From: Streptomyces sp. NBC_00440
GTDB taxonomy: Bacteria; Actinomycetota; Actinomycetes; Streptomycetales; Streptomycetaceae
Assembly (NCBI RefSeq): GCF_036014215.1
Contig: NZ_CP107921.1
Coordinates: 8,243,501 to 8,307,500, forward strand
Direction: 5' to 3'
Length of the DNA: 64,000 nucleotides
The notes beneath the pieces are model-generated. The model made no database searches. It was given only the letters and a program-made list of their open reading frames with translations, and was not told the DNA's origin. Shown one piece after another: positions 1 to 64,000 of this stretch (the stretch's first letter is position 1; each line of letters opens with the position of its first letter). Both the position numbers and the translations under genes were made by a program.

Positions 1-1082
1 GCGCCGTAGCGCGCGACGGCGGCGCCGCGACGGACGGCGATGTAGGCGGTACAGGCAGTCGAGCGGAAGTTCATCGACACCCGGCCCTCCGTCTGTCCGA
101 TCTGTTCGAGCGACGTTTGCGGGTCGCCGTCGCTGACCTGCCGCAGATGGCCGTCGCTGTGGACGTAGTGGCCCGGGGAGAAGCCGGTCACACGCTGTAC
201 CAGCAGGTGGCAGGAGAAGTCGGTGAACGGCGCCGCGGCGAGGGCGGCGCCGAGATCGGTGAGCAGTGCTTTCGGTGAGAGCACCGGTTCCGGGTCGAAC
301 AGCGCGGCGCCGGAGTGGCGGGCACGGAGCACGGAGGCCAGGTCGGGCGGGGGCCAGGACCGGTCGCCCGGATGCTTCACGGGCTGCAGGATCTCCAGAT
401 AGCCCATCGGGTGTTCCGCCCCGGCGGGCAGCAGGTTCGCGCAGAGGCCGTGCAGTGTCTCCTGGTCCTGTCCTGGCCGGGTACGCAGGCCGAGTGCGGC
501 GGCGACCAGGTGCACCGCGCCCAGCAGCATTCCTGCCTCCTGGGCGCACAGCCGCGGGGCGTAGTCGCCGTAGAGCCGTGCCGTCCGGGCGAACCGGCTG
601 GTGATCACGGCGAACCGGGAGTCCCCGGGGTCAGCGGCCTGACGGCTGGTCACTGATGCGGTCTGCATGATCAGTTGATGGTGGAGAGGGTCGAACCGGA
701 ATGCCGCGGTGGGGGAGACCAGGGTGAGTTCGCTCGGGTAGCGGCACCGTGCGGAGGCCACCGCGCGGTGAAGCGGCCAGCCGCCCGGGGTCAGGTCGTG
801 CTGGAGCAGACCGTAGGAGTAGTGCAGCAGCGCGGAGAGGACGGCCGGGTCGGCGAGGGTGGCCGGGGAGCCGGGGGCGGGCGCCAGATGGAGCGGTGGC
901 GGCGCCAGTGGAAGGCGCGGCCCGTGGGGGAGGAGGCCGGGCTCCGCGCTGCCCGTTCCCGGCGCAGGGGATCCCGTGGCGAGGGTGGCCGGGATGGCCC
1001 TGCGGGAGTAGACCGCCTCCGCCCAGAGCGCCAGGGGAAACGGGTTCTCGCCTGCGAGGCTGCGAGGTGTCCCGTCGGTCAT
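1..1082 (-). CDS. SagB-type azoline dehydrogenase (partial, runs off left edge)
   Basis: This is probably the FMN-dependent nitroreductase-fold enzyme that oxidises azolines to azoles in TOMM/thiopeptide pathways. The reverse-strand frame is open from an ATG at 1082 to the window edge, about 360 residues. It shows SagB-like features: a tyrosine-containing SYGLLQ segment, an R-Y-P-S-E-L strand, a middle stretch RFARTARLYGDYAPRLCAQE followed by an alanine-rich helix, and MNFRSTA near the edge. Its start overlaps the stop of the upstream leader-binding gene by four bases (ATGA), so the two are translationally coupled. The 3' end and the expected YcaO cyclodehydratase lie outside the window. Family call is from motif recognition only. 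Confidence 0.78.
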   Translation of the reverse strand, partial: MTDGTPRSLAGENPFPLALWAEAVYSRRAIPATLATGSPAPGTGSAEPGLLPHGPRLPLAPPPLHLAPAPGSPATLADPAVLSALLHYSYGLLQHDLTPGGWPLHRAVASARCRYPSELTLVSPTAAFRFDPLHHQLIMQTASVTSRQAADPGDSRFAVITSRFARTARLYGDYAPRLCAQEAGMLLGAVHLVAAALGLRTRPGQDQETLHGLCANLLPAGAEHPMGYLEILQPVKHPGDRSWPPPDLASVLRARHSGAALFDPEPVLSPKALLTDLGAALAAAPFTDFSCHLLVQRVTGFSPGHYVHSDGHLRQVSDGDPQTSLEQIGQTEGRVSMNFRSTACTAYIAVRRGAAVARYG

Positions 1083-2098
1083 CCCGGCTCCGCGCCGAGA
1101 AAGCGGCCGGTGGTCAGGTCCAGCACCTCGGCATCGGTCACCGGTGACGGTGCTGTGCCCCCGCCGGAGTTGTCCAGACCGGCCGTCCGGTGCAGCAGGT
1201 GCAGGCAGAGCTGGTTGGCGGCGAGGGCCGCGACCGGGCCACCGAGGTACGGACTCGGCTCACGCACGCGAGCCGGATCCCCCGCACGCGCGGCGCCCGC
1301 CGCGGGGTCATCGCGCCCACTGCCGGGCGGTACGCAGGAGGCCGGTGGCTCTGGCGCGGCGCCGGGGTCACCCACTGTGCTGATCACGATGTGCGCGCCC
1401 CGCCCCACCGCCTGTCCGTACGGAACCCCGGCACGTATCGCGAGCGCGCGGGCCTCGTCCGCCGGCTCCCTCTCGTACACGTCAGAGCCGAGAAGCACCA
1501 CGCCGGCGTCCGCGGGCAGGCCGGACAGGTTTCCGCTCAGCTGCTGGTAGCGGAAGCACCCGCCCTCCTGCTGGAGCAACGCGACACATTCGCGCAGCCG
1601 TGCCACATCTGCCGGGTCCCCAAAACCCTCCTCCACTGTGCGCAGCCGCAGGCGCACATGTGCCACACCCGACGCGAGCAGGGCCAGGACCAGCGCACTT
1701 GCCATCCGTCCGGTGCCGACCACCAGGGGAGCGCAATCGCGATACCGCTCGAAGCGGTGCTCGGGCGAGTCCGCGCGCGCCGCGATGAAGTCGATCAGTG
1801 CGGCGTGGCGCGCACGGACCTGCGCGCTCAGCCCGTGTGGCAGATCCGCCGTGGCATCGCGTACGAACCCTTCCCGGGCCAGCAGTTCCACCAGTGAGCG
1901 GACATGCTGCGCGGCCTGTGGCGGGAGGTCGGAGGTGAGCTGGTCCAGGCTGCTGCGACCGTCCAGGAACGGCCGCAGCCGCTCCAGCCACGGGTGGATT
2001 CCCGGCAGTGCGAAGGCCGCCGTGCGCTGGGGGCCACTGATCACCACGCCCCGGTCGGAGGGCAGCAGACGGGTGTCGGGAAGCAGCCTCGGCTTCAT
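1079..2098 (-). CDS. Ocin-ThiF-like TOMM leader-peptide-binding protein
   Basis: Predicted partner of a YcaO cyclodehydratase that binds the precursor leader, like the F protein of thiopeptide clusters. The N-terminal ~90 residues look like an RRE fold (PSDRGVVISGP, then LDQLTSDLPPQ and a winged-helix-like stretch). A degenerate ThiF/E1 Rossmann segment follows near residue 130 (VVGTGRMASALVLALLASG). No adenylation arginine finger or catalytic cysteine motif of true E1 enzymes is evident, as expected for this family. ATG at 2098 is preferred over 2110 because GGAGG lies just upstream of it. The gene is divergent from the precursor peptide and coupled to the SagB gene by an ATGA overlap. Confidence 0.78.
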   Translation of the reverse strand: MKPRLLPDTRLLPSDRGVVISGPQRTAAFALPGIHPWLERLRPFLDGRSSLDQLTSDLPPQAAQHVRSLVELLAREGFVRDATADLPHGLSAQVRARHAALIDFIAARADSPEHRFERYRDCAPLVVGTGRMASALVLALLASGVAHVRLRLRTVEEGFGDPADVARLRECVALLQQEGGCFRYQQLSGNLSGLPADAGVVLLGSDVYEREPADEARALAIRAGVPYGQAVGRGAHIVISTVGDPGAAPEPPASCVPPGSGRDDPAAGAARAGDPARVREPSPYLGGPVAALAANQLCLHLLHRTAGLDNSGGGTAPSPVTDAEVLDLTTGRFLGAEPG

Positions 2099-2321
2099 GA
2101 CCACCTCCATCGGGATTCCTCAGCGGGAACGCGGTTCCGCAGGCGTGAACAGGCGTGAAAGCGCCGGACGAAGCTGTGCTCGCGGCCTCTGGGCGGCCGA
2201 CACTAGCGGAGCCGAATGGTCTAGTCCATCCCCTTCACAGTTCCCAACTGTCACGCTAGTGTCCGAACTGGGCGCCCAAACATGTCTGTTGATGCTCCAT
2301 TAGTTCGAAAGGAGGGCTTTG
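2099..2321. promoter_or_regulatory. Divergent promoter region between RiPP enzymes and precursor
   Basis: This 223-bp spacer must hold both promoters. It contains a perfect 10-bp inverted repeat, GACACTAGCG at 2199-2208 and CGCTAGTGTC at 2254-2263. Inside it is a short palindrome, CAGTTcccAACTG at 2238-2250. The nested symmetry suggests an operator for a cluster regulator outside the window; that function is inference. The last bases carry the precursor ribosome-binding site, AAAGGAGGG at 2308-2316. Confidence 0.55.
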
Positions 2322-2513
2322 ATGAACGAGAACAGCAACGGTTCACCGTCGCTCGCTGCCGCGGTCGCCGACCTCGCACTGGACCTCGACCTGGGCTCGC
2401 TGGCCGGGGACGAGCACAGCCAGTCGCTGACGGCGGGTCACGGCATGACGGAAGCGAGTGCGTCCTTCTGCTGCGCTCCGCCGCCGAACTGCTGCAACTG
2501 CAGCTGTTCCTGA
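2322..2513 (+). CDS. Thiopeptide-like RiPP precursor peptide
   Basis: This 63-residue peptide starts at an ATG with an excellent AAAGGAGGG site five bases upstream; the in-frame TTG just before it is not needed. An acidic leader (residues ~1-47) contains LDLDLGSLAG and ends in SLTAGHGMTEASA. That stretch closely matches the leader ends of thiomuracin/GE2270-type precursors as I remember them. Cleavage after that alanine would give the core SFCCAPPPNCCNCSCS with six cysteines and three serines. The C-S-C-S ending mirrors the pyridine-forming serine plus tail of thiopeptides. The PPP insert and Phe instead of Cys after the first Ser are unusual. Identity as a RiPP precursor is well supported by neighbours; macrocycle formation is inferred. 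Confidence 0.85.
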   Translation: MNENSNGSPSLAAAVADLALDLDLGSLAGDEHSQSLTAGHGMTEASASFCCAPPPNCCNCSCS

Positions 2514-2520
2514 GCCGGTA

Positions 2521-2555
2521 GCGCGTGCCGGGCGGGCAGTCGGCCCGGCACGCGC
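2521..2555 (+). terminator. Strong GC hairpin after the precursor gene
   Basis: A perfect 13-bp inverted repeat lies eight bases past the precursor stop: GCGCGTGCCGGGC at 2521-2533 and GCCCGGCACGCGC at 2543-2555, with a 9-base loop. No long U tract follows, which is common for Streptomyces terminators. It may end the precursor transcript, or attenuate it if distal genes existed. Confidence 0.75.
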
Positions 2556-2720
2556 GTCCGCCCCGGTGGCCCGCTGATCACCGCACTCGTCGAGGAACCC
2601 TTCTGTCACCCTTCTGACTCTGCCTCTGCAGCTGCCTCGTCGCGGCGCGTACGAGCGCAGGACGAGGCAGAGGCACCGGTACCGGCGATTGCGCGTCCAG
2701 GGGGGCCGTCGGACACATCG

Positions 2721-3110
2721 ATGGACGGCCTTGCAGTGGTGCAAGGGCCGGTGATCCGTAGTCTGCCTGGTATGGGGCGCCATGCTCGGAGCCACCTTCT
2801 TCGCTGCCACCGGCGGAGATATGGAAGCCATCGGCACTCCCGACCGGCTGGCGGCATTCGCCGGCCTGTCGCCGGTTGTGACGACCAAGCCGCTATCACC
2901 GCGGCCTCCTGCGGGCCTTCTGCCTCTCGTCCATGGCCAGCCTGCGATCTCGTGCCCGCATCGCGGACGTACTACGAACGCAAGCGCGCCGAAGGGAAAT
3001 GACACAAGCAGGCCGTGCTCTCGCTCGCCCGCCGCAGAGCCAATGTTCTGTGGGCCATGACCCGCGACGGAGCGTGCTATCAAGCCGCACCACCATTCAC
3101 GGCGGCCGCT
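2721..3110 (+). pseudogene. IS110-family transposase C-terminal remnant
   Basis: Fragments of the conserved IS110 C-terminal domain appear in successive frames: an IRSLPGMG piece near 2750, then GATFFAATGGDMEAIGTPDR and LAAFAGLSPVV to about 2880, then YYERKRAEGK and KQAVLSLARRRANVLWAM to about 3070. At least two frame changes separate them and the N-terminal RuvC-like DEDD domain is absent, so the copy is dead. The stretch from the terminator to 2720 shows nothing recognisable. Confidence 0.65.
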
Positions 3111-3205
3111 TGATTTCCTGATTGGGAAGTCATTTAAGGCTCGCGCTCAGTCTGGGAGACTGGAACTCCGGGGGCATGACGCATCGCATCGAGTCCGAAT
3201 AGGTA

Positions 3206-3388
3206 TTGGCTGAGCTCCTCCACCGCGATGTCGAGTCGTTGCGGCAGGGCCCCCGGGCTGACATTGAACTGCGCGGTCCGCTCGCGGAGTTGCTGGAGTA
3301 TGCGGCGGCTGGCGACGATGAGGGAGTGATCAGCCCTTATGCGGCAGATTTTGCCCGAGCAGTGTGGGGCGACCGATCGGACGCCTGA
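3206..3388 (+). other. Short coding-like ORF, 60 residues, unknown
   Basis: A TTG-initiated ORF follows an in-frame TAG and encodes a compositionally normal peptide (LAELLEYAAAGDDEG, then YAADFARAVWGDRSDA). It may be the tail of a truncated gene or a small gene. No ribosome site is convincing and I do not recognise the family. It overlaps the convergent transposase tail. Confidence 0.2.
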
Positions 3389-3681
3389 GCAGTTCGACGC
3401 GGTTTCGTGCCGACTTTATGGCGGGCAGGGCGGTTGAACGCCTCGTCGGTGGCGAGGACTCTGCCCACGTTGTGGCGGAGGGCCGGGAGGCGGTTCTTCG
3501 AGCTGGGCGGCCTGCCTGGTCCGGAGCGGGTCGGTTTCGGTGCGCCGGTCTTCGCGTGTAGGTTCCTGAACCCTCTGCGGACGGGGGTGGGTGTCAGTTT
3601 GTTCGGCTCGGTCGGCTTCTTCCAGGGCCTGGGGAGGTCGGTGGCTACCCGGGCGGCGGCCATGGTCGAGAGAGCCACCAC
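3337..3681 (-). pseudogene. Transposase C-terminal remnant (Streptomyces DDE type)
   Basis: The reverse-strand reading has the basic, proline-rich tail typical of a common Streptomyces transposase group: TPTPVRRGFRNLHAKTG, then KPTRSGPGRPPSSKNR and HNVGRVLATDEAF ending HKVGTKPRRT. Only about 110 residues remain and the catalytic part is missing. It sits directly downstream of the DUF6000 gene on the same strand. The precise IS family is uncertain. Confidence 0.45.
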
Positions 3682-3693
3682 GAAATGGGGCGG

Positions 3694-4419
3694 TCATAGC
3701 GCCTCGGCGCATTCGTCGACGAACGCGCAAAGCCGGCGAATAAGACTCAAGTAGAAGGGGGTGGGGTCCGAGTCGCCCTGCATGTGAGGCGCATCCTGGA
3801 GCCACTGCTGCCACAGGCCACCCGGTTCCCGGAAGTGGTCGGCTTGACCACCTCCAAGGTTCAGGTCGATGAACTGGAGAGCGCCCATGACTACGGTTTG
3901 GTCGTATCCGAGGTCAGGGCGACGGAGGTAGCGATCAAGGTAGGTGGCGAGCAGATCGGCGTCGCCCGACGTTCCGGAACTGGCCAAGGCCACGCAATAG
4001 GCCAGCCCAGCACAGCAGACCTCGCTGGCCAGCAGGAGTTCCCCGAGGCGCTCACGGAACTCGGTCCGGCGGGAGACAGCTACGAGCCAAGCCGCAGTTC
4101 TTCGTTCGCGCCAGCCGCCCTCAAGAAGCTTGGCGATCTCATCTGAGGTGATGAGTCCCGCGTCCTCACGGAGATCTCGCATGAATCGGTCGTACTCAGG
4201 ACTTTGCATGCGCAGCAAGCTGCCGCCGAGCTTCAGGTAGCGCCGCTCGGGCGTGACATAGTGGCGCACCAGGGCCAGCAACTCGGCATCGTCTTGGGGA
4301 TGGCGTATCACACGGCCGATCTTGCCTTGCCGGTGCAAAACGAGGCCAGCCCATTCCTTGCGCTCCTCGTGCACCGCCCTCACCGGCCCCAGCGCGACGG
4401 ACTGGACGAAATTCGTCAA
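3694..4419 (-). CDS. DUF6000 family protein
   Basis: Soluble protein of unknown function. The conserved DUF6000 features are visible: YVTPERRYLKLGGSLLRM near the N-terminus, the signature GGWRERRTAAWLVAVSRRTEF, then LLLASEVCCAGLAYCVALA, GDADLLATYLDRYL and a PGGLWQQWL segment. No signal peptide or membrane segment is seen. The longest frame begins at a TTG (4419); an internal GTG at 4311 would remove a non-conserved 36-residue extension and is equally possible. It lies just after a broken TPR gene and before a transposase tail, so its transcription unit is unclear. The domain match is from memory of the family pattern. Confidence 0.7.
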   Translation of the reverse strand: MTNFVQSVALGPVRAVHEERKEWAGLVLHRQGKIGRVIRHPQDDAELLALVRHYVTPERRYLKLGGSLLRMQSPEYDRFMRDLREDAGLITSDEIAKLLEGGWRERRTAAWLVAVSRRTEFRERLGELLLASEVCCAGLAYCVALASSGTSGDADLLATYLDRYLRRPDLGYDQTVVMGALQFIDLNLGGGQADHFREPGGLWQQWLQDAPHMQGDSDPTPFYLSLIRRLCAFVDECAEAL

Positions 4420-4440
4420 GCGCGACTGGACCGGGACGCA

Positions 4441-5265
4441 TCAGCAGCCGGCGAAGTCGGCCTGCTTGGTGCGTCCCAGGGACTGGTAGAGCTGACCGAG
4501 TTGGAGGATGTACTCGGGTTGAAGGACGCGCTGCACGGTTCCGGTTGAGGTCGGCGATGGCCGCACCGGTCCTGCCGAGCGCGGCCTCGGCCCCTGCTTT
4601 CGCCTGGACAGGGAGGTGTAGGAGGGCGCGACCCGCAGACCCGCCTCGGCGGCTTCCTTCAGCTCGGTGGCGGGGTCTGCGTTGTTGAAGGCGAGTTCGC
4701 CGAGGTAGTAGTCGGCGAAGGCCTGGTCCTCCGGGCCCCGCGGAGTCGTTCAGGGCCCGTCGCGTGTCGATCCTGGCGGTCGCGACGTCGCCCCGAAGTT
4801 CGGCGACGTACGACGCACGGTAGAGGGAGGGCGCTGCGGGCTTGAGGTCGACCATCCGCTGGGTCGCGTCGGCGGCTTCCCAGTAGCGGCCGAGCTGGGT
4901 GTAGGCGTCGGCGAGCATCCCGTACAGCGGGGAGCTGTACGGGTTGACGGTGACGGCTTGCTTGGCCCAGCCCAGGGCATCCGTGAACCGGTGGCGGCCG
5001 GATTCGAGTGCGGCCATCCCGTCCATGGCGGTGAAGTTGTCCTTCTTCTGGCTCGCCAGTGAGCGTTTGAGGACGCCTTCGGCCTTGGGGTAATAGGTCG
5101 GGTCGGCAGTGGACTTCGCCTGCTGAACGTAGTCCAGGCCGGGAGTCGCCAGGGCCACCGCATCGCGTGGCGCCGTGTGCAGTATTCGTATTCGCTCCGG
5201 AACCGCTGCGGGCGATCCGGGTGAGGCCGGTGCGGTCTGCGGGAGCGAGAGGGCCCCGATGTCCG
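4441..5265 (-). pseudogene. Frameshifted TPR-repeat protein
   Basis: The reverse strand encodes a tetratricopeptide protein of a Streptomyces secreted/membrane type: YVQQAKSTADPTYYPKAEGV, then TPR units around FTDALGWAKQAVTVNP, YGMLADAYTQLGRYWEA and YRASYVAELRGDVATAR. Near 4740 the frame shifts, and EDQAFADYYLGELAFNNADP continues in another frame. It shifts again before QPEYILQLGQLYQSLGRTKQ and a stop at 4441. The N-terminal secretion signal is missing and the 3' part is eroded, so it is almost certainly non-functional. Frames running upstream to about 5450 do not look like this family. Confidence 0.75.
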
Positions 5266-5504
5266 CCGCGGTGTGGCGGGGGACCGCCCACAGACCGCCC
5301 GGCCGCCCTTCCTCGCCCTGAAGGGCGGCCGGGCTCTTCACGTACAGAAGTCCCACGGAACGCCCGCTCCGGTAGCCCCGGGAGCACCGCTGGGGCCCGG
5401 AGCCTCGGCCATCCTGCGCCGGCCTTGCATCAAGAGCAGTGTCAGCGGCCATACTTGATCACGCGGGGGTTCTCCCGCGGCGACGCGACAAGGGGGAAGA
5501 CGGC

Positions 5505-6026
5505 GTGAACGGCGAACTGGGCAAGGTCGAGGTAAGGCTCCGGTGGGATCCGAGCCCGTTGGGGGAGGCATCGCACGATCTGGACATCATCGGCGCGGTC
5601 TACTCCGCCGACGACCCGTGGGGGCGGCCGGTGTACGTCGTTCACACCGAGAGCCGTTCCCCGGACGGCACGATCACCATGGGCCGGCACAGCGAGTCCG
5701 GCCAGGGCCTCGGCTTCGATGAAGTGATGGTCCTGGAGTTCGACCGGATACCGTCCGACTACGGCCGGGTGGTGGTGGGGGTGGCGATTCACCAGAACGC
5801 CGGGCCTCTCACCTTTGGCGAGATCGCGAACCCCGGTGTGGTCGTCGTCGAGCGGTACCGGGAACTCCTCGCGGACGACTTCGGGCAGCTTGCGGGGTCC
5901 ACTGCCGCGACGGTCGCGGAGTTCACCCGGGACGGCTCCGCGGGCTGGGGGCTGCGCGAGATGCTCCGCGGCTTCGACAGCAATCCGGTGGACTTCATGG
6001 CGGAGATGGGCACGGTCGGTGAGTGA
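5505..6026 (+). CDS. TerD-family stress protein
   Basis: A 173-residue TerD-like (tellurium-resistance/calcium-binding stress) protein. Visible family features are HDLDIIGAVYSADDPWG, the SRSPDGTITMGRHSESGQG segment, GFDEVMVLEFDRIP and VVVGVAIHQ, followed by the FGEIANPGVVV strand. The acidic loops of the family, which can bind calcium, are partly kept. GTG at 5505 is chosen because AGGGGGAAG lies six to eight bases upstream; the longer reading from 5439 has no support. TerD proteins occur in many copies in Streptomyces and are linked to oxidative stress and differentiation; the role of this copy is not shown. Confidence 0.8.
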   Translation: MNGELGKVEVRLRWDPSPLGEASHDLDIIGAVYSADDPWGRPVYVVHTESRSPDGTITMGRHSESGQGLGFDEVMVLEFDRIPSDYGRVVVGVAIHQNAGPLTFGEIANPGVVVVERYRELLADDFGQLAGSTAATVAEFTRDGSAGWGLREMLRGFDSNPVDFMAEMGTVGE

Positions 6027-7042
6027 AGGCGCCTGACGTGAACGGGGGTGTGTCGCGTTCTCGAAGTGGTGATGACGCCTGGGCGCAGTGGGGTTGAGCA
6101 GAGCTCCCGCTGCCACCCCCGCACCCCGCCCGGATCTGCGGGTACGCAGTCCGGACGGGGTGCGGCGGGATATGGCGGCCCGCCACGGGGCGGTCTCAGA
6201 TGTCGTGGCGCTTCCCGCCGTCGGCGCCGCTCCGGTTCGCAACTGCGGCCATCTGCTGTCGGGCCGCTGCCGCATCCTGCCGTGGCAGGCCCACCAGCCA
6301 GTCCGGGGACGGCCTATCGTGCCCGCTAGTGCCCGCGCCAACTCGCGCGCACGATCGGTTCTCTGCTGACGGCTCATCTGGGTGGGCCGGCCGGCCACCG
6401 ATGTCTTCGCTGCCAGCAGATCCAGCAGGACGGGCAGCAGCTCCACGTCGCTGCGCGGCTTCAGCCCGGTGCGCACGGCCTCCCGCGAGACCTGTGCCCA
6501 CACGATCTTCCACTCCGGGCTGCTCCCGACTCGCGGCACGGTCGAAGCACGCGGCCCCGCCGCACCAGGTCGGCGACATGGTCTGGGACCTGGACGCCGT
6601 AGACGCCACCCGCCGCGACCACGGGCCTGCAAGCAGCCTTCGACCTCCTCGGCCACACCACCACAGCCATTCAGACCACCACCGGGCCCACCTCACGGGT
6701 GCTCAGCGACGGAACCGCCGGCGCCCAACTCGGCGCCTGGGCGGATCTGCACCCCGCGGGCGGCTGCTCCGCCGACCTGCGCCGCCTCGGACACCGATCA
6801 CCCGGAAGCGCCGGCTGATCCCGGAGCGCGGCGGTTGTCCACAGGGGTCGCAATGGGGGAGTGGGGCTCGCAGCGTCCTGTTCTGTCGACGAGGGGGAGC
6901 GGGACGAGGAATGGTGCGGATCTGGACTGGCTGCCGGTGCAGGTGCTGGACGAGTCGTCAGGGGTGGAAGAGTTCGAGCTGAACAGGCCCCGCCGAAGCC
7001 GGATTGTGCACAAATCAGCTTCAGCAGGGCCTGTTGTCGAGC
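6027..7042. other. 1-kb stretch with gene fragments only
   Basis: No intact gene is supported. On the minus strand at about 6300-6545 a reading with strong Streptomyces codon bias (EWKIVWAQVSREAVRTGLK, then VELLPVLLDLLAAKTS) looks like a piece of an unrecognised gene. On the plus strand at about 6630-6818 another coding-like tail (AFDLLGHTTTAIQ, then RVLSDGTAGAQLGAWADLH, stop at 6816-6818) is shared with 46.5 kb. The remainder to 7042 shows nothing. Confidence 0.4.
6696..6818 (+). repeat. Dispersed 123-bp repeat, copy A
   Basis: This 123-bp stretch matches 46545-46667 at about 85% identity by hand count, with no gaps. Both copies keep one open frame (SDGTAGAxLxAWADLxPAG, then RLGHRSPGSAG) and end at the same TGA. 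It is therefore probably the 3' end of an unrecognised gene family, not a mobile-element end. Confidence 0.7.
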
Positions 7043-7744
7043 TCAGTCGACTCTGACGTTGAGATTGTCGGCGACGAGGAATTCCGGGTACCCGAAACGT
7101 TCACCAAGAGCGAGGAACATCTCGCAGCGTTCTTCGCTGACCTCCACGGAGTACGCCTTCATAACCCTCAGGAACAACCGGTATCCGAGGTCCGCACAGG
7201 CTTCGCCGACGACCTGTTGCAGCGCAGGCACCACACCCGGCACAGAGTGCTTCGCGGCCGCCTGCTCCAGCTCATCCGCGACAGGACGGATCTGGTCCAG
7301 AACAGCGCTCCGCAGACCGGCATCAGTCACCGGATGCGGTGGCGGCGGGACGAACGCCGCGTCCAGCCGGCGCGCACTGGTCGTCCACACCAATTCGATC
7401 CGGCGCATCCAGCCCCGCCCGGTCATCCCATGCTTCGCGGGATCGAAGTACGACTTCGTGACGCCGAGCCACACAGTGCGGATCACCTCATCCGGCAATG
7501 ACGAGTCCAGCAGCCTCCGTACGTCCTCGCCGATCTGCATGCCAGCAGTGCGTTCGAACTCGGTAATGGATTCGTCCACGATGCCGAGTTGCACGTCCAC
7601 CGGCCCACTCTTGGGGACAAACCGGTTGAAGTCCTCCTCGGAAAGCCACACCGGGTACTCGGACTTCGACGCCATCCAGCTCAGCCCGATATCCAGGATG
7701 AACTCCTCGTACTTCCCCGCATCGCTCGCTTCGCCCTGGTTCAT
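7043..7744 (-). CDS. Hypothetical protein, 233 residues
   Basis: An intact soluble protein with good codon bias that I do not recognise. It has no signal peptide or membrane segment. It is mixed alpha/beta in composition, with a proline run (VPPPPHPV) mid-protein and a C-terminal YRLFLRVMKAYSVEVSEER segment. The ATG at 7744 has GGAG eight bases upstream on the reverse strand. It stands alone, convergent with debris and divergent from the DUF6228 gene after a 260-bp spacer in which I see no motif. Confidence 0.65.
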   Translation of the reverse strand: MNQGEASDAGKYEEFILDIGLSWMASKSEYPVWLSEEDFNRFVPKSGPVDVQLGIVDESITEFERTAGMQIGEDVRRLLDSSLPDEVIRTVWLGVTKSYFDPAKHGMTGRGWMRRIELVWTTSARRLDAAFVPPPPHPVTDAGLRSAVLDQIRPVADELEQAAAKHSVPGVVPALQQVVGEACADLGYRLFLRVMKAYSVEVSEERCEMFLALGERFGYPEFLVADNLNVRVD

Positions 7745-8004
7745 GTCCTACTCCATGGGTGTGGCGCCATATAGCGTTGACGCGGATCAGGAGCACGGCG
7801 GCTGCTGACGCTAGGCGTTCCTCGCCGTTGTGGCCCCTGCTCTGAAACAGATGATGCCGTTTCGTGCCTTCGCCGGGTCGGGGCCGCTTGTTCTGGGCGA
7901 ACCCAGGACTCGGGTGCGTCGGCGGAACTCATACCCTCAGGCACAGCTTGGGCCTTTGTGAGTCAGGGGCCACGCCGCCGTGTTGGCGTCCTTATCCTCA
8001 GTGG

Positions 8005-8448
8005 GTGAGTCTGATCGAGGTGGTTCCTGGGCAGGTCGAGCTCGTCGTTCGGGGAGCGGGGTCACAAGCCCCCTCTATCCGGTTGTCCGACTGGTCGCGG
8101 ACTGATGAGTTCGAGGTGGTATTCGCCGTGGAGGCCGTCGATGACGGCCTGCACGCACGGGTCGAGTCCGTGACGGTGTCTGCCTGGGACGGTGCGGGAT
8201 ACCTGACCGAGTTTCTCGACGGTCTTGCGCGCGGCTTCCCCGGTTGGGAGGGCGAGCGGTCTTGGGTCAACAACGAGCTGGTCGTGACAGCGACGTTCGG
8301 TTCAGGCGGTCACGTGTGTCTGAGCTGGACCCTGCGAGCGGACGTCTTCTCCAACGGCTGGGAGTGCACTGTGACGACCATGATTGAGGCCGGCGAAGAG
8401 CTGACGACTGTTGCTGCCGACGTGCGGGAATTCTTCTGCCAGGGGTAG
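8005..8448 (+). CDS. DUF6228 family protein
   Basis: A 147-residue protein of unknown function. The family pattern is visible: VELVVRGAGSQAP, then FAVEAVDDGLHARVE, SAWDGAGYLTEFLDGLARGF, GWEGERSWVNNELVVTA and GGHVCLSWTLRAD. These proteins are small, often near contact-dependent or phage-defence islands, but nothing here fixes a role. GTG at 8005 is the best family-compatible start; no strong ribosome site is seen. The stop is followed within 40 bases by an integrase remnant on the other strand. Confidence 0.65.
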   Translation: MSLIEVVPGQVELVVRGAGSQAPSIRLSDWSRTDEFEVVFAVEAVDDGLHARVESVTVSAWDGAGYLTEFLDGLARGFPGWEGERSWVNNELVVTATFGSGGHVCLSWTLRADVFSNGWECTVTTMIEAGEELTTVAADVREFFCQG

Positions 8449-8485
8449 TCGTCCCAAGGCCCCGAAGTGGGGCACTCACGCGCTC

Positions 8486-8815
8486 TCAGGCTCTCGGAAC
8501 TGGAGGGCTCCCAACTTCGCTGGTTCCCCGTGGAATCCAGCCTGTTGGTGACTTTGCATGATCTCCTGGGGTGTATCGGCTCCATGTCCCGCCGATCTCA
8601 TTGCGGAGGCGGCTGGTGGTCTTGTCGTGGTAGCCGAGAGCGTCCGCGACGACGGGTGCGGGAAATTCGAGGAGTTGCTGCCGCATGGCGGCGCCGCGGG
8701 CGGCCGCAGTCGGGACCCCGGCTTGGTTCAAGAGCGCGGACAGGTGGTCGGGGCGGGCCGGCTGCCCCGACCGGCGACCCGGGAAGAGCCAGCGGGACGC
8801 GGAGTTGGTGGCAGT
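8486..8815 (-). pseudogene. Tyrosine-recombinase (integrase) C-terminal remnant
   Basis: The reverse strand carries the end of a tyrosine-type integrase found in Streptomyces elements: WLFPGRRSGQPARPDHL, then RGAAMRQQLLEFPAPVVADA, LGYHDKTTSRL and TWSRYTPGDH. The conserved catalytic Arg/His box and most of the protein are missing upstream. The remnant abuts an aminotransferase fragment at about 8810, which marks a recombination junction. Confidence 0.6.
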
Positions 8816-9246
8816 TGGCTGCGCTACCAGCTCTCCGGGATCAACGCAGCCATCGGCCTGGCCCAGCTCGACCACTTCGACACGACCGTGGAGACCCGGC
8901 GAGGCCTGTGGTGCACCTACCGGACGCCCTGGGCCCGCTGGAGGGCGTGACGCTCGTGGACGTCGGCCCACAGCCGGCTGTACCGCACCTGTGCCAGGTC
9001 CGCGTCCCTCAACGCGACCAGATGTTTACGGAGATGCGATCCCGGGAGGTCGGCGTCGGGGTCCACTACCCGCCCAACCAACTGCAGCCCGCGTTCGCGC
9101 CCTGGCGGCGGCCACTGCCCGTCACTGAGAAGGCTGGGCAGGAACTCCTGAGCCTGCCCTTCCACCAGCACCTGACCGAAGACGACATCCACCACGTGGT
9201 GTCCGCCCTCGGCCAGGCCGTCGAGACAGCGAGGGCTGAGCGGTGA
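8810..9246 (+). pseudogene. DegT/DnrJ/EryC1/StrS aminotransferase C-terminal remnant
   Basis: The C-terminal third of a sugar aminotransferase of the PLP-dependent StrS type is recognisable: RYQLSGINAAIGLAQLDHFD, then EGVTLVDVG, PHLCQVRVPQRDQMF, VGVGVHYPPNQLQPAF and LLSLPFHQHLTEDDIHHVV. Restoring one missing base near 8928 joins the two frames (CTYR to DALGPLEG). The PLP-lysine domain is absent. The gene is truncated at an integrase remnant and frameshifted, hence dead. It may once have worked on nucleotide-sugar substrates with the neighbouring MurG-like enzyme, which is only an inference from adjacency. Confidence 0.7.
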
Positions 9247-9328
9247 ACATCCTGACGGTGTGCGCCGCGCTGATCGAGACAGGCACGGCGCTGCGCCTGC
9301 GGCCGCCTGGCGTAACACCCCGCCCCGG

Positions 9329-10504
9329 TCAGCCGGATGCGGCGGACAGGATCACGTCCACGAGCCTGTCCGCCGCATCCGGCCTCCCGTGCGCCCGCGC
9401 CCGCTCCGCCATTGCCTCACGCCGTGCCGGGTCGGTGAGGAGCGGGCCCACCGCGTCCCGCAGGTTCGCACCGGTCGGCTCACCGAGCAGGGCCACTGCC
9501 GCCCGCGCCTCCTCAAGGTGGCGGGCGTTGTGCGCCTGCTCGTTCCCGGCCGAGGACGCCAGCGGGATGAACACGGCCGGCTTTCCCAACGCGGTGAGTT
9601 CGGCGAGTGTGCCCGCCCCGCTCCGTGAGATCACGACGTCGGCCAGAGCCAGGACATCGGGGAGTTCCGGGCCCACGAACCCAGTGAGGTGGTACCGGCC
9701 CGCCAGCTCCGGAGACAGGACAGCCGCGTCCCGCCGCAGCTCCTCCACGTTGGCGGGCCCGCACTGATGGATCACGTTCGCGTGCCCCAGCAGCCACGGC
9801 AGCACCGCCTTCACCAGCTCGTTGATCTGCTGGGAGCCCTGCGCGCCACCGGTGACATACACCGTCGGCAGCCGCCGGTCGAACTCCTGCAACTCCAGTG
9901 CCTGGAGGGCCTTGTCCGCGTGCCCCGCCAGCACCTCGGGCCGGATCGGGTTACCCGTCACCACCGCGGCGCCGCGCACCGAGTCCGGCAGCAGCGGCAG
10001 CGACGACTCCGAGGAGACCGCGATTCGCGTCGCGGAACTCGCGAGCTTCCGGTTGGCCAGGCCGAGCCGGACCGTCTGCTCGTGCAGGACCAGCGGGCGC
10101 CGGCACAGCCGTGCGGCCAGCCCAGCCGGGACTGCGACGTATCCGCCCGTCGCCAGGACCACGTCCGGATGGAAGGCTGACACGATCGACCGGGCCTGAG
10201 CCACGCCGAGCGGCACCCGCGCCATGTCCCGCACGTTCGCGGCGGACAGCATCTTGAGCGGATTCGAAGAGCGGCGGATCTTCCCCGTGGACACCGTCTT
10301 GAACTCGATGCCCTCTGCCGGGGCGACACGCGCTTCGAGACCGTCCGCCGTGCCGATCCACAGGACATCCAGCGTGCTGCCCGCGTCTGCGAGGCGGCCT
10401 TGCAGCGTACGGATCGCTGTCAGGGCCGGGTAGGTGTGTCCGCCAGTGCCTCCGCCCGTCACGAGCAGCCGGAACGAACGCGGTAGCACGGAGGAAGTGT
10501 TCAC
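9329..10504 (-). CDS. murG: MurG-like UDP-GlcNAc transferase
   Basis: Predicted glycosyltransferase of the MurG family, which adds GlcNAc to lipid I on the inner membrane face. The N-terminal GGGTGGHTYPAL glycine loop, the FHPDVVLATGGYVAVPAGL strand, HEQTVRLGLANRKL, the GGAQGSQQIN donor-domain loop, SRSGAGTLAELTALGKPAVF and NEQAHNA are all present. Length (391 residues from GTG 10504) is normal for MurG; a GTG at 10528 is an alternative start. It lies outside any mur/fts cluster, so it is probably an accessory paralogue, perhaps for a cell-wall variant or natural product. The paralogue role is inference. Confidence 0.8.
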   Translation of the reverse strand: MNTSSVLPRSFRLLVTGGGTGGHTYPALTAIRTLQGRLADAGSTLDVLWIGTADGLEARVAPAEGIEFKTVSTGKIRRSSNPLKMLSAANVRDMARVPLGVAQARSIVSAFHPDVVLATGGYVAVPAGLAARLCRRPLVLHEQTVRLGLANRKLASSATRIAVSSESSLPLLPDSVRGAAVVTGNPIRPEVLAGHADKALQALELQEFDRRLPTVYVTGGAQGSQQINELVKAVLPWLLGHANVIHQCGPANVEELRRDAAVLSPELAGRYHLTGFVGPELPDVLALADVVISRSGAGTLAELTALGKPAVFIPLASSAGNEQAHNARHLEEARAAVALLGEPTGANLRDAVGPLLTDPARREAMAERARAHGRPDAADRLVDVILSAASG

Positions 10505-10514
10505 CCCACGCACC

Positions 10515-11345
10515 CTACTGGTTTCCACTTCGCGGCCAGGGGCACCAGAGCGCGGCCGGTTCGGGAGAACAGGGCCGTCTCGTAGTGGCGGGGGCCTCGC
10601 TCAAGGGAAACCGGAGCGGCCGAACACTTGACGCTTGGTGTGTCCGGAACGTGGAGGGAGGCTCCAAGCGGCGGGCGCAACTGGTCGGCGGCGGTGTTCG
10701 AGCCCGCGTTCCCGGGGGCAGGAGTGCGGCGACGGGTTCGCCGCTTCCGCCCGGTCCGTGGTCGACGAACCCCATGAGCGGGTGGTGGCCGTAGGTCTTC
10801 TTCCAGGTTGGGGCGGCGTCCTGCTTGTCCGAGTGAGAGACCACCAGGACTCCGTCCAGGTCCACGGTCACCTCCCCACCGCTGTCCGGTGCCCGATCGC
10901 CGGCCAATGTCCAGGAGCGTTGGCGCACTTTTGATCGCGCGTTGCGGAGCGCGGTCAGTGCCCTTTCGCCCGCGTCGGCGAGGGTGCCGACCAGGCGGGA
11001 GACCGCCGGCTCGGAGGCGACCGGTCCGAACACGACCGGCTCGGCCCGCAGCATCGCGATGTCGGCGAGGCAGTCCCTGCCGAGCGCGACCGTCAACGCA
11101 AGATCCACGAGTATCTTGCCTGGATCATGGACGGCCCGCGGTTTCCGCCAGGGGGCAAGTGCTGCGGATACGGCCTGGTCAAGGCCGGTCTTGCGGACCG
11201 TTTCGATCAGCAGGACCGAACCGGCCCGCGAGACCACGACCCGGCCGTTATCCCGGACCCGGACATGGGGATAGGACCCAATAGGCTGCTTCACCTGGAA
11301 AGTGCCTCCGACAGGGGCGGGAACAAGGACTTCAGCAATCCTCAT
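10515..11345 (-). pseudogene. IS1380-family transposase, 3'-truncated and frameshifted
   Basis: The N-terminal half of an IS1380-type transposase is readable: VRKTGLDQAVSAALAPWRKP, DLALTVALGRDCLADIAMLR, SRLVGTLADAGERALTALR and the first catalytic region VTVDLDGVLVVSHSDKQDA followed by GHHPLMGFVDH. After GEPVAALLPPG the frame shifts; NAGSNTAADQLRPL continues in another frame and the remaining catalytic part is gone. The remnant abuts the start of the MurG-like gene. The first ~45 residues of the open frame probably come from the flank. Confidence 0.7.
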
Positions 11346-11442
11346 TCTCGCTGGTCAGAGGCAATTTCTGCTTGCCGATCACCTACCGGACAGCTGCTTC
11401 ACGAAAGCGCGAGGCTAAGGGTCTGCATCTGGGGTGCTGGGC

Positions 11443-13506
11443 TCACAGGCTCGTGGGCCTCGCGACGGCTTGCAGTGACCCTGCGGGTAGCCGGTCGGTG
11501 CCCCAACTGCGCTCGATGTAGTTGATGATCCGCGCGACGTCCACCGCGGGCACCCGCTCTGGTTCGCCGTGTTCGAGCGGGTCGGCGTGGAAGATATAGA
11601 GCCGCGAGGCGAACTGGTCGAACGGTAGTGAGGCCTCGCCGAACCGCTCGCCGTTGCCCGCGGTGGAGACGATGACGCCGTCGCCCCAGTCCTGGCCGCT
11701 GTCGTTGTTCGGGTTGAAGAAATACACCCGCATGATGTCCTGTGGGTCCGGCGCGGCCCGCAGGATCGTGATCGCGTGCCAGCCGACGTAGCGGCCCGCG
11801 CTGTCGGTGACGGCGATGCCGGCCGGCTGTGGATGGATCAGCGGCTGCTCGCCGTTGTAGGAGGGGTGGTAGCTGGCGTGGAACTGCCGCAGGAACTCGT
11901 CCAGGTCGATCAGGTTTCCGGTCGCGACGTCGACGTTGATGTGGAACCCACGGGCCGTCCACCAGCCGTGAAACTCCGGGTTGACCCAGCGGTGCGGGTC
12001 TCCTGGCCGTGCGGCGCAGCGCCGCCCCATCTCGGCGTAGATCCGGTCCAAGTGGGGCACCACGAGCAGTGACACGGGGTCTAGGTCCATCGGCAGCGTG
12101 GTCGCGACTCCGGTCGCGCTGTCCTTCGATGAGATTGGCTGGCCCTCGAAGTGCATGAGGATCTCGTCGTCGCGGGCCGCCCAGGCCACTACTTGCAGCA
12201 GGTAGTCCGGGTCGTTGTAGGCCCACATCGACAGCGCGCGGGCTGACTGGCAGGTGGGGTTGTCGCCCTGGCCGACGCCGAGCGGCTGGCCCAGCATCGA
12301 GAGCACTCCCGCGACCAGCCGCGCCTGCGGCCCCGGCGCCTCGCCGAAAACGGTCGTCAACCGCTCCTGCGCGACCGGGGCGAGATCGAGCGCCAACTGG
12401 CGCCACAGCGCGGGCACCACCGGCGGCTCGTAGAGGATGCCGCGGTCGAGCAGCAGTGCCAGCCCGTAGAGGCTTTGCGCGGTTTGCGGGTGTATGGCCA
12501 TTTCGATCAGCCGGTGCACGAGTTGGCTGTAGCGCAGCAGGCAGTTCCGGCCGGTGTCGGACAGGCCGAGCGCCTCCCCGAGGAGGTAGTCGCCCTCGCG
12601 CAGGAGGAACCGGAGCAGTTCCGCGTGGTAGGGCGACACCAGGCCCGTGTCGTGCATCGCCCGCGCGAACCCTGTCGCCTCGTACTGCAGGCCGCCGGCG
12701 TCCATCGCCTCGAGCCGGGACCGGAATACGGCGATGCCCGGGTCCTCCCGGCACGCTTCGGTGGTCCCGAAAAGGCTCGTGATGAGCCGGTCGATGCCCT
12801 GCCCCGAGGACACGCCAAGTGCGATGTCCGGGTCGTTGCGGTAGATCGCGATCCGGGTGATCAGGGACTGTACTGCCTCGACCTGGATCGGACGCTGGCG
12901 CAGGATCCGCCAGATCTCGTCGACCAGGTTGTCCAGGACGCTGTCGTAACCGATCTCGTCGGCGAGGTGGCGGAACAGGTCCCGGATGAGCTGTGCGGTC
13001 CGGCCCTGCTGGGTTCGCTCCGCCTCGGTGGGCGGAGTGAACAGCAGCTCCAGGTTGGTTGCCAGTACCTGGGACAGGAACTGGCGGGCGTCTTCGGCAG
13101 GCAACGTCGGGTGCGCGAAGTCGCCGCGGGCGACGGCGAGCATCCGCAGCTCGCTGGTCGCCTCTATGACGACGGTGTCCGCGTCTGCGCTGTGCAGGCC
13201 CGGGCCGGCCAGCGACGGGATAAGGATCTCCGGTGACGCCCAGTCGGTCTCCTGGAAAAGCCCGGCTTCCTCAAGGGCCTGCGCTCTGGCTTGGACCGCC
13301 GCGATGCCGTCCGGCTGCATGAGCACCCGCCGCAGTGCTTCCAGGACTCGCCGCAGCTTCGTGTGTTTGCCGAAGTCGCGGGTTTCGGCCATGGCCTGGA
13401 TGGCGTCGTCGAGTGAGGACACGCGCTTGTCCAGTGTCGTGGCCTCACAGCTGACATCGTCGGTCGGTTTCAAAGGGTTTCCCTTGGGTTGGTCTCCTGC
13501 GTCCAC
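11443..13506 (-). CDS. Unknown large protein with papain-like Cys/His/Asn pattern
   Basis: A 687-residue protein I cannot assign to a named family. Residues 1-400 are helical in character with no motif I know. The C-terminal part has an order typical of papain-fold enzymes: Cys419 in DNPTCQSARALSMW at the start of a helix, His577 in YVGWHAITILRA and Asn598 in VYFFNPNND. A strand follows, and then ASLPFDQFASRLYIFH. No signal peptide or membrane helix is seen. It starts seven bases after the stop of the ATP-grasp gene, so the two form one unit. A cysteine peptidase, amidase or transpeptidase acting on a product of the ligase is a reasonable inference; a structural role is not excluded. Confidence 0.6.
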   Translation of the reverse strand: MDAGDQPKGNPLKPTDDVSCEATTLDKRVSSLDDAIQAMAETRDFGKHTKLRRVLEALRRVLMQPDGIAAVQARAQALEEAGLFQETDWASPEILIPSLAGPGLHSADADTVVIEATSELRMLAVARGDFAHPTLPAEDARQFLSQVLATNLELLFTPPTEAERTQQGRTAQLIRDLFRHLADEIGYDSVLDNLVDEIWRILRQRPIQVEAVQSLITRIAIYRNDPDIALGVSSGQGIDRLITSLFGTTEACREDPGIAVFRSRLEAMDAGGLQYEATGFARAMHDTGLVSPYHAELLRFLLREGDYLLGEALGLSDTGRNCLLRYSQLVHRLIEMAIHPQTAQSLYGLALLLDRGILYEPPVVPALWRQLALDLAPVAQERLTTVFGEAPGPQARLVAGVLSMLGQPLGVGQGDNPTCQSARALSMWAYNDPDYLLQVVAWAARDDEILMHFEGQPISSKDSATGVATTLPMDLDPVSLLVVPHLDRIYAEMGRRCAARPGDPHRWVNPEFHGWWTARGFHINVDVATGNLIDLDEFLRQFHASYHPSYNGEQPLIHPQPAGIAVTDSAGRYVGWHAITILRAAPDPQDIMRVYFFNPNNDSGQDWGDGVIVSTAGNGERFGEASLPFDQFASRLYIFHADPLEHGEPERVPAVDVARIINYIERSWGTDRLPAGSLQAVARPTSL

Positions 13507-13513
13507 GGGGTCG

Positions 13514-14755
13514 TCAGACGTAGAAGTCGAGCTCTTCCTGCTTCTTCAACAGGTCGCGCATCCGGTAGGGGTCATCACCGAAGAAGTACAGCAGGCCCCA
13601 GTGGGTGCCGAACGCGGTCCTCTTGGTGACAGTCTCCTCGAGCGGCGTCGAGAGGTCGTGCGACTCGTAGTAGTCGTCGTCCTCGGTCTCTTCCGGGATC
13701 ACCAGGTCGCTGACGACGCGGCGGCGCGGATAGACACCGAAGCAGCCGGCGACCCCCGACGCGTCGACGACCTCGCGTGGGAAGAAAGCGTCGACCTCCT
13801 CCTCGGTCGTCTTCGGGTCGAAGGCCAGCACCAGCCCGTGGTATGCGTTGAACCCGTATGCCCGCTCCAGCAGCTCGAACACCTTGAAGCCCGGCGGCCG
13901 GTAGGCGACCTCGCCGAAGTACATCTCGCCGTCACTGGTGACAAAATACTCTGGGTGCACGAATCCGAACTCGATGTCAAACGTCTTGATGAGCTTCTCG
14001 ATCTGCGCCGTGATCTGTGGTCGGTACTGTTCCAGTTGTGGAGTTGCGGGCACGAATACCGAATACCCCAGCGTGACGTATTCGGAGATATTCAGGAACT
14101 TGATCTTCCCGTTGTGTATCCAGGCTTCGACCGCGAACTCCCAGCCGTCGAGGTGGGATTCCATGAGAACCGGGAATTCCTCTTCCGGAATCGTGTCGAC
14201 CTCGTCAGGGGTGCGGATGACACGGTGCCCCAGGCATCCTGCCTTGTCGAATGCCTTGAGATGGATCGGGTCGTTCGGGTCACCGTCCAGCTTGAGTAGG
14301 GTCTGATTGACGCGCTTGAGGAAGCGGGTCACGTCGTCCCGGTCGTGGGCTTCCTCGAATATGCCGACCCGGATGCCGCCGAGTTGCGCGCGGCGTTTCA
14401 TCAGCGCCTTGTCCCGCAGCAGCATGGCCTGACCGTACAAACGCGGGTTGCCCAGCAGAACGGAGTTGATTGCCCCTGCCCATTCAACTGTTTCCTCGTA
14501 CAGCGGGATCGCGACGTCGACACCTTCGTTCTGAAGAGTCTCGGCAATCTTCATGGAGCGGTCGTTGAGCCGTTCGAAATTCCACTGCAAATAGGGGATG
14601 TCGTGTTCGGCGCAGTACTCTTCGGCCCATTCGGGAGCCACGACGACGTATCGCCGGTCGAACCGATCGAGGGCTTCCACCGCATTGAGGCTCCAGCCAA
14701 GAAGCGCTACATAGCCTTTGTCTGGATTCTTGGTGGTCGGTTCGCCCTGTGTCAT
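13514..14755 (-). CDS. ATP-grasp ligase
   Basis: A 413-residue ATP-grasp enzyme, predicted to activate a carboxylate as acyl phosphate and couple it to an amine or thiol. The pattern of the carboxylase-like subgroup is present: an N-terminal Rossmann segment (VALLGWSLNAVEAL), central KAFDKAGCLGHRVIRT, LMESHLDGWEFAVEAW in the ATP-binding core, and FVHPEYFVTSDGEMYFGEVA with the metal-binding acidic residues. A C-terminal acidic domain (ETEDDDYYESHDL) follows. It is not of the RimK/graspetide length or pattern. A strong AAGGAGGAA (14762-14770) lies six bases upstream. It is the first gene of the pair with the papain-like protein; the substrate is unknown. Confidence 0.8.
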   Translation of the reverse strand: MTQGEPTTKNPDKGYVALLGWSLNAVEALDRFDRRYVVVAPEWAEEYCAEHDIPYLQWNFERLNDRSMKIAETLQNEGVDVAIPLYEETVEWAGAINSVLLGNPRLYGQAMLLRDKALMKRRAQLGGIRVGIFEEAHDRDDVTRFLKRVNQTLLKLDGDPNDPIHLKAFDKAGCLGHRVIRTPDEVDTIPEEEFPVLMESHLDGWEFAVEAWIHNGKIKFLNISEYVTLGYSVFVPATPQLEQYRPQITAQIEKLIKTFDIEFGFVHPEYFVTSDGEMYFGEVAYRPPGFKVFELLERAYGFNAYHGLVLAFDPKTTEEEVDAFFPREVVDASGVAGCFGVYPRRRVVSDLVIPEETEDDDYYESHDLSTPLEETVTKRTAFGTHWGLLYFFGDDPYRMRDLLKKQEELDFYV

Positions 14756-14828
14756 AGACAGTTCCTCCTTCGACGCATGCGCTCATCGTCGTTGTGACTG
14801 GCACGACCGTGCCCGGCAATCTGACTCG

Positions 14829-14868
14829 CAAGCACCTCATGCCCGCGCGCAAGAACCTCATTCCTGCG
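14829..14868 (-). promoter_or_regulatory. Tandem 19-bp direct repeat upstream of the ATP-grasp gene
   Basis: CAAGCACCTCATGCCCGCG (14829-14847) and CAAGAACCTCATTCCTGCG (14850-14868) match at 16 of 19 positions with a 21-bp period, two helical turns. They lie 74-113 bp before the ATP-grasp start codon, where an activator or repressor would bind. Operator function is inferred. Confidence 0.45.
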
Positions 14869-15025
14869 TGCAGGTACGAAGACGGCATTTTCTCGCGGGT
14901 ACGCCACCCGTTCGGGGTGGCGGGGGTGACGGGGGACGGGGCAGGCGGGAGCCGATGCGGCCCGCTAACGAGTTCGTGCATGGTTTGGCGGTGGCGCGTC
15001 GAGTGCCGAGGTTTGGCCCTCGTGT

Positions 15026-15898
15026 TCACATTCGCACACTGCTGGCGATGGTGGCGGTCTGCTGGTGGGAGAGCAGTCCGGCGACGGCTTGGATGATGTC
15101 ACTCATGTGCTCGCGGCGGCCGTGGTGGTGGGCGAGGGCCCGCCAGTTCTTGAGGTGCCGCCCGATGCCGTGCTGGACGCGAATGCGGCGTGAGGAGCGG
15201 GCCTTGCGCTGGCGTTCGTGCATTTCCTCGTACCACTCGGGCGGGTTCTTCTTGAATTTTCGGTGCGGCGGTGTCACCACGCGCCCGCCCGTCTGGGCGC
15301 CGAATCCCTGGTAGCCGGCATCGGCCAGGATCTCCACGGCAGGCCCCTCTGCCAGTAGCTTGACCAAGCCCAACTTCCGGGCATGCGTGATGTCCGCGCA
15401 ACTGGCGGGCTCGGCCGGGCTGCAGAACGGCAGTCGCCCCTCGGCGTCTGTGACGACCATGTATTTGACGGCGTTCTGCTTGTTCTTGCCGGAGATGAAC
15501 TTCTCCCGGTCCTTGCGCCCGGTGGCGGGGCGTCGGCCCCGGATCTCGGTGCCGTCAATGATCCCAGTCGGGCCGTTCGCTCCGAGAGGTTCGATGACCT
15601 CGGCGAGCGAGCCAAGTCGGATATCAGGGGTGACGGTGCAGCCCCGCTGGGCCAGCAGGGGGCGTACTTCGCTGTTTGCGCGCGTGATGGTGGAGCGGTC
15701 GACGCCGAACCAGCAGGCCTGAACATCGGGGGTTGCGCCGTGGTGGAGGTGGACGAGGGTCGCCAACAGGCGGTCGACGAGAACCAGTTTGTACTTTGCC
15801 CCGGCGCCCACGGCTCGCCGCCTGGGCCGCGCGGTCAGGACGGCCTGGTGTCGTTCATGCCACAACGGGCCAACCTCGGCGACGAGTGCGGTAATCAC
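15026..15898 (-). mobile_element. IS5-type (IS112-like) transposase, probably catalytically dead
   Basis: A 290-residue DDE transposase of the DDE_Tnp_4 type. The N-terminal HTH region (LLATLVHLHHGATPDVQACW, then GVDRSTITRA) and two catalytic Asp blocks (GIIDGTEIRGRRP and VEILADAGYQGFG) are intact. In the third block the family normally reads R-V-E-H-G-I followed by HLKNW. Here it reads RIRVQHGIGRHLKNWRALA, so the glutamate is Gln and one residue is inserted. The C-terminus (GRREHMSDIIQAVAGLLSHQ) is complete. Terminal inverted repeats were not identified by eye. The loss of Glu suggests the copy cannot transpose by itself. Confidence 0.8.
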
Positions 15899-16292
15899 AT
15901 CGGGCGTTCGCGCACGAAGACCTCAAGATCCGCAACATGGTCAAGGCCCCGGCCCCGGCCCCGAAGCCCGACCCCGCCCAGCCAGGCAGCTTCCTGCCCA
16001 ACGGGGCGCCGCGAAGGCCGGACTCAACCACTCGATCAACGATGCCGGGTGGGCGGTGTTCCTGACGATCCTGCACGCCAAGGCTGAAAGCGCCGGACGG
16101 GAAGTGATCGCCGTGGACCCCCGCAACACCTCCCGGACCTGCCCCGAATGCGGGCACGTCGCAACGGAGAACCGGTCCACCCAGGAGAAGTTCCACTGCG
16201 TCTCGTGCGACCGACAGGCGCACGCGGGCACGGCTGCCGGGGACCGGTCCGGCCCGGTCACACGCCTGTTCAGCCCTCGGGCAGGGCGGTGA
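15895..16292 (+). pseudogene. IS200/IS605 OrfB (TnpB) C-terminal remnant
   Basis: The end of a TnpB-type RNA-guided nuclease is recognisable: HEDLKIRNMVK, then after a frame change AGLNHSINDAGWAVFLTIL, the strand EVIAVDPRNTSRTCPECGHV and the second zinc-finger half FHCVSCDRQAHA. The final RuvC aspartate block is replaced by an unrelated tail ending at 16292. Only the last quarter of the protein is present. It begins at the edge of the IS5 element. Confidence 0.7.
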
Positions 16293-18516
16293 GTACCAGT
16301 GCTGTGAGTGCTGCGCGCTCCACCATGCCGGTGATCGAGGTGTTCTCGGACCGGGCATGTGCTCCGGAGCCGACCGCGCCGATGCCGTCCAGCACGGGGA
16401 TACCGGCCGCCACGACGAAGTTCCCGTCGCTGGCACCGCCGACCGCGGCCTCGCGCAGGTCCCAGCCGAGCGACGCCGCACAGGTGCGTGCCACCGTCGC
16501 CAGCTCCGCGACTCCTTCAGTGCGTTCGAAGACGGGTCGGTTCCATCCACCGGTCACCTCGATGGACGTGCGTGCATTCACCGGCCGCAGTGCGGCCAGA
16601 GCCACGCCGATCCGGTCCTGTTCAGCGCTGGTGGCTACCCGGATGTCCAGGCGGGCGGTGGCCTTTCCGGCCGTTACGTTGCTGCGGGTGCCGCCCTCGA
16701 TGACGCCGACGTTGAGTGAGGTGCCGGCCTCCGGGTCGCGCAGGCAGGTCAGTTGAAGAATCTGATGGGCCATTTCTTCGACCGCGCTGGCTCCGGCTTC
16801 CGGGTCGAGGCCGGCGTGCGCCTCCTGGCCGGTGACGGTGAGGGTGAACAGGCCGACTCCCTTTCGTGCCGTCTTGACGGCGCCGTCGGCCGCGGCTTCG
16901 AAGACGAGGGCGGCGCGGCTGCGCCGGGCCTCCGCGACGATGGCCTCGCTGGAGGTGAGGCTGCCGGTCTCTTCGTCGCCGTTGAGCATGAGCGTGCAGG
17001 TTGGGCGGGGCAGACCGAGCGCGTCCAGCGCTCGCAGGCCCCATACGGCTTGGACGAGTCCTGCCTTCATGTCGAAGACGCCGGGGCCGGTGATCCGGTC
17101 GCCCTCGCGCCTGAACGGCCAGTCGTCCAGGGTGCCGGTGGGCCAGACCGTGTCGTAGTGGCCCAGCAGGAGAACCGGCCGGCTCCCGGTGCCCGGGTAG
17201 CGGCGGATCAGGATGTCGCCCGTCCGCTCGCGTTCCAGTATCTCTTCGGTCTCCGGGGCGCCCAGGGTGTCGTCGAGCCAGCCGCGCACCCACGTCAGAC
17301 AGGCGTCGAGCGCCTGCCGGTCGTCACTGGCACTGCCTTGGGAGGTGTAGGCGGCCAGGTCGTCGACCATGTCCTCCCGGTGCGAGTCCAGCCACGTCGC
17401 GACGGCGGCCGCTGTCTGCGGGTCGGGGCGGGCGCAGCCACCGTGCGAGCCCTCTGCCCCGGCAGATCCGGCAGATCCCTCGGGCAGCTGGGTCGGCGGT
17501 GTGCCTGCCAGGCGGTCGAGTGCGTCGAGCCGGGTCTCCGCCATCAGGTCCGGGTCGTGTTCCAGTTCGCGCAGTCCGTCGATGACGGCTCGCAGCACCG
17601 GTGTGCCCACGGCGTGGCGCTCGGCTTGCGTGAAGACCTCTGCGTAGTGCGTGGTCACCTCGACCGGACGACGGCGTACTGCCAGGTCACGCCAGATGCC
17701 GCTGCGGTCCTTGGCTTGCGTGGCGAGCCAGGCGGTGAGACGCCTGGTGGCGGCACGGCGCACGGAGGGTTCGGCACCCCGCCGGAACGCGTCGGGCTCG
17801 AAGGCGTCGAACGCCTCCAGCTTCACCCCCTGGGCCCGAGCCACGTCGAAGACCTCGGCGGCCACCGCGTGCATGGTGGGTGGGTGGCGGTGGATCAGTT
17901 CGGCCATGGGTGCGTCGGCCAGGGCCGTGGCGGCCAGCATTGCGCCGAACCCCGCCTTGGCCCACAGGTATCCCTCGACGTTGTCGCTGGCCACCGCCGG
18001 CCCCCAGCACTGCAGGTCGGTGACGAGCGCACGGACCCGGTCGGAGACGGGGGCGCTGTGACGCTCACCGACCACCAGGGCTCCGGCGCCGCCGTCGAGG
18101 ATCACCCCGGGTTCGATGACGTCGGCGAAGATGTTGACAAAGGCGGCGACGGTGCGTCGCGGTCCGATCCGGTCCGCTATCAGCTCCTCGTTGAAGCCGT
18201 TCTGGAACGAGACGACCCAGCCGTCCGGGGCCAGCCGGGGGGCGATCCAGTCGAGAGCGGCACCGGTGGCCTGTGCTTTGACGGCGAGCAGTACGTGGTG
18301 GACGGTGCCGTCGAACGCGTCGGGTGTCGCCGCTTCCACCTGTACGTTCTCGCGGTCCTCACCCCGGGCGACGGTGAGCCCCCGGTCGCGGATCGCCGCC
18401 ACGTGCGCGAGGTCGGTATCGATGAGCTGGACGCGATGGCCCGCGCGGGCCAGGGCGAAGGCCAGGGTGCCGCCGATGGCTCCGGCTCCGACGACCGTGT
18501 AACTGCCGCTGCTCAT
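16270..18516 (-). CDS. Ketopantoate-reductase (ApbA/PanE-like) fused to M20 metallopeptidase
   Basis: One uninterrupted 748-residue frame joins two enzymes. Residues 1-338 are a 2-dehydropantoate-2-reductase-like NAD(P) oxidoreductase (VGAGAIGGTLAFALARAGH, LLAVKAQATG, VSFQNGFNEE, YLWAKAGFGAML). A Gly/Ser/Ala linker follows (339-365). Residues ~366-748 are an M20 peptidase/deacylase with its metal ligands visible: LLLGHYDTVWP, FDMKAGLVQA, LNGDEETGS and GSGAHARSENTSI at the end. No in-frame ATG or GTG precedes the peptidase domain in the linker, so separate translation is unlikely. The start overlaps the SDR stop (ATGA). A combined role in breaking down an amide-containing metabolite is inferred from the operon. 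Confidence 0.75.
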   Translation of the reverse strand: MSSGSYTVVGAGAIGGTLAFALARAGHRVQLIDTDLAHVAAIRDRGLTVARGEDRENVQVEAATPDAFDGTVHHVLLAVKAQATGAALDWIAPRLAPDGWVVSFQNGFNEELIADRIGPRRTVAAFVNIFADVIEPGVILDGGAGALVVGERHSAPVSDRVRALVTDLQCWGPAVASDNVEGYLWAKAGFGAMLAATALADAPMAELIHRHPPTMHAVAAEVFDVARAQGVKLEAFDAFEPDAFRRGAEPSVRRAATRRLTAWLATQAKDRSGIWRDLAVRRRPVEVTTHYAEVFTQAERHAVGTPVLRAVIDGLRELEHDPDLMAETRLDALDRLAGTPPTQLPEGSAGSAGAEGSHGGCARPDPQTAAAVATWLDSHREDMVDDLAAYTSQGSASDDRQALDACLTWVRGWLDDTLGAPETEEILERERTGDILIRRYPGTGSRPVLLLGHYDTVWPTGTLDDWPFRREGDRITGPGVFDMKAGLVQAVWGLRALDALGLPRPTCTLMLNGDEETGSLTSSEAIVAEARRSRAALVFEAAADGAVKTARKGVGLFTLTVTGQEAHAGLDPEAGASAVEEMAHQILQLTCLRDPEAGTSLNVGVIEGGTRSNVTAGKATARLDIRVATSAEQDRIGVALAALRPVNARTSIEVTGGWNRPVFERTEGVAELATVARTCAASLGWDLREAAVGGASDGNFVVAAGIPVLDGIGAVGSGAHARSENTSITGMVERAALTALVLTALPEG

Positions 18517-19361
18517 GCGGGGTTTCCTTTCGTGGCCTGGGCCGGTGGTGCGGTGGTGGGGGAGTGCGGGCTGCCATCGGAGGCGTCCGTGCCCTGCGGT
18601 GGCCAGATCCGGGGCAGGTGGAGGGCGCCGGTGGAGGATCCTCCGTCGACGCGCAGGGTTTCGCCGGTGATCCAGGAGGCGTCCGGGCCGGCGATCCAGT
18701 GGACCGCGCGGGCGATGTCCTGAGGGGTGCCCGCCCGGCCGAGCGGGTTGGCGCCAATCGCGGCGGCGTACTCCTCGGAGACCGGGTTGCAGGAGCTGTC
18801 GACCGGGACGAATCCGGGGCTGACGGCGTTGACGCGGATACCGTGCGCGCCCAGTTCGAGGGCGGCGGCCCGGGTGGCCATCTCCAGCGCGGCCTTGGAG
18901 CTGGCGTAGGGGCCGCCGCCGGGACGGGCCCGCAGCGCCGAGCCCGAGGAGATGTTGACCACCGCGCCGCCCCGGCCGTGCTCGCGGGCCAGCCGGGCGA
19001 ACGCGGCGGTGGCCAGGACCGGGGCGCGCAGATTGACGGCGAAGAGCCGGTCCCACTCCGCGGCCGAGACTTCGGCCATGTCGAGGGAGGGATAGACCCC
19101 GGCCGCGTTGACCAGGACGTCGACCGGCCCCCGCGCCGCCCAGGCCCGCTGGACGAGGTCCTCCGGGGCCCGGGGGCCGGTCAGGTCGACGGCGAGCGTG
19201 CCTGCTGGGCCGGTGGGGCCTTTGCCACCGACGTGTGCGGCGATGCGCTCCAGGGCCTTCGGGTGGCGGTCGGCGAGGGTGAGGACGGCGCCGGCTGCGG
19301 CGAACTCCTCGGCGATCGCCCGGCCGATCCCTCCGGCCGCGCCGGTGATCAGGACGTGCAT
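18513..19361 (-). CDS. Short-chain dehydrogenase/reductase (SDR)
   Basis: A 282-residue classical SDR. The cofactor loop is ITGAAGGIGRAIAEEFAAAG with an Asp ending the second strand (TLADRHPKAL, so NAD is likely). NAAG is at the fourth strand, the catalytic Ser is in VVNISSGSALRA, YASSK is the Tyr/Lys motif, and GWITGETLRVDGG-type residues are near the end. A ~35-residue disordered tail follows the domain. ATG at 19361 shares a base with the MFS stop (TGATG), and its own stop overlaps the fusion gene (ATGA), giving tight translational coupling in the operon. Substrate unknown. Confidence 0.85.
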   Translation of the reverse strand: MHVLITGAAGGIGRAIAEEFAAAGAVLTLADRHPKALERIAAHVGGKGPTGPAGTLAVDLTGPRAPEDLVQRAWAARGPVDVLVNAAGVYPSLDMAEVSAAEWDRLFAVNLRAPVLATAAFARLAREHGRGGAVVNISSGSALRARPGGGPYASSKAALEMATRAAALELGAHGIRVNAVSPGFVPVDSSCNPVSEEYAAAIGANPLGRAGTPQDIARAVHWIAGPDASWITGETLRVDGGSSTGALHLPRIWPPQGTDASDGSPHSPTTAPPAQATKGNPA

Positions 19362-20668
19362 CAGCGGAACTCCTTGTTCTTGGTCTCGGGCATCGTCACG
19401 TAGACGAGGAACGAGATGAGCGACGCCCCGGAGACGTACAGCCATAGAAGGTCGCTGTGACCGCTCTCGTGCATCCAGGTGGTGAGGTAGGGCGCGGTGC
19501 CGCCGAAGAGGGTGACGGCCAGCGCGTAGGGCAGGGCGATGCCGGTGGCCCGGATCTCCGCGGGGAACTGCTCGGCCATGATCACCGCGCAGTTCGCGGA
19601 GTAGCCGAGGATCAGCAGCATGCCGGCCAGCTGCACCAGGAACAGGCTGAGGAAGCTGTCGCCCAGCAGATGCAGCAACGGCCAGGCCAGCACCGTGAAC
19701 CCGCCCGCGAAGACCGCCATGGTCGGCTTACGGCCGAGGCGGTCGGAGAGCAGGCCGGCGAACGGCAGCAGGACGATGAAGACGACCAGGCAGAGCGTCT
19801 GGGACAGCAGCGCGCGGCTCAGCGGGATACCCGTGGTGAGGTTGGCGTACGTGGGAAGGTAGTTGACCCAGATGTAGTACGTCAGGGTGCCGGCGATGGT
19901 GATGCCCGCGACGCGCAGCGCGGCACCGGGGTGTTCGACGAACATCACCTTGAGCGGGTTGGAGCGTGTACGTCCCGCTCCCCGGGCCCGGGTGAAGGAC
20001 TCGGAGTCCTCCACCGAGACCCGCAGCCACAGACCGACCAGTCCGAGCAGTCCGCCGGCGACGAAGGCGATGCGCCAGCCCCACGCGTGCAGGGCGGCGT
20101 CGCTGAGGACGGAGGTGGTGATCGTCCCCAGAAGTGAGGCGATCAGCGCTCCGCCGGCGACCGACACCTGCTGCCACGATCCGGCGAACGCGCGGCGGCC
20201 GACGGCGGCGGACTCCACCAGGAACGCCGAGGAGGAGCCGAACTCGCCGCCGGCGGAGAATCCCTGGACCAGCCGGGCCACCAGCAGTACCAGAGGGGAA
20301 AGCACCCCGATCGAGTCGTAGTTGGGGGCCAGGGCGATGACGAAGGCGGCACCCGCCATGAGCGCGACCGTCAGGGTCATGCCCTTCTTGCGGCCGTGCC
20401 GGTCGGCGTACACGCCGAGCACGGCCGCGCCCACGGGCCGCATGACGAAGCCGACGGCGAAGACAGCCAGGGTGGACAGGAGAGCGACCGCACCATTGCC
20501 GGAGGGAAAGAACTCATCGGCGATGATCTTGGCGAAGATGGAGTAGAGGGCCCAGTCGACCCACTCCACGGTGTTACCGATCGTGCCGGCGACGATCGCC
20601 TTGCGCTGCTTGCCGGACAGCTTGTGCGTGGCGCTCACGGCCGGGACCGCGGGGGACTCGGTACTCAT
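19361..20668 (-). CDS. MFS transporter, metabolite:H+ symporter (MHS) type
   Basis: A 435-residue, 12-helix major facilitator. MHS-type features are visible: GTIGNTVEWVDWALYSIFAKI in helix 1, FAVGFVMRPVGAAVLGVYAD and the loop motif DRHGRKKGMTLTV, ARLVQGFSAGGEFGSS in helix 4, and LSDRLGRKPTM in the second half. MHS proteins usually import small organic acids, amino acids or betaines with protons. Here it sits between a hydrolase and an SDR with overlapping start and stop codons, so it probably brings in the operon substrate. Which compound is imported cannot be read from the sequence. Confidence 0.85.
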   Translation of the reverse strand: MSTESPAVPAVSATHKLSGKQRKAIVAGTIGNTVEWVDWALYSIFAKIIADEFFPSGNGAVALLSTLAVFAVGFVMRPVGAAVLGVYADRHGRKKGMTLTVALMAGAAFVIALAPNYDSIGVLSPLVLLVARLVQGFSAGGEFGSSSAFLVESAAVGRRAFAGSWQQVSVAGGALIASLLGTITTSVLSDAALHAWGWRIAFVAGGLLGLVGLWLRVSVEDSESFTRARGAGRTRSNPLKVMFVEHPGAALRVAGITIAGTLTYYIWVNYLPTYANLTTGIPLSRALLSQTLCLVVFIVLLPFAGLLSDRLGRKPTMAVFAGGFTVLAWPLLHLLGDSFLSLFLVQLAGMLLILGYSANCAVIMAEQFPAEIRATGIALPYALAVTLFGGTAPYLTTWMHESGHSDLLWLYVSGASLISFLVYVTMPETKNKEFR

Positions 20669-21600
20669 GGCGTGTGCTCCGGGAACTCGAAGGAAGGAGT
20701 CGCGGTGCGGACGGCCTCGGCCAGCTCCGCGTGGGTCGCGAACCAGACGCCGGGGTGCGCGGCGATGTGGTCCAGCAGCTCGCGCAGGACGATCAGCCGT
20801 GAGCGGTGGCCGATGACATGCGGATGAAGGGTGAGCTGGAAGACGCCACCCGACCGGTACGCGGCGTTGAACTCATCGGTCCAGATCTCCAGCACGTCGC
20901 GGGGACGGCTGTGCGGGCGGACCGCGCCGTAGCGGTCCATGGTGAAATACGGGGCGTCGTCGCGGATCCAGTCGACCGGTATCTCGACCAGCCCGGTGGG
21001 CCGTCCGGCGGCCAGGATCTCGTACGGCTCGTCGTCCGCCATCAGCGACGAGTCGTAGGCGAAGCCGAGGTCGAGAATGGTTTGCAGGGTCGAGTCCGAG
21101 AAGTCCCAGGACGGAGTGCGAATACCAGCCGGGCGTTGCCCCGTGATCTCCGTCAGGGTGTCCAGGGCCCGCCCCACGAGCTCCTTCTCGTCCTCGGCGC
21201 CGAGCAGGGTGTTGCGCTCGTGTATCCATCCGTGTACCGCGATCTCATGACCGTCGCGCGTGTAGGCCCGGGCCTCGTGGGGGTGAAGCAGCGCCGAGAC
21301 GGCCGGCATGAAGAACGTCGCCGGGACACCGAAGCGGGAGAGCAACTCCAGGATTCGCGGTGCACCGACCCGCGCCCCGTACTCGCCCTGGGCGAGCAGT
21401 CCCGGGCTGGTCTGACCGTCCCGCAGCGGAATGGTCTCGTGGTCGGAGTCGAAGGACAGGGCGACCGCGACCCGGGCGCCGTCCGGCCAGCGCTCCGGCA
21501 GCAGCCGCCGCCCGGCACGGACGGCCTCGACGTGCCGGCGCCACTCGCTTTCGGGCCACCGCCAGCTCTGCCTCGCGGTGTCCGGCTCTGTTGCGGGCAT
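20665..21600 (-). CDS. Polysaccharide-deacetylase-family amidohydrolase
   Basis: A 311-residue NodB-fold hydrolase. The metal-site motifs are VALSFDSDHE (Asp pair) and HEIAVHGWIHERN (HxxxH type). The third motif region is PAGIRTPSWDFSDSTLQ, and a late QLTLHPHVIGHRSR contributes the catalytic His. There is no signal peptide, so it is cytoplasmic. Together with the WDFS pattern this resembles PuuE/allantoinase-like members acting on small amides rather than polysaccharides. GGAGAG lies four to five bases before the ATG. It is the first gene of the four-gene operon and its stop overlaps the MFS start (ATGA). Confidence 0.8.
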   Translation of the reverse strand: MPATEPDTARQSWRWPESEWRRHVEAVRAGRRLLPERWPDGARVAVALSFDSDHETIPLRDGQTSPGLLAQGEYGARVGAPRILELLSRFGVPATFFMPAVSALLHPHEARAYTRDGHEIAVHGWIHERNTLLGAEDEKELVGRALDTLTEITGQRPAGIRTPSWDFSDSTLQTILDLGFAYDSSLMADDEPYEILAAGRPTGLVEIPVDWIRDDAPYFTMDRYGAVRPHSRPRDVLEIWTDEFNAAYRSGGVFQLTLHPHVIGHRSRLIVLRELLDHIAAHPGVWFATHAELAEAVRTATPSFEFPEHTP

Positions 21601-21746
21601 GGTGCTCTCCAGTAGCTCGGGGACTGGGGGAAGTTCGCCGCTCGCACCCAGCTCATGGGCGGGCGGCAGGTATGCAGATGTGCGGCTTTTGCGCAGACGA
21701 GGCCGCGTGTACGGGAGCCGGGCGCTGGCTCGTCCCGCCGACGGAC

Positions 21747-22754
21747 TCAGCCGGACTGATCCAGCCGGGTCCAGGCACCCTTGACGGTGGCCAGGTGCAC
21801 GGTGACATCGGAGGCGTTCAGGCCCGGCAGGGCGCCGATGACCTCACTGGTGTAGCGGAACAGGTCGGAACGGCGGGGCAGCACCATGTGGCCGACCAAG
21901 TTGAAACGACCGGTGGACGCGGCCAGGAACTTCGTGCCCGGGTGGCGTGCGAGCTGGCGACCCGCCGCGTCGAGCCGGTCCGGCTCGACGGACAGCCACA
22001 CCATGAATTCCGCCTGATACCCCAGAAGAGCAGGGTCGACCAACGTCCGGAAGTGCAGGGCTCCACGCTCCACAAGCCTCTCCAGCGCCCGCGAAACACT
22101 GGACTCACTGCGCTCCAGCCTGCGCGCCAGTGCACTGACCGGCGTCCGGCCGTCCTCGGCGAGAGCGCCGGCAACGGCCCGCTCAAGAGGGGACAGCGCC
22201 TGTGGCGCCTGGTCCCAGTCCTCACGGTCGAACGGCGGGGCGAAAGTGGCCGACCGCAGGTCGGCAGTGGCCTCAGGGGGCAGCAGGCCGGTGTCCCACA
22301 TGGCCGCCGAGGTGAAGTTGCGGATCACGGCGACACATTCGGTGCTGGTGATCAGGTGCGCGCCCGGCAGGTCAGTGAAGAGCAGCCGCATGAGCTGCTC
22401 GTTGTCCTCGGCAACGAAATCGACGATCAGATCGGCGGTTCCGGTGACGACCGCCAGGAACCGCGTCTCCGGGCACGCGGCCAGCAGTTCGGCGAGTTCC
22501 AGCCCCTTACCCGGCTTGGCATGCACCCGTACCAGCATGGACGAGCCACTCTCGGTACGGTCCAGCTCCAGCGCACCGACCACATGAACAAGCTTGCGCT
22601 CGCGCAGCACCTGGTAGCGCCGCTGTGCGGTGGTCTCGCTGGCTCCCACCCAGCGGGAAACGGAATTCCACGAGGCGCGGCCGTTGAGCTGGAGCGCGGC
22701 GATGACGCGGCGGTCCAGCTCATCGATCATGCCTGCATGGGCTCGGGATGACAT
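21747..22754 (-). CDS. Lrp/AsnC-type regulator with two HTH-ligand modules
   Basis: A 335-residue regulator made of two Lrp/AsnC units. Unit one has an HTH (LDRRVIAALQLNGRASWNSV, then TTAQRRYQVLRERKLVHVVG) and a RAM-like domain. Unit two begins near residue 185 with LSPLERAVAGALAEDGRTPV and SSVSRALERLVERGALHFRT, and has a second ligand domain. Such doubled regulators are common in actinobacteria. ATG at 22754 follows AAGG and fits the family start; an upstream frame extension is not needed. It lies 146 bp upstream of, and in line with, the hydrolase-MFS-SDR-fusion operon, which it probably controls in response to an amino-acid-like effector (inference). Confidence 0.8.
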   Translation of the reverse strand: MSSRAHAGMIDELDRRVIAALQLNGRASWNSVSRWVGASETTAQRRYQVLRERKLVHVVGALELDRTESGSSMLVRVHAKPGKGLELAELLAACPETRFLAVVTGTADLIVDFVAEDNEQLMRLLFTDLPGAHLITSTECVAVIRNFTSAAMWDTGLLPPEATADLRSATFAPPFDREDWDQAPQALSPLERAVAGALAEDGRTPVSALARRLERSESSVSRALERLVERGALHFRTLVDPALLGYQAEFMVWLSVEPDRLDAAGRQLARHPGTKFLAASTGRFNLVGHMVLPRRSDLFRYTSEVIGALPGLNASDVTVHLATVKGAWTRLDQSG

Positions 22755-23296
22755 GGCACGGACCTTAATCAGCGGCCAGAAACCCGTCAACGGCGGAATC
22801 CTGCATCAGTGGCCAGCGCAAAGGCCGTCTCCAGCGTTATGCGGGTTTCGGGAAGGGAAATGCCGCAGATAGGCCATGGTGGTTGGGTGCGGCACGAGCC
22901 TGCAGGATTACCTCGCGAGGACGCGTAAGTTTCCGCAGCTCGGCTTCTGCGCGACGCCGCAACACCGACTCGTTGATGAGGGCGATGAGCCTGAGTGGCA
23001 AGTTCTCTGCGCACAAACTGCTGCCACGTCACTCGGACGGCCACGAGCCGGTCGATCTGCCCTTGCCCAGCCCAGCCCAGCCCAGCCCCCGTACGCGCGG
23101 CGCCCTTGCGCCACATGGCCTCCGGGGTCCGGATCCTGCTCCAGGGCCATCGCAGCGATCTCGACGTCGATGCGCGCCTGATCGGCGTCCACTGACCTTT
23201 CAGAGGGCGGTTCGTGCGGCTGGATTTGCCGTCACAGATGGTGTGAGTACGGGCGGAATCCACCGGTCCGCAGACGGTGGTCTGTTGGGGCGGCGG
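22755..23296. other. Intergenic stretch without a supported gene
   Basis: No frame in these 540 bases has convincing coding character on either strand. The only structure noted is a short tandem repeat, four copies of CCCAG at 23066-23085. The segment just before 23297 may be the left flank of the IS5 remnant that follows. Confidence 0.4.
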
Positions 23297-23362
23297 GTGA
23301 GTGAACGCGCGCCGTGTCCAAGCGACTTATCGGACGAGCAGTGGGCTGTGATCGACCCGGGC
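23297..23362 (+). pseudogene. IS5-family transposase N-terminal stub
   Basis: A GTG-initiated 21-residue reading, ERAPCPSDLSDEQWAVIDP, is the characteristic opening of IS5/IS427-like transposases. It then runs directly into unrelated sequence, so only the first codons survive. Confidence 0.5.
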
Positions 23363-23379
23363 TCGCGACGTCTGCCAAG

Positions 23380-23869
23380 CCCTCGACCGCGAACTGCTGC
23401 CGAGAGCATCGAAGGCACGCGCTGGAAGTCTCGGCGAAGAGTTCTCGGTGGCTCTTGCGGACGGCGGGCCCGTGGGAAGCTCCCGCCCTCCTGGAGCTGC
23501 GTACGCCGGACGCCTTCGACCGCAGCCATCTTCTACAGGCGAGATCCTGGGCTGGGCGAGCGGCGAACCTGGTGCCTGCGACGTGACCTAGGAGGACGAC
23601 CACGTCCTCGTCCACGACGGCACGCGAACAGTGGCCACCGTGAGGGACGGAGCTGTCGAATGCCTCCGGCCCGCAGATCCGGCCCCGCTGGACCATGCAT
23701 ATCCGCGTCCCCGACCCCGCCATCACGACCGCGGCGGCACGCTCGGCAGGCGGCACGGTGACTTCCCTGAGTCCGGTGCCCGGCAGGACGGACCACCATG
23801 CCTTCATCCGTGACCCGGCCGGGGCCCTGTTCGCGGTCACGGACCTCGGAGGACCGCTGCCAAGCTGAC
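23380..23869 (+). pseudogene. VOC (glyoxalase-fold) protein remnant
   Basis: Pieces of a two-domain VOC protein are spread over three frames: RELLPRASKA and EEFSVALADGGPVG near 23400, LRTPDAFD then AIFY then GEILGWASGEPGACDVT, EDDHVLVHDGTRTVATVRDG after a TAG stop, and finally MHIRVPDPAITTAAARSAGG with AFIRDPAGALFAVTDLGG to a stop near 23869. The multiple frame changes and the internal stop show decay. Confidence 0.55.
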
Positions 23870-24047
23870 CGATGGGTGGGGACAGGTGCAATCAGAGGCT
23901 GGGGTCGGCACTGCGGCAGAAGAGGACGGCCGAATGGCGCAGCCTGCGAAGACGCGCAGCCTGCCGCATGGTGGGAACGAAGCTGGATGAGGCCGATATC
24001 TCTCGGCTTCAGCGGACTCAGTGTTGGGAAGCGATTAGTAAGGAGCG

Positions 24048-25235
24048 ATGATGAGGGCTTTGACCTGGCACGGCAAGCGCGACGTCCGGGTGGATACCGT
24101 TCCTGATCCGCAGATCACTGATCCGACCGACGTGATCGTGCGAGTTACCTCCACGGGTATTTGCGGGTCGGACCTGCACCTTTACGAGGTGCTCGGCCCC
24201 TATCTCGACCCCGGGGACATCCTCGGCCACGAGCCGATGGGCATCGTGGAGGCGATCGGGCCGGAGGTCACAGCACTTTCGGTCGGGGACCGCGTCGTCG
24301 TTCCCTTCAACGTCTCGTGCGGCACGTGCTGGATGTGCGGGCAAGGCCTGCACTCGCAGTGCGAGACCACACAGGTCAAGGGCCGGGGGATGGGCGCTTC
24401 ACTCTTCGGCTTCTCCAAGCTTTACGGCCAGGTGCCTGGCGGCCAGGCGGAACTCCTGCGGGTGCCGTTCGGTAACACCCTCCCCGTCAAAGTGCCGCAC
24501 GGCCCCCCTGACCAGCGGTTCGTGTATCTGTCCGACGTGTTGCCCACCGCCTGGCAGTCCGTCGCATACGCAGACATCCCCCGGGGTGGCAGCGTCACCG
24601 TGCTCGGACTCGGACCCATCGGCGATATGGCCACCCGTATCGCTCTGCACCAAGGGGCGGGCCTGGTCATCGGCGTCGACCTCGTACCTGAGCGTCTGGC
24701 CCGGGCACGTTCCAGGGGCGTGCACACACTCGACCTGAACGAGTACGGCAAGGACATCGGAGAGAAGATCCGCAGGCTCACTGGAGGCCGCGGCACCGAT
24801 TCCGTCATCGATGCCGTCGGCATGGAAGCCCACGGCGCTCCCGTTACCAAGGCCGCGCAGCAGTTCGTCGGCCTGCTGCCCGACGGCCTCGGCGAAAAGG
24901 TAATGGGCCGTGCCGGAGTGGACAGCATGACGGCGTTCAACACGGCCGTCGACGCTGTCCGCCGGGGCGGCACCGTCTCACTCATCGGCGTCTACGGGGG
25001 CGCTGTCGACCCGGTCCCGATGCTCACCATGTTCGACAAGCAGATCCAGCTCCGTATGGGCCAGGCGAACGTCAAGCGGTGGGTCGACGAGATCCTGCCG
25101 CTCCTGGACGACGAAGACGTTCTCGGCGTCGACGACTTCGCCACCCACACTCTGCCCCTCGAAGACGGCCCCCAGGCCTACAAGACCTTCCAAGCCAAAG
25201 AGGACGGCATGATCAAAACCGTCCTCACCCCCTGA
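24048..25235 (+). CDS. Zinc-dependent alcohol dehydrogenase
   Basis: A 395-residue medium-chain dehydrogenase, long-form like formaldehyde/threonine dehydrogenase relatives. The catalytic Zn site is GICGSDLHLYE and GHEPMGIVE; the structural Zn loop is CGTCWMCGQGLHSQC; the Rossmann loop VLGLGPIGDMA is followed by GVDLVPERL (Asp, so NAD+). The C-terminal substrate domain is complete. AAGGAGCG lies directly before the ATG pair at 24048/24051. A 135-bp stretch of this gene (24249-24386) recurs almost unchanged at 41743-41877. The next gene is a broken SDR and then a DJ-1/PfpI protein, a grouping that suggests aldehyde or general stress metabolism. Confidence 0.88.
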   Translation: MMRALTWHGKRDVRVDTVPDPQITDPTDVIVRVTSTGICGSDLHLYEVLGPYLDPGDILGHEPMGIVEAIGPEVTALSVGDRVVVPFNVSCGTCWMCGQGLHSQCETTQVKGRGMGASLFGFSKLYGQVPGGQAELLRVPFGNTLPVKVPHGPPDQRFVYLSDVLPTAWQSVAYADIPRGGSVTVLGLGPIGDMATRIALHQGAGLVIGVDLVPERLARARSRGVHTLDLNEYGKDIGEKIRRLTGGRGTDSVIDAVGMEAHGAPVTKAAQQFVGLLPDGLGEKVMGRAGVDSMTAFNTAVDAVRRGGTVSLIGVYGGAVDPVPMLTMFDKQIQLRMGQANVKRWVDEILPLLDDEDVLGVDDFATHTLPLEDGPQAYKTFQAKEDGMIKTVLTP

Positions 25236-25353
25236 AGCGCTGGTGGACTGACTACCTCTTCCCGCAAAGATCAGACGAAGGCGAAACACCGCCGAGTCAG
25301 CTGTGCGTGCAGGCTCCCCTTCACTCTTCTCACCCCGTCTTTGGAGGGTTTCC

Positions 25354-26244
25354 GTGACAGGCGACAGTGAAGTCCCACAGGATCCCGTCACCAAGCATCC
25401 GCAGCCGGAATTCGAGCAACAGGATGAAGATCACCTCGGGTGGACAGGGCCGATGGACCCACCGCCTGACCATGGAGAGGACTCCTACCGGGGCCACGGC
25501 CTGCTGGAAGGCCGGAAAGCTCTGGTGACCGGCGCCGACTCGGGCATCGGCCCGGGCCGTCGCCCTGGCGTTCGCACGGGAGGGCGCAGACATCCTGTTG
25601 GCCCTCCTCCCCGACGAGGAGGAGGACGCAAAGGAAACGTCGCGCCTCATCACCGACGCGGGGCGAAAGGCCGTCCCGGTGGCCTGCGAAATCCGGGAAG
25701 AACAGCAGTGCGGACTACTCATCGACTGCGCTGTCACCGAGTTCGGCCGCATCGACATCCTGGTGAACAACGCCGCTTATCAGATGCCTCAGCCGGATGG
25801 GACCCAAGCGATCTCCACGGAGCAGTTCGACCGTGTGATGCGCACCAATCTCTACGGCATGTTCTGGCTGTCGAAAATGGCATTGCGCACATGCCCAAGG
25901 GCGGGTCGATCATCAACTCCGCGTCTGTGCAGGGGTACAAGCCCAGCCCGCACCTTCTCGACTACGCGATGACGAAAGGCGCCATCGTCACGTTCACCCA
26001 GGGAATCGCCCAGATGGTGGCCGCTGACGGGATCCGGGTCAACGCGGTAGCTCCCGGGCCGGTATGGACCCCACTCATCCCCGCCACGCTTCCGGACACC
26101 GCCACCTTCGGAAAGCAGTCGCCGCTGGGACGTCCAGCCCAGCGAGCGGAACTGGCCCCCGCTTACGTCTTCCTCGCCTCACCACAGGCGAGCTACATCA
26201 CCGCGGAATTCGTCAACGCCACCGGAGGGACACCACTGCCCTGA
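25354..26244 (+). pseudogene. SDR (YghA/GsiB-neighbour type) with two frameshifts
   Basis: The reading begins at GTG 25354 after GGAGGGTT and encodes the N-terminal extension typical of this SDR group (HLGWTGPMDPPPDHGEDSY) and LVTGADSGIG. Near 25553 one extra base shifts the frame to RAVALAFAREGADILLALLP and on through ILVNNAAYQM. Near 25890 another shift leads to MPKGGSIINSASVQGYKP, YAMTKGAIV and the end VNATGGTPLP. All catalytic elements exist (Ser, Tyr as YAMTK, Lys), so a recent decay event or sequencing errors are both possible. Confidence 0.75.
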
Positions 26245-26346
26245 GAGACCGCCCGACACGATCTCCCGAAGTTCTCCTCTGCCCACTTTGAGGTCGGGGC
26301 GCCCCAGGCCCCGATCCTGTCGGTAACTGTCACAGAAAGGCGCATC

Positions 26347-26913
26347 ATGGCTGACGAACCCCTCAACGGTCACCGTGTTCTTGTCCTCGTCACCAATTAC
26401 GGCGTCGAGCAGGACGAACTGCTTGTTCCGCTCAAGCGGCTGAGCGAGGACGGCGCGGACGTGACCGTGGCCGCTGCCACACCGGACCTCATCCAGACCC
26501 TGGTGGGGGACAAGGACACCGGCGAGACCGTACGGCCCTCCGCCACCTTCGAGACGGTCGACCCCCTCGCGCACCAGTTGCTGCTGCTCCCCGGCGGCAC
26601 CCTCAACGCCGACAACCTCCGCCTGAACGACAAGGCCATCGACATAGTCAAGGCATTCGCGGTCTCCGGCCGGCCCATCGCGGCCATCTGCCACGGGCCC
26701 TGGGCCCTGGTGGAAGCGGACGTCCTCAAGGACAAGACACTCACCTCCTATCCCTCTCTGCGTACGGACATCCGCAACGCGGGAGCCAAGACGTGGGTGG
26801 ACGAACCAGTGGTGAGCGACTCCGAAGGCGGCTACACCCTGGTCACCTCCCGGACCCCCAAGGACCTCGACGACTTCCTCGGTGAGGTCCACAAGGCACT
26901 CGTCGGCTCCTGA
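26347..26913 (+). CDS. DJ-1/PfpI-family protein (type 1 GATase-like)
   Basis: A 188-residue cytoplasmic protein of the DJ-1/PfpI superfamily. It has the strand VLVLVTNYGVEQDELLVPL, the LLLPGGTLNADNLR turn and the nucleophile elbow AAICHGPWALVE, where the Cys is the catalytic residue and the following His pairs with it. Family members act as proteases, chaperones or glyoxalase-type deglycases; YhbO-like stress proteins are closest by layout. A GAAAGG site precedes the ATG. Together with the upstream alcohol dehydrogenase it suggests carbonyl-stress protection (inference). Confidence 0.85.
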   Translation: MADEPLNGHRVLVLVTNYGVEQDELLVPLKRLSEDGADVTVAAATPDLIQTLVGDKDTGETVRPSATFETVDPLAHQLLLLPGGTLNADNLRLNDKAIDIVKAFAVSGRPIAAICHGPWALVEADVLKDKTLTSYPSLRTDIRNAGAKTWVDEPVVSDSEGGYTLVTSRTPKDLDDFLGEVHKALVGS

Positions 26914-27039
26914 ACGAACGTGATGGCATTGTCGTTGTCCTCGCCGGCGCCGTCCTTCGGCTTCCACTGGTGGACGCCGGCCGGGCTCTTTTCACTGGCG
27001 GCCCGCGCGAGCATGTGCAGGACACGGCGCAGAAGCCTG

Positions 27040-29214
27040 TCACCCGCCTCGATGCGCAGGCCCTGAACTGTCACCTTCCGCAGCCATGGCCGCCCGCACC
27101 CGCTGGTCCTCCCGAGCGGAGCTGACGTCCTGCTCCAGGGGCGTGCGGCTCACGGCAGTCGCGAGGTCCTCCAGTGCTCGTTTCTGCACCTTCGCCTCGC
27201 GACGTGCCACAGGGCTCCGGTCCGCGGCGGCGCCGTTCCACGCTTGGAGGGCCTCGTCCACGCGCCTCCAGTCCGGATTCCTGTGCTCGCGCACGTCGGC
27301 CGCCGCCTGTGCGGTGTCTGCCTCCAGGGCCTCGGCGAACCGCTCCGACTCGGAGACGGAACGGCTGTCGGCCGGCGGGACATGGTTCTCCATGAGTGTC
27401 GCCGTCCGGCCGAACCTCTTGAGTGCTTCCTGCGCCTCCTCGGCCTCGCGCGACGTCAGACCCCTGGGGCGGATCGGTTCTTGCTTCGCCCGGTCGTAGG
27501 CCTCCTGCCAGGCGGCGCCTGCCTGCCTGCTGGCCAGCAGCGCCCTGCGTATGTCGGCGCGGTGCTCCGGGGTCGGTTCGGTGTGGTTGCGGAACACCGC
27601 GGCTGAGTATCTGCCGTTTGCGGCGATCCAGTCGGCAAGCCTGCCCGGCAAGCGGTGCGTCTCCCACGCGGGGAACACGACATACGCCAGCATGGCCAGG
27701 GCGCCACCGAGCAGGGTGAGCACCACCCGCTCAGGGACCGTCTGCTCCCATGCCTGGCCGCCCATACCGAGCAGGAAGACGGCGTACGCGGCGGTGAAGC
27801 ACTGGGAGTAGGCGTAACCGGTACGGATCAGCGTGTACGACAGGCCGGCTGAGACCACCATCAGTACGCCGAACACGTGGGCGTCCGGGCCCACTACCCG
27901 CACCATTCCGGTGGCGAGAGCCACTCCCGCCAGAGCGCCGGCGAGACGGGCCACCGCACGCGTGTACGTCCGGTGGAAGTCCGGCCGCATCACCATGACC
28001 GAGGCGATGGGGGCCCAGTAGGTGTGGCCGAGGGGCAGCCGGGCGGCGATCAGATAGCCGAGCGTGGCCACAGCAGCCAGGCGAACGGCGTGCCGGAACA
28101 CGGGAGACTCCCAGCGGAGTTCACGGCGAACTGACCGGACGGCGACCGAGAGCAGACGGAACTTTGTCGGGCGCACCAGGAAGGTGGCGTCCGCGGTGCC
28201 GGGTGTCGTGGCCGTCTGCTCGCGCGCTTCGCCACTCCCGGCGATCTCCAATGCCTCCCCGATGAGTTCCACGAGATGCTCGGCTGCCTCCCGTGCGGGC
28301 CCCTCCAGCACTTTTTGCCCTTCGTCGAGGTGAAGGACGTCCGTGCTGTTCGCCTGCACCTCGGCGGGAGTGCCGAGGCGGATCGAGCGGGCGGCTGCAT
28401 CCAGGACGTCGGCGGTCGCGTCGAGCAACTCCCGGGCGCGGTCCCGCCCGGGTCCGTGTGCCGGGGCGCCGACGTCCGGGTCGGCGAGGGTGGCGAGGAC
28501 AGGGAGGATGCGCTCGGCCAGTCCCCGGGGGCCGTGGAGGACGGGGGGACGGGTGCGGGCCTGTGATGGCGTCACGGCGGCCGCGTCCCGGGCCGTCATC
28601 AACGGCTCCGGGTCGAACCGGGCGGTCGGGTCGTGACGCAGTCGGCGGGCGTAGTCCGCTACGGAGGCCAGGGCGTCGGCGAGTGCGTCACGATGCGCCC
28701 CCCAACGGCGGATCGGGAACAGCAGGATCAGCACGGCCTGCACCACGCCACCGAGTGCGATGACCCCGGCGTGCTCCAGGGCTCTCCCGGCGCTCGTGGG
28801 CAGGGTGATGGTCACGAGCATGCTGCCGACGGTCGTCGCTGCGACGATCCCGGCGGTCGACCCGACGGCCCACGCCATCCCGGCGGCGAAGGCCCATGCG
28901 GCCAGCAGCGGGAGGAACGTCACGAGCCGTCCCGCTGCCAGGTAGCCCACGAAGGTGCTGAGCGCCAGGCCCACACCCGTGCCGAGCGCGATCACCTTGC
29001 GTGGACGCCAGGTGCGCTGGAAGGTGGCGCCGCCCGCGGAGTAGGCGCCGAGGGCGGCGGACGCCGCGAAGGCGGGGGAGACCAGCCAGAGTGCCAGCCC
29101 GATGGCGATCGCCAGCCCAGCCGCCGTGCGCAGTGCGAGCAGGGGCTCCAGCCGTGTCTCCTCGATCGTGAGTCCGGATCGCACGACCTCTTTGAAGGCC
29201 CGCAGCCACGTCAC
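27040..29214 (-). CDS. FUSC-family inner-membrane protein
   Basis: A ~724-residue membrane protein with two FUSC/aromatic-acid-exporter-like modules. The first hydrophobic block contains LLALRTAAGLAIAIGLALWL, several helices and LILLFPIRRWG. A ~200-residue soluble loop follows. The second block begins FRHAVRLAAVATLGYLIAA with the family motif YWAPIASVMVMRPDFHRTY and ends LAYVVFPAWETHRLP, before a long charged cytoplasmic tail. GTG at 29214 gives the family-like N-terminus; the frame is open further upstream but that part is low-complexity. A short coding-like reading past the stop (to ~26930) could mean the natural C-terminus was longer. Convergent with the DJ-1 gene. Confidence 0.8.
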   Translation of the reverse strand: MTWLRAFKEVVRSGLTIEETRLEPLLALRTAAGLAIAIGLALWLVSPAFAASAALGAYSAGGATFQRTWRPRKVIALGTGVGLALSTFVGYLAAGRLVTFLPLLAAWAFAAGMAWAVGSTAGIVAATTVGSMLVTITLPTSAGRALEHAGVIALGGVVQAVLILLFPIRRWGAHRDALADALASVADYARRLRHDPTARFDPEPLMTARDAAAVTPSQARTRPPVLHGPRGLAERILPVLATLADPDVGAPAHGPGRDRARELLDATADVLDAAARSIRLGTPAEVQANSTDVLHLDEGQKVLEGPAREAAEHLVELIGEALEIAGSGEAREQTATTPGTADATFLVRPTKFRLLSVAVRSVRRELRWESPVFRHAVRLAAVATLGYLIAARLPLGHTYWAPIASVMVMRPDFHRTYTRAVARLAGALAGVALATGMVRVVGPDAHVFGVLMVVSAGLSYTLIRTGYAYSQCFTAAYAVFLLGMGGQAWEQTVPERVVLTLLGGALAMLAYVVFPAWETHRLPGRLADWIAANGRYSAAVFRNHTEPTPEHRADIRRALLASRQAGAAWQEAYDRAKQEPIRPRGLTSREAEEAQEALKRFGRTATLMENHVPPADSRSVSESERFAEALEADTAQAAADVREHRNPDWRRVDEALQAWNGAAADRSPVARREAKVQKRALEDLATAVSRTPLEQDVSSAREDQRVRAAMAAEGDSSGPAHRGG

Positions 29215-29451
29215 GGGTGTGAGCGTAGCCGGAACCTCCTGCCGGGCCGCGTCGGCGCGCTGCCGCCCCCCTGACGCGATCGACGCCCCCTGCGTCGGTG
29301 GACGGGGCGGCCGCGGCTGTGAGGTGGGCCGGCACGGCCCGGTGGAGGAAACGGATCGTGGTCCACCGGCCGTCGTGCTGCGGGTGGTTAGATCTCTGTG
29401 ACTGGTCGTCAGTAGATGGCCACTGGGTCGACGAAGGGGAGCGCGCAGGAA

Positions 29452-30168
29452 ATGACGGGCAGGCTCGTCCAGGCCCGGACCGGGCATCCTCGGCACGGGC
29501 GCCGGGGCGAGGCGCGGTTGCCCGGTGTCATCGCGACGCTCAGCGCGATCGTGCTGTATTTGGTCTTGCCGCAGCGCCTATTGATCGCGCCTCGCTATCT
29601 GCTGCCGGCGCTGGAAGTGTTGTTGCTCGTGCCGCTGGTAGCGGTCAATCCCAAGCGTCTGACCCGCCAGACGCCGGTCTTCCGCGTTCTGTCGCTGACG
29701 CTCGTCCTGGTGATCGCCGCGAGCAATCTGTTCGCCTTGGGTCTGCTCATCCATGAACTGGTGTACGCGGGGGTGAAGGACGGGCGTTCGCTGCTGGTGG
29801 CCGCATTGCAGGTCTGGGCCACCAACATCATCGTCTTCGGTCTGGCCTACTGGGAACTGGACCGGGGCGGCCCCGTTGCCCGTACCCAGACACCGCGCGG
29901 CGAGCTGCCGCTGGCCGACTTCCGCTTCTCCCAGGACGAGAACGACGGCGCGGTCCAGGAAGTCGCGGACGGATCCAGCGTCGTCTCGGACTGGATGCCC
30001 ACGTTGGTCGATTACCTGTACGTATCCGTCACGAACTCGACCGCGTTCAGTCCGACCGACACCATGCCGCTGTCGGCTCGCGGCAAGGTCATGATGAGTG
30101 TTCAGAGCATCGCCGCTCTGCTGACCTCACTCCTCGTGATCGCCCGCGCCGTCAGTGTCCTTCAGTAG
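29452..30168 (+). CDS. DUF1345-like membrane protein
   Basis: A ~238-residue integral membrane protein with about five hydrophobic helices (LSAIVLYLVLPQRL, LLPALEVLLLVPLVAV, LSLTLVLVIAASNLFALGLL, VWATNIIVFGLAYWELDRGG) and a final helix SIAALLTSLLVIARAVSVL. The stretch VSVTNSTAFSPTDTMPLS before the last helix is characteristic of the family. ATG at 29452 has GAAGGGGAGC ten bases upstream and is preferred to ATG 29416. It is divergent from the FUSC gene across ~240 bp. Function unknown. The 147 bp to the next gene hold a minus-strand coding-like scrap and the palindrome GACTCAtcgcggTGAGTC at 30313-30330. Confidence 0.75.
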   Translation: MTGRLVQARTGHPRHGRRGEARLPGVIATLSAIVLYLVLPQRLLIAPRYLLPALEVLLLVPLVAVNPKRLTRQTPVFRVLSLTLVLVIAASNLFALGLLIHELVYAGVKDGRSLLVAALQVWATNIIVFGLAYWELDRGGPVARTQTPRGELPLADFRFSQDENDGAVQEVADGSSVVSDWMPTLVDYLYVSVTNSTAFSPTDTMPLSARGKVMMSVQSIAALLTSLLVIARAVSVLQ

Positions 30169-30315
30169 ACTGCCGGTCTGGCCCTGGAGCGTGTCCTGCC
30201 ATGCGCGGTCGAAGTGCGGGTTCTCCGCGGCAATCTGTTGCCTCTTGCCGTCGGCGACGAGGACCACCGGCACGCGGGTGCCGGGCTCCAAGGAGAGCCC
30301 CTGCTCGCCCGCGAC

Positions 30316-32184
30316 TCATCGCGGTGAGTCGAGCACGTTGCGGATGCGGGTGGCGACGTGCAGGTTGAGGCGGGTCTCGACGTCACTGAGATCATGCCCG
30401 GTGATCTCTCGGATGCGCTGGAGGCGGTAACGGACGGTGCTGCGGTGGATGAGGAGCCTCTCCGAGGTTGTGTCGTAGCTGCCGCCGGTCTCCAGATAGC
30501 GCGCGAGCGTCGTCACCAGTTCGGTGTGGTGGCGGGCGTCGTAGTCCAGCAGTGGGCCCAGCCATTCGCCGACGAAGCGGTCGGCTTCCCGTTCGCCGTC
30601 GCCTGTGCCCATCATGCGGCACAGGCCCAGTTCCTCGAAGCCGGTGCTGCCGTACGGGTCCTGGGATCGGCGGCGGACGGTGAGGGCGCGTACCGCCTCG
30701 TCGTAGGAGTGGGGCAGATCGGTGAAGGCGTCGCAGTGGCCGCCGACCCCGATCGTGCCGGCCCCGGTGCCGAGTTCGTCCGAGAGGGCCCGGTGCAGCT
30801 CGTTTCCCGGATCACGCCGGTCCTCGTCGGCCATCAGGACGACCGTGGTTTCGCCACGAGAGCCGACGAGCACGTCCCGGCGCAGCCTTCCGGCCGCTCG
30901 CACCACCGCCTCCCCGAGTGTGGCCGTCCCGGTCGTGCCGGGCCATTCCAGTACGGCAACCTTGTGCGGTCGGTGCAGGTCGTGGCCCAGGGCTGCCGCC
31001 TGGGTGAAGACGTCGTTGGTCGCCTCACCTGAGATCAGCCGGTTGACCAGGTCGCGTCTCAGTTGGGGTTCCAGCTCGGCCAGCCTGCACTCGTGCGCGA
31101 GCTGGGGAGCCAGCACCAGCGCGGCCTGTTCGAGCGCCGAGGTGTCCGTTTCCGTCGCCCGTCGGTCCGGGTCGACCAGCGCGACCACGCCGAGCAGATC
31201 GCCGGCCATCTCGATGGGGACGATCAGCCGGTCCCGGTCCCGGACGGTGCCGGGCAGGCGTCGGGCTCCGTGTATCAGGGCGTCCCGGCGCCGGGTGTCC
31301 GACTGCGGGCGTGGTCCACTGTTTGGTCTTGTCCGGGGTTCATCCTGGCGGGGACCAGCACGGGCCCGCGTGTTGCCGAAGCGGTCCTCGGTGAGGGCCG
31401 CGAATCCCGTGTGGTCGTGCAGGGCCTGCAGGATTGCCTGCGCGCCTCTTCCGGAGACGGCGGCGCGGGAGAGCGCGTCCTGGGTGGCGAGCCGCGAGGC
31501 CAGGGCGGAGACGGTGGTGCCGAGTCCAGGGGTGGGTGGGCCGCCCTCGGTCCCCGGTAGGTTCCCGGTCTCTGGCAGGTCTCCGGTCCCCGGCGTGCTC
31601 TCCGACTCGACGCGGGCCGGATCTGCCCGGTGCCCGGTGAGGCGCGCGAGGGCGATCCCGGTCTGCTGTGCGAGCAGGTCGGTCAGGGCGGTCTCCTCGG
31701 CCGAGGGTGTGGTCGGGGATCGGACGACGAGATAGCCGAGGCAGTGATCCCGGTATCGCAGAGCGATGGCTCGTGCCCACGGCGCATCCGGCTCGTGCAG
31801 GTGCCGGCTGCGGCCGTTCAGAGCGTCGATCCGCCGGTCGAGCCGCTCGGCGGCCACCACGTCGGTGACGGGTGCTCCAGCTGGGGCTTCGCGGGTGAGG
31901 TCCACCGCCGGTTCCCGCGCCGCGGTTTTCCCCTGCCGGGCGACGGCGGGGGCAGCGGTCTGGCGCGGGGGGCAGCGCCGCGCCAGACCGTCGTGCACGG
32001 TGTAGGCCGCTTCAGCGGTGAAAGGGCCGGTGGCGGCGATCGCCGCCATGGCCCCCCACAGCACCTCGCGCTCGTCCTCACCGTTGAGCATGACCGTTAT
32101 CAGTCGTAGCAGTGCTTGTCGCGCGGCCACCGGCTGCGGGGTGGGGTGGAGGGGCCCGGCGGTCGGAAAGGGAACAGCGTCCAT
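30316..32184 (-). CDS. PucR/CdaR-type transcriptional regulator
   Basis: A 622-residue regulator. The N-terminal and central parts have GAF-like character (TGPFTAEAAYTVHDG, then AIALRYRDHCLGYLVVRSP and LIVPIEMAGDLLGVVALVD). DLVNRLISGEATNDVFTQAA is followed by the diguanylate-cyclase-like segment of PucR proteins. The extreme C-terminus carries the PucR HTH (LVTTLARYLETGGSYDTT, then LLIHRSTVRYRLQRIREITG). These regulators respond to catabolic or redox signals. It is divergent from the chaperone island (249-bp spacer), so it could regulate that island, although no evidence beyond position supports this. Confidence 0.8.
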   Translation of the reverse strand: MDAVPFPTAGPLHPTPQPVAARQALLRLITVMLNGEDEREVLWGAMAAIAATGPFTAEAAYTVHDGLARRCPPRQTAAPAVARQGKTAAREPAVDLTREAPAGAPVTDVVAAERLDRRIDALNGRSRHLHEPDAPWARAIALRYRDHCLGYLVVRSPTTPSAEETALTDLLAQQTGIALARLTGHRADPARVESESTPGTGDLPETGNLPGTEGGPPTPGLGTTVSALASRLATQDALSRAAVSGRGAQAILQALHDHTGFAALTEDRFGNTRARAGPRQDEPRTRPNSGPRPQSDTRRRDALIHGARRLPGTVRDRDRLIVPIEMAGDLLGVVALVDPDRRATETDTSALEQAALVLAPQLAHECRLAELEPQLRRDLVNRLISGEATNDVFTQAAALGHDLHRPHKVAVLEWPGTTGTATLGEAVVRAAGRLRRDVLVGSRGETTVVLMADEDRRDPGNELHRALSDELGTGAGTIGVGGHCDAFTDLPHSYDEAVRALTVRRRSQDPYGSTGFEELGLCRMMGTGDGEREADRFVGEWLGPLLDYDARHHTELVTTLARYLETGGSYDTTSERLLIHRSTVRYRLQRIREITGHDLSDVETRLNLHVATRIRNVLDSPR

Positions 32185-32432
32185 CGCAGGTCCATTCGCG
32201 GCTCGACAGCGGCTTCCCGCGTTTCACGTTACGCCGCTCGGCACGGGGTCTCACCTGCGAACCGTGTCGCGTCCCTGTCTTCGAGGGCCGGAACATCGGC
32301 GCGGATTGGTCCTGCCGGGGCGAGGAAGCGCGCCGCGTACCGCGTGAGGCTGGTTGACAGGTGCGGTATGCCCCGGCTCCGTACGTCTGGCAGCGCGCCT
32401 GTCGATCCCGCGTCGCGACGGAGGAGATTCTT
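32185..32432. promoter_or_regulatory. Divergent promoter region before the chaperone island
   Basis: This spacer separates the PucR regulator and dnaK. I looked for a HAIR operator (CTTGAGT-N7-ACTCAAG) and CIRCE and found neither. A TTGACA hexamer at 32354-32359 could be a -35 element, but no good -10 at normal spacing is seen. GGAGGAGA at ~32420 is the dnaK ribosome site. The control mechanism is therefore open. Confidence 0.4.
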
Positions 32433-34343
<1,911 letters not shown>

Positions 34344-34352
34344 GGCGGCGAC

Positions 34353-34931
34353 ATGTCGGATCAGGAACAGACGCGTCCCGCCGAGGACCGCTCGCCGCCC
34401 GAGTCCGAGCAGACGTCGCCCGAGCGGACACCCGCACCACAGACGACCCCGCGGGCCCCCGAAGCCGCGGAGCAGGAGGCGGCACCTACACCCCGTAGCC
34501 CCGAGGTGGAAGAGCTGGAGGACCGGTGGCGACGAGCCCTCGCAGACCTCGACAATCTCCGCAAGCGCTACGCCCGTGAGCTTCCACGGGAGCGGGAGGC
34601 GGAGCGGGCCAAGGTGGCCGCGGCGTTCCTCCCGGTCGTCGACAACCTGGAGCTGGCCCTCGCCCACGCGGGCGCCGACGACCCAGGCGCGATCGTCGGC
34701 GGAGTGCGGGCGGTACGCGACCAGGCCGTCGAGGTGCTGCGAAACCTCGGCTACCCCCGCTACGAGGAGACCGGCGTCCCCTTCCACCCCGAGCAGCACG
34801 AGGTCGTGTCGGTGGTGGCTGAACCAGACGCGCCTGCGGGCACCGTCGTCCAGGTGCTGCGGCCCGGCTACGGCGAACCCGGTCACCAACTGCGGCCCGC
34901 CGCGGTAGCGGTCAGCCGCAAGCAGGAGTGA
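34353..34931 (+). CDS. grpE: Nucleotide exchange factor GrpE
   Basis: A 192-residue GrpE. A disordered acidic/proline N-terminus (~50 residues) precedes the coiled coil [20 protein letters not shown] and [20 protein letters not shown]. The beta-wing domain holds [30 protein letters not shown] and the end [18 protein letters not shown]. It exchanges ADP on DnaK. It begins nine bases after dnaK and ends seven bases before the J-protein gene, consistent with one transcript. Confidence 0.9.
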
Positions 34932-34938
34932 GGCCGCC

Positions 34939-35916
34939 ATGGCAGAGGACTACTACGAGGTGCTGGGCGTTCCCCGCACCGCCGACGCCGCCGAGATCCA
35001 GCAGGCGTTCCGTACCCTGGCCCGCCGCTACCACCCGGACGTCAACCGTGATCCGGCCGCAGAGGAGCGCTTCAAGCAGATCAATGAGGCGTACAGCGTG
35101 CTCTCCGACCCCGACACCCGGTCGCGCTACGACCGCTTCGGCCCCGACTTCCGGCAGATTCCGGAGGACTACGACGAGCGTGTCGCGGCCGGCCAGGGCT
35201 TCGGCGGCGGAGCCGGCGCGTACCGCGGCAGTCCCTTCGGAGGCACCCGAGGCGCCGACCGGGCAGGTGCCCGGACCTGGACGGAGACCGGCTTCGATGC
35301 CTCCGGCGTGGACTTCGAGGATCTCTTCGGAGGCATGTTCGGCGGCCGGGCGGGCGGCGCCGGGCGGGGGAGCCCGATCCCCGGCGCGGACCAAGAGGCC
35401 GAACTCACGCTCAGTGTGGAGGAGGCGTACAGCGGCGGCCGGCGGAAGATCACCCTCGGGGGGCCGGGCGGGGAGCGCGGCTACGACGTCACCATCCCGG
35501 CCGGCGTCGTGGACGGTCAGCGCATTCGGCTCGCAGGGGAGGGCGGCCGGGGCCGCGGCCCCGGTTCCGCCGGGGACCTCTATCTGGTGGTCCGCATCGC
35601 CCCCCATCCCCGCTACCGGCTCGTTGGGCGCGACATCCACGTCGATCTGCCGGTCACCGCGTGGGAGGCCGCGCTGGGGGCGATGGTGCCGGTCTCCGGG
35701 CCGGGTGGGACGGTCAAGGTACATGTGCCGCCCGGTACCTCCACCGGCCGCCGGCTGCGGCTGCGCGGCGAGGGGATGCCCCACCCCAAAGGTTCACCCG
35801 GTCACCTCTACGCCGAAATCCAGGTGATGGTGCCGCCCTCGCCCAGCCCGCGCGAGCGTGAGTTGTTCGAGGAACTCGCCGCCATCTCCTCCTTCGACCC
35901 GAGGGAGCAGACATGA
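34939..35916 (+). CDS. cbpA: CbpA-type J-domain co-chaperone
   Basis: A 325-residue DnaJ homologue. The J domain (residues 1-68) has [20 protein letters not shown], the HPD motif in YHPDVNRD and [20 protein letters not shown]-rich linker follows, then two beta domains ([60 protein letters not shown]). The CxxCxGxG zinc fingers of true DnaJ are absent, which places it with CbpA. It stimulates DnaK ATPase. Its stop overlaps the start of cbpM (ATGA), as expected for a CbpA-modulator pair. Confidence 0.88.
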
Positions 35917-36292
35917 GAGCCGAACACCGTTCTCCCGCCCAAGGTGCAGGACAGCCCGGCACCAGGGCTGCCTATCCCCTGGTGCGGGTCTACCGGACCA
36001 GCCCCAGCCCCTATCAGCTCCCCATGGACGGAGTGGCCAGCCTGAGCGGACTGCCGCCCGAACTCGTCAGCCGCTTCGTCGCCCTCGGGCTGGTGGACGC
36101 CGAGCGCGACGCCAGGGGCCGGCTGTGGTTCCGGACCAGCGCGCCGTCGGCCATCGCCCGGGTGCAGCGGCTGCGGACCGGACTGTGCCTCAACTACGCG
36201 GCCATCGGCGTCGTCCTGGACCTGCTCGACCGCATCGAACGCCTGGAAGCCGCACTGAGGCACAGCGAACGAGCCGCCAAGGAGCCCACAAC

Positions 36293-36302
<10 letters not shown>
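35913..36302 (+). CDS. cbpM: Chaperone modulator CbpM (MerR-like)
   Basis: A 129-residue small protein. After a disordered N-terminus it has [20 protein letters not shown], resembling a MerR-type winged helix, then [20 protein letters not shown] and a C-terminal helix [20 protein letters not shown]. CbpM binds the J domain of CbpA and inhibits it; the gene order and overlap with cbpA support that assignment over a DNA-binding role. A function as a local transcription factor replacing HspR is possible but not shown. Its end overlaps clpB by ten bases. Confidence 0.75.
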
Positions 36303-38916
<2,614 letters not shown>

Positions 38917-38917
<1 letters not shown>

Positions 38918-39429
38918 TGAATACCTGTCCAGAAGGCCGTGATGGCCGTACCGACGGCGCCGAGACCTCGGTGCGGACGGTCGCCTGCGCCAACTGCGGC
39001 CGGACCAACCGCGTACCCGCCGCGGCGGAGGGCAGCCCGCGCTGCGGAAACTGCCGGGCCCCGCTGCCGTGGATCGCCGAAGCGGGCGACGCCGACTTCG
39101 GGGAGGTCGCCGAGCAGGCGAGCCTGCCCGTGCTGGTCGACCTCTGGGCCGCCTGGTGCGGCCCCTGCCGCATGGTGAGCCCAGCCCTCGAACAGGTCGC
39201 CAAGGACCTGGCGGGGCGAATCAAACTGGTCAAGGTCGACATCGACAACTCGCCGGCCCTGGCAAGGCGGTTCGAGGTCCAAACCATACCGACTCTGCTG
39301 ATCCTCGACCACGGCAGGCCCGTCGCCCGCCAGACCGGCGCCGCGCCCGCGAACGCGCTGCGCCAGTGGGTGGACGAGTCGCTGCCGGCGCCCCACGAAC
39401 CAGCCGATCCCACCTCCCGGAGGCCATGA
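38917..39429 (+). CDS. trxC: Thioredoxin 2-type (zinc-ribbon thioredoxin)
   Basis: A 170-residue thioredoxin of the TrxC type. An N-terminal zinc ribbon with CANCGRTNRVP and CGNCRAPLP precedes the thioredoxin fold, whose active site is LWAAWCGPCRMVSPALEQ; the cis-proline region is VQTIPTLLILDHG. Like TrxC it may be redox-tuned by zinc. ATG 38917 or the GTG three bases earlier are both possible starts, and both overlap the clpB stop. Placement in a chaperone operon suggests repair of oxidised or misfolded clients. Confidence 0.88.
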
Positions 39430-39692
39430 TGACCAGCTTTCCCGACCCGCACCTGTCCATGGTCCGGCCCGTTGAGCCCAGAACGCCGCAGGGTTGCGAG
39501 GAGTGCCTGCGCACGGGGTCTCCATGGGTGCATCTGCGCCTGTGTCTGACCTGCGGCCACGTCGGCTGCTGCGACTCCTCGCCGATGCGGCACGCCCGCG
39601 CCCACGCGGCGACCGACGGGCACCCGATCGTCCGTTCGTTCGAGCCCGGCGAGGACTGGCGGTGGTGCTTCGTGCACGAAGCGATGGTCTGA
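39426..39692 (+). CDS. UBP-type zinc-finger protein
   Basis: An 88-residue protein consisting almost wholly of a ZnF-UBP domain: GCEECLRTGSPWVHLRLCLT, then CGHVGCCDSSPMRHARAH, DGHPIVRSFEPGEDWRWCF and VHEA at the end. In eukaryotes the fold reads ubiquitin C-termini. Actinobacterial stand-alone versions have no proven ligand and often neighbour thioredoxin-reductase-like genes, as here. It overlaps the thioredoxin gene (ATGATGA). A client-tail or redox adaptor role is speculation. Confidence 0.8.
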   Translation: MMTSFPDPHLSMVRPVEPRTPQGCEECLRTGSPWVHLRLCLTCGHVGCCDSSPMRHARAHAATDGHPIVRSFEPGEDWRWCFVHEAMV

Positions 39693-39806
39693 GCCCGGCG
39701 AACTCGCCCGGCGCTCCTTCCAGCGCTGTTGCTTCTGCAACTGTCACCGACGCTGTTTGCCACCCCTGCTTTCCGCTTCCACCTCTGATCCCGAAGGGAG
39801 CGAATC

Positions 39807-41483
39807 GTGCCGATGCGCGCGCCGACAGCTGACGTCTACGGCGCCTATCCGACGCTGACGGACGACCAGATCGCGATCCTGAGATCCTGCGGACAGGTAC
39901 AGCCGGTCGGCGAGGGAGAGCAGCTCTTCCGGGCGGGCGAACCCAGCGAGAAGTTCTTCGTCGTCCTCAGCGGCAACGTAGCCGTGGTCGAAGGCCACGG
40001 CGACCAAGAGCAGGTCGTCCAGTTGCACGGTCCGCACAGCTTCCTCGGCGAACTCGGCGTACTGGAGGGCCAGACCGCATTCCTCAGCGCGGTGGTGAGA
40101 ACACCAGGCGAGGTGCTGGCGGTGGGTTCGGGTGCTCTGCGCGAGCTGCTCAGCCGCGAACCCGCACTCGGCGACATGATCCTGCGGGCCTACCTGCTGC
40201 GCCGTACGATGCTGGCCGGCGCGGGCACAGGCTTCCGCATCATCGGCTCCGCCTTTTCCCCGGACACCCGGCGGCTACTGGAGTTCGCTGCCCGCAACCG
40301 CCTCCCGCACCGCTGGGCCGATCTGGAGAAGGACACCGAGGCCGAGGTGCTGCTGATGCGTCTTGGGATCGCTCCGGAGGAGACCCCGATCGTTGTCTGG
40401 AACGACTACCGGGTGCTGCGCAATCCCTCCAACGTCGAACTCGCCCGGGTCATCGGGCTGCGCACCGAGACCGCCGCGAAGGCCGTCTGTGACCTGGTGG
40501 TGGTCGGCGCGGGACCCGGGGGCCTGGCCGCCGCGGTGTACGGCGCCTCCGAGGGACTCTCCACCGTCGTGCTGGACGCCGCGGCGACCGGCGGCCAGGC
40601 CGGCACCTCCTCCCGGATCGAGAACTACCTCGGTTTCCCCGCCGGGATCTCCGGCATGGAGCTCGCTGAACGTGCCGTCGTACAGGCCAACCGGTTCGGC
40701 GCCCGGATTGACGTCCCCGCCGAGGCCGTCGGCCTTGAACAGCGGGACGGGAACAGCGTGGTACGGCTCGCCGACGGCGCCACGGTCACCGCCACCAACG
40801 TCGTGGTGGCCACCGGCGCCCGCTACCGGCGGCTGACCGCCCCCGGCGTCGAACGGTTCGAAGGACTCGGGGTCCACTACGCCGCCACCGTCTGGGAGGC
40901 GCGGACCTGCCGCCTTGACACGGTGGCGATCGTCGGCGGCGGCAACTCCGCCGGCCAGGCAGCCCTGTTCCTGGCGCGCGAGTCGCCCGCCGTCCATCTT
41001 CTGGTCCGTGGCGAAGACCTGGAACACAGCATGTCCCGCTATCTGATCGACCGGATCGAGCGGCACCCCCGGATCCATGTCCGGCTGCACACCGAAGTCC
41101 GGGAGGTGACCGGCGAGGACCGGGTCGAATCCCTCGTGGTCGAGAACAACCGCACCCGCGAGCAGCAAGTGGTTGCAGCCCGCGCCCTGTTCGTCTTCAT
41201 CGGCGCGCGTCCCGCCACCTCCTGGCTCGCAGACGCCGTCACCCTGGACCGGCGCGGCTTCATTCCGACTGGGCAGGACGTGGCCCAGGTAGCAGCGGAC
41301 CTCTGGAAGCCCCTAGCCCGAGCCCCGCTCGCGTTGGAGGCCAGTCTGCCGGGAGTCTTCGCCGTCGGTGACGTCCGCAGCGGCTCGGTCAAGCGGGTGG
41401 CCTCCGCAGTCGGTGAGGGCGCCATGGCTGTCCGTCTGGCGCACGAGCACCTCGGGGAGGCGGGACCACCCGCCATCCGATGA
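39807..41483 (+). CDS. cNMP-domain/thioredoxin-reductase-like flavoprotein
   Basis: A 558-residue two-part protein. Residues ~15-135 are a cyclic-nucleotide-type domain (GEQLFRAGEPSEKFFVVLSG, GPHSFLGELGVLEGQTAFLS). A ~90-residue linker with thioredoxin-like character (HRWADLEKDTEAEVLLMRLG) is followed by an FAD/NAD(P) oxidoreductase with VVVGAGPGGLAAAVYGASEG, GGQAGTSSRIENYLGFPAG, VAIVGGGNSAGQAALFLARE and VFAVGDVRSGSVKRVASAVG. The usual CxxC of thioredoxin reductase (Y-C-A-T-C) is replaced by YAATVWEARTC, so dithiol chemistry is probably lost. The phosphate-binding Arg of cNMP domains is Gln (EGQTA). GTG 39807 with GAAGGGAG upstream is the likely start. Confidence 0.82.
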   Translation: MPMRAPTADVYGAYPTLTDDQIAILRSCGQVQPVGEGEQLFRAGEPSEKFFVVLSGNVAVVEGHGDQEQVVQLHGPHSFLGELGVLEGQTAFLSAVVRTPGEVLAVGSGALRELLSREPALGDMILRAYLLRRTMLAGAGTGFRIIGSAFSPDTRRLLEFAARNRLPHRWADLEKDTEAEVLLMRLGIAPEETPIVVWNDYRVLRNPSNVELARVIGLRTETAAKAVCDLVVVGAGPGGLAAAVYGASEGLSTVVLDAAATGGQAGTSSRIENYLGFPAGISGMELAERAVVQANRFGARIDVPAEAVGLEQRDGNSVVRLADGATVTATNVVVATGARYRRLTAPGVERFEGLGVHYAATVWEARTCRLDTVAIVGGGNSAGQAALFLARESPAVHLLVRGEDLEHSMSRYLIDRIERHPRIHVRLHTEVREVTGEDRVESLVVENNRTREQQVVAARALFVFIGARPATSWLADAVTLDRRGFIPTGQDVAQVAADLWKPLARAPLALEASLPGVFAVGDVRSGSVKRVASAVGEGAMAVRLAHEHLGEAGPPAIR

Positions 41484-41742
41484 CCTCAGCTCATCCACAA
41501 CGCGAGAAGGGGCTGGACGCGTTCGATGAGCTGTCAACGGTTTGGTGGATGGCTGGTCGCCTGGGGCAGCCCGGAAAGCGGTGGTTACAGCGTGGCCGTC
41601 GGCCCGTTCGTCGTCGGCTATCAGTACGCCGGGCCGCGGGCCCGCTACATGTTCTCTTGCGGATTCCGATGGAGTTCGAGAGATTACCGACTGGTTGGCT
41701 CGGGTTGAAAAGGCCATCCGCATCGGCGGCTGCTCCCCGCTC
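41484..41742. other. Scrambled coding-like fragment
   Basis: At about 41540-41635 a plus-strand reading with good codon bias (GGWLVAWGSPESGGYSVAVG, PFVVGYQYAGPRARY) looks like part of a gene. It then changes frame (LADSDGVREITDWLARVEKA) before meeting the duplicated dehydrogenase segment. I do not recognise the source gene. Confidence 0.35.
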
Positions 41743-41877
41743 CCGGCCCTTGACCTGTGTGGTCTCGCACTGCGAGTGCAGGCCTTGCCCGCACATCCAG
41801 CACGTGCCGCACGAGACGTTGAAGGGAACGACGCGGTCCCCGACCGAAAGTGCTGTGACCTCCGGCCCCATCGCCTC
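41743..41877 (-). repeat. 135-bp duplicate of the alcohol dehydrogenase gene
   Basis: The reverse complement of this segment matches 24249-24386 at nearly every base. I see one substitution near its upstream end (GATGGGG against GATCGGG) and one missing GTC triplet (GTCGTCGTT to GTCGTT). It encodes the structural zinc loop CGTCWMCGQGLHSQC in the reverse frame. Identity at silent positions implies a recent copy. It sits exactly between unrelated sequence and the cas1e remnant. Confidence 0.9.
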
Positions 41878-42149
41878 ATTGCCGACCTCTACAAGACCGA
41901 GATCGGTATCCCCCTCGCGTTCGACATCGCAGCCGAAGACGAGCAGGACGTCGGCCCGCGCACTCGCCGCGGACTGCGCGACCGCATTCACGCGACCGGA
42001 CTCCTGGACCGCTATGTAGCCGAAATCAAACAGCTACTGCTGCCCGACAGACCGAACGCAGGAGACGAGCTCGACCGCGTCCCGCTTCAGAGCGACCAAG
42101 GCCACCAGGTGGCAGCTCGCGTCAACTACGGAACCGAAGAAACGCCCAT
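41878..42149 (+). pseudogene. cas1e: Type I-E CRISPR integrase Cas1e, C-terminal remnant
   Basis: The plus-strand frame starting at the junction with the duplicated segment reads IADLYKTEIGIPLAFDIAAE, then RRGLRDRIHATGLLDRYVAE and IKQLLLPD, with a polar tail ending NYGTEETP. This is the Cas1e C-terminal helical domain pattern (DIADLYK, IPLAFxxAAE, RRxxRDxI). The N-terminal ~200 residues with the first metal ligands are absent, replaced by the dehydrogenase fragment. It is followed immediately by cas2e in the normal order, so this is the decayed adaptation module of a type I-E system. Confidence 0.72.
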
Positions 42150-42614
42150 CTGGTCACCGTCACCGTCCTCACCAACTGCCCACCTGGGCTTCGGAGATTC
42201 CGCACCCGCTGGCTGCTCGAAATCTCGGCGGGTGTCTTCATCGGTAACCCCTCAGCCCGCATCCGCGACGTCTTGTGGCACGAAGTCCGCCATTACGCCG
42301 GCCAAGGCCGCGCCCTGCTCGCCCACACCTCGAACAATGAACAGGGCTTCACCTTCCGCACGCACGATCACGCATGGCATCCGACCGACCATGAGGGCCT
42401 GACCCTGATCCAGCGCCCCGTTGCCCAAGCCCCGGTGAGGTGGCGCTCGACCGCCACGGTGTATGAGGCGGGCGGGGCCGACAGAGGTACGACGCGAGCA
42501 CGCGGCAACAGAGGTGTGCCTCCGCTCCCCGCCCGTCCGCAGTTGCCCGGCGGCGGCATCGGCTTCGGTGATGGGCGCCGCCGGGCATTCAGACAGGATC
42601 GCAGCAGCCACTGA
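42150..42614 (+). pseudogene. cas2e: Type I-E Cas2e, nearly full length without a clear start
   Basis: The reading VTVTVLTNCPPGLRRFRTRW, LLEISAGVFIGNPSARIRDV, LWHEVRHYAGQGRALLAHT, NEQGFTFRTHDHAWHPTDHE and GLTLIQRP is the complete Cas2e fold with its RNA-recognition-like strand order. The frame begins without ATG or GTG; CTG at 42150 or a lost start are the options. It runs about 60 residues past the normal family end to a stop at 42614. No cascade genes or repeat array were found nearby, so the protein has no evident partner. Cas2e identity is strong by motif memory. Confidence 0.75.
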
Positions 42615-42681
42615 CACCGAGCGGCCTCGGACCCGACGTGCCTACGCTCCGGGGCACTGGAGAGGAGGCCTCTGCCGTATC

Positions 42682-42951
42682 TCAGTGGTCGATCGGGGCT
42701 GCAGCCCGTAGTACGGCGGCGGCATGGGCGTTCCACTCGCGGAGAGTGTCCGTGGAAGGGATTGCGCCGGGAACAAGGACGTAGTCGCGTCGGTGGAGGA
42801 CTGTCCTCATCTCCGGCTGCTCGCTGAGGTACTCCCAGTGTGCGGTCTCGCTCTGCTCCGGGGCTCGCCCCGTACTCAGAAGCCGATGGATCTGGTCCGC
42901 CAGGCCGAGGAACTGGTGGTACAGGTTGCTGCGCTCTTCTGCCTTCCCCAT
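42682..42951 (-). CDS. Small hypothetical protein, 89 residues
   Basis: A short charged, soluble protein with good codon bias (GKAEERSNLYHQFLGLADQI, HRLLSTGRAPEQSETAHWEY, LREWNAHAAAVLRAAAPIDH). ATG at 42951 has GAGGGAAG close upstream; an in-frame GTG four codons earlier is an alternative. I do not recognise the family. It stands alone between the cas remnants and a gene-poor stretch. Confidence 0.5.
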   Translation of the reverse strand: MGKAEERSNLYHQFLGLADQIHRLLSTGRAPEQSETAHWEYLSEQPEMRTVLHRRDYVLVPGAIPSTDTLREWNAHAAAVLRAAAPIDH

Positions 42952-43666
42952 GTCTTCCCTCACGTTTGTGTCGCGCTGTGCTCACATTATCCACACAAAC
43001 GTACGGGGTCTCCAGTGATTGGCATCGCCGGAGCGAGAGGGCACACCGTAAGGACAGCTGTGGGCAGTTCGGTCGATCCGGCCTGGATGCCGGCCAGTCT
43101 TCCCTGGCCGCCACCGGCGAGTCGGGCCACCTGGTTCGCGACGCGGCACACAGGGTTGCGGGGAGGGGGAGCAGCGTGACCGCTGCTCTCGCTGCCCAGT
43201 GGGCAAAAGATGAACCTGTGCGGCCCGGGCCGCCGTTACCGGTGCTGACCGCTCCTCGCCATCCGACGGTGGCTTGAGCCAGCGGCCTTCTGGGCGCGCC
43301 GTCGTACGGGTGACGATGTCCGTTGCGCGGGCGGAGTACCGCCATCTGTGACGCATGATCACTTCTCGTGGATGGCTGTGCACCGCTGTGGAGGTCCGCG
43401 AGCAGTCCCAGCGCCAACTGCCGTACACGCAGGCGAGGTTCCAGCCGGGTGAAACGGCCCGCGATCCGGCCGATGCGGGCCGTGGAACATCGCCTGCCAT
43501 CGGGCAGGCACTACGCTGTGACCTGCGGCCATCGCTTCATCATCAGTCCACACACCTGACGATGATCACCGGTGGCCCCAGATGTCTGGTTACCGGGTTC
43601 CTCCAGCAGGATCACCACTCGGCTGAAGTACTGGCTACGCTGTACTTCGAGGATCGAGGAGAAGGC
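42952..43666. other. 715-bp stretch with no recognisable gene
   Basis: Frames on both strands are open in places but have low-complexity Arg/Pro/Ser-rich translations typical of antisense readings in GC-rich DNA. The last ~100 bases carry the promoter and leader of the DUF5946 gene. No repeats or hairpins stood out. Confidence 0.4.
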
Positions 43667-44122
43667 ATGGAACCTTGCCTGGAGTGCGGTGCACCGATAG
43701 CTCCGCGATCCTGCGACGAGCTGTTCCACGCCTTGCTCGCTCTGGACCATTCACGTCAGGCACCGTGGGGGCCGCTGCACGGTGTCTCAGTCTCCTGCTT
43801 CCTGCTCCAACATCCCAGTCGGCTTCCTGCCGACGACGGCGCGATGGCTTGGGCGCTCCTGCGTGCGTACCTCGAAGGCGGCCTCGACGAAGTGAACCAG
43901 CTCGTCGGTCATGCTCGTCGTAGCAACTCCCATCGTGCGAAGGGCGAGCCTTCACGAGTGGTCCGGGACGCGGCCTTGCTGCACCGGGACGCGCCGCGAT
44001 CCTCTTTCTCCGTCACGATCCAAGACGTCGCCGTCGATGGGACGTTCCCCTCGTCGGAGTTCACGCAACGCGTCAAGGCTTGGGTCGCCGCGACGGTCGA
44101 CGCGTGGAGCTGCGGCACGTGA
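43667..44122 (+). CDS. DUF5946 family protein
   Basis: A 151-residue protein of unknown function. Family features are the N-terminal CLECGAPIAPRSCDELFHAL, LALDHSRQAPWGPLHGVSVS and CFLLQHPSRLPADDGAMAWA, with Cys and His residues that could bind a metal (C4, C7, C15, and His in LHG and LQHP). The C-terminal half is mixed (FSVTIQDVAVDGTFPSSEF). ATG at 43667 follows GGAGAAGG. The longer upstream frame has no coding character. No operon partner is seen. Confidence 0.7.
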   Translation: MEPCLECGAPIAPRSCDELFHALLALDHSRQAPWGPLHGVSVSCFLLQHPSRLPADDGAMAWALLRAYLEGGLDEVNQLVGHARRSNSHRAKGEPSRVVRDAALLHRDAPRSSFSVTIQDVAVDGTFPSSEFTQRVKAWVAATVDAWSCGT

Positions 44123-44227
44123 CCGGAGAGGCCGTGGCCCGCCGAAGACGGCCCACGCATTCATAGGTTCTTCGGCCTGTCCACGACCGCACTCACGACG
44201 CTGGTCCGCCTGAGGCCGACTTTCCCC

Positions 44228-44495
44228 GGCCTCCGCCGACGGGATCCGCTTCACCGTGCCCGTGCAGACCCTGTACGCGGGGTCGAACCCCCGGTATTTC
44301 GGGCTGCGGCACAAGGGCGCCACCTGGCTGAACGTGGTAAACGACCGAGTGATGGGGCTGGGCGGGGTGGTCGTGCCGGGCACGCTGCGCGGCTCGCTGT
44401 TCATCCTGGACGCCATCCACGCCCGCGACGGCGGCCCGAAGCCGGAGACCGCCATCACCGACACCGCGTCGTACTCCGAAGCGGGCCCCGCTTGA
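44228..44495 (+). pseudogene. Tn3-family transposase fragment
   Basis: The reading ADGIRFTVPVQTLYAGSNPR, YFGLRHKGATWLNVVNDRVM, GLGGVVVPGTLRGSLFILDA and GGPKPETAITDTASYSE matches the central catalytic region of Tn3 transposases (the second catalytic Asp is in TDTASYS). It is about 90 residues of a ~1000-residue protein, with frame disruption at both ends. Confidence 0.65.
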
Positions 44496-44784
44496 CCAGG
44501 GGATGACCGTACGGCGGGGCCAGGGTTACACCCTGCGCGTCAGCACCACCCAGGCGAGCCACCGCCAGATCCTCAACCACTGCCGGCCGCTCGACGGCGC
44601 CCAGGGCGTCCCGACGATCCCGGCCCAGCGCAAGGCCCGCCGCGAGTACGAGAACCGTGTCAGCACACTCACACCGCCCGGAGCGTGATCGTTCTCATCG
44701 CCAACTTCTGTACCGATTTCCCCGAGGCCGTGATCGAGGACATCCGGCCGTGTCCAGGTAGTCCGTGACGGCCCCGTGAGGGTG
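44496..44784. other. Remnant stretch after the Tn3 fragment
   Basis: A 61-residue plus-strand frame (44503-44688: GYTLRVSTTQASHRQILNHC, then PAQRKARREYENRVSTL) has moderate coding character and may be another transposon piece. I cannot name it. The rest shows nothing. Confidence 0.3.
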
Positions 44785-45537
44785 TCAGACCTGGCCGTAA
44801 CCGCCGTCGACCTGGTAGTCGGCGCCGTTGACGTGGGAGGCCGCGTCCGAGGCGACGAAGGCGATGACGGCGGCGACCTCTTCCGCGGTACCGGCCCGGG
44901 TCATCGGGGTCCCGGTGGCCATCGTGGCGATGAGCGCCTCGCGTTCCTCGGCGGTGGCGGCCAGTTGTGCGATACCGGGCGTGTCCGTCGGGCCCGGGCT
45001 CACCACGTTCACCCGGATCCCGCGTGGGGTCAGCTCAAGGGCCCAGGTACGGGCGAGGGCGCGGACCCCGGCCTTGGAGGCCGCGTAGAGACTCCGCCCG
45101 CGCGACGCCTTGTGCGCGGCCATCGAGCCGGTGAGGACGATGACACCGCCGTCCGCCAGCAGCGGCAGCGCCTTCTGGACGGTCATGATCGTGCCGGTGA
45201 TGTTGACGTCGAAGACCGTCCTGATGACGTCCAAGGTGATGGTTCCCAGCGGTGCGGTCGCGATCGCCGCCGCGTTGACGACCAGTACGTCCAGCCGGCC
45301 GCTGCGCCGCTCCACCTGCGCGAAGAGCCGGTCGAGGTCGTCGGCCGAGCGCGAGTCGGCCCGCACCCCGATGACATCACCCGGTATGTCCGCGGCCGCC
45401 GCCGTCAGGGCGTCCTGGTCCCGTCCCGTGATGTAGACGGTGCCGCCCCCTTCGGTGATCTTCCGCGCGGTGACGTGGCCGATACCGGCACTCCCGCCCG
45501 TCACGACCGCGACCTTGTTGTGAAATGCGTTGCTCAT
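44785..45537 (-). CDS. SDR oxidoreductase (divergent from XRE regulator)
   Basis: A 250-residue classical SDR: cofactor loop VTGGSAGIGHVTARKITEGG, TGRD after the second strand (NADP-type Arg possible), VVNAAAIATA, catalytic Ser in VLTGSMAAHKAS, YAASKAGVRALART for Tyr/Lys, and GADYQVDGGYGQV at the end. ATG at 45537 gives the normal family N-terminus. It is transcribed away from the XRE regulator at 45724 across a 186-bp spacer, the classic arrangement in which the regulator controls the SDR. Substrate unknown. Confidence 0.87.
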   Translation of the reverse strand: MSNAFHNKVAVVTGGSAGIGHVTARKITEGGGTVYITGRDQDALTAAAADIPGDVIGVRADSRSADDLDRLFAQVERRSGRLDVLVVNAAAIATAPLGTITLDVIRTVFDVNITGTIMTVQKALPLLADGGVIVLTGSMAAHKASRGRSLYAASKAGVRALARTWALELTPRGIRVNVVSPGPTDTPGIAQLAATAEEREALIATMATGTPMTRAGTAEEVAAVIAFVASDAASHVNGADYQVDGGYGQV

Positions 45538-45723
45538 GGAACTCGTCGTCCGTTCATCTGGGTAGCCGTCCTTGGGGAACCTCGTGCAAGACGTCCCGGG
45601 AACGTCCTGAGGAACACAGGCGGTTCGAGCCTGCGCCTTGTGCGGACACTGGTTCCAGAAGCCTGCTGATACTGGTACTGGCAGCACCAGGCCGACGCCT
45701 CCCGGCTCTGGCACAGTGGACAG

Positions 45724-46629
45724 GTGCCGACGACCACGAACCGGACCGAACTGCGGGAGTTCCTGCGCTCACGACGCGCGCGGGTCTCACCCGAGGATGT
45801 CGGCATCCTCCCGGGAGTCCGGCGGCGCACCCCCGGACTGCGCCGCGAGGAGGTCGCCCAGCTGGCCGGTGTCGGCATCACCTGGTACACGTGGCTGGAG
45901 CAGGGGCGGCCGATCAACGTCAGCTCCCAGGTGCTCGACGCGGTGGCCCGCACGCTGTTTCTGGGTGCCGCCGAGCGTGACCACCTCTACCGTCTGGCCG
46001 AGGTCCCCCAGCCCCCGGTCATCAGCGATCCGCCGACCGAGCTCCCCGGCCACCTCGACACCGTCCTGGGAGCCCTGGACCCGTTGCCCGCCATGTTGGT
46101 CGACGCCCGCACCGACGTGCTGCGCTGGAACCGCGCATACGCGGCCCTGCACCCCGCTCTGGTCAGTGCTCCGCCCGGCAAGCGCAACACCCTCTGGCAC
46201 CTCTTCGCGGCACCGGAGGGGCAGCACCACATCGTCAACCGCGACGAGCAGGCGCCCGAGGCCGTGGCAGGGTTCCGCTATCGCTACAGCCAGAACGCGG
46301 GCGACCCGCGATGGCAGGACTTCGTCACCCGTCTGTGCACCGCCAGCCCGCTGTTCTCCCGGCTCTGGGCCACGCACGACGTCGCTCCACCGCACCTGTG
46401 CGACAAGCGCTATGACGTCACGGGGATCGGCGAAGTGAGCCTGCGTGCCACCGGCATGGAACTGACCGACCACCCCGGCGTCCGCCTCGTCGTCCAGACC
46501 CCCACCGACATGCGCAGCCGCGAGAACATCGACCGCCTGCTGCGCGGGTACTCAGCGACGGAACGGCCGGCGCCAAGCTCGACGCGTGGGCTGACCTGCA
46601 ACCCGCGGGCAGTCGCTCCGCCGACCTGA
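45724..46629 (+). CDS. XRE/MmyB-type transcriptional regulator
   Basis: A 301-residue regulator with an N-terminal helix-turn-helix (RELREFLRSRRARVSPED, RRTPGLRREEVAQLAGVGIT, WYTWLEQGRPINVSSQVLDA) and the MmyB-like ligand domain (LDPLPAMLVDARTDVLRWN, NTLWHLFAAPEG, GDPRWQDFVTRL, HPGVRLVVQTPTD). The natural C-terminus seems to end near RENIDRLLRGY. The final ~28 codons read through a dispersed 123-bp repeat in a foreign frame, so the tail is probably replaced. GTG 45724 is the start. It is divergent from the SDR gene. Confidence 0.83.
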   Translation: MPTTTNRTELREFLRSRRARVSPEDVGILPGVRRRTPGLRREEVAQLAGVGITWYTWLEQGRPINVSSQVLDAVARTLFLGAAERDHLYRLAEVPQPPVISDPPTELPGHLDTVLGALDPLPAMLVDARTDVLRWNRAYAALHPALVSAPPGKRNTLWHLFAAPEGQHHIVNRDEQAPEAVAGFRYRYSQNAGDPRWQDFVTRLCTASPLFSRLWATHDVAPPHLCDKRYDVTGIGEVSLRATGMELTDHPGVRLVVQTPTDMRSRENIDRLLRGYSATERPAPSSTRGLTCNPRAVAPPT

Positions 46630-46667
46630 ACCGGCTCGGACACCGATCCCCGGGAAGCGCCGGATGA
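46545..46667 (+). repeat. Dispersed 123-bp repeat, copy B
   Basis: Partner of 6696-6818 (about 85% identity by hand, no gaps). Its conserved frame (SDGTAGAKLDAWADLQPAG, then NRLGHRSPGSAG) differs from the frame used by the overlapping regulator gene, which therefore ends inside it. Confidence 0.7.
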
Positions 46668-47016
46668 CGCCTGCATCCCGGTGACTGGGCACCAGGAACG
46701 TCAGATCAGTCGGGGACCGAACCGCTCCTGAGCAGGCAGAGCGACGCCAGATTCCGAGCCCTGATTCGAAGGCCGCGAAATCGTCTCACCAACAGCCAGC
46801 GATGCGGGTCCAGGGCCACCGTCAACCACCTTTCTGCCAGCCCGAAGACATAGGAGCAGAGGCCGGCCCGCCGACCCTGGGAACTCGGCGTGTGGGAGTG
46901 GGTAGTTCCAGATGTGGATGTGCCCGTGTCAGCCTTGCTGTGTGGTGCCTGTGCGGGCCAGTCTTGAGGTCGACCGGCCCGCCGAACAAGGGCCACAAAC
47001 GAACGGGGACTTCTTC
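46668..47016. other. Intergenic stretch before the I36-type gene
   Basis: No intact gene is supported. A minus-strand scrap at about 46710-46860 (LCSYVFGLAERWLTVALDPH, RWLLVRRFRGLRIRARN) has some coding character. The 3' part must hold the promoter of the secreted protein gene. Confidence 0.3.
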
Positions 47017-47406
47017 ATGCTGCGCAGAATCACGACGGCACTTGCTGCTGGTGCGTTGCTTGCTGGGATCGGACTGGCAAGCAGCGGGACAGCGTCGGCC
47101 GCGCCCGCCGGCGGTCCCTGGGTGGGATGCCCGTACGGGGCTGTGTGCATCTATGGCCAGGACGTCAATCCATGGGGCAGCCCCCACCCGACGGACGTGT
47201 ATTACAGCTACGGTGCCCACAACTTGAGCGGCAAGTACGGCCACCACTACATCGTCAACAATCAGTACAACGGCGCCAGCGTCAGCCTGTGCTCGGGCTA
47301 CAACGGCGTCGGATGTCACCCTCAACTCCCGGCGCAGAACGCGCAAACCTACGACCTGACACCCGTCAACTCCATCACTCTCAACCGCGACCCCATCCTG
47401 GGATAG
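47017..47406 (+). CDS. Secreted peptidase-inhibitor I36-like protein
   Basis: A 129-residue exported protein. A Sec signal peptide (MLRRITTALAAGALLAGIG, cleavage likely after ASA near residue 28) precedes a small beta-rich domain with four cysteines: CPYGAVCIYGQD and LCSGYNGVGCHPQ. The C-P-x-G-x-x-C-x-Y opening is typical of the I36 (SMPI-like) family of small extracellular proteins in Streptomyces, some of which inhibit metalloproteases. ATG at 47017 is chosen for the signal peptide; GGGGAC upstream is a weak ribosome site. Confidence 0.75.
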   Translation: MLRRITTALAAGALLAGIGLASSGTASAAPAGGPWVGCPYGAVCIYGQDVNPWGSPHPTDVYYSYGAHNLSGKYGHHYIVNNQYNGASVSLCSGYNGVGCHPQLPAQNAQTYDLTPVNSITLNRDPILG

Positions 47407-47639
47407 GCGCTGTCTTCAGCAGCCTCGCGCCGGGCATGAGCCGCCGCTGCGGGGGCGGGGGCTGGCCCGTATCAGGGCCATTGGACGACGAGTTGAGCGC
47501 GTGGTACGCGGTGCGCAGGGAAGGGAGCGATGCGAGTAGGTCGTTGTGGCTCGGGGCGGCCCGCTATGGGGCCGTCTCGTACTCGACGGTCGACTGCCCA
47601 CTGGGACGACATGCTCCGGGTGGCGGGCTCCCTAGGGAC

Positions 47640-47910
47640 CGCTGCGCGACCCGGACGCGCCAGAGCTGGACGAGGACGACCGGTCGCGCTGGGGCTCGAC
47701 TGTCATCGGCTGATCCTGGGCGCGGCGGCTGATCTTCTTGCCCAGGCCCAGCGGCGGGGAACGGCGCGCGCCGACCTGACCGCCGACGGCCTGGTCCAAC
47801 TTGTCGTCGGGATTGCGCTGTCCACAGCTCGTGGCCACGACGCGCAACAGCCCGACCGGCTGGTCACTCTGGTGCTTGATGCCGCGTACGGGACACCACT
47901 TCAGAACTAG
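47640..47910 (+). pseudogene. TetR-type regulator C-terminal remnant (tentative)
   Basis: The reading LILGAAADLLAQAQRRGTAR, ADLTADGLVQLVVGIALSTA and PDRLVTLVLDAAYG resembles the ligand domain end of TetR regulators. Upstream, LRDPDAPELDEDDRSRWG lies in another frame and the DNA-binding domain is missing. Sequence between 47407 and 47640 and between 47911 and 48130 shows nothing I can name. Confidence 0.4.
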
Positions 47911-48129
47911 TGATCGCAGCGATGTCCTCTGCACGTCAGCTTGTACCTGACTGTGTACATCAGCTCGTACACCGACAGGGAGGGACCACCTCGCCCTGCG
48001 AGCGATCTGCCTCACAGTAATGTCGGTGCAATACAACACAGCCGGTGGCCGGCGTCTCGAATGCCGCGTCCGCAGACGGCCAGCTCAATCGTCACACGAA
48101 CTTCACCGCACACGGCTTCTGCGGATGCA

Positions 48130-48647
48130 AGCAGGATGTTCATCATCGACGCCATCCGATCCGGCCTGCCACCCCACATCGCCCAGGCCATCGCCGGACA
48201 TGCCAACATCACCATGGGCTACCACGCCGTCTACCCCAACGAGACCATCGAGGCCCACCGCGCCTTCATCTCCGCCGCCGAGCACTGCGCCCGGCCGAGG
48301 AGTACCGCGCCCCCACCGACGCCGAATGGGAAGACTTCCTGGGCCACTTCGAACGCCGCAAACTCTCCGTCGGCACCTGCGCCCGGGCGTACGGCACCGC
48401 CTGTATTCACGAACACGCCTGCGTCCGCTGCTCCCTGCTCCGTCCCGACCCGGGACAGCGAGACCGCGTGGTGGAAATCCGCGACAACCTCATCGTCCGG
48501 ATCACCGAAGCTGAACGTGAAGGATGGCTCGGCGAGTTTGAGGGGCTCCGCGCCAGTCTCGCTGGGGCACAGAACAAGATCAACCAGATTGACGCCTCCT
48601 CACTAAAGCACACAGTGGACGTCGGTCTCGCCGCCCGACGACGATGA
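48130..48647 (+). pseudogene. Tyrosine recombinase C-terminal remnant
   Basis: The C-terminal catalytic segment of a Streptomyces integrase is readable: DAIRSGLPPHIAQAIAGHAN, ITMGYHAVYPNETIEAHRAF, then in the next frame RRALRPAEEYRAPTDAEWED, GTCARAYGTACIHEHACVRC and a coiled C-terminus. A frame change near 48285 separates the parts and the N-terminal two thirds are absent. Confidence 0.65.
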
Positions 48648-48654
48648 ACCGCGG

Positions 48655-49134
48655 TGAACCAGCTCAGCGGTCCGGCGGCGGGCGACGCCAGCGCGGTGAG
48701 CCGGGCGAAACCCGCGGCGCTCGGCGCGCCAGGATCCACTTTGGCGAAGGCGTCCCGCGCGAGCTCCACTCGCCCGGAGCCCGGTACCGGCTGGCGAACG
48801 GGTCGAAGGGGCAGCCCAGACGGGCCAGCGCCTCCTGATCACACCGACGGGCCCATTCCGCGATCGCACCCAGAGAGTTGTGCCCAGCCGCCGTCATTGC
48901 GCACACCCCGATCGCAAGCAGCGTGGCCAGCCGGTATCGAACGCCCCGCGGATCACGCGGGTCGGGCACCTTGGCCAGCGCCAGGAGCAGTCCGTCCGCC
49001 GACACCTTCCGGACCGCATCGGTGGACGAGCAGGGAGACGTGCCCAGGGATACGGACATGAGACGAGCACGGCAGCCTTGCTGATCTGGGAGCGTAGAGA
49101 ACTCAATCATCCCCAAGAGCCGTGCTCGTCTCAT
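48655..49134 (-). pseudogene. ISAs1-family transposase, N-terminal remnant
   Basis: The reverse strand gives the DDE_Tnp_1-associated N-terminus of ISAs1 transposases: LLLALAKVPDPRDPRGVRYR, LATLLAIGVCAMTAAGHNSL, GAIAEWARRCDQEALARLG and RYRAPGEW. The frame then shifts to FAKVDPGAPSAAGFARLTAL and stops; the catalytic domain is missing. The 17-bp inverted repeat at 49057/49119 lies at its start. Confidence 0.7.
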
Positions 49135-49135
49135 G
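49057..49135. repeat. Perfect 17-bp inverted repeat at the ISAs1 remnant start
   Basis: CATGAGACGAGCACGGC (49057-49073) and GCCGTGCTCGTCTCATG (49119-49135) are exact complements separated by 45 bases. They may be an IS terminal/subterminal structure or a translation-controlling hairpin in front of the transposase. The outer arm contains a possible ATG of the element. Confidence 0.65.
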
Positions 49136-49179
49136 CCAGGGCTTCGGTGATCAACCGGTCAAACTAGGAGCGACGGGAT

Positions 49180-49205
49180 CCCCCCCCGGGGGCCCTGGGG
49201 GGGGG
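49180..49205. repeat. Homopolymer C/G hairpin
   Basis: Eight C (49180-49187), five G, CCCT and nine G (49197-49205) in a row can fold as a C-G hairpin. It lies between the ISAs1 remnant and the SDR gene. It may be an assembly artefact or a slippage product. Confidence 0.5.
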
Positions 49206-49288
49206 TGTACCAGTCCAGGGCACGCGGGGGAGGGATTCGCGATACCCGGCTGGCCCGTGACGGCGCCCGCTGTGCGGAGGTGCCGTGG

Positions 49289-50044
49289 TCAGATGGCGGT
49301 GCGGCCGCCGTCGACGTTGAGGATCGTGCCGGTGATGTAGCTGGACTTGTCCGTGGTCAGGTACACGATGGCGTCGGCGATCTCGCTGGCGTCGGCGACG
49401 TAGCCCAACGGGGCCTGCTTTCCGAGCTCGTCGAGGCCGTCGCCCATGGCGTCGACGACTTTCCGGGTGCTGGTGGTTCCGGGGCTGACCGCGTTGACAC
49501 GGACACCGGCCGGGCCGAACTCCGCGGCCCAGGACTTGGTGAGCAGGTTCAGTGCGGCCTTGGTCGCGCCGTAGACCGCCATGCCCGGAACGGCGAACTG
49601 GCCAACCATCGTCGAGGTGTTGACGATCACGCCCTTGCCGCGAGCGGCCATCTTCGGCGCGAGCTCTGCGACGAGGAAGAAGTGTCCCTTGAGGTTCGTG
49701 TTGAACATCATCTCCCAGTTCTCCTCCAGCGTCTCCGCCGTCGGGCCGAACACCGCCGTCCCAGCGTTATTGATCAGGATGTCGATCTGGCCCCCGGAGG
49801 TCTCCAGTGCCCGTTTGGCCAACTCGCGGGCCGATGCCGCGTCGCTGATTTCAGCGCGAACGTAATCGGCCTTGCCGTCGGCCGCGCGGATCGCGGCGAC
49901 GACGCCGTCTCCGAGTTCCTGGCGACGGCCGACCACGATCACGTGTGCCCCGTGCTTGGCGAGTTGCTTGGCCGTGGCCTCGCCGATCCCGCTGGTCGAA
50001 CCGGTCACGAGGGCCGTGCGCCCCGCAAGGTCCTGCTCTGTCAT
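49289..50044 (-). CDS. SDR oxidoreductase
   Basis: A 251-residue classical SDR: VTGSTSGIGEATAKQLAKHG, VGRRQEL (Arg pair, NADP-type), INNAGTAVFG, MVGQFAVPGMAVYGATKAAL containing the Tyr/Lys motif, and GTILNVDGGRTAI. ATG at 50044 follows AAGGAGAGGC. Its upstream leader (to 50230) is unusually A/C-rich on the coding strand and free of obvious structure. It is the last gene of the same-strand run hemerythrin-NmrA-SDR, separated from the hemerythrin gene by 186 bp, so it may have its own promoter. Confidence 0.87.
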   Translation of the reverse strand: MTEQDLAGRTALVTGSTSGIGEATAKQLAKHGAHVIVVGRRQELGDGVVAAIRAADGKADYVRAEISDAASARELAKRALETSGGQIDILINNAGTAVFGPTAETLEENWEMMFNTNLKGHFFLVAELAPKMAARGKGVIVNTSTMVGQFAVPGMAVYGATKAALNLLTKSWAAEFGPAGVRVNAVSPGTTSTRKVVDAMGDGLDELGKQAPLGYVADASEIADAIVYLTTDKSSYITGTILNVDGGRTAI

Positions 50045-50230
50045 TGCCTCTCCTTGTTGAGATGCCGTTGAGGGTTGGGTGGGCCGGTGAGCGTTTGTGT
50101 TTTGGTCTTGAGGGTGTTCCGTAGGGTCGATGCGTTGGTTTGCTGGTGCGCTGGTGGTGTTGCGGGCGATCGGCACCACGGTCAGTGCGGGGGCTCGGTG
50201 GTGTGGTGTGGTGCCGGGTGGTGGGGCGGG

Positions 50231-50881
50231 TCAGCCGCGGATCTTGCTGGTCTCGCGGGTGAACTGGCGGTGGCCGATCAGCTTGTAGGCCACACGGGCC
50301 GGAGCCGGCAGGACCTTCATGAACCTTCGCCGTTCCGTGCCATCGGCTTCCTCGGTGATGTGGCCGAGGATGACCAGCCGCCGCGTGAGGGAGATCGCGC
50401 TCATGCCGTGCTTGCCGAGTGCGTCCCATTCGCTCTGCGTCAGTGTGACGGCGACGATCGGCAGTATTTCCCGCTCCTCCTCGGCCAGGTGCTCGATCAG
50501 TGTCGGCATCATGGCGTCGATGCGAGCGGCCATCCGCTCGCCCACGGCAGCGTCCGCGCTCGCCGTCCACGCCGGCAACTCCGCGTCGATGGCCGTGACG
50601 GCGTCGTCGACCTGCGCGTGCTGGGCGTCCATCCGGTCCATCAGCTCCGGATCGAGGGTGGCTCGCTCACGCAGCAGCGGAAAGAGCAGCTCGTCCTCGC
50701 CGGTGTGGTGCGTGTGGAGGAAGGTCAGCATCTCCCGGGCGTGCGCACCGATGACCTTGGACCGCGCACGGTCACCGGCCGCGGCGCGAAACAACCGCGG
50801 AAGCTGCCCGAACTCGCGCCGGAGGACGCGATGGATCAGCACCATCTCGTGGGTGTCGACGCCGGGGGCGGAAGCACTCAC
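50231..50881 (-). CDS. Hemerythrin-domain protein
   Basis: A 216-residue hemerythrin HHE-type protein, probably binding a di-iron centre. The His/Glu ligand pattern is spread over four helices: THEMVLIHRVLRREF, LTFLHTHHTGEDELLFPLLR, RMDAQHAQVDDAV and MPTLIEHLAEEEREILPIV. A C-terminal ~60 residues (GHRQFTRETSKIRG at the end) extend past the bundle. The family senses or stores oxygen, NO or iron. Its ATG overlaps the stop of the NmrA gene (ATGA), so the two are co-translated. Confidence 0.85.
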   Translation of the reverse strand: MSASAPGVDTHEMVLIHRVLRREFGQLPRLFRAAAGDRARSKVIGAHAREMLTFLHTHHTGEDELLFPLLRERATLDPELMDRMDAQHAQVDDAVTAIDAELPAWTASADAAVGERMAARIDAMMPTLIEHLAEEEREILPIVAVTLTQSEWDALGKHGMSAISLTRRLVILGHITEEADGTERRRFMKVLPAPARVAYKLIGHRQFTRETSKIRG

Positions 50882-51747
50882 CGTGACTCCTCGGCGGCCG
50901 CGGCGTTCCGGACGGCCTCACGCGCCGTGATAGCCGGCCGGCCGATGAGCTTGACCAGGTCGTCACTGTCGGTGAACAACTCTCCGCGGGCCAGCCCGGC
51001 ATCGGCATCAGCCACCGCGGCGGCCATCTCCGGAGGCAGCCCGGCACCCGTCAAAGTCGCGGTGTAGTCGGCGACCGGCATGTCCCGGTAGTCGATGGGG
51101 GTGCCCAGGACCTCGCTGAACGTGGCGGCGAGTTCGACCAGCGTGAACGGCTCTCCGCCGAGTTCATAGGTCGCTCCGAGGTGCCCGTCCTGCGTCAGCA
51201 CCGCGGCCGCGGCCGCCGCCAGGTCACGTCGGCCGGCCGCACTGACACGCCCGTCGTGAGCACTGCCCAGCAGTGCGTGGTACTGGCTGATCATCGGGAG
51301 CTGGTCGGTGTAGTTCTCCAGGTACCACCCGTTACGCAGGATGACGAACGGCGACCCGCTCGCACGCAGATACTCCTCGGTGCGGCGATGCGCGCCTGCG
51401 AGCATCATCTGCGCGGTCGAGGCGTTGAGGATGCTGGTGTACACGATGCGGGAGACACCCGCCCGGCGCGCCGCGTCGATGGCGTTGCGGGCGTTGTCGA
51501 ACCGCTCACCCACCGTCGTCGTGGAAACCAGCAGCATCGTGTCGGCACCCGCGAAAGCGTCGTCGAGGCTGCCCGGGTCGGCGAAGTCCGCGCGCCGCAC
51601 GGTGACCCCGTTCCGTGCGAGGTCGGCGAGCTTGCCGGTGTCCCGCCCTGTGGCCACGATCTGCTCCGGCGGCGTTCCGGCGGCGAGTAGTTGATCAACG
51701 ATGAGCCGGCCGAGATGACCTGAGGCTCCGGTGATGACAGTGGACAT
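50878..51747 (-). CDS. NmrA/QorB-like NAD(P)-binding oxidoreductase
   Basis: A 289-residue atypical SDR of the NmrA/quinone-reductase 2 type. It starts with MSTVITGASGHLGRLIVDQL, then RRADFADPGSLDDAFAGADT, LLVSTTTVGERFDNARNAID, IVYTSILNAST and LRNGWYLENYTDQLP, with a variable C-terminal domain. There is no canonical YxxxK. QorB-like members reduce quinones with NADPH. ATG at 51747 has AAGGGAAA upstream; an in-frame TTG earlier is less likely. It is coupled to the hemerythrin gene downstream. Confidence 0.85.
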   Translation of the reverse strand: MSTVITGASGHLGRLIVDQLLAAGTPPEQIVATGRDTGKLADLARNGVTVRRADFADPGSLDDAFAGADTMLLVSTTTVGERFDNARNAIDAARRAGVSRIVYTSILNASTAQMMLAGAHRRTEEYLRASGSPFVILRNGWYLENYTDQLPMISQYHALLGSAHDGRVSAAGRRDLAAAAAAVLTQDGHLGATYELGGEPFTLVELAATFSEVLGTPIDYRDMPVADYTATLTGAGLPPEMAAAVADADAGLARGELFTDSDDLVKLIGRPAITAREAVRNAAAAEESR

Positions 51748-51838
51748 GGTTTTTCCCTTCGACAAGTGTTCGGTGTGAGTGCATTACGGCGTGGGCGAAT
51801 CACCCTGGCGTCACGGCCGAGTGCGACGAGCCGGTGTG

Positions 51839-52612
51839 TCAGTTCCAGCCGCCGTCGGCTTCGATGGTGGTGCCGGTGATGAAGGACGCGTCCGGGGAGA
51901 GCAGAAACGCGACCACGGCGGCGATTTCGTCAGGCTGGGCCAACCGGCCCAGTGCGCTCATAGAGCGGATGAGCGCGGGAAACGGCACATCGGCGAGTGC
52001 GGGATGGACGTAGTGGGGGGCATAGCCGGCCATGCGAGTGGCGGTGGCGCCGGGGGCGACCGCGTTGATGGCGATGTTCCGCTCGGCCAGCTCGGGAGCG
52101 AGATTGCGCACCATGGCCGGAATGGCGGCCTTACTTGCCGCGTACAGGGCGTGCTGACGGACCGCCAGGCGCGCACTGACCGAGGAGCTGAGCACGATCC
52201 GGCCGCCGTCGGTCATCGCGGCCACTGCCGCCTGGGTGACGAACAGCTGCCCGGCCACATTGGTCTGGAAGAGGCGGTCGAAGTCGGCCTGGGTGATGGT
52301 TTCCAGCGCTCCGAAGTGCTCGATCCCGGCATTGCTGACCAGCAGGTCCAGGCCGCCGAACTCGGACACCACCGCGCCGACGAGCTCGTGGGTCTGCGTC
52401 CTCTCGCCGATATCGGCCGGGAAGGCCGACGCGGCACACCCGCTGTCGCGGAGTTCGCCGACGAGCGCCTCGGCCGCCTCCTGATCGGATCGGTAGTTGA
52501 CCGCGACCGTGGCCCCCTGGGCAGCGAGCTTCCGCACGATCGCGGCGCCGATTCCGCTGCTGCCTCCGGTGACCAGGACCCGCTTGCCTGCCAGGCTCGA
52601 TGTCGATGTCAT
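51839..52612 (-). CDS. SDR oxidoreductase (divergent from MarR)
   Basis: A 257-residue classical SDR: VTGGSSGIGAAIVRKLAAQG, NYRSDQEAAE after the second strand (NADP-type), SNAGIEHFGALETI, catalytic Ser in IVLSSSVSARLA, YAASKAAIPAMV for Tyr/Lys, and GTTIEADGGWN at the end. ATG at 52612. The 327-bp divergent spacer to a MarR gene suggests control by that regulator. It leads the minus-strand run SDR-NmrA-hemerythrin-SDR. Confidence 0.87.
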   Translation of the reverse strand: MTSTSSLAGKRVLVTGGSSGIGAAIVRKLAAQGATVAVNYRSDQEAAEALVGELRDSGCAASAFPADIGERTQTHELVGAVVSEFGGLDLLVSNAGIEHFGALETITQADFDRLFQTNVAGQLFVTQAAVAAMTDGGRIVLSSSVSARLAVRQHALYAASKAAIPAMVRNLAPELAERNIAINAVAPGATATRMAGYAPHYVHPALADVPFPALIRSMSALGRLAQPDEIAAVVAFLLSPDASFITGTTIEADGGWN

Positions 52613-52939
52613 CGCGCTACCTGCGCCCTCTCTGTGTTCTCCGGGTTCTCCGGATGTGAACTGACGGTTGTGCACAGTCCTTGGGTCGCACCGCCCGTCC
52701 CTTCGTCGAGCAGTCACTCAACTAGTCAGGAACATTTACTACTGTACTCATACGGCAGCGCCGACGGCAACAGCGGCCGGCATGAGGTCGCCGAGGGACG
52801 GACGGCACTGTGCGGAACCCGGCGCGATCGGAGCCGCACGCGCGCCATCACGGCCGGGGCCGACGGCGATCCGGCCCGGCGGCATTGACGTAGGGTGTGA
52901 ACCTCGCGGGATCAGGTGGGCGACGGAGCCGAGAGCGGT
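52613..52939. promoter_or_regulatory. Divergent SDR/MarR promoter region
   Basis: These 327 bases contain no gene. The segment 52715-52755 is AT-richer than its surroundings (ACTAGTCAGGAACATTTACT followed by ACTGTACTCATAC) and probably holds the promoters and MarR site. I found no long perfect palindrome. Confidence 0.4.
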
Positions 52940-53383
52940 ATGGACGACGAGCAGCGGGTTGATCTAGGGGTGGCGCTGTTCATCCCGTACCGGTACACCG
53001 AGGACCGGATGTTCCGGGCCCTGCAGGATGCCGGGTTCGACGACTGGACTCTCGCCCAGTGCCGGGTGTTCCAACGCGTCGCCCCGGATGGTTCGCGCCT
53101 CACGGACCTCGCTGACCAGGCGCAAATGAGCAAGCAGAGTGCCGGCGTGCTGGTCGATCAACTGGAACGCCTGGGCTATGTCCGCCGGGTCCCCGACCCT
53201 ACGGACGGCCGCGCCCGGTTGATCGTGATCGAGGAACGCGGCCGGCGGGCGATCGAGGTGGCCTCAGCGACACTCGACGAGATCCTCTCGGAGTGGAAGA
53301 CCTACCTGGGCACGCGCAACTTCACGTTGCTGCACCAGATCCTGGATCAACTCCGCGAGATCACCGACCCCTACGCGCGGTAG
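52940..53383 (+). CDS. MarR-family transcriptional regulator
   Basis: A 147-residue MarR protein. Helices typical of the dimer interface (VALFIPYRYTEDRMFRALQD) precede the winged helix: LAQCRVFQRVAPDGSRLTDL, ADQAQMSKQSAGVLVDQLER, LGYVRRVPDPTDGRARLIVI. The final helix is TLLHQILDQLREITDPYAR. ATG at 52940 with GAGAG upstream gives the family-normal N-terminus. It is divergent from an SDR and probably represses it, released by a small aromatic or oxidant ligand as in the family (inference). Confidence 0.87.
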   Translation: MDDEQRVDLGVALFIPYRYTEDRMFRALQDAGFDDWTLAQCRVFQRVAPDGSRLTDLADQAQMSKQSAGVLVDQLERLGYVRRVPDPTDGRARLIVIEERGRRAIEVASATLDEILSEWKTYLGTRNFTLLHQILDQLREITDPYAR

Positions 53384-53499
53384 ACCCGGCCACGCCGAGC
53401 CGTCCCGCCCCCGGCCCCCTGTTCGCCCCGAGCCGCCGGGGCGGCGGGCGCCGACAAGCTTCGACTCCACCGTGATGTAGTCAGCTTGCTTGACTTATT

Positions 53500-53516
53500 C
53501 GTCAGTTATTCTGACG
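53500..53516. promoter_or_regulatory. Palindromic operator candidate before the methyltransferase
   Basis: CGTCAG-TTATT-CTGACG is a perfect 6-bp inverted repeat with a 5-base AT spacer. It lies directly after TTGACT (53490-53495), which could be a -35 hexamer, and about 50 bp before the methyltransferase start. A bound repressor would block the promoter. Confidence 0.5.
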
Positions 53517-53563
53517 GTAGGGCGCGTGGCTGCCAACGAGGTCTTTCAAACAAGGAGTGAGGC

Positions 53564-54511
53564 ATGAGCGACAACATCGAGCAGAGCGATCCGGTGGCCC
53601 TACTGGAAGGTGAGGTGTGGGCGCTGGCCGCAGTGGTCGCGACCTTGCGGGAGACCGGGACGAGCTCACTGGAGGAGGCCCTGGCGGCGGACCCGGCGCG
53701 TACCGCGGTGCTGGAAGCGGCCGGCGTCGTGCGACGGGACGGGGAGAAGGTGATAGCCGCCCCCGTGTTGCAGCTCGGTCCCGCCTCCTCCAACATGGCG
53801 TCCGCCCGGCTCAGTTCGATGCGGCAGGCGGTCGCCGCCGCCGGCGGCGAGGCCGTGACGGGGTGGGACGGGCAGAGCGACAACGTACTGCTCGATCAGG
53901 GACGCGCCTCCGCGGGCACCGGGCACGCGCTCGCCACGCGTCTCGTGCCCTCCCTGCCGGGACTCGCCGGCCGACTCGCCACCGCGGGCAGCCGCATTCT
54001 GGACATCGGCACCGGGACCGGCGCGCTCGCCCTCGCGCTGGCCCAGGACCTGCCCCACGTCCATGTGACCGGGATCGACAGCCTGGAGCGAGCGATCCGG
54101 CTGGCCGGCCAGGAATTGGACAAGGCTGGACCCGAATCCGCCGACCGAGTCGAGGTGCGGCATCAGGACGCTGTCGATCTGCGCGAACGGGATCTCTACG
54201 ACCTGATCTGGCTGCCCGCACCTTTCCTGTCCGACGACGCGCTGAACGCCTGCCTCCCTCACGTGACGGCTGCCCTCACGGACGGAGGATGGCTGGTGGC
54301 CGGCACCAACCCGGCACCGCCCGAGCCGCTGCTCGCAGCCGTCGCCGACTGGACTGCGGCGCGCAACGGCGGCAGCGCGCTGACCTCACACCGGATGAAA
54401 CAGGCGCTGAGCGACCTGGGGTTCCAGGACCTGCGCCAGATCCCCACGGCGCCCGGCGGCCCGGTACTCGTGGCCGGCCGCCGCCCGGAGCACGCCGCGT
54501 CCGTGTCGTAA
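53564..54511 (+). CDS. Class I SAM-dependent methyltransferase
   Basis: A 315-residue methyltransferase. An N-terminal helical, winged-helix-like region (SDPVALLEGEVWALAAVVAT, VLEAAGVVRRDGEKVIAAPV) resembles small-molecule O-methyltransferases. The Rossmann core follows: motif I ILDIGTGTGALALALAQDLP, motif II VTGIDSLERAI, HQDAVDL, then the strand LIWLPAPFLSDDAL and a late GGWLVAGTNP. ACAAGGAGTG lies just before the ATG. The substrate cannot be deduced; the neighbouring redox genes are separately regulated. Confidence 0.85.
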   Translation: MSDNIEQSDPVALLEGEVWALAAVVATLRETGTSSLEEALAADPARTAVLEAAGVVRRDGEKVIAAPVLQLGPASSNMASARLSSMRQAVAAAGGEAVTGWDGQSDNVLLDQGRASAGTGHALATRLVPSLPGLAGRLATAGSRILDIGTGTGALALALAQDLPHVHVTGIDSLERAIRLAGQELDKAGPESADRVEVRHQDAVDLRERDLYDLIWLPAPFLSDDALNACLPHVTAALTDGGWLVAGTNPAPPEPLLAAVADWTAARNGGSALTSHRMKQALSDLGFQDLRQIPTAPGGPVLVAGRRPEHAASVS

Positions 54512-54997
54512 CCAAGCGGTCGAGCGGTGACCGACACCCCGCGGCGCTTCCGCCGAAGGGGGTGCCGCGTCCACGCTTGCGCCGCTTCAGAGCCGTTCCT
54601 CATTTTGGTGGTCGCGGAGTGGTCCTTACCCAAGGCTTCGGGAGGACCACTCCACGATCCCGGTTCATCGTGCTGCCCTGGCCGCTGACTCACCGAGGGC
54701 GTTCGGGGAGAAGCTGGTGCTCGTCCGCGTTTCGTCCGTGCCCTGCGACGGAGCGGTTCCACGACGAGCACCTGGTGTGCACCGACCGTCTTGCCCGGCT
54801 GACGGCATGACCAGAGCCTCCCGCGCTGAAGGCGCCAGATGCCACGCGTGCCCCACCAGGTGGCGCAGACACCACCAAGGACCCAGAACCCACACTCTTT
54901 CGGATCAACAGCACGTCGACCGGCGACCGGACCCGACATGCCCCAGCCTGCGGAGGGTGGCGTTTCTGCGCGAATCGGGCAGAGCCGAACTGCACGT
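54512..54997. other. 486-bp spacer with one inverted repeat
   Basis: No gene is supported. A perfect 10-bp inverted repeat, GGAGTGGTCC (54616-54625) and GGACCACTCC (54644-54653), may terminate the methyltransferase transcript or mark a mobile-element end. Other frames in the spacer read as low-complexity sequence. Confidence 0.4.
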
Positions 54998-55630
54998 TCA
55001 GGCCGGCGGTATGGCGTGGTCGTGAATGTGGGTGATCACGGCGTCCAGGGCCGCTTCGAGGGCCTCGGTGGTGTGCTGTGCTTGCGCGAGGACAAGCCCG
55101 CCCTGCACTGCCGCCAACAAGGCGAGGGACAGCGTGGTCGCGTCGGTCTCCGGCCGCAGGGAGCCGTTGTCGACCATGGCGGCCAGGCCGGCGCGAATCG
55201 CTTCGGACCACACGGTGAAGCTGGCGGCCAGAGCGTCGCGCGCCCACGGATGGTCGTCGGACAGCTCGCTGGACAGGGTGCCCAGCGGGCAGCCCCCGGC
55301 CCCGTTCTGCCGGCGGGCGGCGTCGACCACCACCTCGCGCCATGACTGCAGCGCCTCGATGCTGTCGAGCCTGGCCAGCAGCGGTGCTTGGTGGGACAGG
55401 ATCGCCTCGGACTGGAATGCGATGACCGCGCGGGTGAGGTCGTCCTTGTCGGCGAAGTAGTGATAGATCTGCGACGAGCTGACGCCGGCGGCATCGCGGA
55501 CAGCGGGGGTGCTGGTGCCCGCCACGCCGCGGCGGTACATGAGGTCGGCCGCGGCCGCGACGATCCGCTCGCGCGTCGCACGCCCTTTCCGTGTGCTGGG
55601 CTCCTCCTGCGGCGCTGCGCGTGTCGGCAT
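54998..55630 (-). CDS. TetR-family repressor
   Basis: A 210-residue TetR regulator. The DNA-binding domain is complete: RATRERIVAAAADLMYRRGV, TPAVRDAAGVSSSQIYHYFA, DKDDLTRAVIAF. The ligand domain resembles the C-terminal 'WHG' type, with AARRQNGAGGCPLGTLSSEL and WARDALAASFTVWSEAI. It is divergent from an SDR-NmrA pair, and the spacer carries a perfect 15-bp palindrome, so autoregulation and repression of the pair are very likely. Confidence 0.88.
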   Translation of the reverse strand: MPTRAAPQEEPSTRKGRATRERIVAAAADLMYRRGVAGTSTPAVRDAAGVSSSQIYHYFADKDDLTRAVIAFQSEAILSHQAPLLARLDSIEALQSWREVVVDAARRQNGAGGCPLGTLSSELSDDHPWARDALAASFTVWSEAIRAGLAAMVDNGSLRPETDATTLSLALLAAVQGGLVLAQAQHTTEALEAALDAVITHIHDHAIPPA

Positions 55631-55654
55631 TGAACCCCCTCAAGACTGGACTTG

Positions 55655-55706
55655 CCTATCCAATCCTACCCCCCTTAGATTGGATAGGTCGATCCAATCT
55701 AAGGGG
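55655..55706. promoter_or_regulatory. TetR operator: nested palindromes
   Basis: CCCCTTAGATTGGAT (55671-55685) and ATCCAATCTAAGGGG (55692-55706) form a perfect 15-bp inverted repeat with a 6-base centre. A third half-site, CCTATCCAATC at 55655-55665, pairs with GATTGGATAGG at 55678-55688. The element ends six bases before the SDR start codon and lies within 80 bases of the TetR start, so it can block both genes. Confidence 0.8.
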
Positions 55707-55712
55707 TGGCGA

Positions 55713-56429
55713 GTGAGTACTGAGTTGACAACGGTGCTGATCACGGGTGGAACCTCGGGCATCGGCCGGGCGACCGCGCAACTGTTCAGCCGGCGCGGTG
55801 CCACGGTGATCATCACCGGCCGCGATGAGGACCGGGGCAAGGAGGTCGCCGCCGAGACCGGCGGGCGCTTCATTCGCGCCGATCTCGCCGCACCCGAGGA
55901 AGTGCGACGCCTGGCTGCCGAGGCCGGCGAGGTGGACGTGCTGGTCAACAACGCCGGCTACTGGGAGTTGGGCCCGACCGCCGAGACCACCGACGCGGCC
56001 TTCGACGCGATGAACGCGGTGAACGTCCGGGCCCCGTTCTTCCTCACCGCGGCAATGGCCCCGCCGATGGCCGCACGTGGTCGCGGGGCGATTGTGAACG
56101 TCTCCACCATGGTCGCCGCCCGTGGGGCCGCGGGTATGGCCGCCTACGGGGCGAGCAAGGCGGCCCTGGAGGCGTTGACCCGCTCCTGGGCGGCCGAATT
56201 CGGCCCGGCCGGCGTGCGCGTCAACGCCGTCGCGCTCGGACCCAGCCGGACCGAGATCACCCAGAGCATGGGTGACTTGCTCGACACCCTCGCGGCCGCC
56301 AGCCCGCTGGGCCGGGCGAACGAACCCGACGAGGTCGCCCGCGTCATCGCCTACCTCGCGGGTGAGGACGCCCGGCCGATCACCGGAGCCGTCCTCGCCG
56401 TTGACGCGGGCCGCGTCGCCACGCTCTGA
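55713..56429 (+). CDS. SDR oxidoreductase (TetR-controlled)
   Basis: A 238-residue SDR starting at GTG 55713 (GGCGAG upstream): ITGGTSGIGRATAQLFSRRG, TGRDEDRG (NADP-type), VNNAGYWELG, VNVSTMVAARGAAGMAAYGA with SK after it, and ITGAVLAVDAGRVATL at the end. It is the shortest of the SDRs here but has the Ser, Tyr and Lys of the active site. It is followed 48 bases later by an NmrA-type gene on the same strand, so one TetR-regulated unit is likely. Confidence 0.87.
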   Translation: MSTELTTVLITGGTSGIGRATAQLFSRRGATVIITGRDEDRGKEVAAETGGRFIRADLAAPEEVRRLAAEAGEVDVLVNNAGYWELGPTAETTDAAFDAMNAVNVRAPFFLTAAMAPPMAARGRGAIVNVSTMVAARGAAGMAAYGASKAALEALTRSWAAEFGPAGVRVNAVALGPSRTEITQSMGDLLDTLAAASPLGRANEPDEVARVIAYLAGEDARPITGAVLAVDAGRVATL

Positions 56430-56477
56430 CCGTTCGTCACTGTCCTTCCACAATCGACCAAACTTGAGGGAGCCAAC

Positions 56478-57329
56478 ATGATTCTGGTTACCGGCGCGAC
56501 CGGCACGGTCGGGTCAGAAGCCGTGCAGCTGCTGTCCGCAAGGCACCAGCCCGCCCGGGCATTGGTCCGCGACCCGGACCGTGTGACGAACCGCACCGAC
56601 CTCGCCGACGAGATCGAGATCGTCACCGGCGACTTCGACCGCCCGGACACACTGGACGCGGCCCTGCACGGCGTCGACACCGTCGTGCTGGTCAGCCCGG
56701 CCGTGCCGGCTCAGGAGATCGCGGTCATCGACAGCGCGGTCCGGCAGGGCGTATCGCACATTGTCAAGATCACCAGCAAGGCGTCAGCCGATTCCCCGGT
56801 CGACCGGCGGCGTGGACAGGCGCGGATCGAGGCGCACCTCGCGGCCACCGGCGTGGCGCACACGCTGCTGCGCTCGAACGCGTACCTGCAGAATCTGCTC
56901 GCGCTGGCCCCGATGATCCGCCAGACGCGGGGCTTTGTGATGTCGGCGGGCGACGGACAGGTCGGGATGATCGACGCCCGGGACGTCGCCGCCGCCGCGA
57001 CGGCCATCGCCACCGCGCCGGGCGAGCACGCGGGCCGCACCTACTGGCTCACCGGCTCTGCTCTGATCACCTACATCGACATCGCCAAAGAACTCTCCGC
57101 GACACTGGGACACGAGATCGAGTACCGCCAGATCCGTCCGGACGAACACCGGGCGGTGATGATCAAGGCGAGCGTCCCAGAACTCGTCGCGATCTCCAAC
57201 GCTCAAGCGTTCGGGCTGATCGCCGACGGTGACGCAGCCTGGCTGACCGGCGACGTGGCGACCCTCACCGGCACCGCCCCGCGCAGCCTGCACACCTTCA
57301 TCGCCGAGCACGCCGCGGCCTTCGCCTGA
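56478..57329 (+). CDS. NmrA/SDR-a5-like oxidoreductase
   Basis: A 283-residue atypical SDR: MILVTGATGTVGSEAVQLLS, LVRDPDRV, VTGDFDRPDTLDAALHGVD, VVLVSPAVPAQE, HIVKITSKAS and LLRSNAYLQNLLALAP, then a C-terminal cap (YWLTGSALITYIDIAKELSA). It is a paralogue of the NmrA gene at 51 kb in layout, but the sequences differ. Members bind NAD(P)H and act as quinone reductases or redox sensors. It is second in the TetR-regulated unit; GAGGGAGCC precedes the ATG. Confidence 0.85.
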   Translation: MILVTGATGTVGSEAVQLLSARHQPARALVRDPDRVTNRTDLADEIEIVTGDFDRPDTLDAALHGVDTVVLVSPAVPAQEIAVIDSAVRQGVSHIVKITSKASADSPVDRRRGQARIEAHLAATGVAHTLLRSNAYLQNLLALAPMIRQTRGFVMSAGDGQVGMIDARDVAAAATAIATAPGEHAGRTYWLTGSALITYIDIAKELSATLGHEIEYRQIRPDEHRAVMIKASVPELVAISNAQAFGLIADGDAAWLTGDVATLTGTAPRSLHTFIAEHAAAFA

Positions 57330-57367
57330 GCCGGGAAAACAACGAGATCCACGAATCCTAGGGTGAC

Positions 57368-57688
57368 ATGGCATCCTGGCTCCCCACCGGCCCGTCGCAG
57401 GCGTTCGGGCCTGACCTGATCAGGCAACTACTGGCTCGCGGTGACCGAGTCGCGGCCATCACCGACCAATCCGGGGACGTGGCGGCCGTGAACCGCGAGT
57501 ACGGCGGCGCGGTGTGGGTCCGGGCCGTCACGCAAAAGGACATCGGCCAGCTTCGCGACATCGTGTCGGCAGCGTTCACCGACCTGGCTCGCATCGAGGT
57601 CGTCGTCTCCAACGCCATGTACGGGTTGGTGGGGGCTGCGGAAGAGTTCACCGACGCCGACGTGGTCGCACTGACACGGCAGCTGTAG
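57368..57688 (+). pseudogene. Truncated SDR gene
   Basis: The first ~105 residues of an SDR are present: LLARGDRVAAITDQSGD, VTQKDIGQLRDIVSAAFTDL and VVVSNAMYGLVGAAEEFTDA. The N-terminal glycine loop is already altered (TGPSQAFGPDLIRQL). The catalytic half is missing and the frame ends where unrelated sequence and an IS200/IS605 remnant begin. It would have been the third gene of the TetR-controlled unit. Confidence 0.65.
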
Positions 57689-57959
57689 ATCTGTGGCTGC
57701 GTTGTGAGTCGTGGCTGGTCAGCGGGACGGTGGGGTGCCTGCGGGCATGAGTGCGGTTACCGTGATCATGAACGTTTGTGACGACTTATCAAGAGCAGGT
57801 GGCCGCTGAGGCCGCAATAGCCGAGCAGGCATGGACGGCGGCACTCGGGGGGTGAGCGAAGCATCGCGGACTGTTCCGAGAGCCGTGAACAACGGGTCCT
57901 GCTGCGGGAGATGACCGAGGCAATGCTGATGGAGCTGGACTCGCGTAACTCTGCTGGTC

Positions 57960-58287
57960 GCTCGCCGAGGCGCTGGGCTCTGACGCGTTGCGAGGCGGTC
58001 ATGCGGGACGTGTGCGAGTCCTTCGAAGCCGAACTGCACAGGTTCAACGGCGAAGGCGATCACGTGCATCTGCTCGTGCACTACCCGCCGAAGGTCGCCC
58101 TGTCCAAGCTGGTCAACAGCTTGAAGGGCGTCAGTTCCCGCCACCTGCGGGCGGAGTGCACCGGCCGGACCAACCGGATCGGCACCGGGCCGGTGTTCTG
58201 GTCCCCGTCGTACTTCGCGGGTCCTGCGGCGGCGCACCGCTGAACATCGTCAAGGACTACATCGAGAACCAGAAGCATCCTGCCTGA
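57960..58287 (+). pseudogene. IS200/IS605 TnpA (Y1 HUH transposase) remnant
   Basis: The central and C-terminal parts of TnpA are readable: LTRCEAVMRDVCESFEAELH, EGDHVHLLVHYPPKVALSKL with the HUH pair, NSLKGVSSRHLRAECTGR and GPVFWSPSYFAG. A one-base change of frame then leads to GAPLNIVKDYIENQKHPA, which carries the catalytic Tyr. The N-terminus is replaced and the frame is broken, so the copy is inactive alone. Sequence 57689-57959 shows nothing else. Confidence 0.75.
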
Positions 58288-58351
58288 CCGTCAGAGCGGG
58301 GGCGCAGCGAGTTCCGGTGCTCCGCCCCCCGGTCCAGGGATCGCATTCCCG

Positions 58352-58369
58352 CCCGGCCAGAAGGCCGGG
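58352..58369. repeat. IS200/IS605-type end hairpin
   Basis: CCCGGCC-AGAA-GGCCGGG is a perfect 7-bp stem with a 4-base loop, about 65 bases after the TnpA remnant. Subterminal hairpins of this kind are recognised by Y1 transposases, so this is probably the right end of the element. Confidence 0.55.
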
Positions 58370-58547
58370 ATTCCCCGCGACGATCAAGAGATGGCGTGCC
58401 ACGTCCGCAGTGTGCGGGGACGGAGAAGATCGGGCGACAGATCGCACATGGATTCGATTCTATCCGATGCCTATGTACGCGAAATGAGCGGAGAATGTGC
58501 GGTGGTTGCGCGGTTCGTAGGGTAGATTGAGGCTCAGGAGGTGTTCC

Positions 58548-60803
58548 ATGTCTGAGTTGTTCGATGCTGTCGATGCGTTGGTCGCGTCCGCGTCTGCGCT
58601 CCCGCCGCCGGAGGAGCGCAAGCGGTTGCGTGTGGCGCACGGTCTGACGCTGGAGCAGGTGTCGGGTGCTCTGAAGGTGCGCCGCGCGACCGTCAGCGTC
58701 TGGGAGTCCAGCAAAAACAAGACGGAGCCGCGGGGTCCGGAGCGTGAGGCGTACGCGCGGCTGCTCAGGCAGCTCGCGGAGCTCTACCCCGCGCCGGCGG
58801 CCACCGCCGCACCCGGACAGGACACCGTGGTGCCCGAGACGTTCACCGGCCCCTCCGCGCCCGCGCCTCGCGAAGCCGGGTCCGCCGATCTGTCCCCGGA
58901 GTCGGGTTCGGTGCCGGAGACTTCGGCTCTGGCCGACGCGCCGGACGTCCAGCAGCGTCCCGTCCGTGCTCCCGCCTCCCGTACGACTGCCGTCACCAGG
59001 GGGCCGTCGGCGTCGCGGCGTCCGGCTGCGAAGAAGGCCACGGCCAAGCCCGCCGCCGTCCCAGCCGGTGTCGACCCGCGTTTCGCAAACGGGCCGCTCG
59101 CGGTCGTCGACATCGACGCTGACGGGCAGGTGCTGGCGTACTGCGTCGGCGGCCTGGTCCTGGACGTGCCCGCCAAGTCCATGCCGGCCCTGGTCGACTG
59201 GACCCTGCGCGAGGCGAAGTTGGGCGCGCCGAAGCTGGTCGGGCCGGGCAAGGACGCCGACCCGCTGCTGGTGCTCACCGAAGCTGCGCTGGAGCGCTAC
59301 GGCCTCCCCGTCGCCCTCACGGAGGAGGAGCGGATCGCCGGGCGGATTCCGGAGGGCCACAAGGTCATCAAGCAGCTGGCCCGCGCGGAGTGGAAGCTGA
59401 CGAAGCGCGGGTTCGGGCCATGGGCGCGGATCTACCGCCCCGCTACCGGCTCGGAGAGGGCCTGCGTCCAGCTGTGTATCCCGTCGTGGAACGCGCTGGA
59501 CACCCGGCACTGGGGCACCGCCGGCCAGCTGCCGCCGGCGGAGCTCGCCCGGCTGCTGGGGACGTACGCGTCGAGGGTGATGACGCCGCGCGGCTCGACT
59601 GCCGTCACCGGCCTGGAGCTGATGACTGCCCTCCACCCGCCGACCCGCGCCTCCGAACCGGACGTGGACGGCAAGCGGCACTCCGATCACAATCCCGGCT
59701 CGCTGGGGAAGGAGCCGGTGGACTGCGCGCCGTGCGAAGCCCCGGACGGGCACCCGCTCCTGGCTGATTTGCCGCGCTTCCACGTCCGCGGCCCGGCAGA
59801 GAAACTCTTCGAGGAGGCGTACGACTGGGCGCGCCCGCTCACCGACGCCGAATGCATGCACCGCAAGCTCGTCGGGCTCGACGTCAACATGGCCTTCGCC
59901 GCCGGCGCCAACGGGCTCATCGTCGGCCTCGGAGCCCCAACGCACGTCAAGGCACCGGCCTTCGACCCGAAGCTGCCCGGCGCGTGGCTGGTGGATCTCT
60001 CGCACGTCGACCTGTCGAGGGTGAAGCTCGGCAAGGAGTGGGTGGAGCTGGACGGCAGTCTGCTGCCCAGCCCGTTCACGCCGAAGGGCGAGCGCCCCGA
60101 GGGGCCGGCCTGGTACGCGACGCCGACTGTGGCGTACGCCCAGGAGCTGGGCTACGAGGTGCGCCCGGTGGAGGCGTACGTCCGGTACGAGAACGGGCGC
60201 TACCTGGACGGCTGGTACACGCGGCTGCGCGACGCCTACCTCGCTACGATGGCCGACCTTGGCGTGACCGCGGACCTGTCGCCGGCCGAGTTCCTGGCGG
60301 CGATGGACGGCTACCGCGGCCGCGACCCGGAGCTGGCGATCGTGGTGTCCGCGGTGAAGGCGACGGTGAAGGGCGGCCTGGGGAAGCTGCGTGAGCGGCC
60401 CCGGGGCGAGGGCTGGCGGCCTGGTGAGCGGTGGCGGGCTCTGTCCCGTCCGACGTGGCGGCCGGACATCCGGGCGGCGGTCATCTCCCGTACGCGGGTC
60501 AATCTGCACCGCAAGATCGTCAAGCACGCGGCGTTCACCGGTCAGTACCCCGTCGCGGTCAACTCCGACTGTGTCGTCTACGCGGTCGACGGCGAGAGCC
60601 CGCTGGACTTCCTGCCCTACCGGGAGGGCAAGCCCCTGCCGGGCGGCTTCAAGCTCGGAGTGAATCCCGGCCTGGTGAAGCACGAGGGCACGCAGACCAC
60701 GCTGTGGGGCGAGGGCGTCCGGGAGCAGTACACGGCTCCCGAACTCAACCTCGCCCGCTACATCAAGGACGGCACCGTCACCGACAAGGACAACGGGGAG
60801 TAG
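58548..60803 (+). CDS. tap: Telomere-associated protein Tap
   Basis: A 751-residue Tap, which binds the single-stranded 3' telomere overhang of Streptomyces linear replicons and recruits Tpg. An XRE-like HTH is near the N-terminus (RKRLRVAHGLTLEQVSGALK, RRATVSVWESSKNKTEPRG), then a Pro/Ala-rich linker. The large conserved body contains VVDIDADGQVLAYCVGGLVL, GFGPWARIYRPATGSERACV, LVGLDVNMAFAAGANGLIVG and RVNLHRKIVKHAAFTGQYPV. ATG at 58548 has AGGAGG at the right distance. It is followed seven bases later by tpg in the normal order. Length and order are as in known pairs. Confidence 0.9.
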   Translation: MSELFDAVDALVASASALPPPEERKRLRVAHGLTLEQVSGALKVRRATVSVWESSKNKTEPRGPEREAYARLLRQLAELYPAPAATAAPGQDTVVPETFTGPSAPAPREAGSADLSPESGSVPETSALADAPDVQQRPVRAPASRTTAVTRGPSASRRPAAKKATAKPAAVPAGVDPRFANGPLAVVDIDADGQVLAYCVGGLVLDVPAKSMPALVDWTLREAKLGAPKLVGPGKDADPLLVLTEAALERYGLPVALTEEERIAGRIPEGHKVIKQLARAEWKLTKRGFGPWARIYRPATGSERACVQLCIPSWNALDTRHWGTAGQLPPAELARLLGTYASRVMTPRGSTAVTGLELMTALHPPTRASEPDVDGKRHSDHNPGSLGKEPVDCAPCEAPDGHPLLADLPRFHVRGPAEKLFEEAYDWARPLTDAECMHRKLVGLDVNMAFAAGANGLIVGLGAPTHVKAPAFDPKLPGAWLVDLSHVDLSRVKLGKEWVELDGSLLPSPFTPKGERPEGPAWYATPTVAYAQELGYEVRPVEAYVRYENGRYLDGWYTRLRDAYLATMADLGVTADLSPAEFLAAMDGYRGRDPELAIVVSAVKATVKGGLGKLRERPRGEGWRPGERWRALSRPTWRPDIRAAVISRTRVNLHRKIVKHAAFTGQYPVAVNSDCVVYAVDGESPLDFLPYREGKPLPGGFKLGVNPGLVKHEGTQTTLWGEGVREQYTAPELNLARYIKDGTVTDKDNGE

Positions 60804-60810
60804 GTAGGCG

Positions 60811-61374
60811 ATGGCCAAGGAGTTCGGGGACGGCCTCAACCAAGCGGTGCAGAAGGCGTTCACCCGCCCCGCACCGAAGGCAGCCGGCGCGCAGATGCGG
60901 TACCTGGTCAAGCAGCTCAAGGGCACCAAGGCGGTCGCACAGATGCTGCGGATCTCCCAGCGCACCGTCGAGCGGTACGTGAAGGACCAGATCAAAAAAC
61001 CCCGCCCGGACCTCGCCGCCCGGCTGGAGAAAGAGGTCAAGCAGCGGTGGCAGCCGCAGATCCGGGCCAAGGCGAGGGAGAAGGCGGCGACGACCGGGGG
61101 CATCGTCATCGAAGTCCATGCCCGCCTCGGCTACGCCGGGGCGCCGGAGCATTCCTCGGACGAGGACCGCGTCCGGCACCTCACCGTGGCCCTCCCGCCG
61201 CAGCACGCGGCCCGCCTCTTCGAGGCTCAGGAGCAGGGCGAAGGTGATGACCGGCTGCGCGAGCTCGCCGCCGACGCGCTCCGGGAGGTGTACTTCCAGG
61301 ACGGCGGCCGCCGCGCTGGCTCCCTGGATGAAGTCCAGATCAACGACGTGCTGGACCTGGAGTTCGAGCTGTAG
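60811..61374 (+). CDS. tpg: Telomere terminal protein Tpg
   Basis: A 187-residue terminal protein that becomes covalently linked to the 5' DNA ends and primes their replication. Features seen are a basic N-terminus with AVQKAFTRPAPKAAGAQMRY, an HTH-like segment KGTKAVAQMLRISQRTVERY, a Lys/Arg-rich stretch DLAARLEKEVKQRWQPQIRA, and an acidic C-terminus (EVQINDVLDLEFEL). GGAG before the ATG overlaps the tap end. Together with tap it marks the replicon as linear and usually lies within tens of kilobases of the telomere. Confidence 0.9.
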   Translation: MAKEFGDGLNQAVQKAFTRPAPKAAGAQMRYLVKQLKGTKAVAQMLRISQRTVERYVKDQIKKPRPDLAARLEKEVKQRWQPQIRAKAREKAATTGGIVIEVHARLGYAGAPEHSSDEDRVRHLTVALPPQHAARLFEAQEQGEGDDRLRELAADALREVYFQDGGRRAGSLDEVQINDVLDLEFEL

Positions 61375-62186
61375 AAACGGCCCCGAACACAGCCCGCGGG
61401 GTCGGAAGTTGGCGAGTGGAGCATGCTGTGTCGACGGCTCGGGTGAGCCGAGACACGCTCGTTGGAACCTGGCCAGCTTCCTCCAGCAGGCCGACGGCTT
61501 CCAGCGCCTTCTCCAGGCCGACGATGGCGCGGGCGGTCGGCTCGAAGACGTCGTGCAGGAAGCCGGCGATGGTGGAGTCGGGTGCGTCGGTGCCTACGAG
61601 ATCAAGAAGAGCTGGACCGATCCCGCGGCTGACGATAGGTACGTCTTCGAGCTTGTGCATTCCCCCCGCTTCCAACGGCTCCTGGGCGAGCAGCTCCCGA
61701 TCGCCCCTGGTCAGAACCCGGCCCGGATCCTGAGTGGCCGAGCGCTGCGCGAGGTCCTGGACGCGAGCCCGATGTAGCCGCTGACTGCCGGGGATTCCCG
61801 TGTCCCCCGGCAGCTTGTGTTGCTGAGGCGAGGGGGCAGCCGAAGTCCTGGCCCTGTTCTCCGCCGGCGGCGAACAGTTCCACGTCCGCCAGTGTTGATC
61901 ACGGACACGTCTGCGTTCGCCGCGGAGGTGCCAGCCTCGGTTGTGACAGTGGTGGCCACCCGATGCACCGACGGCGTGTCGAACCGCAGCGATCGACTTG
62001 CCCGTTCAGCAATATCATTTGCCGCTCACAGGCAAGTGCGCGAAGACTGCATCCAGAAAGCGCTGGCGTACAGGGCAAGCCGGTGCCTCTCGGACTCGGC
62101 CGTGTTCTCTCGTTCGTCGGGAAGCTCTCCGGCTCGAACGGCACGTCAGACATCGTAATTTCCTTACAGGATAGAAGAGGCTGCAG
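61375..62186. other. 812-bp stretch with coding-like scraps
   Basis: No intact gene is supported. Around 61440-61600 the minus strand reads TDAPDSTIAGFLHDVFEPTA, RAIVGLEKALEAVGLLEEAG with good codon bias. Around 61620-61777 the plus strand reads DRYVFELVHSPRFQRLLGEQ, then ILSGRALREVLDASPM with a TAG stop, equally coding-like. These look like pieces of two unrecognised genes joined by rearrangement. The rest to 62186 shows nothing clear. Confidence 0.35.
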
Positions 62187-62876
62187 ATGGAAAATCGCCA
62201 TGTTGTGATCATTCCGATCGAGATCGATGAGGATAAGGAAAGCTCCTATCTCGACGCCTGGCAGGACGCTGCGGACGTGATGGCAGCTCAACCCGGTTTC
62301 ATTCGGACGTACATGTTCCGCACGATCGTTCCGGGGAGTAAATTTTCTCTCGTCAACGTGGCGGAATGGGAGTCCACCGCTCACTGGGAAGAGGCGATGA
62401 ACGTCTGCCCGATGATGGGACAGCAGATAGCCGTCGCCCATGCCTCGAACTACGAGGCGATCCGGACGGTCCTGCCCGCGCAGAGCCCGGGCTGCGGCGA
62501 CGGTCACACCCCCGCTGGCCTGTCTCCGGTCGAGGCGCGGCGCCGCGTCGTGGACGGGGAGCTCACGCTGGTCGATGTTCGCGAAGACGATGAATGGGCA
62601 GCGGGTCACCCGGCGGGCGCCGTCCATGCCGCGCTCAGCACATTGCCGGCCTCGCTGTCAGATGTGCCTGACGGCCCGCTGGCCTTCGTTTGCCGCACGG
62701 GCCAACGCAGCATGCAGGGCGGCGCGCAGGCGATCCGCGTGGGCCGGTCCTTCGTCTACAGCGTGACAGGCGGCCTTGAGGCGTGGGAAGCGGCAGGGCT
62801 TCCGGTCTCCCTTCCCGGCCGTGGGGACTCGGTGAACAACGGCGACCGTGCCAAAGCTGCGGTACGTGAGGACTGA
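62187..62876 (+). CDS. ABM-domain/rhodanese fusion protein
   Basis: A 229-residue two-domain protein. Residues 1-95 are an antibiotic-biosynthesis-monooxygenase-type ferredoxin fold (VVIIPIEIDEDKESSYLDAW, ADVMAAQPGFIRTYMFRTIV, VNVAEWESTAHWEEAM). Residues ~108-210 are a rhodanese: LSPVEARRRVVDGELTLVDV, REDDEWAAGHPAGAVHA and the active-site loop AFVCRTGQRSMQGG with the sulfur-accepting Cys. The fusion would bring persulfide transfer to a small-molecule or heme-type binding fold. It precedes an MBL-rhodanese gene by 184 bp on the same strand, suggesting shared sulfur metabolism. Confidence 0.82.
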   Translation: MENRHVVIIPIEIDEDKESSYLDAWQDAADVMAAQPGFIRTYMFRTIVPGSKFSLVNVAEWESTAHWEEAMNVCPMMGQQIAVAHASNYEAIRTVLPAQSPGCGDGHTPAGLSPVEARRRVVDGELTLVDVREDDEWAAGHPAGAVHAALSTLPASLSDVPDGPLAFVCRTGQRSMQGGAQAIRVGRSFVYSVTGGLEAWEAAGLPVSLPGRGDSVNNGDRAKAAVRED

Positions 62877-63060
62877 CGAAAGCAGAAGCGGCGGATAACC
62901 GTCGCATGCGTCCGTCGGCATGAGGCCGACCGGGCACGCCATCCACCTCGCACCCCTCAAGGAATTCCCTACCACCATTTCAGGCGGAGCTCGTCCGTGC
63001 CAAATGGCGGCGATTTCCCGTAACGAGAATTGACCGGGTGTGCCGTCCAAGAAAGGAATC

Positions 63061-64000
63061 ATGTTGTTTTTTATCGACACCCTGGAGTTCGAGGGGCTGG
63101 GGAACCGCAGTTACCTGGCCGGCGGTCGGAGAGCTGCGGTCGTGGTCGATCCGCCGCGGGACGTCGACCAGGTGATCGCCGCCGCCGCCCGGAGAGGGGT
63201 GCGCATCGCCTACGTGGCGGAGACGCACGTTCACAACGACTACGTCACCGGCGGTCTGGAACTGGCACGCCTCACCGGGGCCCGCTACCTGGTCCCGGCC
63301 GACGCCAACGTCTCCTTCCCACGCACTCCCGTCGCGGATGGCGGCACGTTCGAGGTGGATGAACACCTGGTGCTGCGTGCGATAGCCACCCCGGGCCACA
63401 CCCCGCACCACACCTCGTACGCACTGGAGGAGGAGGGATGCGCGGTGGCGGCCTTCACCGGCGGCTCGCTGCTGATCGGCTCCGTGGGCCGTCCGGACCT
63501 GGTGGACCCGCGGCTGACCGAGCAACTGGCCCGTGCCCAGCACGCTTCCGTCCACCGGTTGGCGGCGACACTCGACGACGAGGTGCCGGTGCTCCCCACG
63601 CACGGTTTCGGCAGCTTCTGCTCCTCCTCCCAGGCCGAGGGCGATGCGAGCACGATCGGCCAGGAACGCGCCGGCAACGACGCATTCACCCTGGATGTCG
63701 ACGACTTCGTGAAGCGGGTCCTGGCCGGGCTGGAGGACGTGCCCGCCTACTACACGCACATGGGTCCGGCCAACGCCGCCGGTCCCGCTCCCGTCGACCT
63801 GACCCCGCCCGAGCCCGCCGACGCCGCACAGATCGCCGAGCGCTTGGCGGCGGGTGAGTGGGTGGTGGACCTGCGGAGCCGGGTCGCCTTCGCCGACGGC
63901 CATGTGGCCGGATCGTTCAACTTCGAGGGCACCGGCAAGCTGGCCACCTATCTGGCCTGGCTGATCCCGTGGGGCAAACCAGTCACCCTGCTCGGCGACA
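63061..64000 (+). CDS. Persulfide-dioxygenase-like MBL-fold/rhodanese protein (partial, runs off right edge)
   Basis: At least 313 residues of an ETHE1-like protein: LEFEGLGNRSYLAGGRRAAV, the metal site AETHVHNDYVTGG, TPGHTPHHTSYALEEEG and GSVGRPDLVDP. A rhodanese domain starts near residue 258 (AAQIAERLAAGEWVVDLRSR, HVAGSFNFEGTG) and is cut by the edge before its active site. The usual D of the T-G-D metal block is Gly here (FTGGSLLIG), a variant I believe is common in actinobacteria. AAAGGA precedes the ATG. Expected reaction: oxidation of glutathione or mycothiol persulfide to sulfite. Confidence 0.82.
   Translation, partial: MLFFIDTLEFEGLGNRSYLAGGRRAAVVVDPPRDVDQVIAAAARRGVRIAYVAETHVHNDYVTGGLELARLTGARYLVPADANVSFPRTPVADGGTFEVDEHLVLRAIATPGHTPHHTSYALEEEGCAVAAFTGGSLLIGSVGRPDLVDPRLTEQLARAQHASVHRLAATLDDEVPVLPTHGFGSFCSSSQAEGDASTIGQERAGNDAFTLDVDDFVKRVLAGLEDVPAYYTHMGPANAAGPAPVDLTPPEPADAAQIAERLAAGEWVVDLRSRVAFADGHVAGSFNFEGTGKLATYLAWLIPWGKPVTLLGD

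Follow-up and report, generated by a model that had tools for sequence, protein, structure and literature searches.

Natural thiopeptide rings have been listed as 26-, 29- or 35-membered, with the thiomuracin-type class being 29-membered, and ring size tracks the target, 26-membered rings going with the L11 region and 29-membered rings with EF-Tu, while the target of the 35-membered class is given as unknown (PMC3917276). According to the excerpt of PMC7210931 every known thiopeptide falls within 26–35 atoms, lactazole having a 32-membered ring with an unmodified Trp2. Rings beyond 35 atoms are nevertheless chemically reachable, since engineered thiopeptides of the lactazole type span 14–62 atoms (PMC7210931) and engineered pyritides 14–68 atoms (PMC9247985). 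On the regulatory side, the operator of DasR (dre) has the consensus A(G/C)TGGTCTAGACCA(G/C)T (PMC4398421). The same paper describes a dre upstream of scr5239 whose core reads 5'-TGGTCTAGTCCA; this site is conserved among streptomycetes, and in EMSA DasR bound it as it did the dasA control.

Here we describe a conserved nine-gene cluster whose precursor gene lies near the left end of a window of 64,000 nucleotides from Streptomyces sp. NBC_00440 (G000:C1:8243501-8307500, the window being the whole stretch of DNA that was analysed). Our main reading, to which we give a probability of roughly 70%, is that the cluster would make a 38-atom, pyridine-closed macrocycle with six thiazoles, and that DasR probably keeps it silent as long as chitin and N-acetylglucosamine are lacking.

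A nine-gene cluster around a thiomuracin-type precursor

The precursor (Table 1) matches NCBIfam NF033399, the thiomuracin/GE37468 family, at 37.5 bits (cut-off 29), and by sequence is of the thiomuracin/GE37468 type. A search over 5.8 billion proteins left 13 scored candidates, 12 of them precursor homologues, and 16 other genomes carry the precursor (15 of these with the whole cluster); the reading frame is therefore not a chance one. Directly behind it, at window 2720–3120, lie broken ORFs that, judged by eye, resemble a transposase remnant.

Most of the cluster lies left of the window, where F2, E2, B, C, D, E, F and G run in that order, divergent from the precursor. All eight have Pfam or NCBIfam matches, B being without one in NCBIfam. 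The pyridine synthase D also matches the solved structures of TbtD (5wa3, E 6.3e-55) and PbtD (5w98, E 1e-53), and 71 residues are identical across its 16 orthologues, TbtD and PbtD. The YcaO gene gave a match of 268 bits at the cluster in the genome search; elsewhere in the genome two further YcaO genes lie near each other (G000:C1:5879963-5885336; L002, L003, L149). F and F2 match the N-terminal part of TIGR03693 only, F2 with E 3e-24 and 85.3 bits, far below the whole-protein cut-off of 561.9; its predicted structure (pLDDT 62) is of low confidence and unfit for interpretation. E2 matches TIGR03605 with E 2.4e-17 and 63 bits, under the cut-off of 78.4. The model of P0048, a protein 92% identical to E2, has a pLDDT of 82.7 and resembles nitroreductase-fold proteins, with 3eo7 as top match and ThcOx and McbC among the matches. 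Among the best 7994 candidates scored, E2 has 38 homologues at 43–92% identity (P0048–P0085), followed by remote SagB proteins.

Table 1. Features of the cluster. Positions are those of the window unless marked L005 (L005 coordinate = window position + 13500).
Feature	Position	Strand	Length or sequence	Basis or remark
Second SagB-type dehydrogenase, E2	1..1082, continuing to L005:13278	-	434 aa	
Second ocin-ThiF-like protein, F2	1079..2110	-	343 aa	N-terminal RRE like PbtF (8t19, E 2.8e-11)
Predicted DasR operator (dre), in the region separating the precursor from the enzyme operon	2217..2228	+	TGGTCTAGTCCA	invariant in 16/16 clusters
Ribosome-binding site	2309..2316	+	AAGGAGGG	sequence; five bases 5' of precursor ATG
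Precursor gene	2322..2513	+	63 aa + stop	leader residues 1-47, core residues 48-63
Core	2463..2510	+	SFCCAPPPNCCNCSCS	sequence and codon-by-codon conservation in 16 clusters; chemistry predicted
Core Ser14 codon, predicted ring-closing residue	2502..2504	+	AGC	AGC in 16/16 clusters; GGC (Gly) in the G150 orphan
LanB glutamylation protein, B	L005 10585-13278		897 aa	PF04738
Elimination protein, C	L005 9527-10591		354 aa	PF14028 and TIGR03891
Pyridine synthase, D	L005 about 8232-9467		about 411 aa	NF045556, 431.6 bits (cut-off 325)
SagB-type dehydrogenase, E	L005 6934-8235		433 aa	TIGR03605, 110.2 bits (cut-off 78.4)
ocin-ThiF/RRE protein, F	L005 5475-6884		469 aa	partial TIGR03693
YcaO protein, G	L005 3503-5482		659 aa	TIGR03604, 334.6 bits (cut-off 219.25); TIGR03882, 126 bits (cut-off 36.9)

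Homologues are thus present for each part of a thiopeptide system: a precursor, a YcaO with an ocin-ThiF/RRE partner, an FMN azoline dehydrogenase, a split LanB and a [4+2] pyridine synthase. Judged by homology, the enzymes suffice for a complete thiopeptide scaffold; the presence of the YcaO G sets the cluster apart from the pyritides without azoles. Protease, transporter, regulator and resistance genes are absent from the nine conserved genes, and Rfam at its gathering thresholds gave no match over 19 kb. An earlier note on this DNA had described a 63-residue thiopeptide-like precursor with SagB-type and ocin-ThiF-like neighbours and had suggested looking leftwards for YcaO, LanB-like dehydratase and pyridine synthase genes. 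Our translation of the ORF is identical, E2 and F2 adjoin the precursor, and the family match together with the complete enzyme set alongside bears out the class; all the genes looked for were found, the YcaO and pyridine synthase at some 4 to 10 kb beyond the left edge of the window.

Distribution across genomes

Searches for the precursor (alignment A1), in overlapping draws, gave matches in 12 of 392 genomes (5 kept), 12 of 394, 7 of 391, 4 of 150 and 3 of 295. The seven first-draw matches that were dropped (L014–L020, E 2.3e-6 to 3.1e-4) were without the GHGMTE leader in a motif scan, which gave three chance motif matches in L019 and L020. With the duplicates L006, L007 and L008 counted once (as G304, G454 and G704), the precursor is found in 17 distinct genomes from five genus-level groups of actinomycetes. 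In sixteen of them the nine genes are all present and identically ordered, the seventeenth (G150) having an orphan precursor; a plasmid search gave no match.

Orthologue identity to the window proteins reaches, gene by gene, minima of 42–60% and maxima of 79–94%. D (58–91%) is among the best conserved enzymes, a higher minimum being seen for the YcaO only. In one genome, listed as 76% complete (G454; L040/L007), B, C, E and G are split over several stretches or frames, owing either to sequencing errors or to decay. In the few kilobases of flank examined, no gene is common to more than three of the 16 loci; small ORFs occur near the YcaO end in three.

A near-invariant core peptide

In the 16 clusters the family core is S-F/Y-CCAPPPNCCNCSCS, present as SFCCAPPPNCCNCSCS in 14 and as SYCCAPPPNCCNCSCS in two. 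Seven of its 16 codons vary silently over these clusters and a single one changes the residue (Phe2/Tyr2); the protein collection adds Thr12 in one further member (P0009) and Gly14 in two (P0010, P0013). So nearly frozen a core suggests strong selection for one molecule. We predict thiazoles from Cys3, 4, 10, 11, 13 and 15, a pyridine from Ser1 and Ser14, and a dehydroalanine (Dha) from Ser16 within a two-residue tail.

Ser14 is the sole core Ser with Cys on both sides, resembling thiomuracin-type cores. The orphan precursor of G150 (L030, G150:C952, about 2762–2899) has Gly14 and an N-terminally shortened leader, and P0013 fits it. None of the cluster enzymes lies on its 10.6-kb contig, and no gene matching the pyridine synthase model NF045556 was found in this draft genome of 1380 contigs. 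Ser14 is therefore altered where the synthase is missing, in the one case open to examination. The orphan adjoins apparent nucleoside-uptake and thymidine phosphorylase genes. P0010 (Streptomyces NPDC127074), known from its protein alone, carries Gly14 on a full-length leader; a complete cluster around it would speak against the Ser14 reading, since Ser14 would then be dispensable.

Predicted ring size

Closure between Ser1 and Ser n gives a ring of 3(n-1)-1 atoms. For thiomuracin-type cores (Ser11) the rule returns 29, matching the published value, and for the present core (Ser14) it predicts a 38-membered ring. The Ser spacing of the known ring classes (26, 29, 32 and 35) is not found here, as from position 8 onwards Ser14 alone has Cys on both sides. 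In a survey of 31 distinct cores from 47 precursors (P0001–P0047; P0043 unparsable), a Cys-flanked Ser at 14 also occurs in three cores outside this family (P0014, P0027 and P0040); the other cores have it at positions 9 to 13, one has it at 13 and 15, and some are without it. P0014, with the core SFCCVPCTSCCCCSCS behind a thiomuracin-type leader, also combines Phe2 with Ser14 and possibly links both branches.

These data bear on three statements of the earlier note. Its choice of Ser14 as the matching Ser agrees with the single Cys-flanked position, invariant in 16 clusters, from which the 38-membered size is predicted. Its remark that no described thiopeptide has this pattern stands for the ring, which at 38 atoms would exceed the natural 26–35 reported in the excerpt of PMC7210931; it does not stand for the aromatic position 2, precedented by Trp2 of lactazole in the same source, or for the Ser14 spacing, shared by the three cores named above. 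Its proposed comparison with known compounds found the core string absent from the literature searched, to which a 2018 thiopeptide survey did not belong. Searches of that literature, including searches on Kitasatospora thiopeptides, turned up no account of this cluster either; the single paper with both '38-membered' and thiopeptides uses the former term for a macrolide. In the excerpt of PMC7601586 a table row gives 9 'Thiopeptide' clusters for Streptacidiphilus genomes and no further particulars. The present cluster could be among them, and the core may then be already listed. If true, the conservation of a natural 38-membered ring in several genera would extend the series relating ring size to target, no member of that size being described in the excerpts covered.

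A predicted DasR box in the divergent promoter region

The 211-bp intergenic region between the precursor and F2 has TGGTCTAGTCCA as its longest invariant run, with 12 of 12 columns invariant against 14 of 199 elsewhere; an inverted repeat around it (GACACTAGCG arms) occurs in some clusters only. This genome has four exact copies of the 12-mer, none of the palindromic TGGTCTAGACCA and none of the backward-read pattern. The second copy lies 78 bp upstream of a gene for a CBM5/12 protein whose sequence places it among chitinases (its Pfam matches being to the CBM only), and the third 413 bp upstream of nagB, nearer (66 bp) to a PdtaS-like kinase gene on the opposite side. The fourth lies 115 bp upstream of a gene for a chitinase-type protein, with Pfam GH18 just below cut-off and a best PDB chitinase match of E 2.2e-58.

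Beyond this genome, 20 genomes without the precursor all have the box, in 1–5 copies each (51 in total, against 15 of the reversed pattern), and the 15 further cluster genomes together with G150 have 100 copies against 15. At 10 of 30 loci (two overlapping) from the 20 cluster-less genomes the box lies 43–96 bp from dasR-type genes, whose products group with one GntR regulator; this matches PDB entries of DasR (520 bits) and is identified accordingly. The copies near chitinase-type, nagB and dasR-type genes therefore indicate that the box marks the general DasR regulon. An exact box was found at none of 14 comparator loci with pyridine-synthase-like genes, one of which has it with one mismatch, and is absent from the contig of the G150 orphan.

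A DasR orthologue (78–96% identity) is encoded in all 16 cluster genomes, so that, as far as sequence can tell, each combines a predicted dre in the promoter region with DasR in the genome. The cluster is likely to represent a thiopeptide family controlled by chitin or GlcNAc. No DasR site before a thiopeptide precursor was met in the literature excerpts covered, which were drawn together outside a dedicated search. The predicted site points to chitin or GlcNAc as a cue that would induce a cluster without a product in the literature searched.

Alternative products and regulators

Two other products have to be weighed against the Ser1–Ser14 ring. A pyridine formed from Ser1 and the C-terminal Ser16 would give a 44-membered ring ending in a pyridine carboxylic acid, with Ser14 left as Dha or Ser. 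Conservation alone cannot choose between the two residues, because neither Ser14 nor Ser16 varies in the 16 clusters; Ser16 is also kept in the G150 orphan and throughout the wider set of 13 aligned precursors, where it exceeds Ser14, since P0010 and P0013 retain it despite their Gly14. Against this stand the coincidence of Gly14 with a missing pyridine synthase in the one searchable genome, the flanking of the thiomuracin-type Ser (that which fits a 29-membered ring) by Cys on both sides, as for Ser14 and not for Ser16, and the position of Ser16 at the C-terminus, with no following thiazole for placement on the pyridine. We regard closure at Ser16 as very improbable. Scarcely any weight, and the least in this comparison, goes to a linear peptide of azoles and dehydroalanines in which the cycloaddition enzyme would go unused. 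It was the earlier note's own alternative, and no product has been seen so far; it is disfavoured by a pyridine synthase that scores above the cut-off of the curated TbtD/PbtD model and is retained in 16 of 16 clusters. A linear product would moreover need a leader protease, of which the nine conserved genes hold none, whereas a [4+2] product would need none, because D would expel the leader.

As to control, the invariant 12-mer might be a promoter or operator element for another factor, with the cluster outside the DasR regulon. It deviates at one position from the palindromic dre consensus and has non-conserved flanks, and it starts at a distance that varies among clusters from 98 to 143 bp 5' of the precursor ATG. 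We nonetheless hold this to be unlikely, given that the identical 12-mer is named as the DasR-bound core upstream of scr5239 (PMC4398421), that the remaining three genomic copies accompany nagB and two genes of chitinase type, and that the box recurs close to dasR-type genes in genomes without the cluster. Repression by DasR and closure at Ser14 are accordingly the readings kept below.

Two oxidase/RRE pairs

The 14 comparator loci (L069–L082) were scanned with profiles of this family. Seven (L069–L074 and L077) have B, C, D, F and G, the F-type and YcaO genes being single in each. The dehydrogenase resembles E in L069 and L070 and E2 in L071, L074 and L077, the last of which also has an E-like ORF; in L072 and L073 it gave only a weak match. 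In the stretches examined for L075 and L076, B, C and D alone were recognised. L078–L082 are less closely related, and two YcaO genes lie in each of L081 and L082. Each kind of dehydrogenase thus seems to act alone elsewhere, and here both occur together with two RRE proteins. None of the other clusters compared showed two RRE/dehydrogenase pairs alongside a single YcaO. As a guess, the two Cys blocks split by APPPN may each have a pair of their own; the arrangement offers a compact system for asking how two azole blocks per peptide are handled.

Proposed pathway

In our model DasR would repress one or both of the divergent promoters, and its ligand GlcN-6-P, derived from chitin or wall turnover, would release it. 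The RRE proteins F and F2 would then bind and present the leader, the YcaO G would convert Cys3, 4, 10, 11, 13 and 15 to thiazolines, and the FMN dehydrogenases E and E2 would oxidise these. B and C would dehydrate Ser1, Ser14 and Ser16 through glutamylation and elimination, after which D would join Dha1 and Dha14 in a formal [4+2] reaction, make the pyridine and expel the leader as a carboxamide. The main product is computed as C62H59N17O12S6 ([M+H]+ 1426.293), or 1444.303 if Ser16 stays unmodified.

Taken as a whole, a natural 38-membered thiopeptide family with one cyclodehydratase and two leader-binding/oxidase pairs, with a core near-identical across five genus-level groups and wired directly to DasR, is a proposition for which we see even odds. 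Such direct wiring would mean that production is triggered by chitin or cell-wall turnover.

Comparison with known systems

The closest likeness is to the Tbt, Pbt and Get systems (thiomuracin, GE2270 and GE37468), with which the family shares a leader ending in SLTAGHGMTE..A, a Cys-Ser-Cys-Ser core ending, a split LanB dehydratase, a TbtD/PbtD-type pyridine synthase, SagB, an ocin-ThiF F protein and a YcaO. It differs from them in having Ser14 instead of Ser11 (38 predicted atoms instead of 29), Phe/Tyr2 instead of Cys2, an APPPN stretch, a second SagB and ocin-ThiF pair and the DasR-type box. The tailoring genes that we know from those clusters have, to our knowledge, no counterpart here.

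Lactazole (laz) likewise combines a compact cluster with an unmodified aromatic residue at position 2 (Trp2) and an unusual ring size (PMC7210931). Its ring has 32 atoms, however, its LazF fuses the elimination domain and the dehydrogenase, which are separate genes here, and it has one dehydrogenase compared with two. The lactazole leader is also of a different type from that of this family. The largest natural ring so far is that of berninamycin, with 35 atoms according to the excerpt of PMC7210931, and the ring predicted here would be one residue larger. Sulfomycin shares the presence of several RRE/ocin-ThiF and dehydrogenase proteins (PMC10634744), yet has two cyclodehydratases and oxazoles, in contrast to one YcaO and, as predicted, Cys-derived azoles only. 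With the DasR regulon, known for its dre at chi and nag genes, the cluster shares a 12-mer identical to the scr5239 dre core, in genomes that encode DasR.
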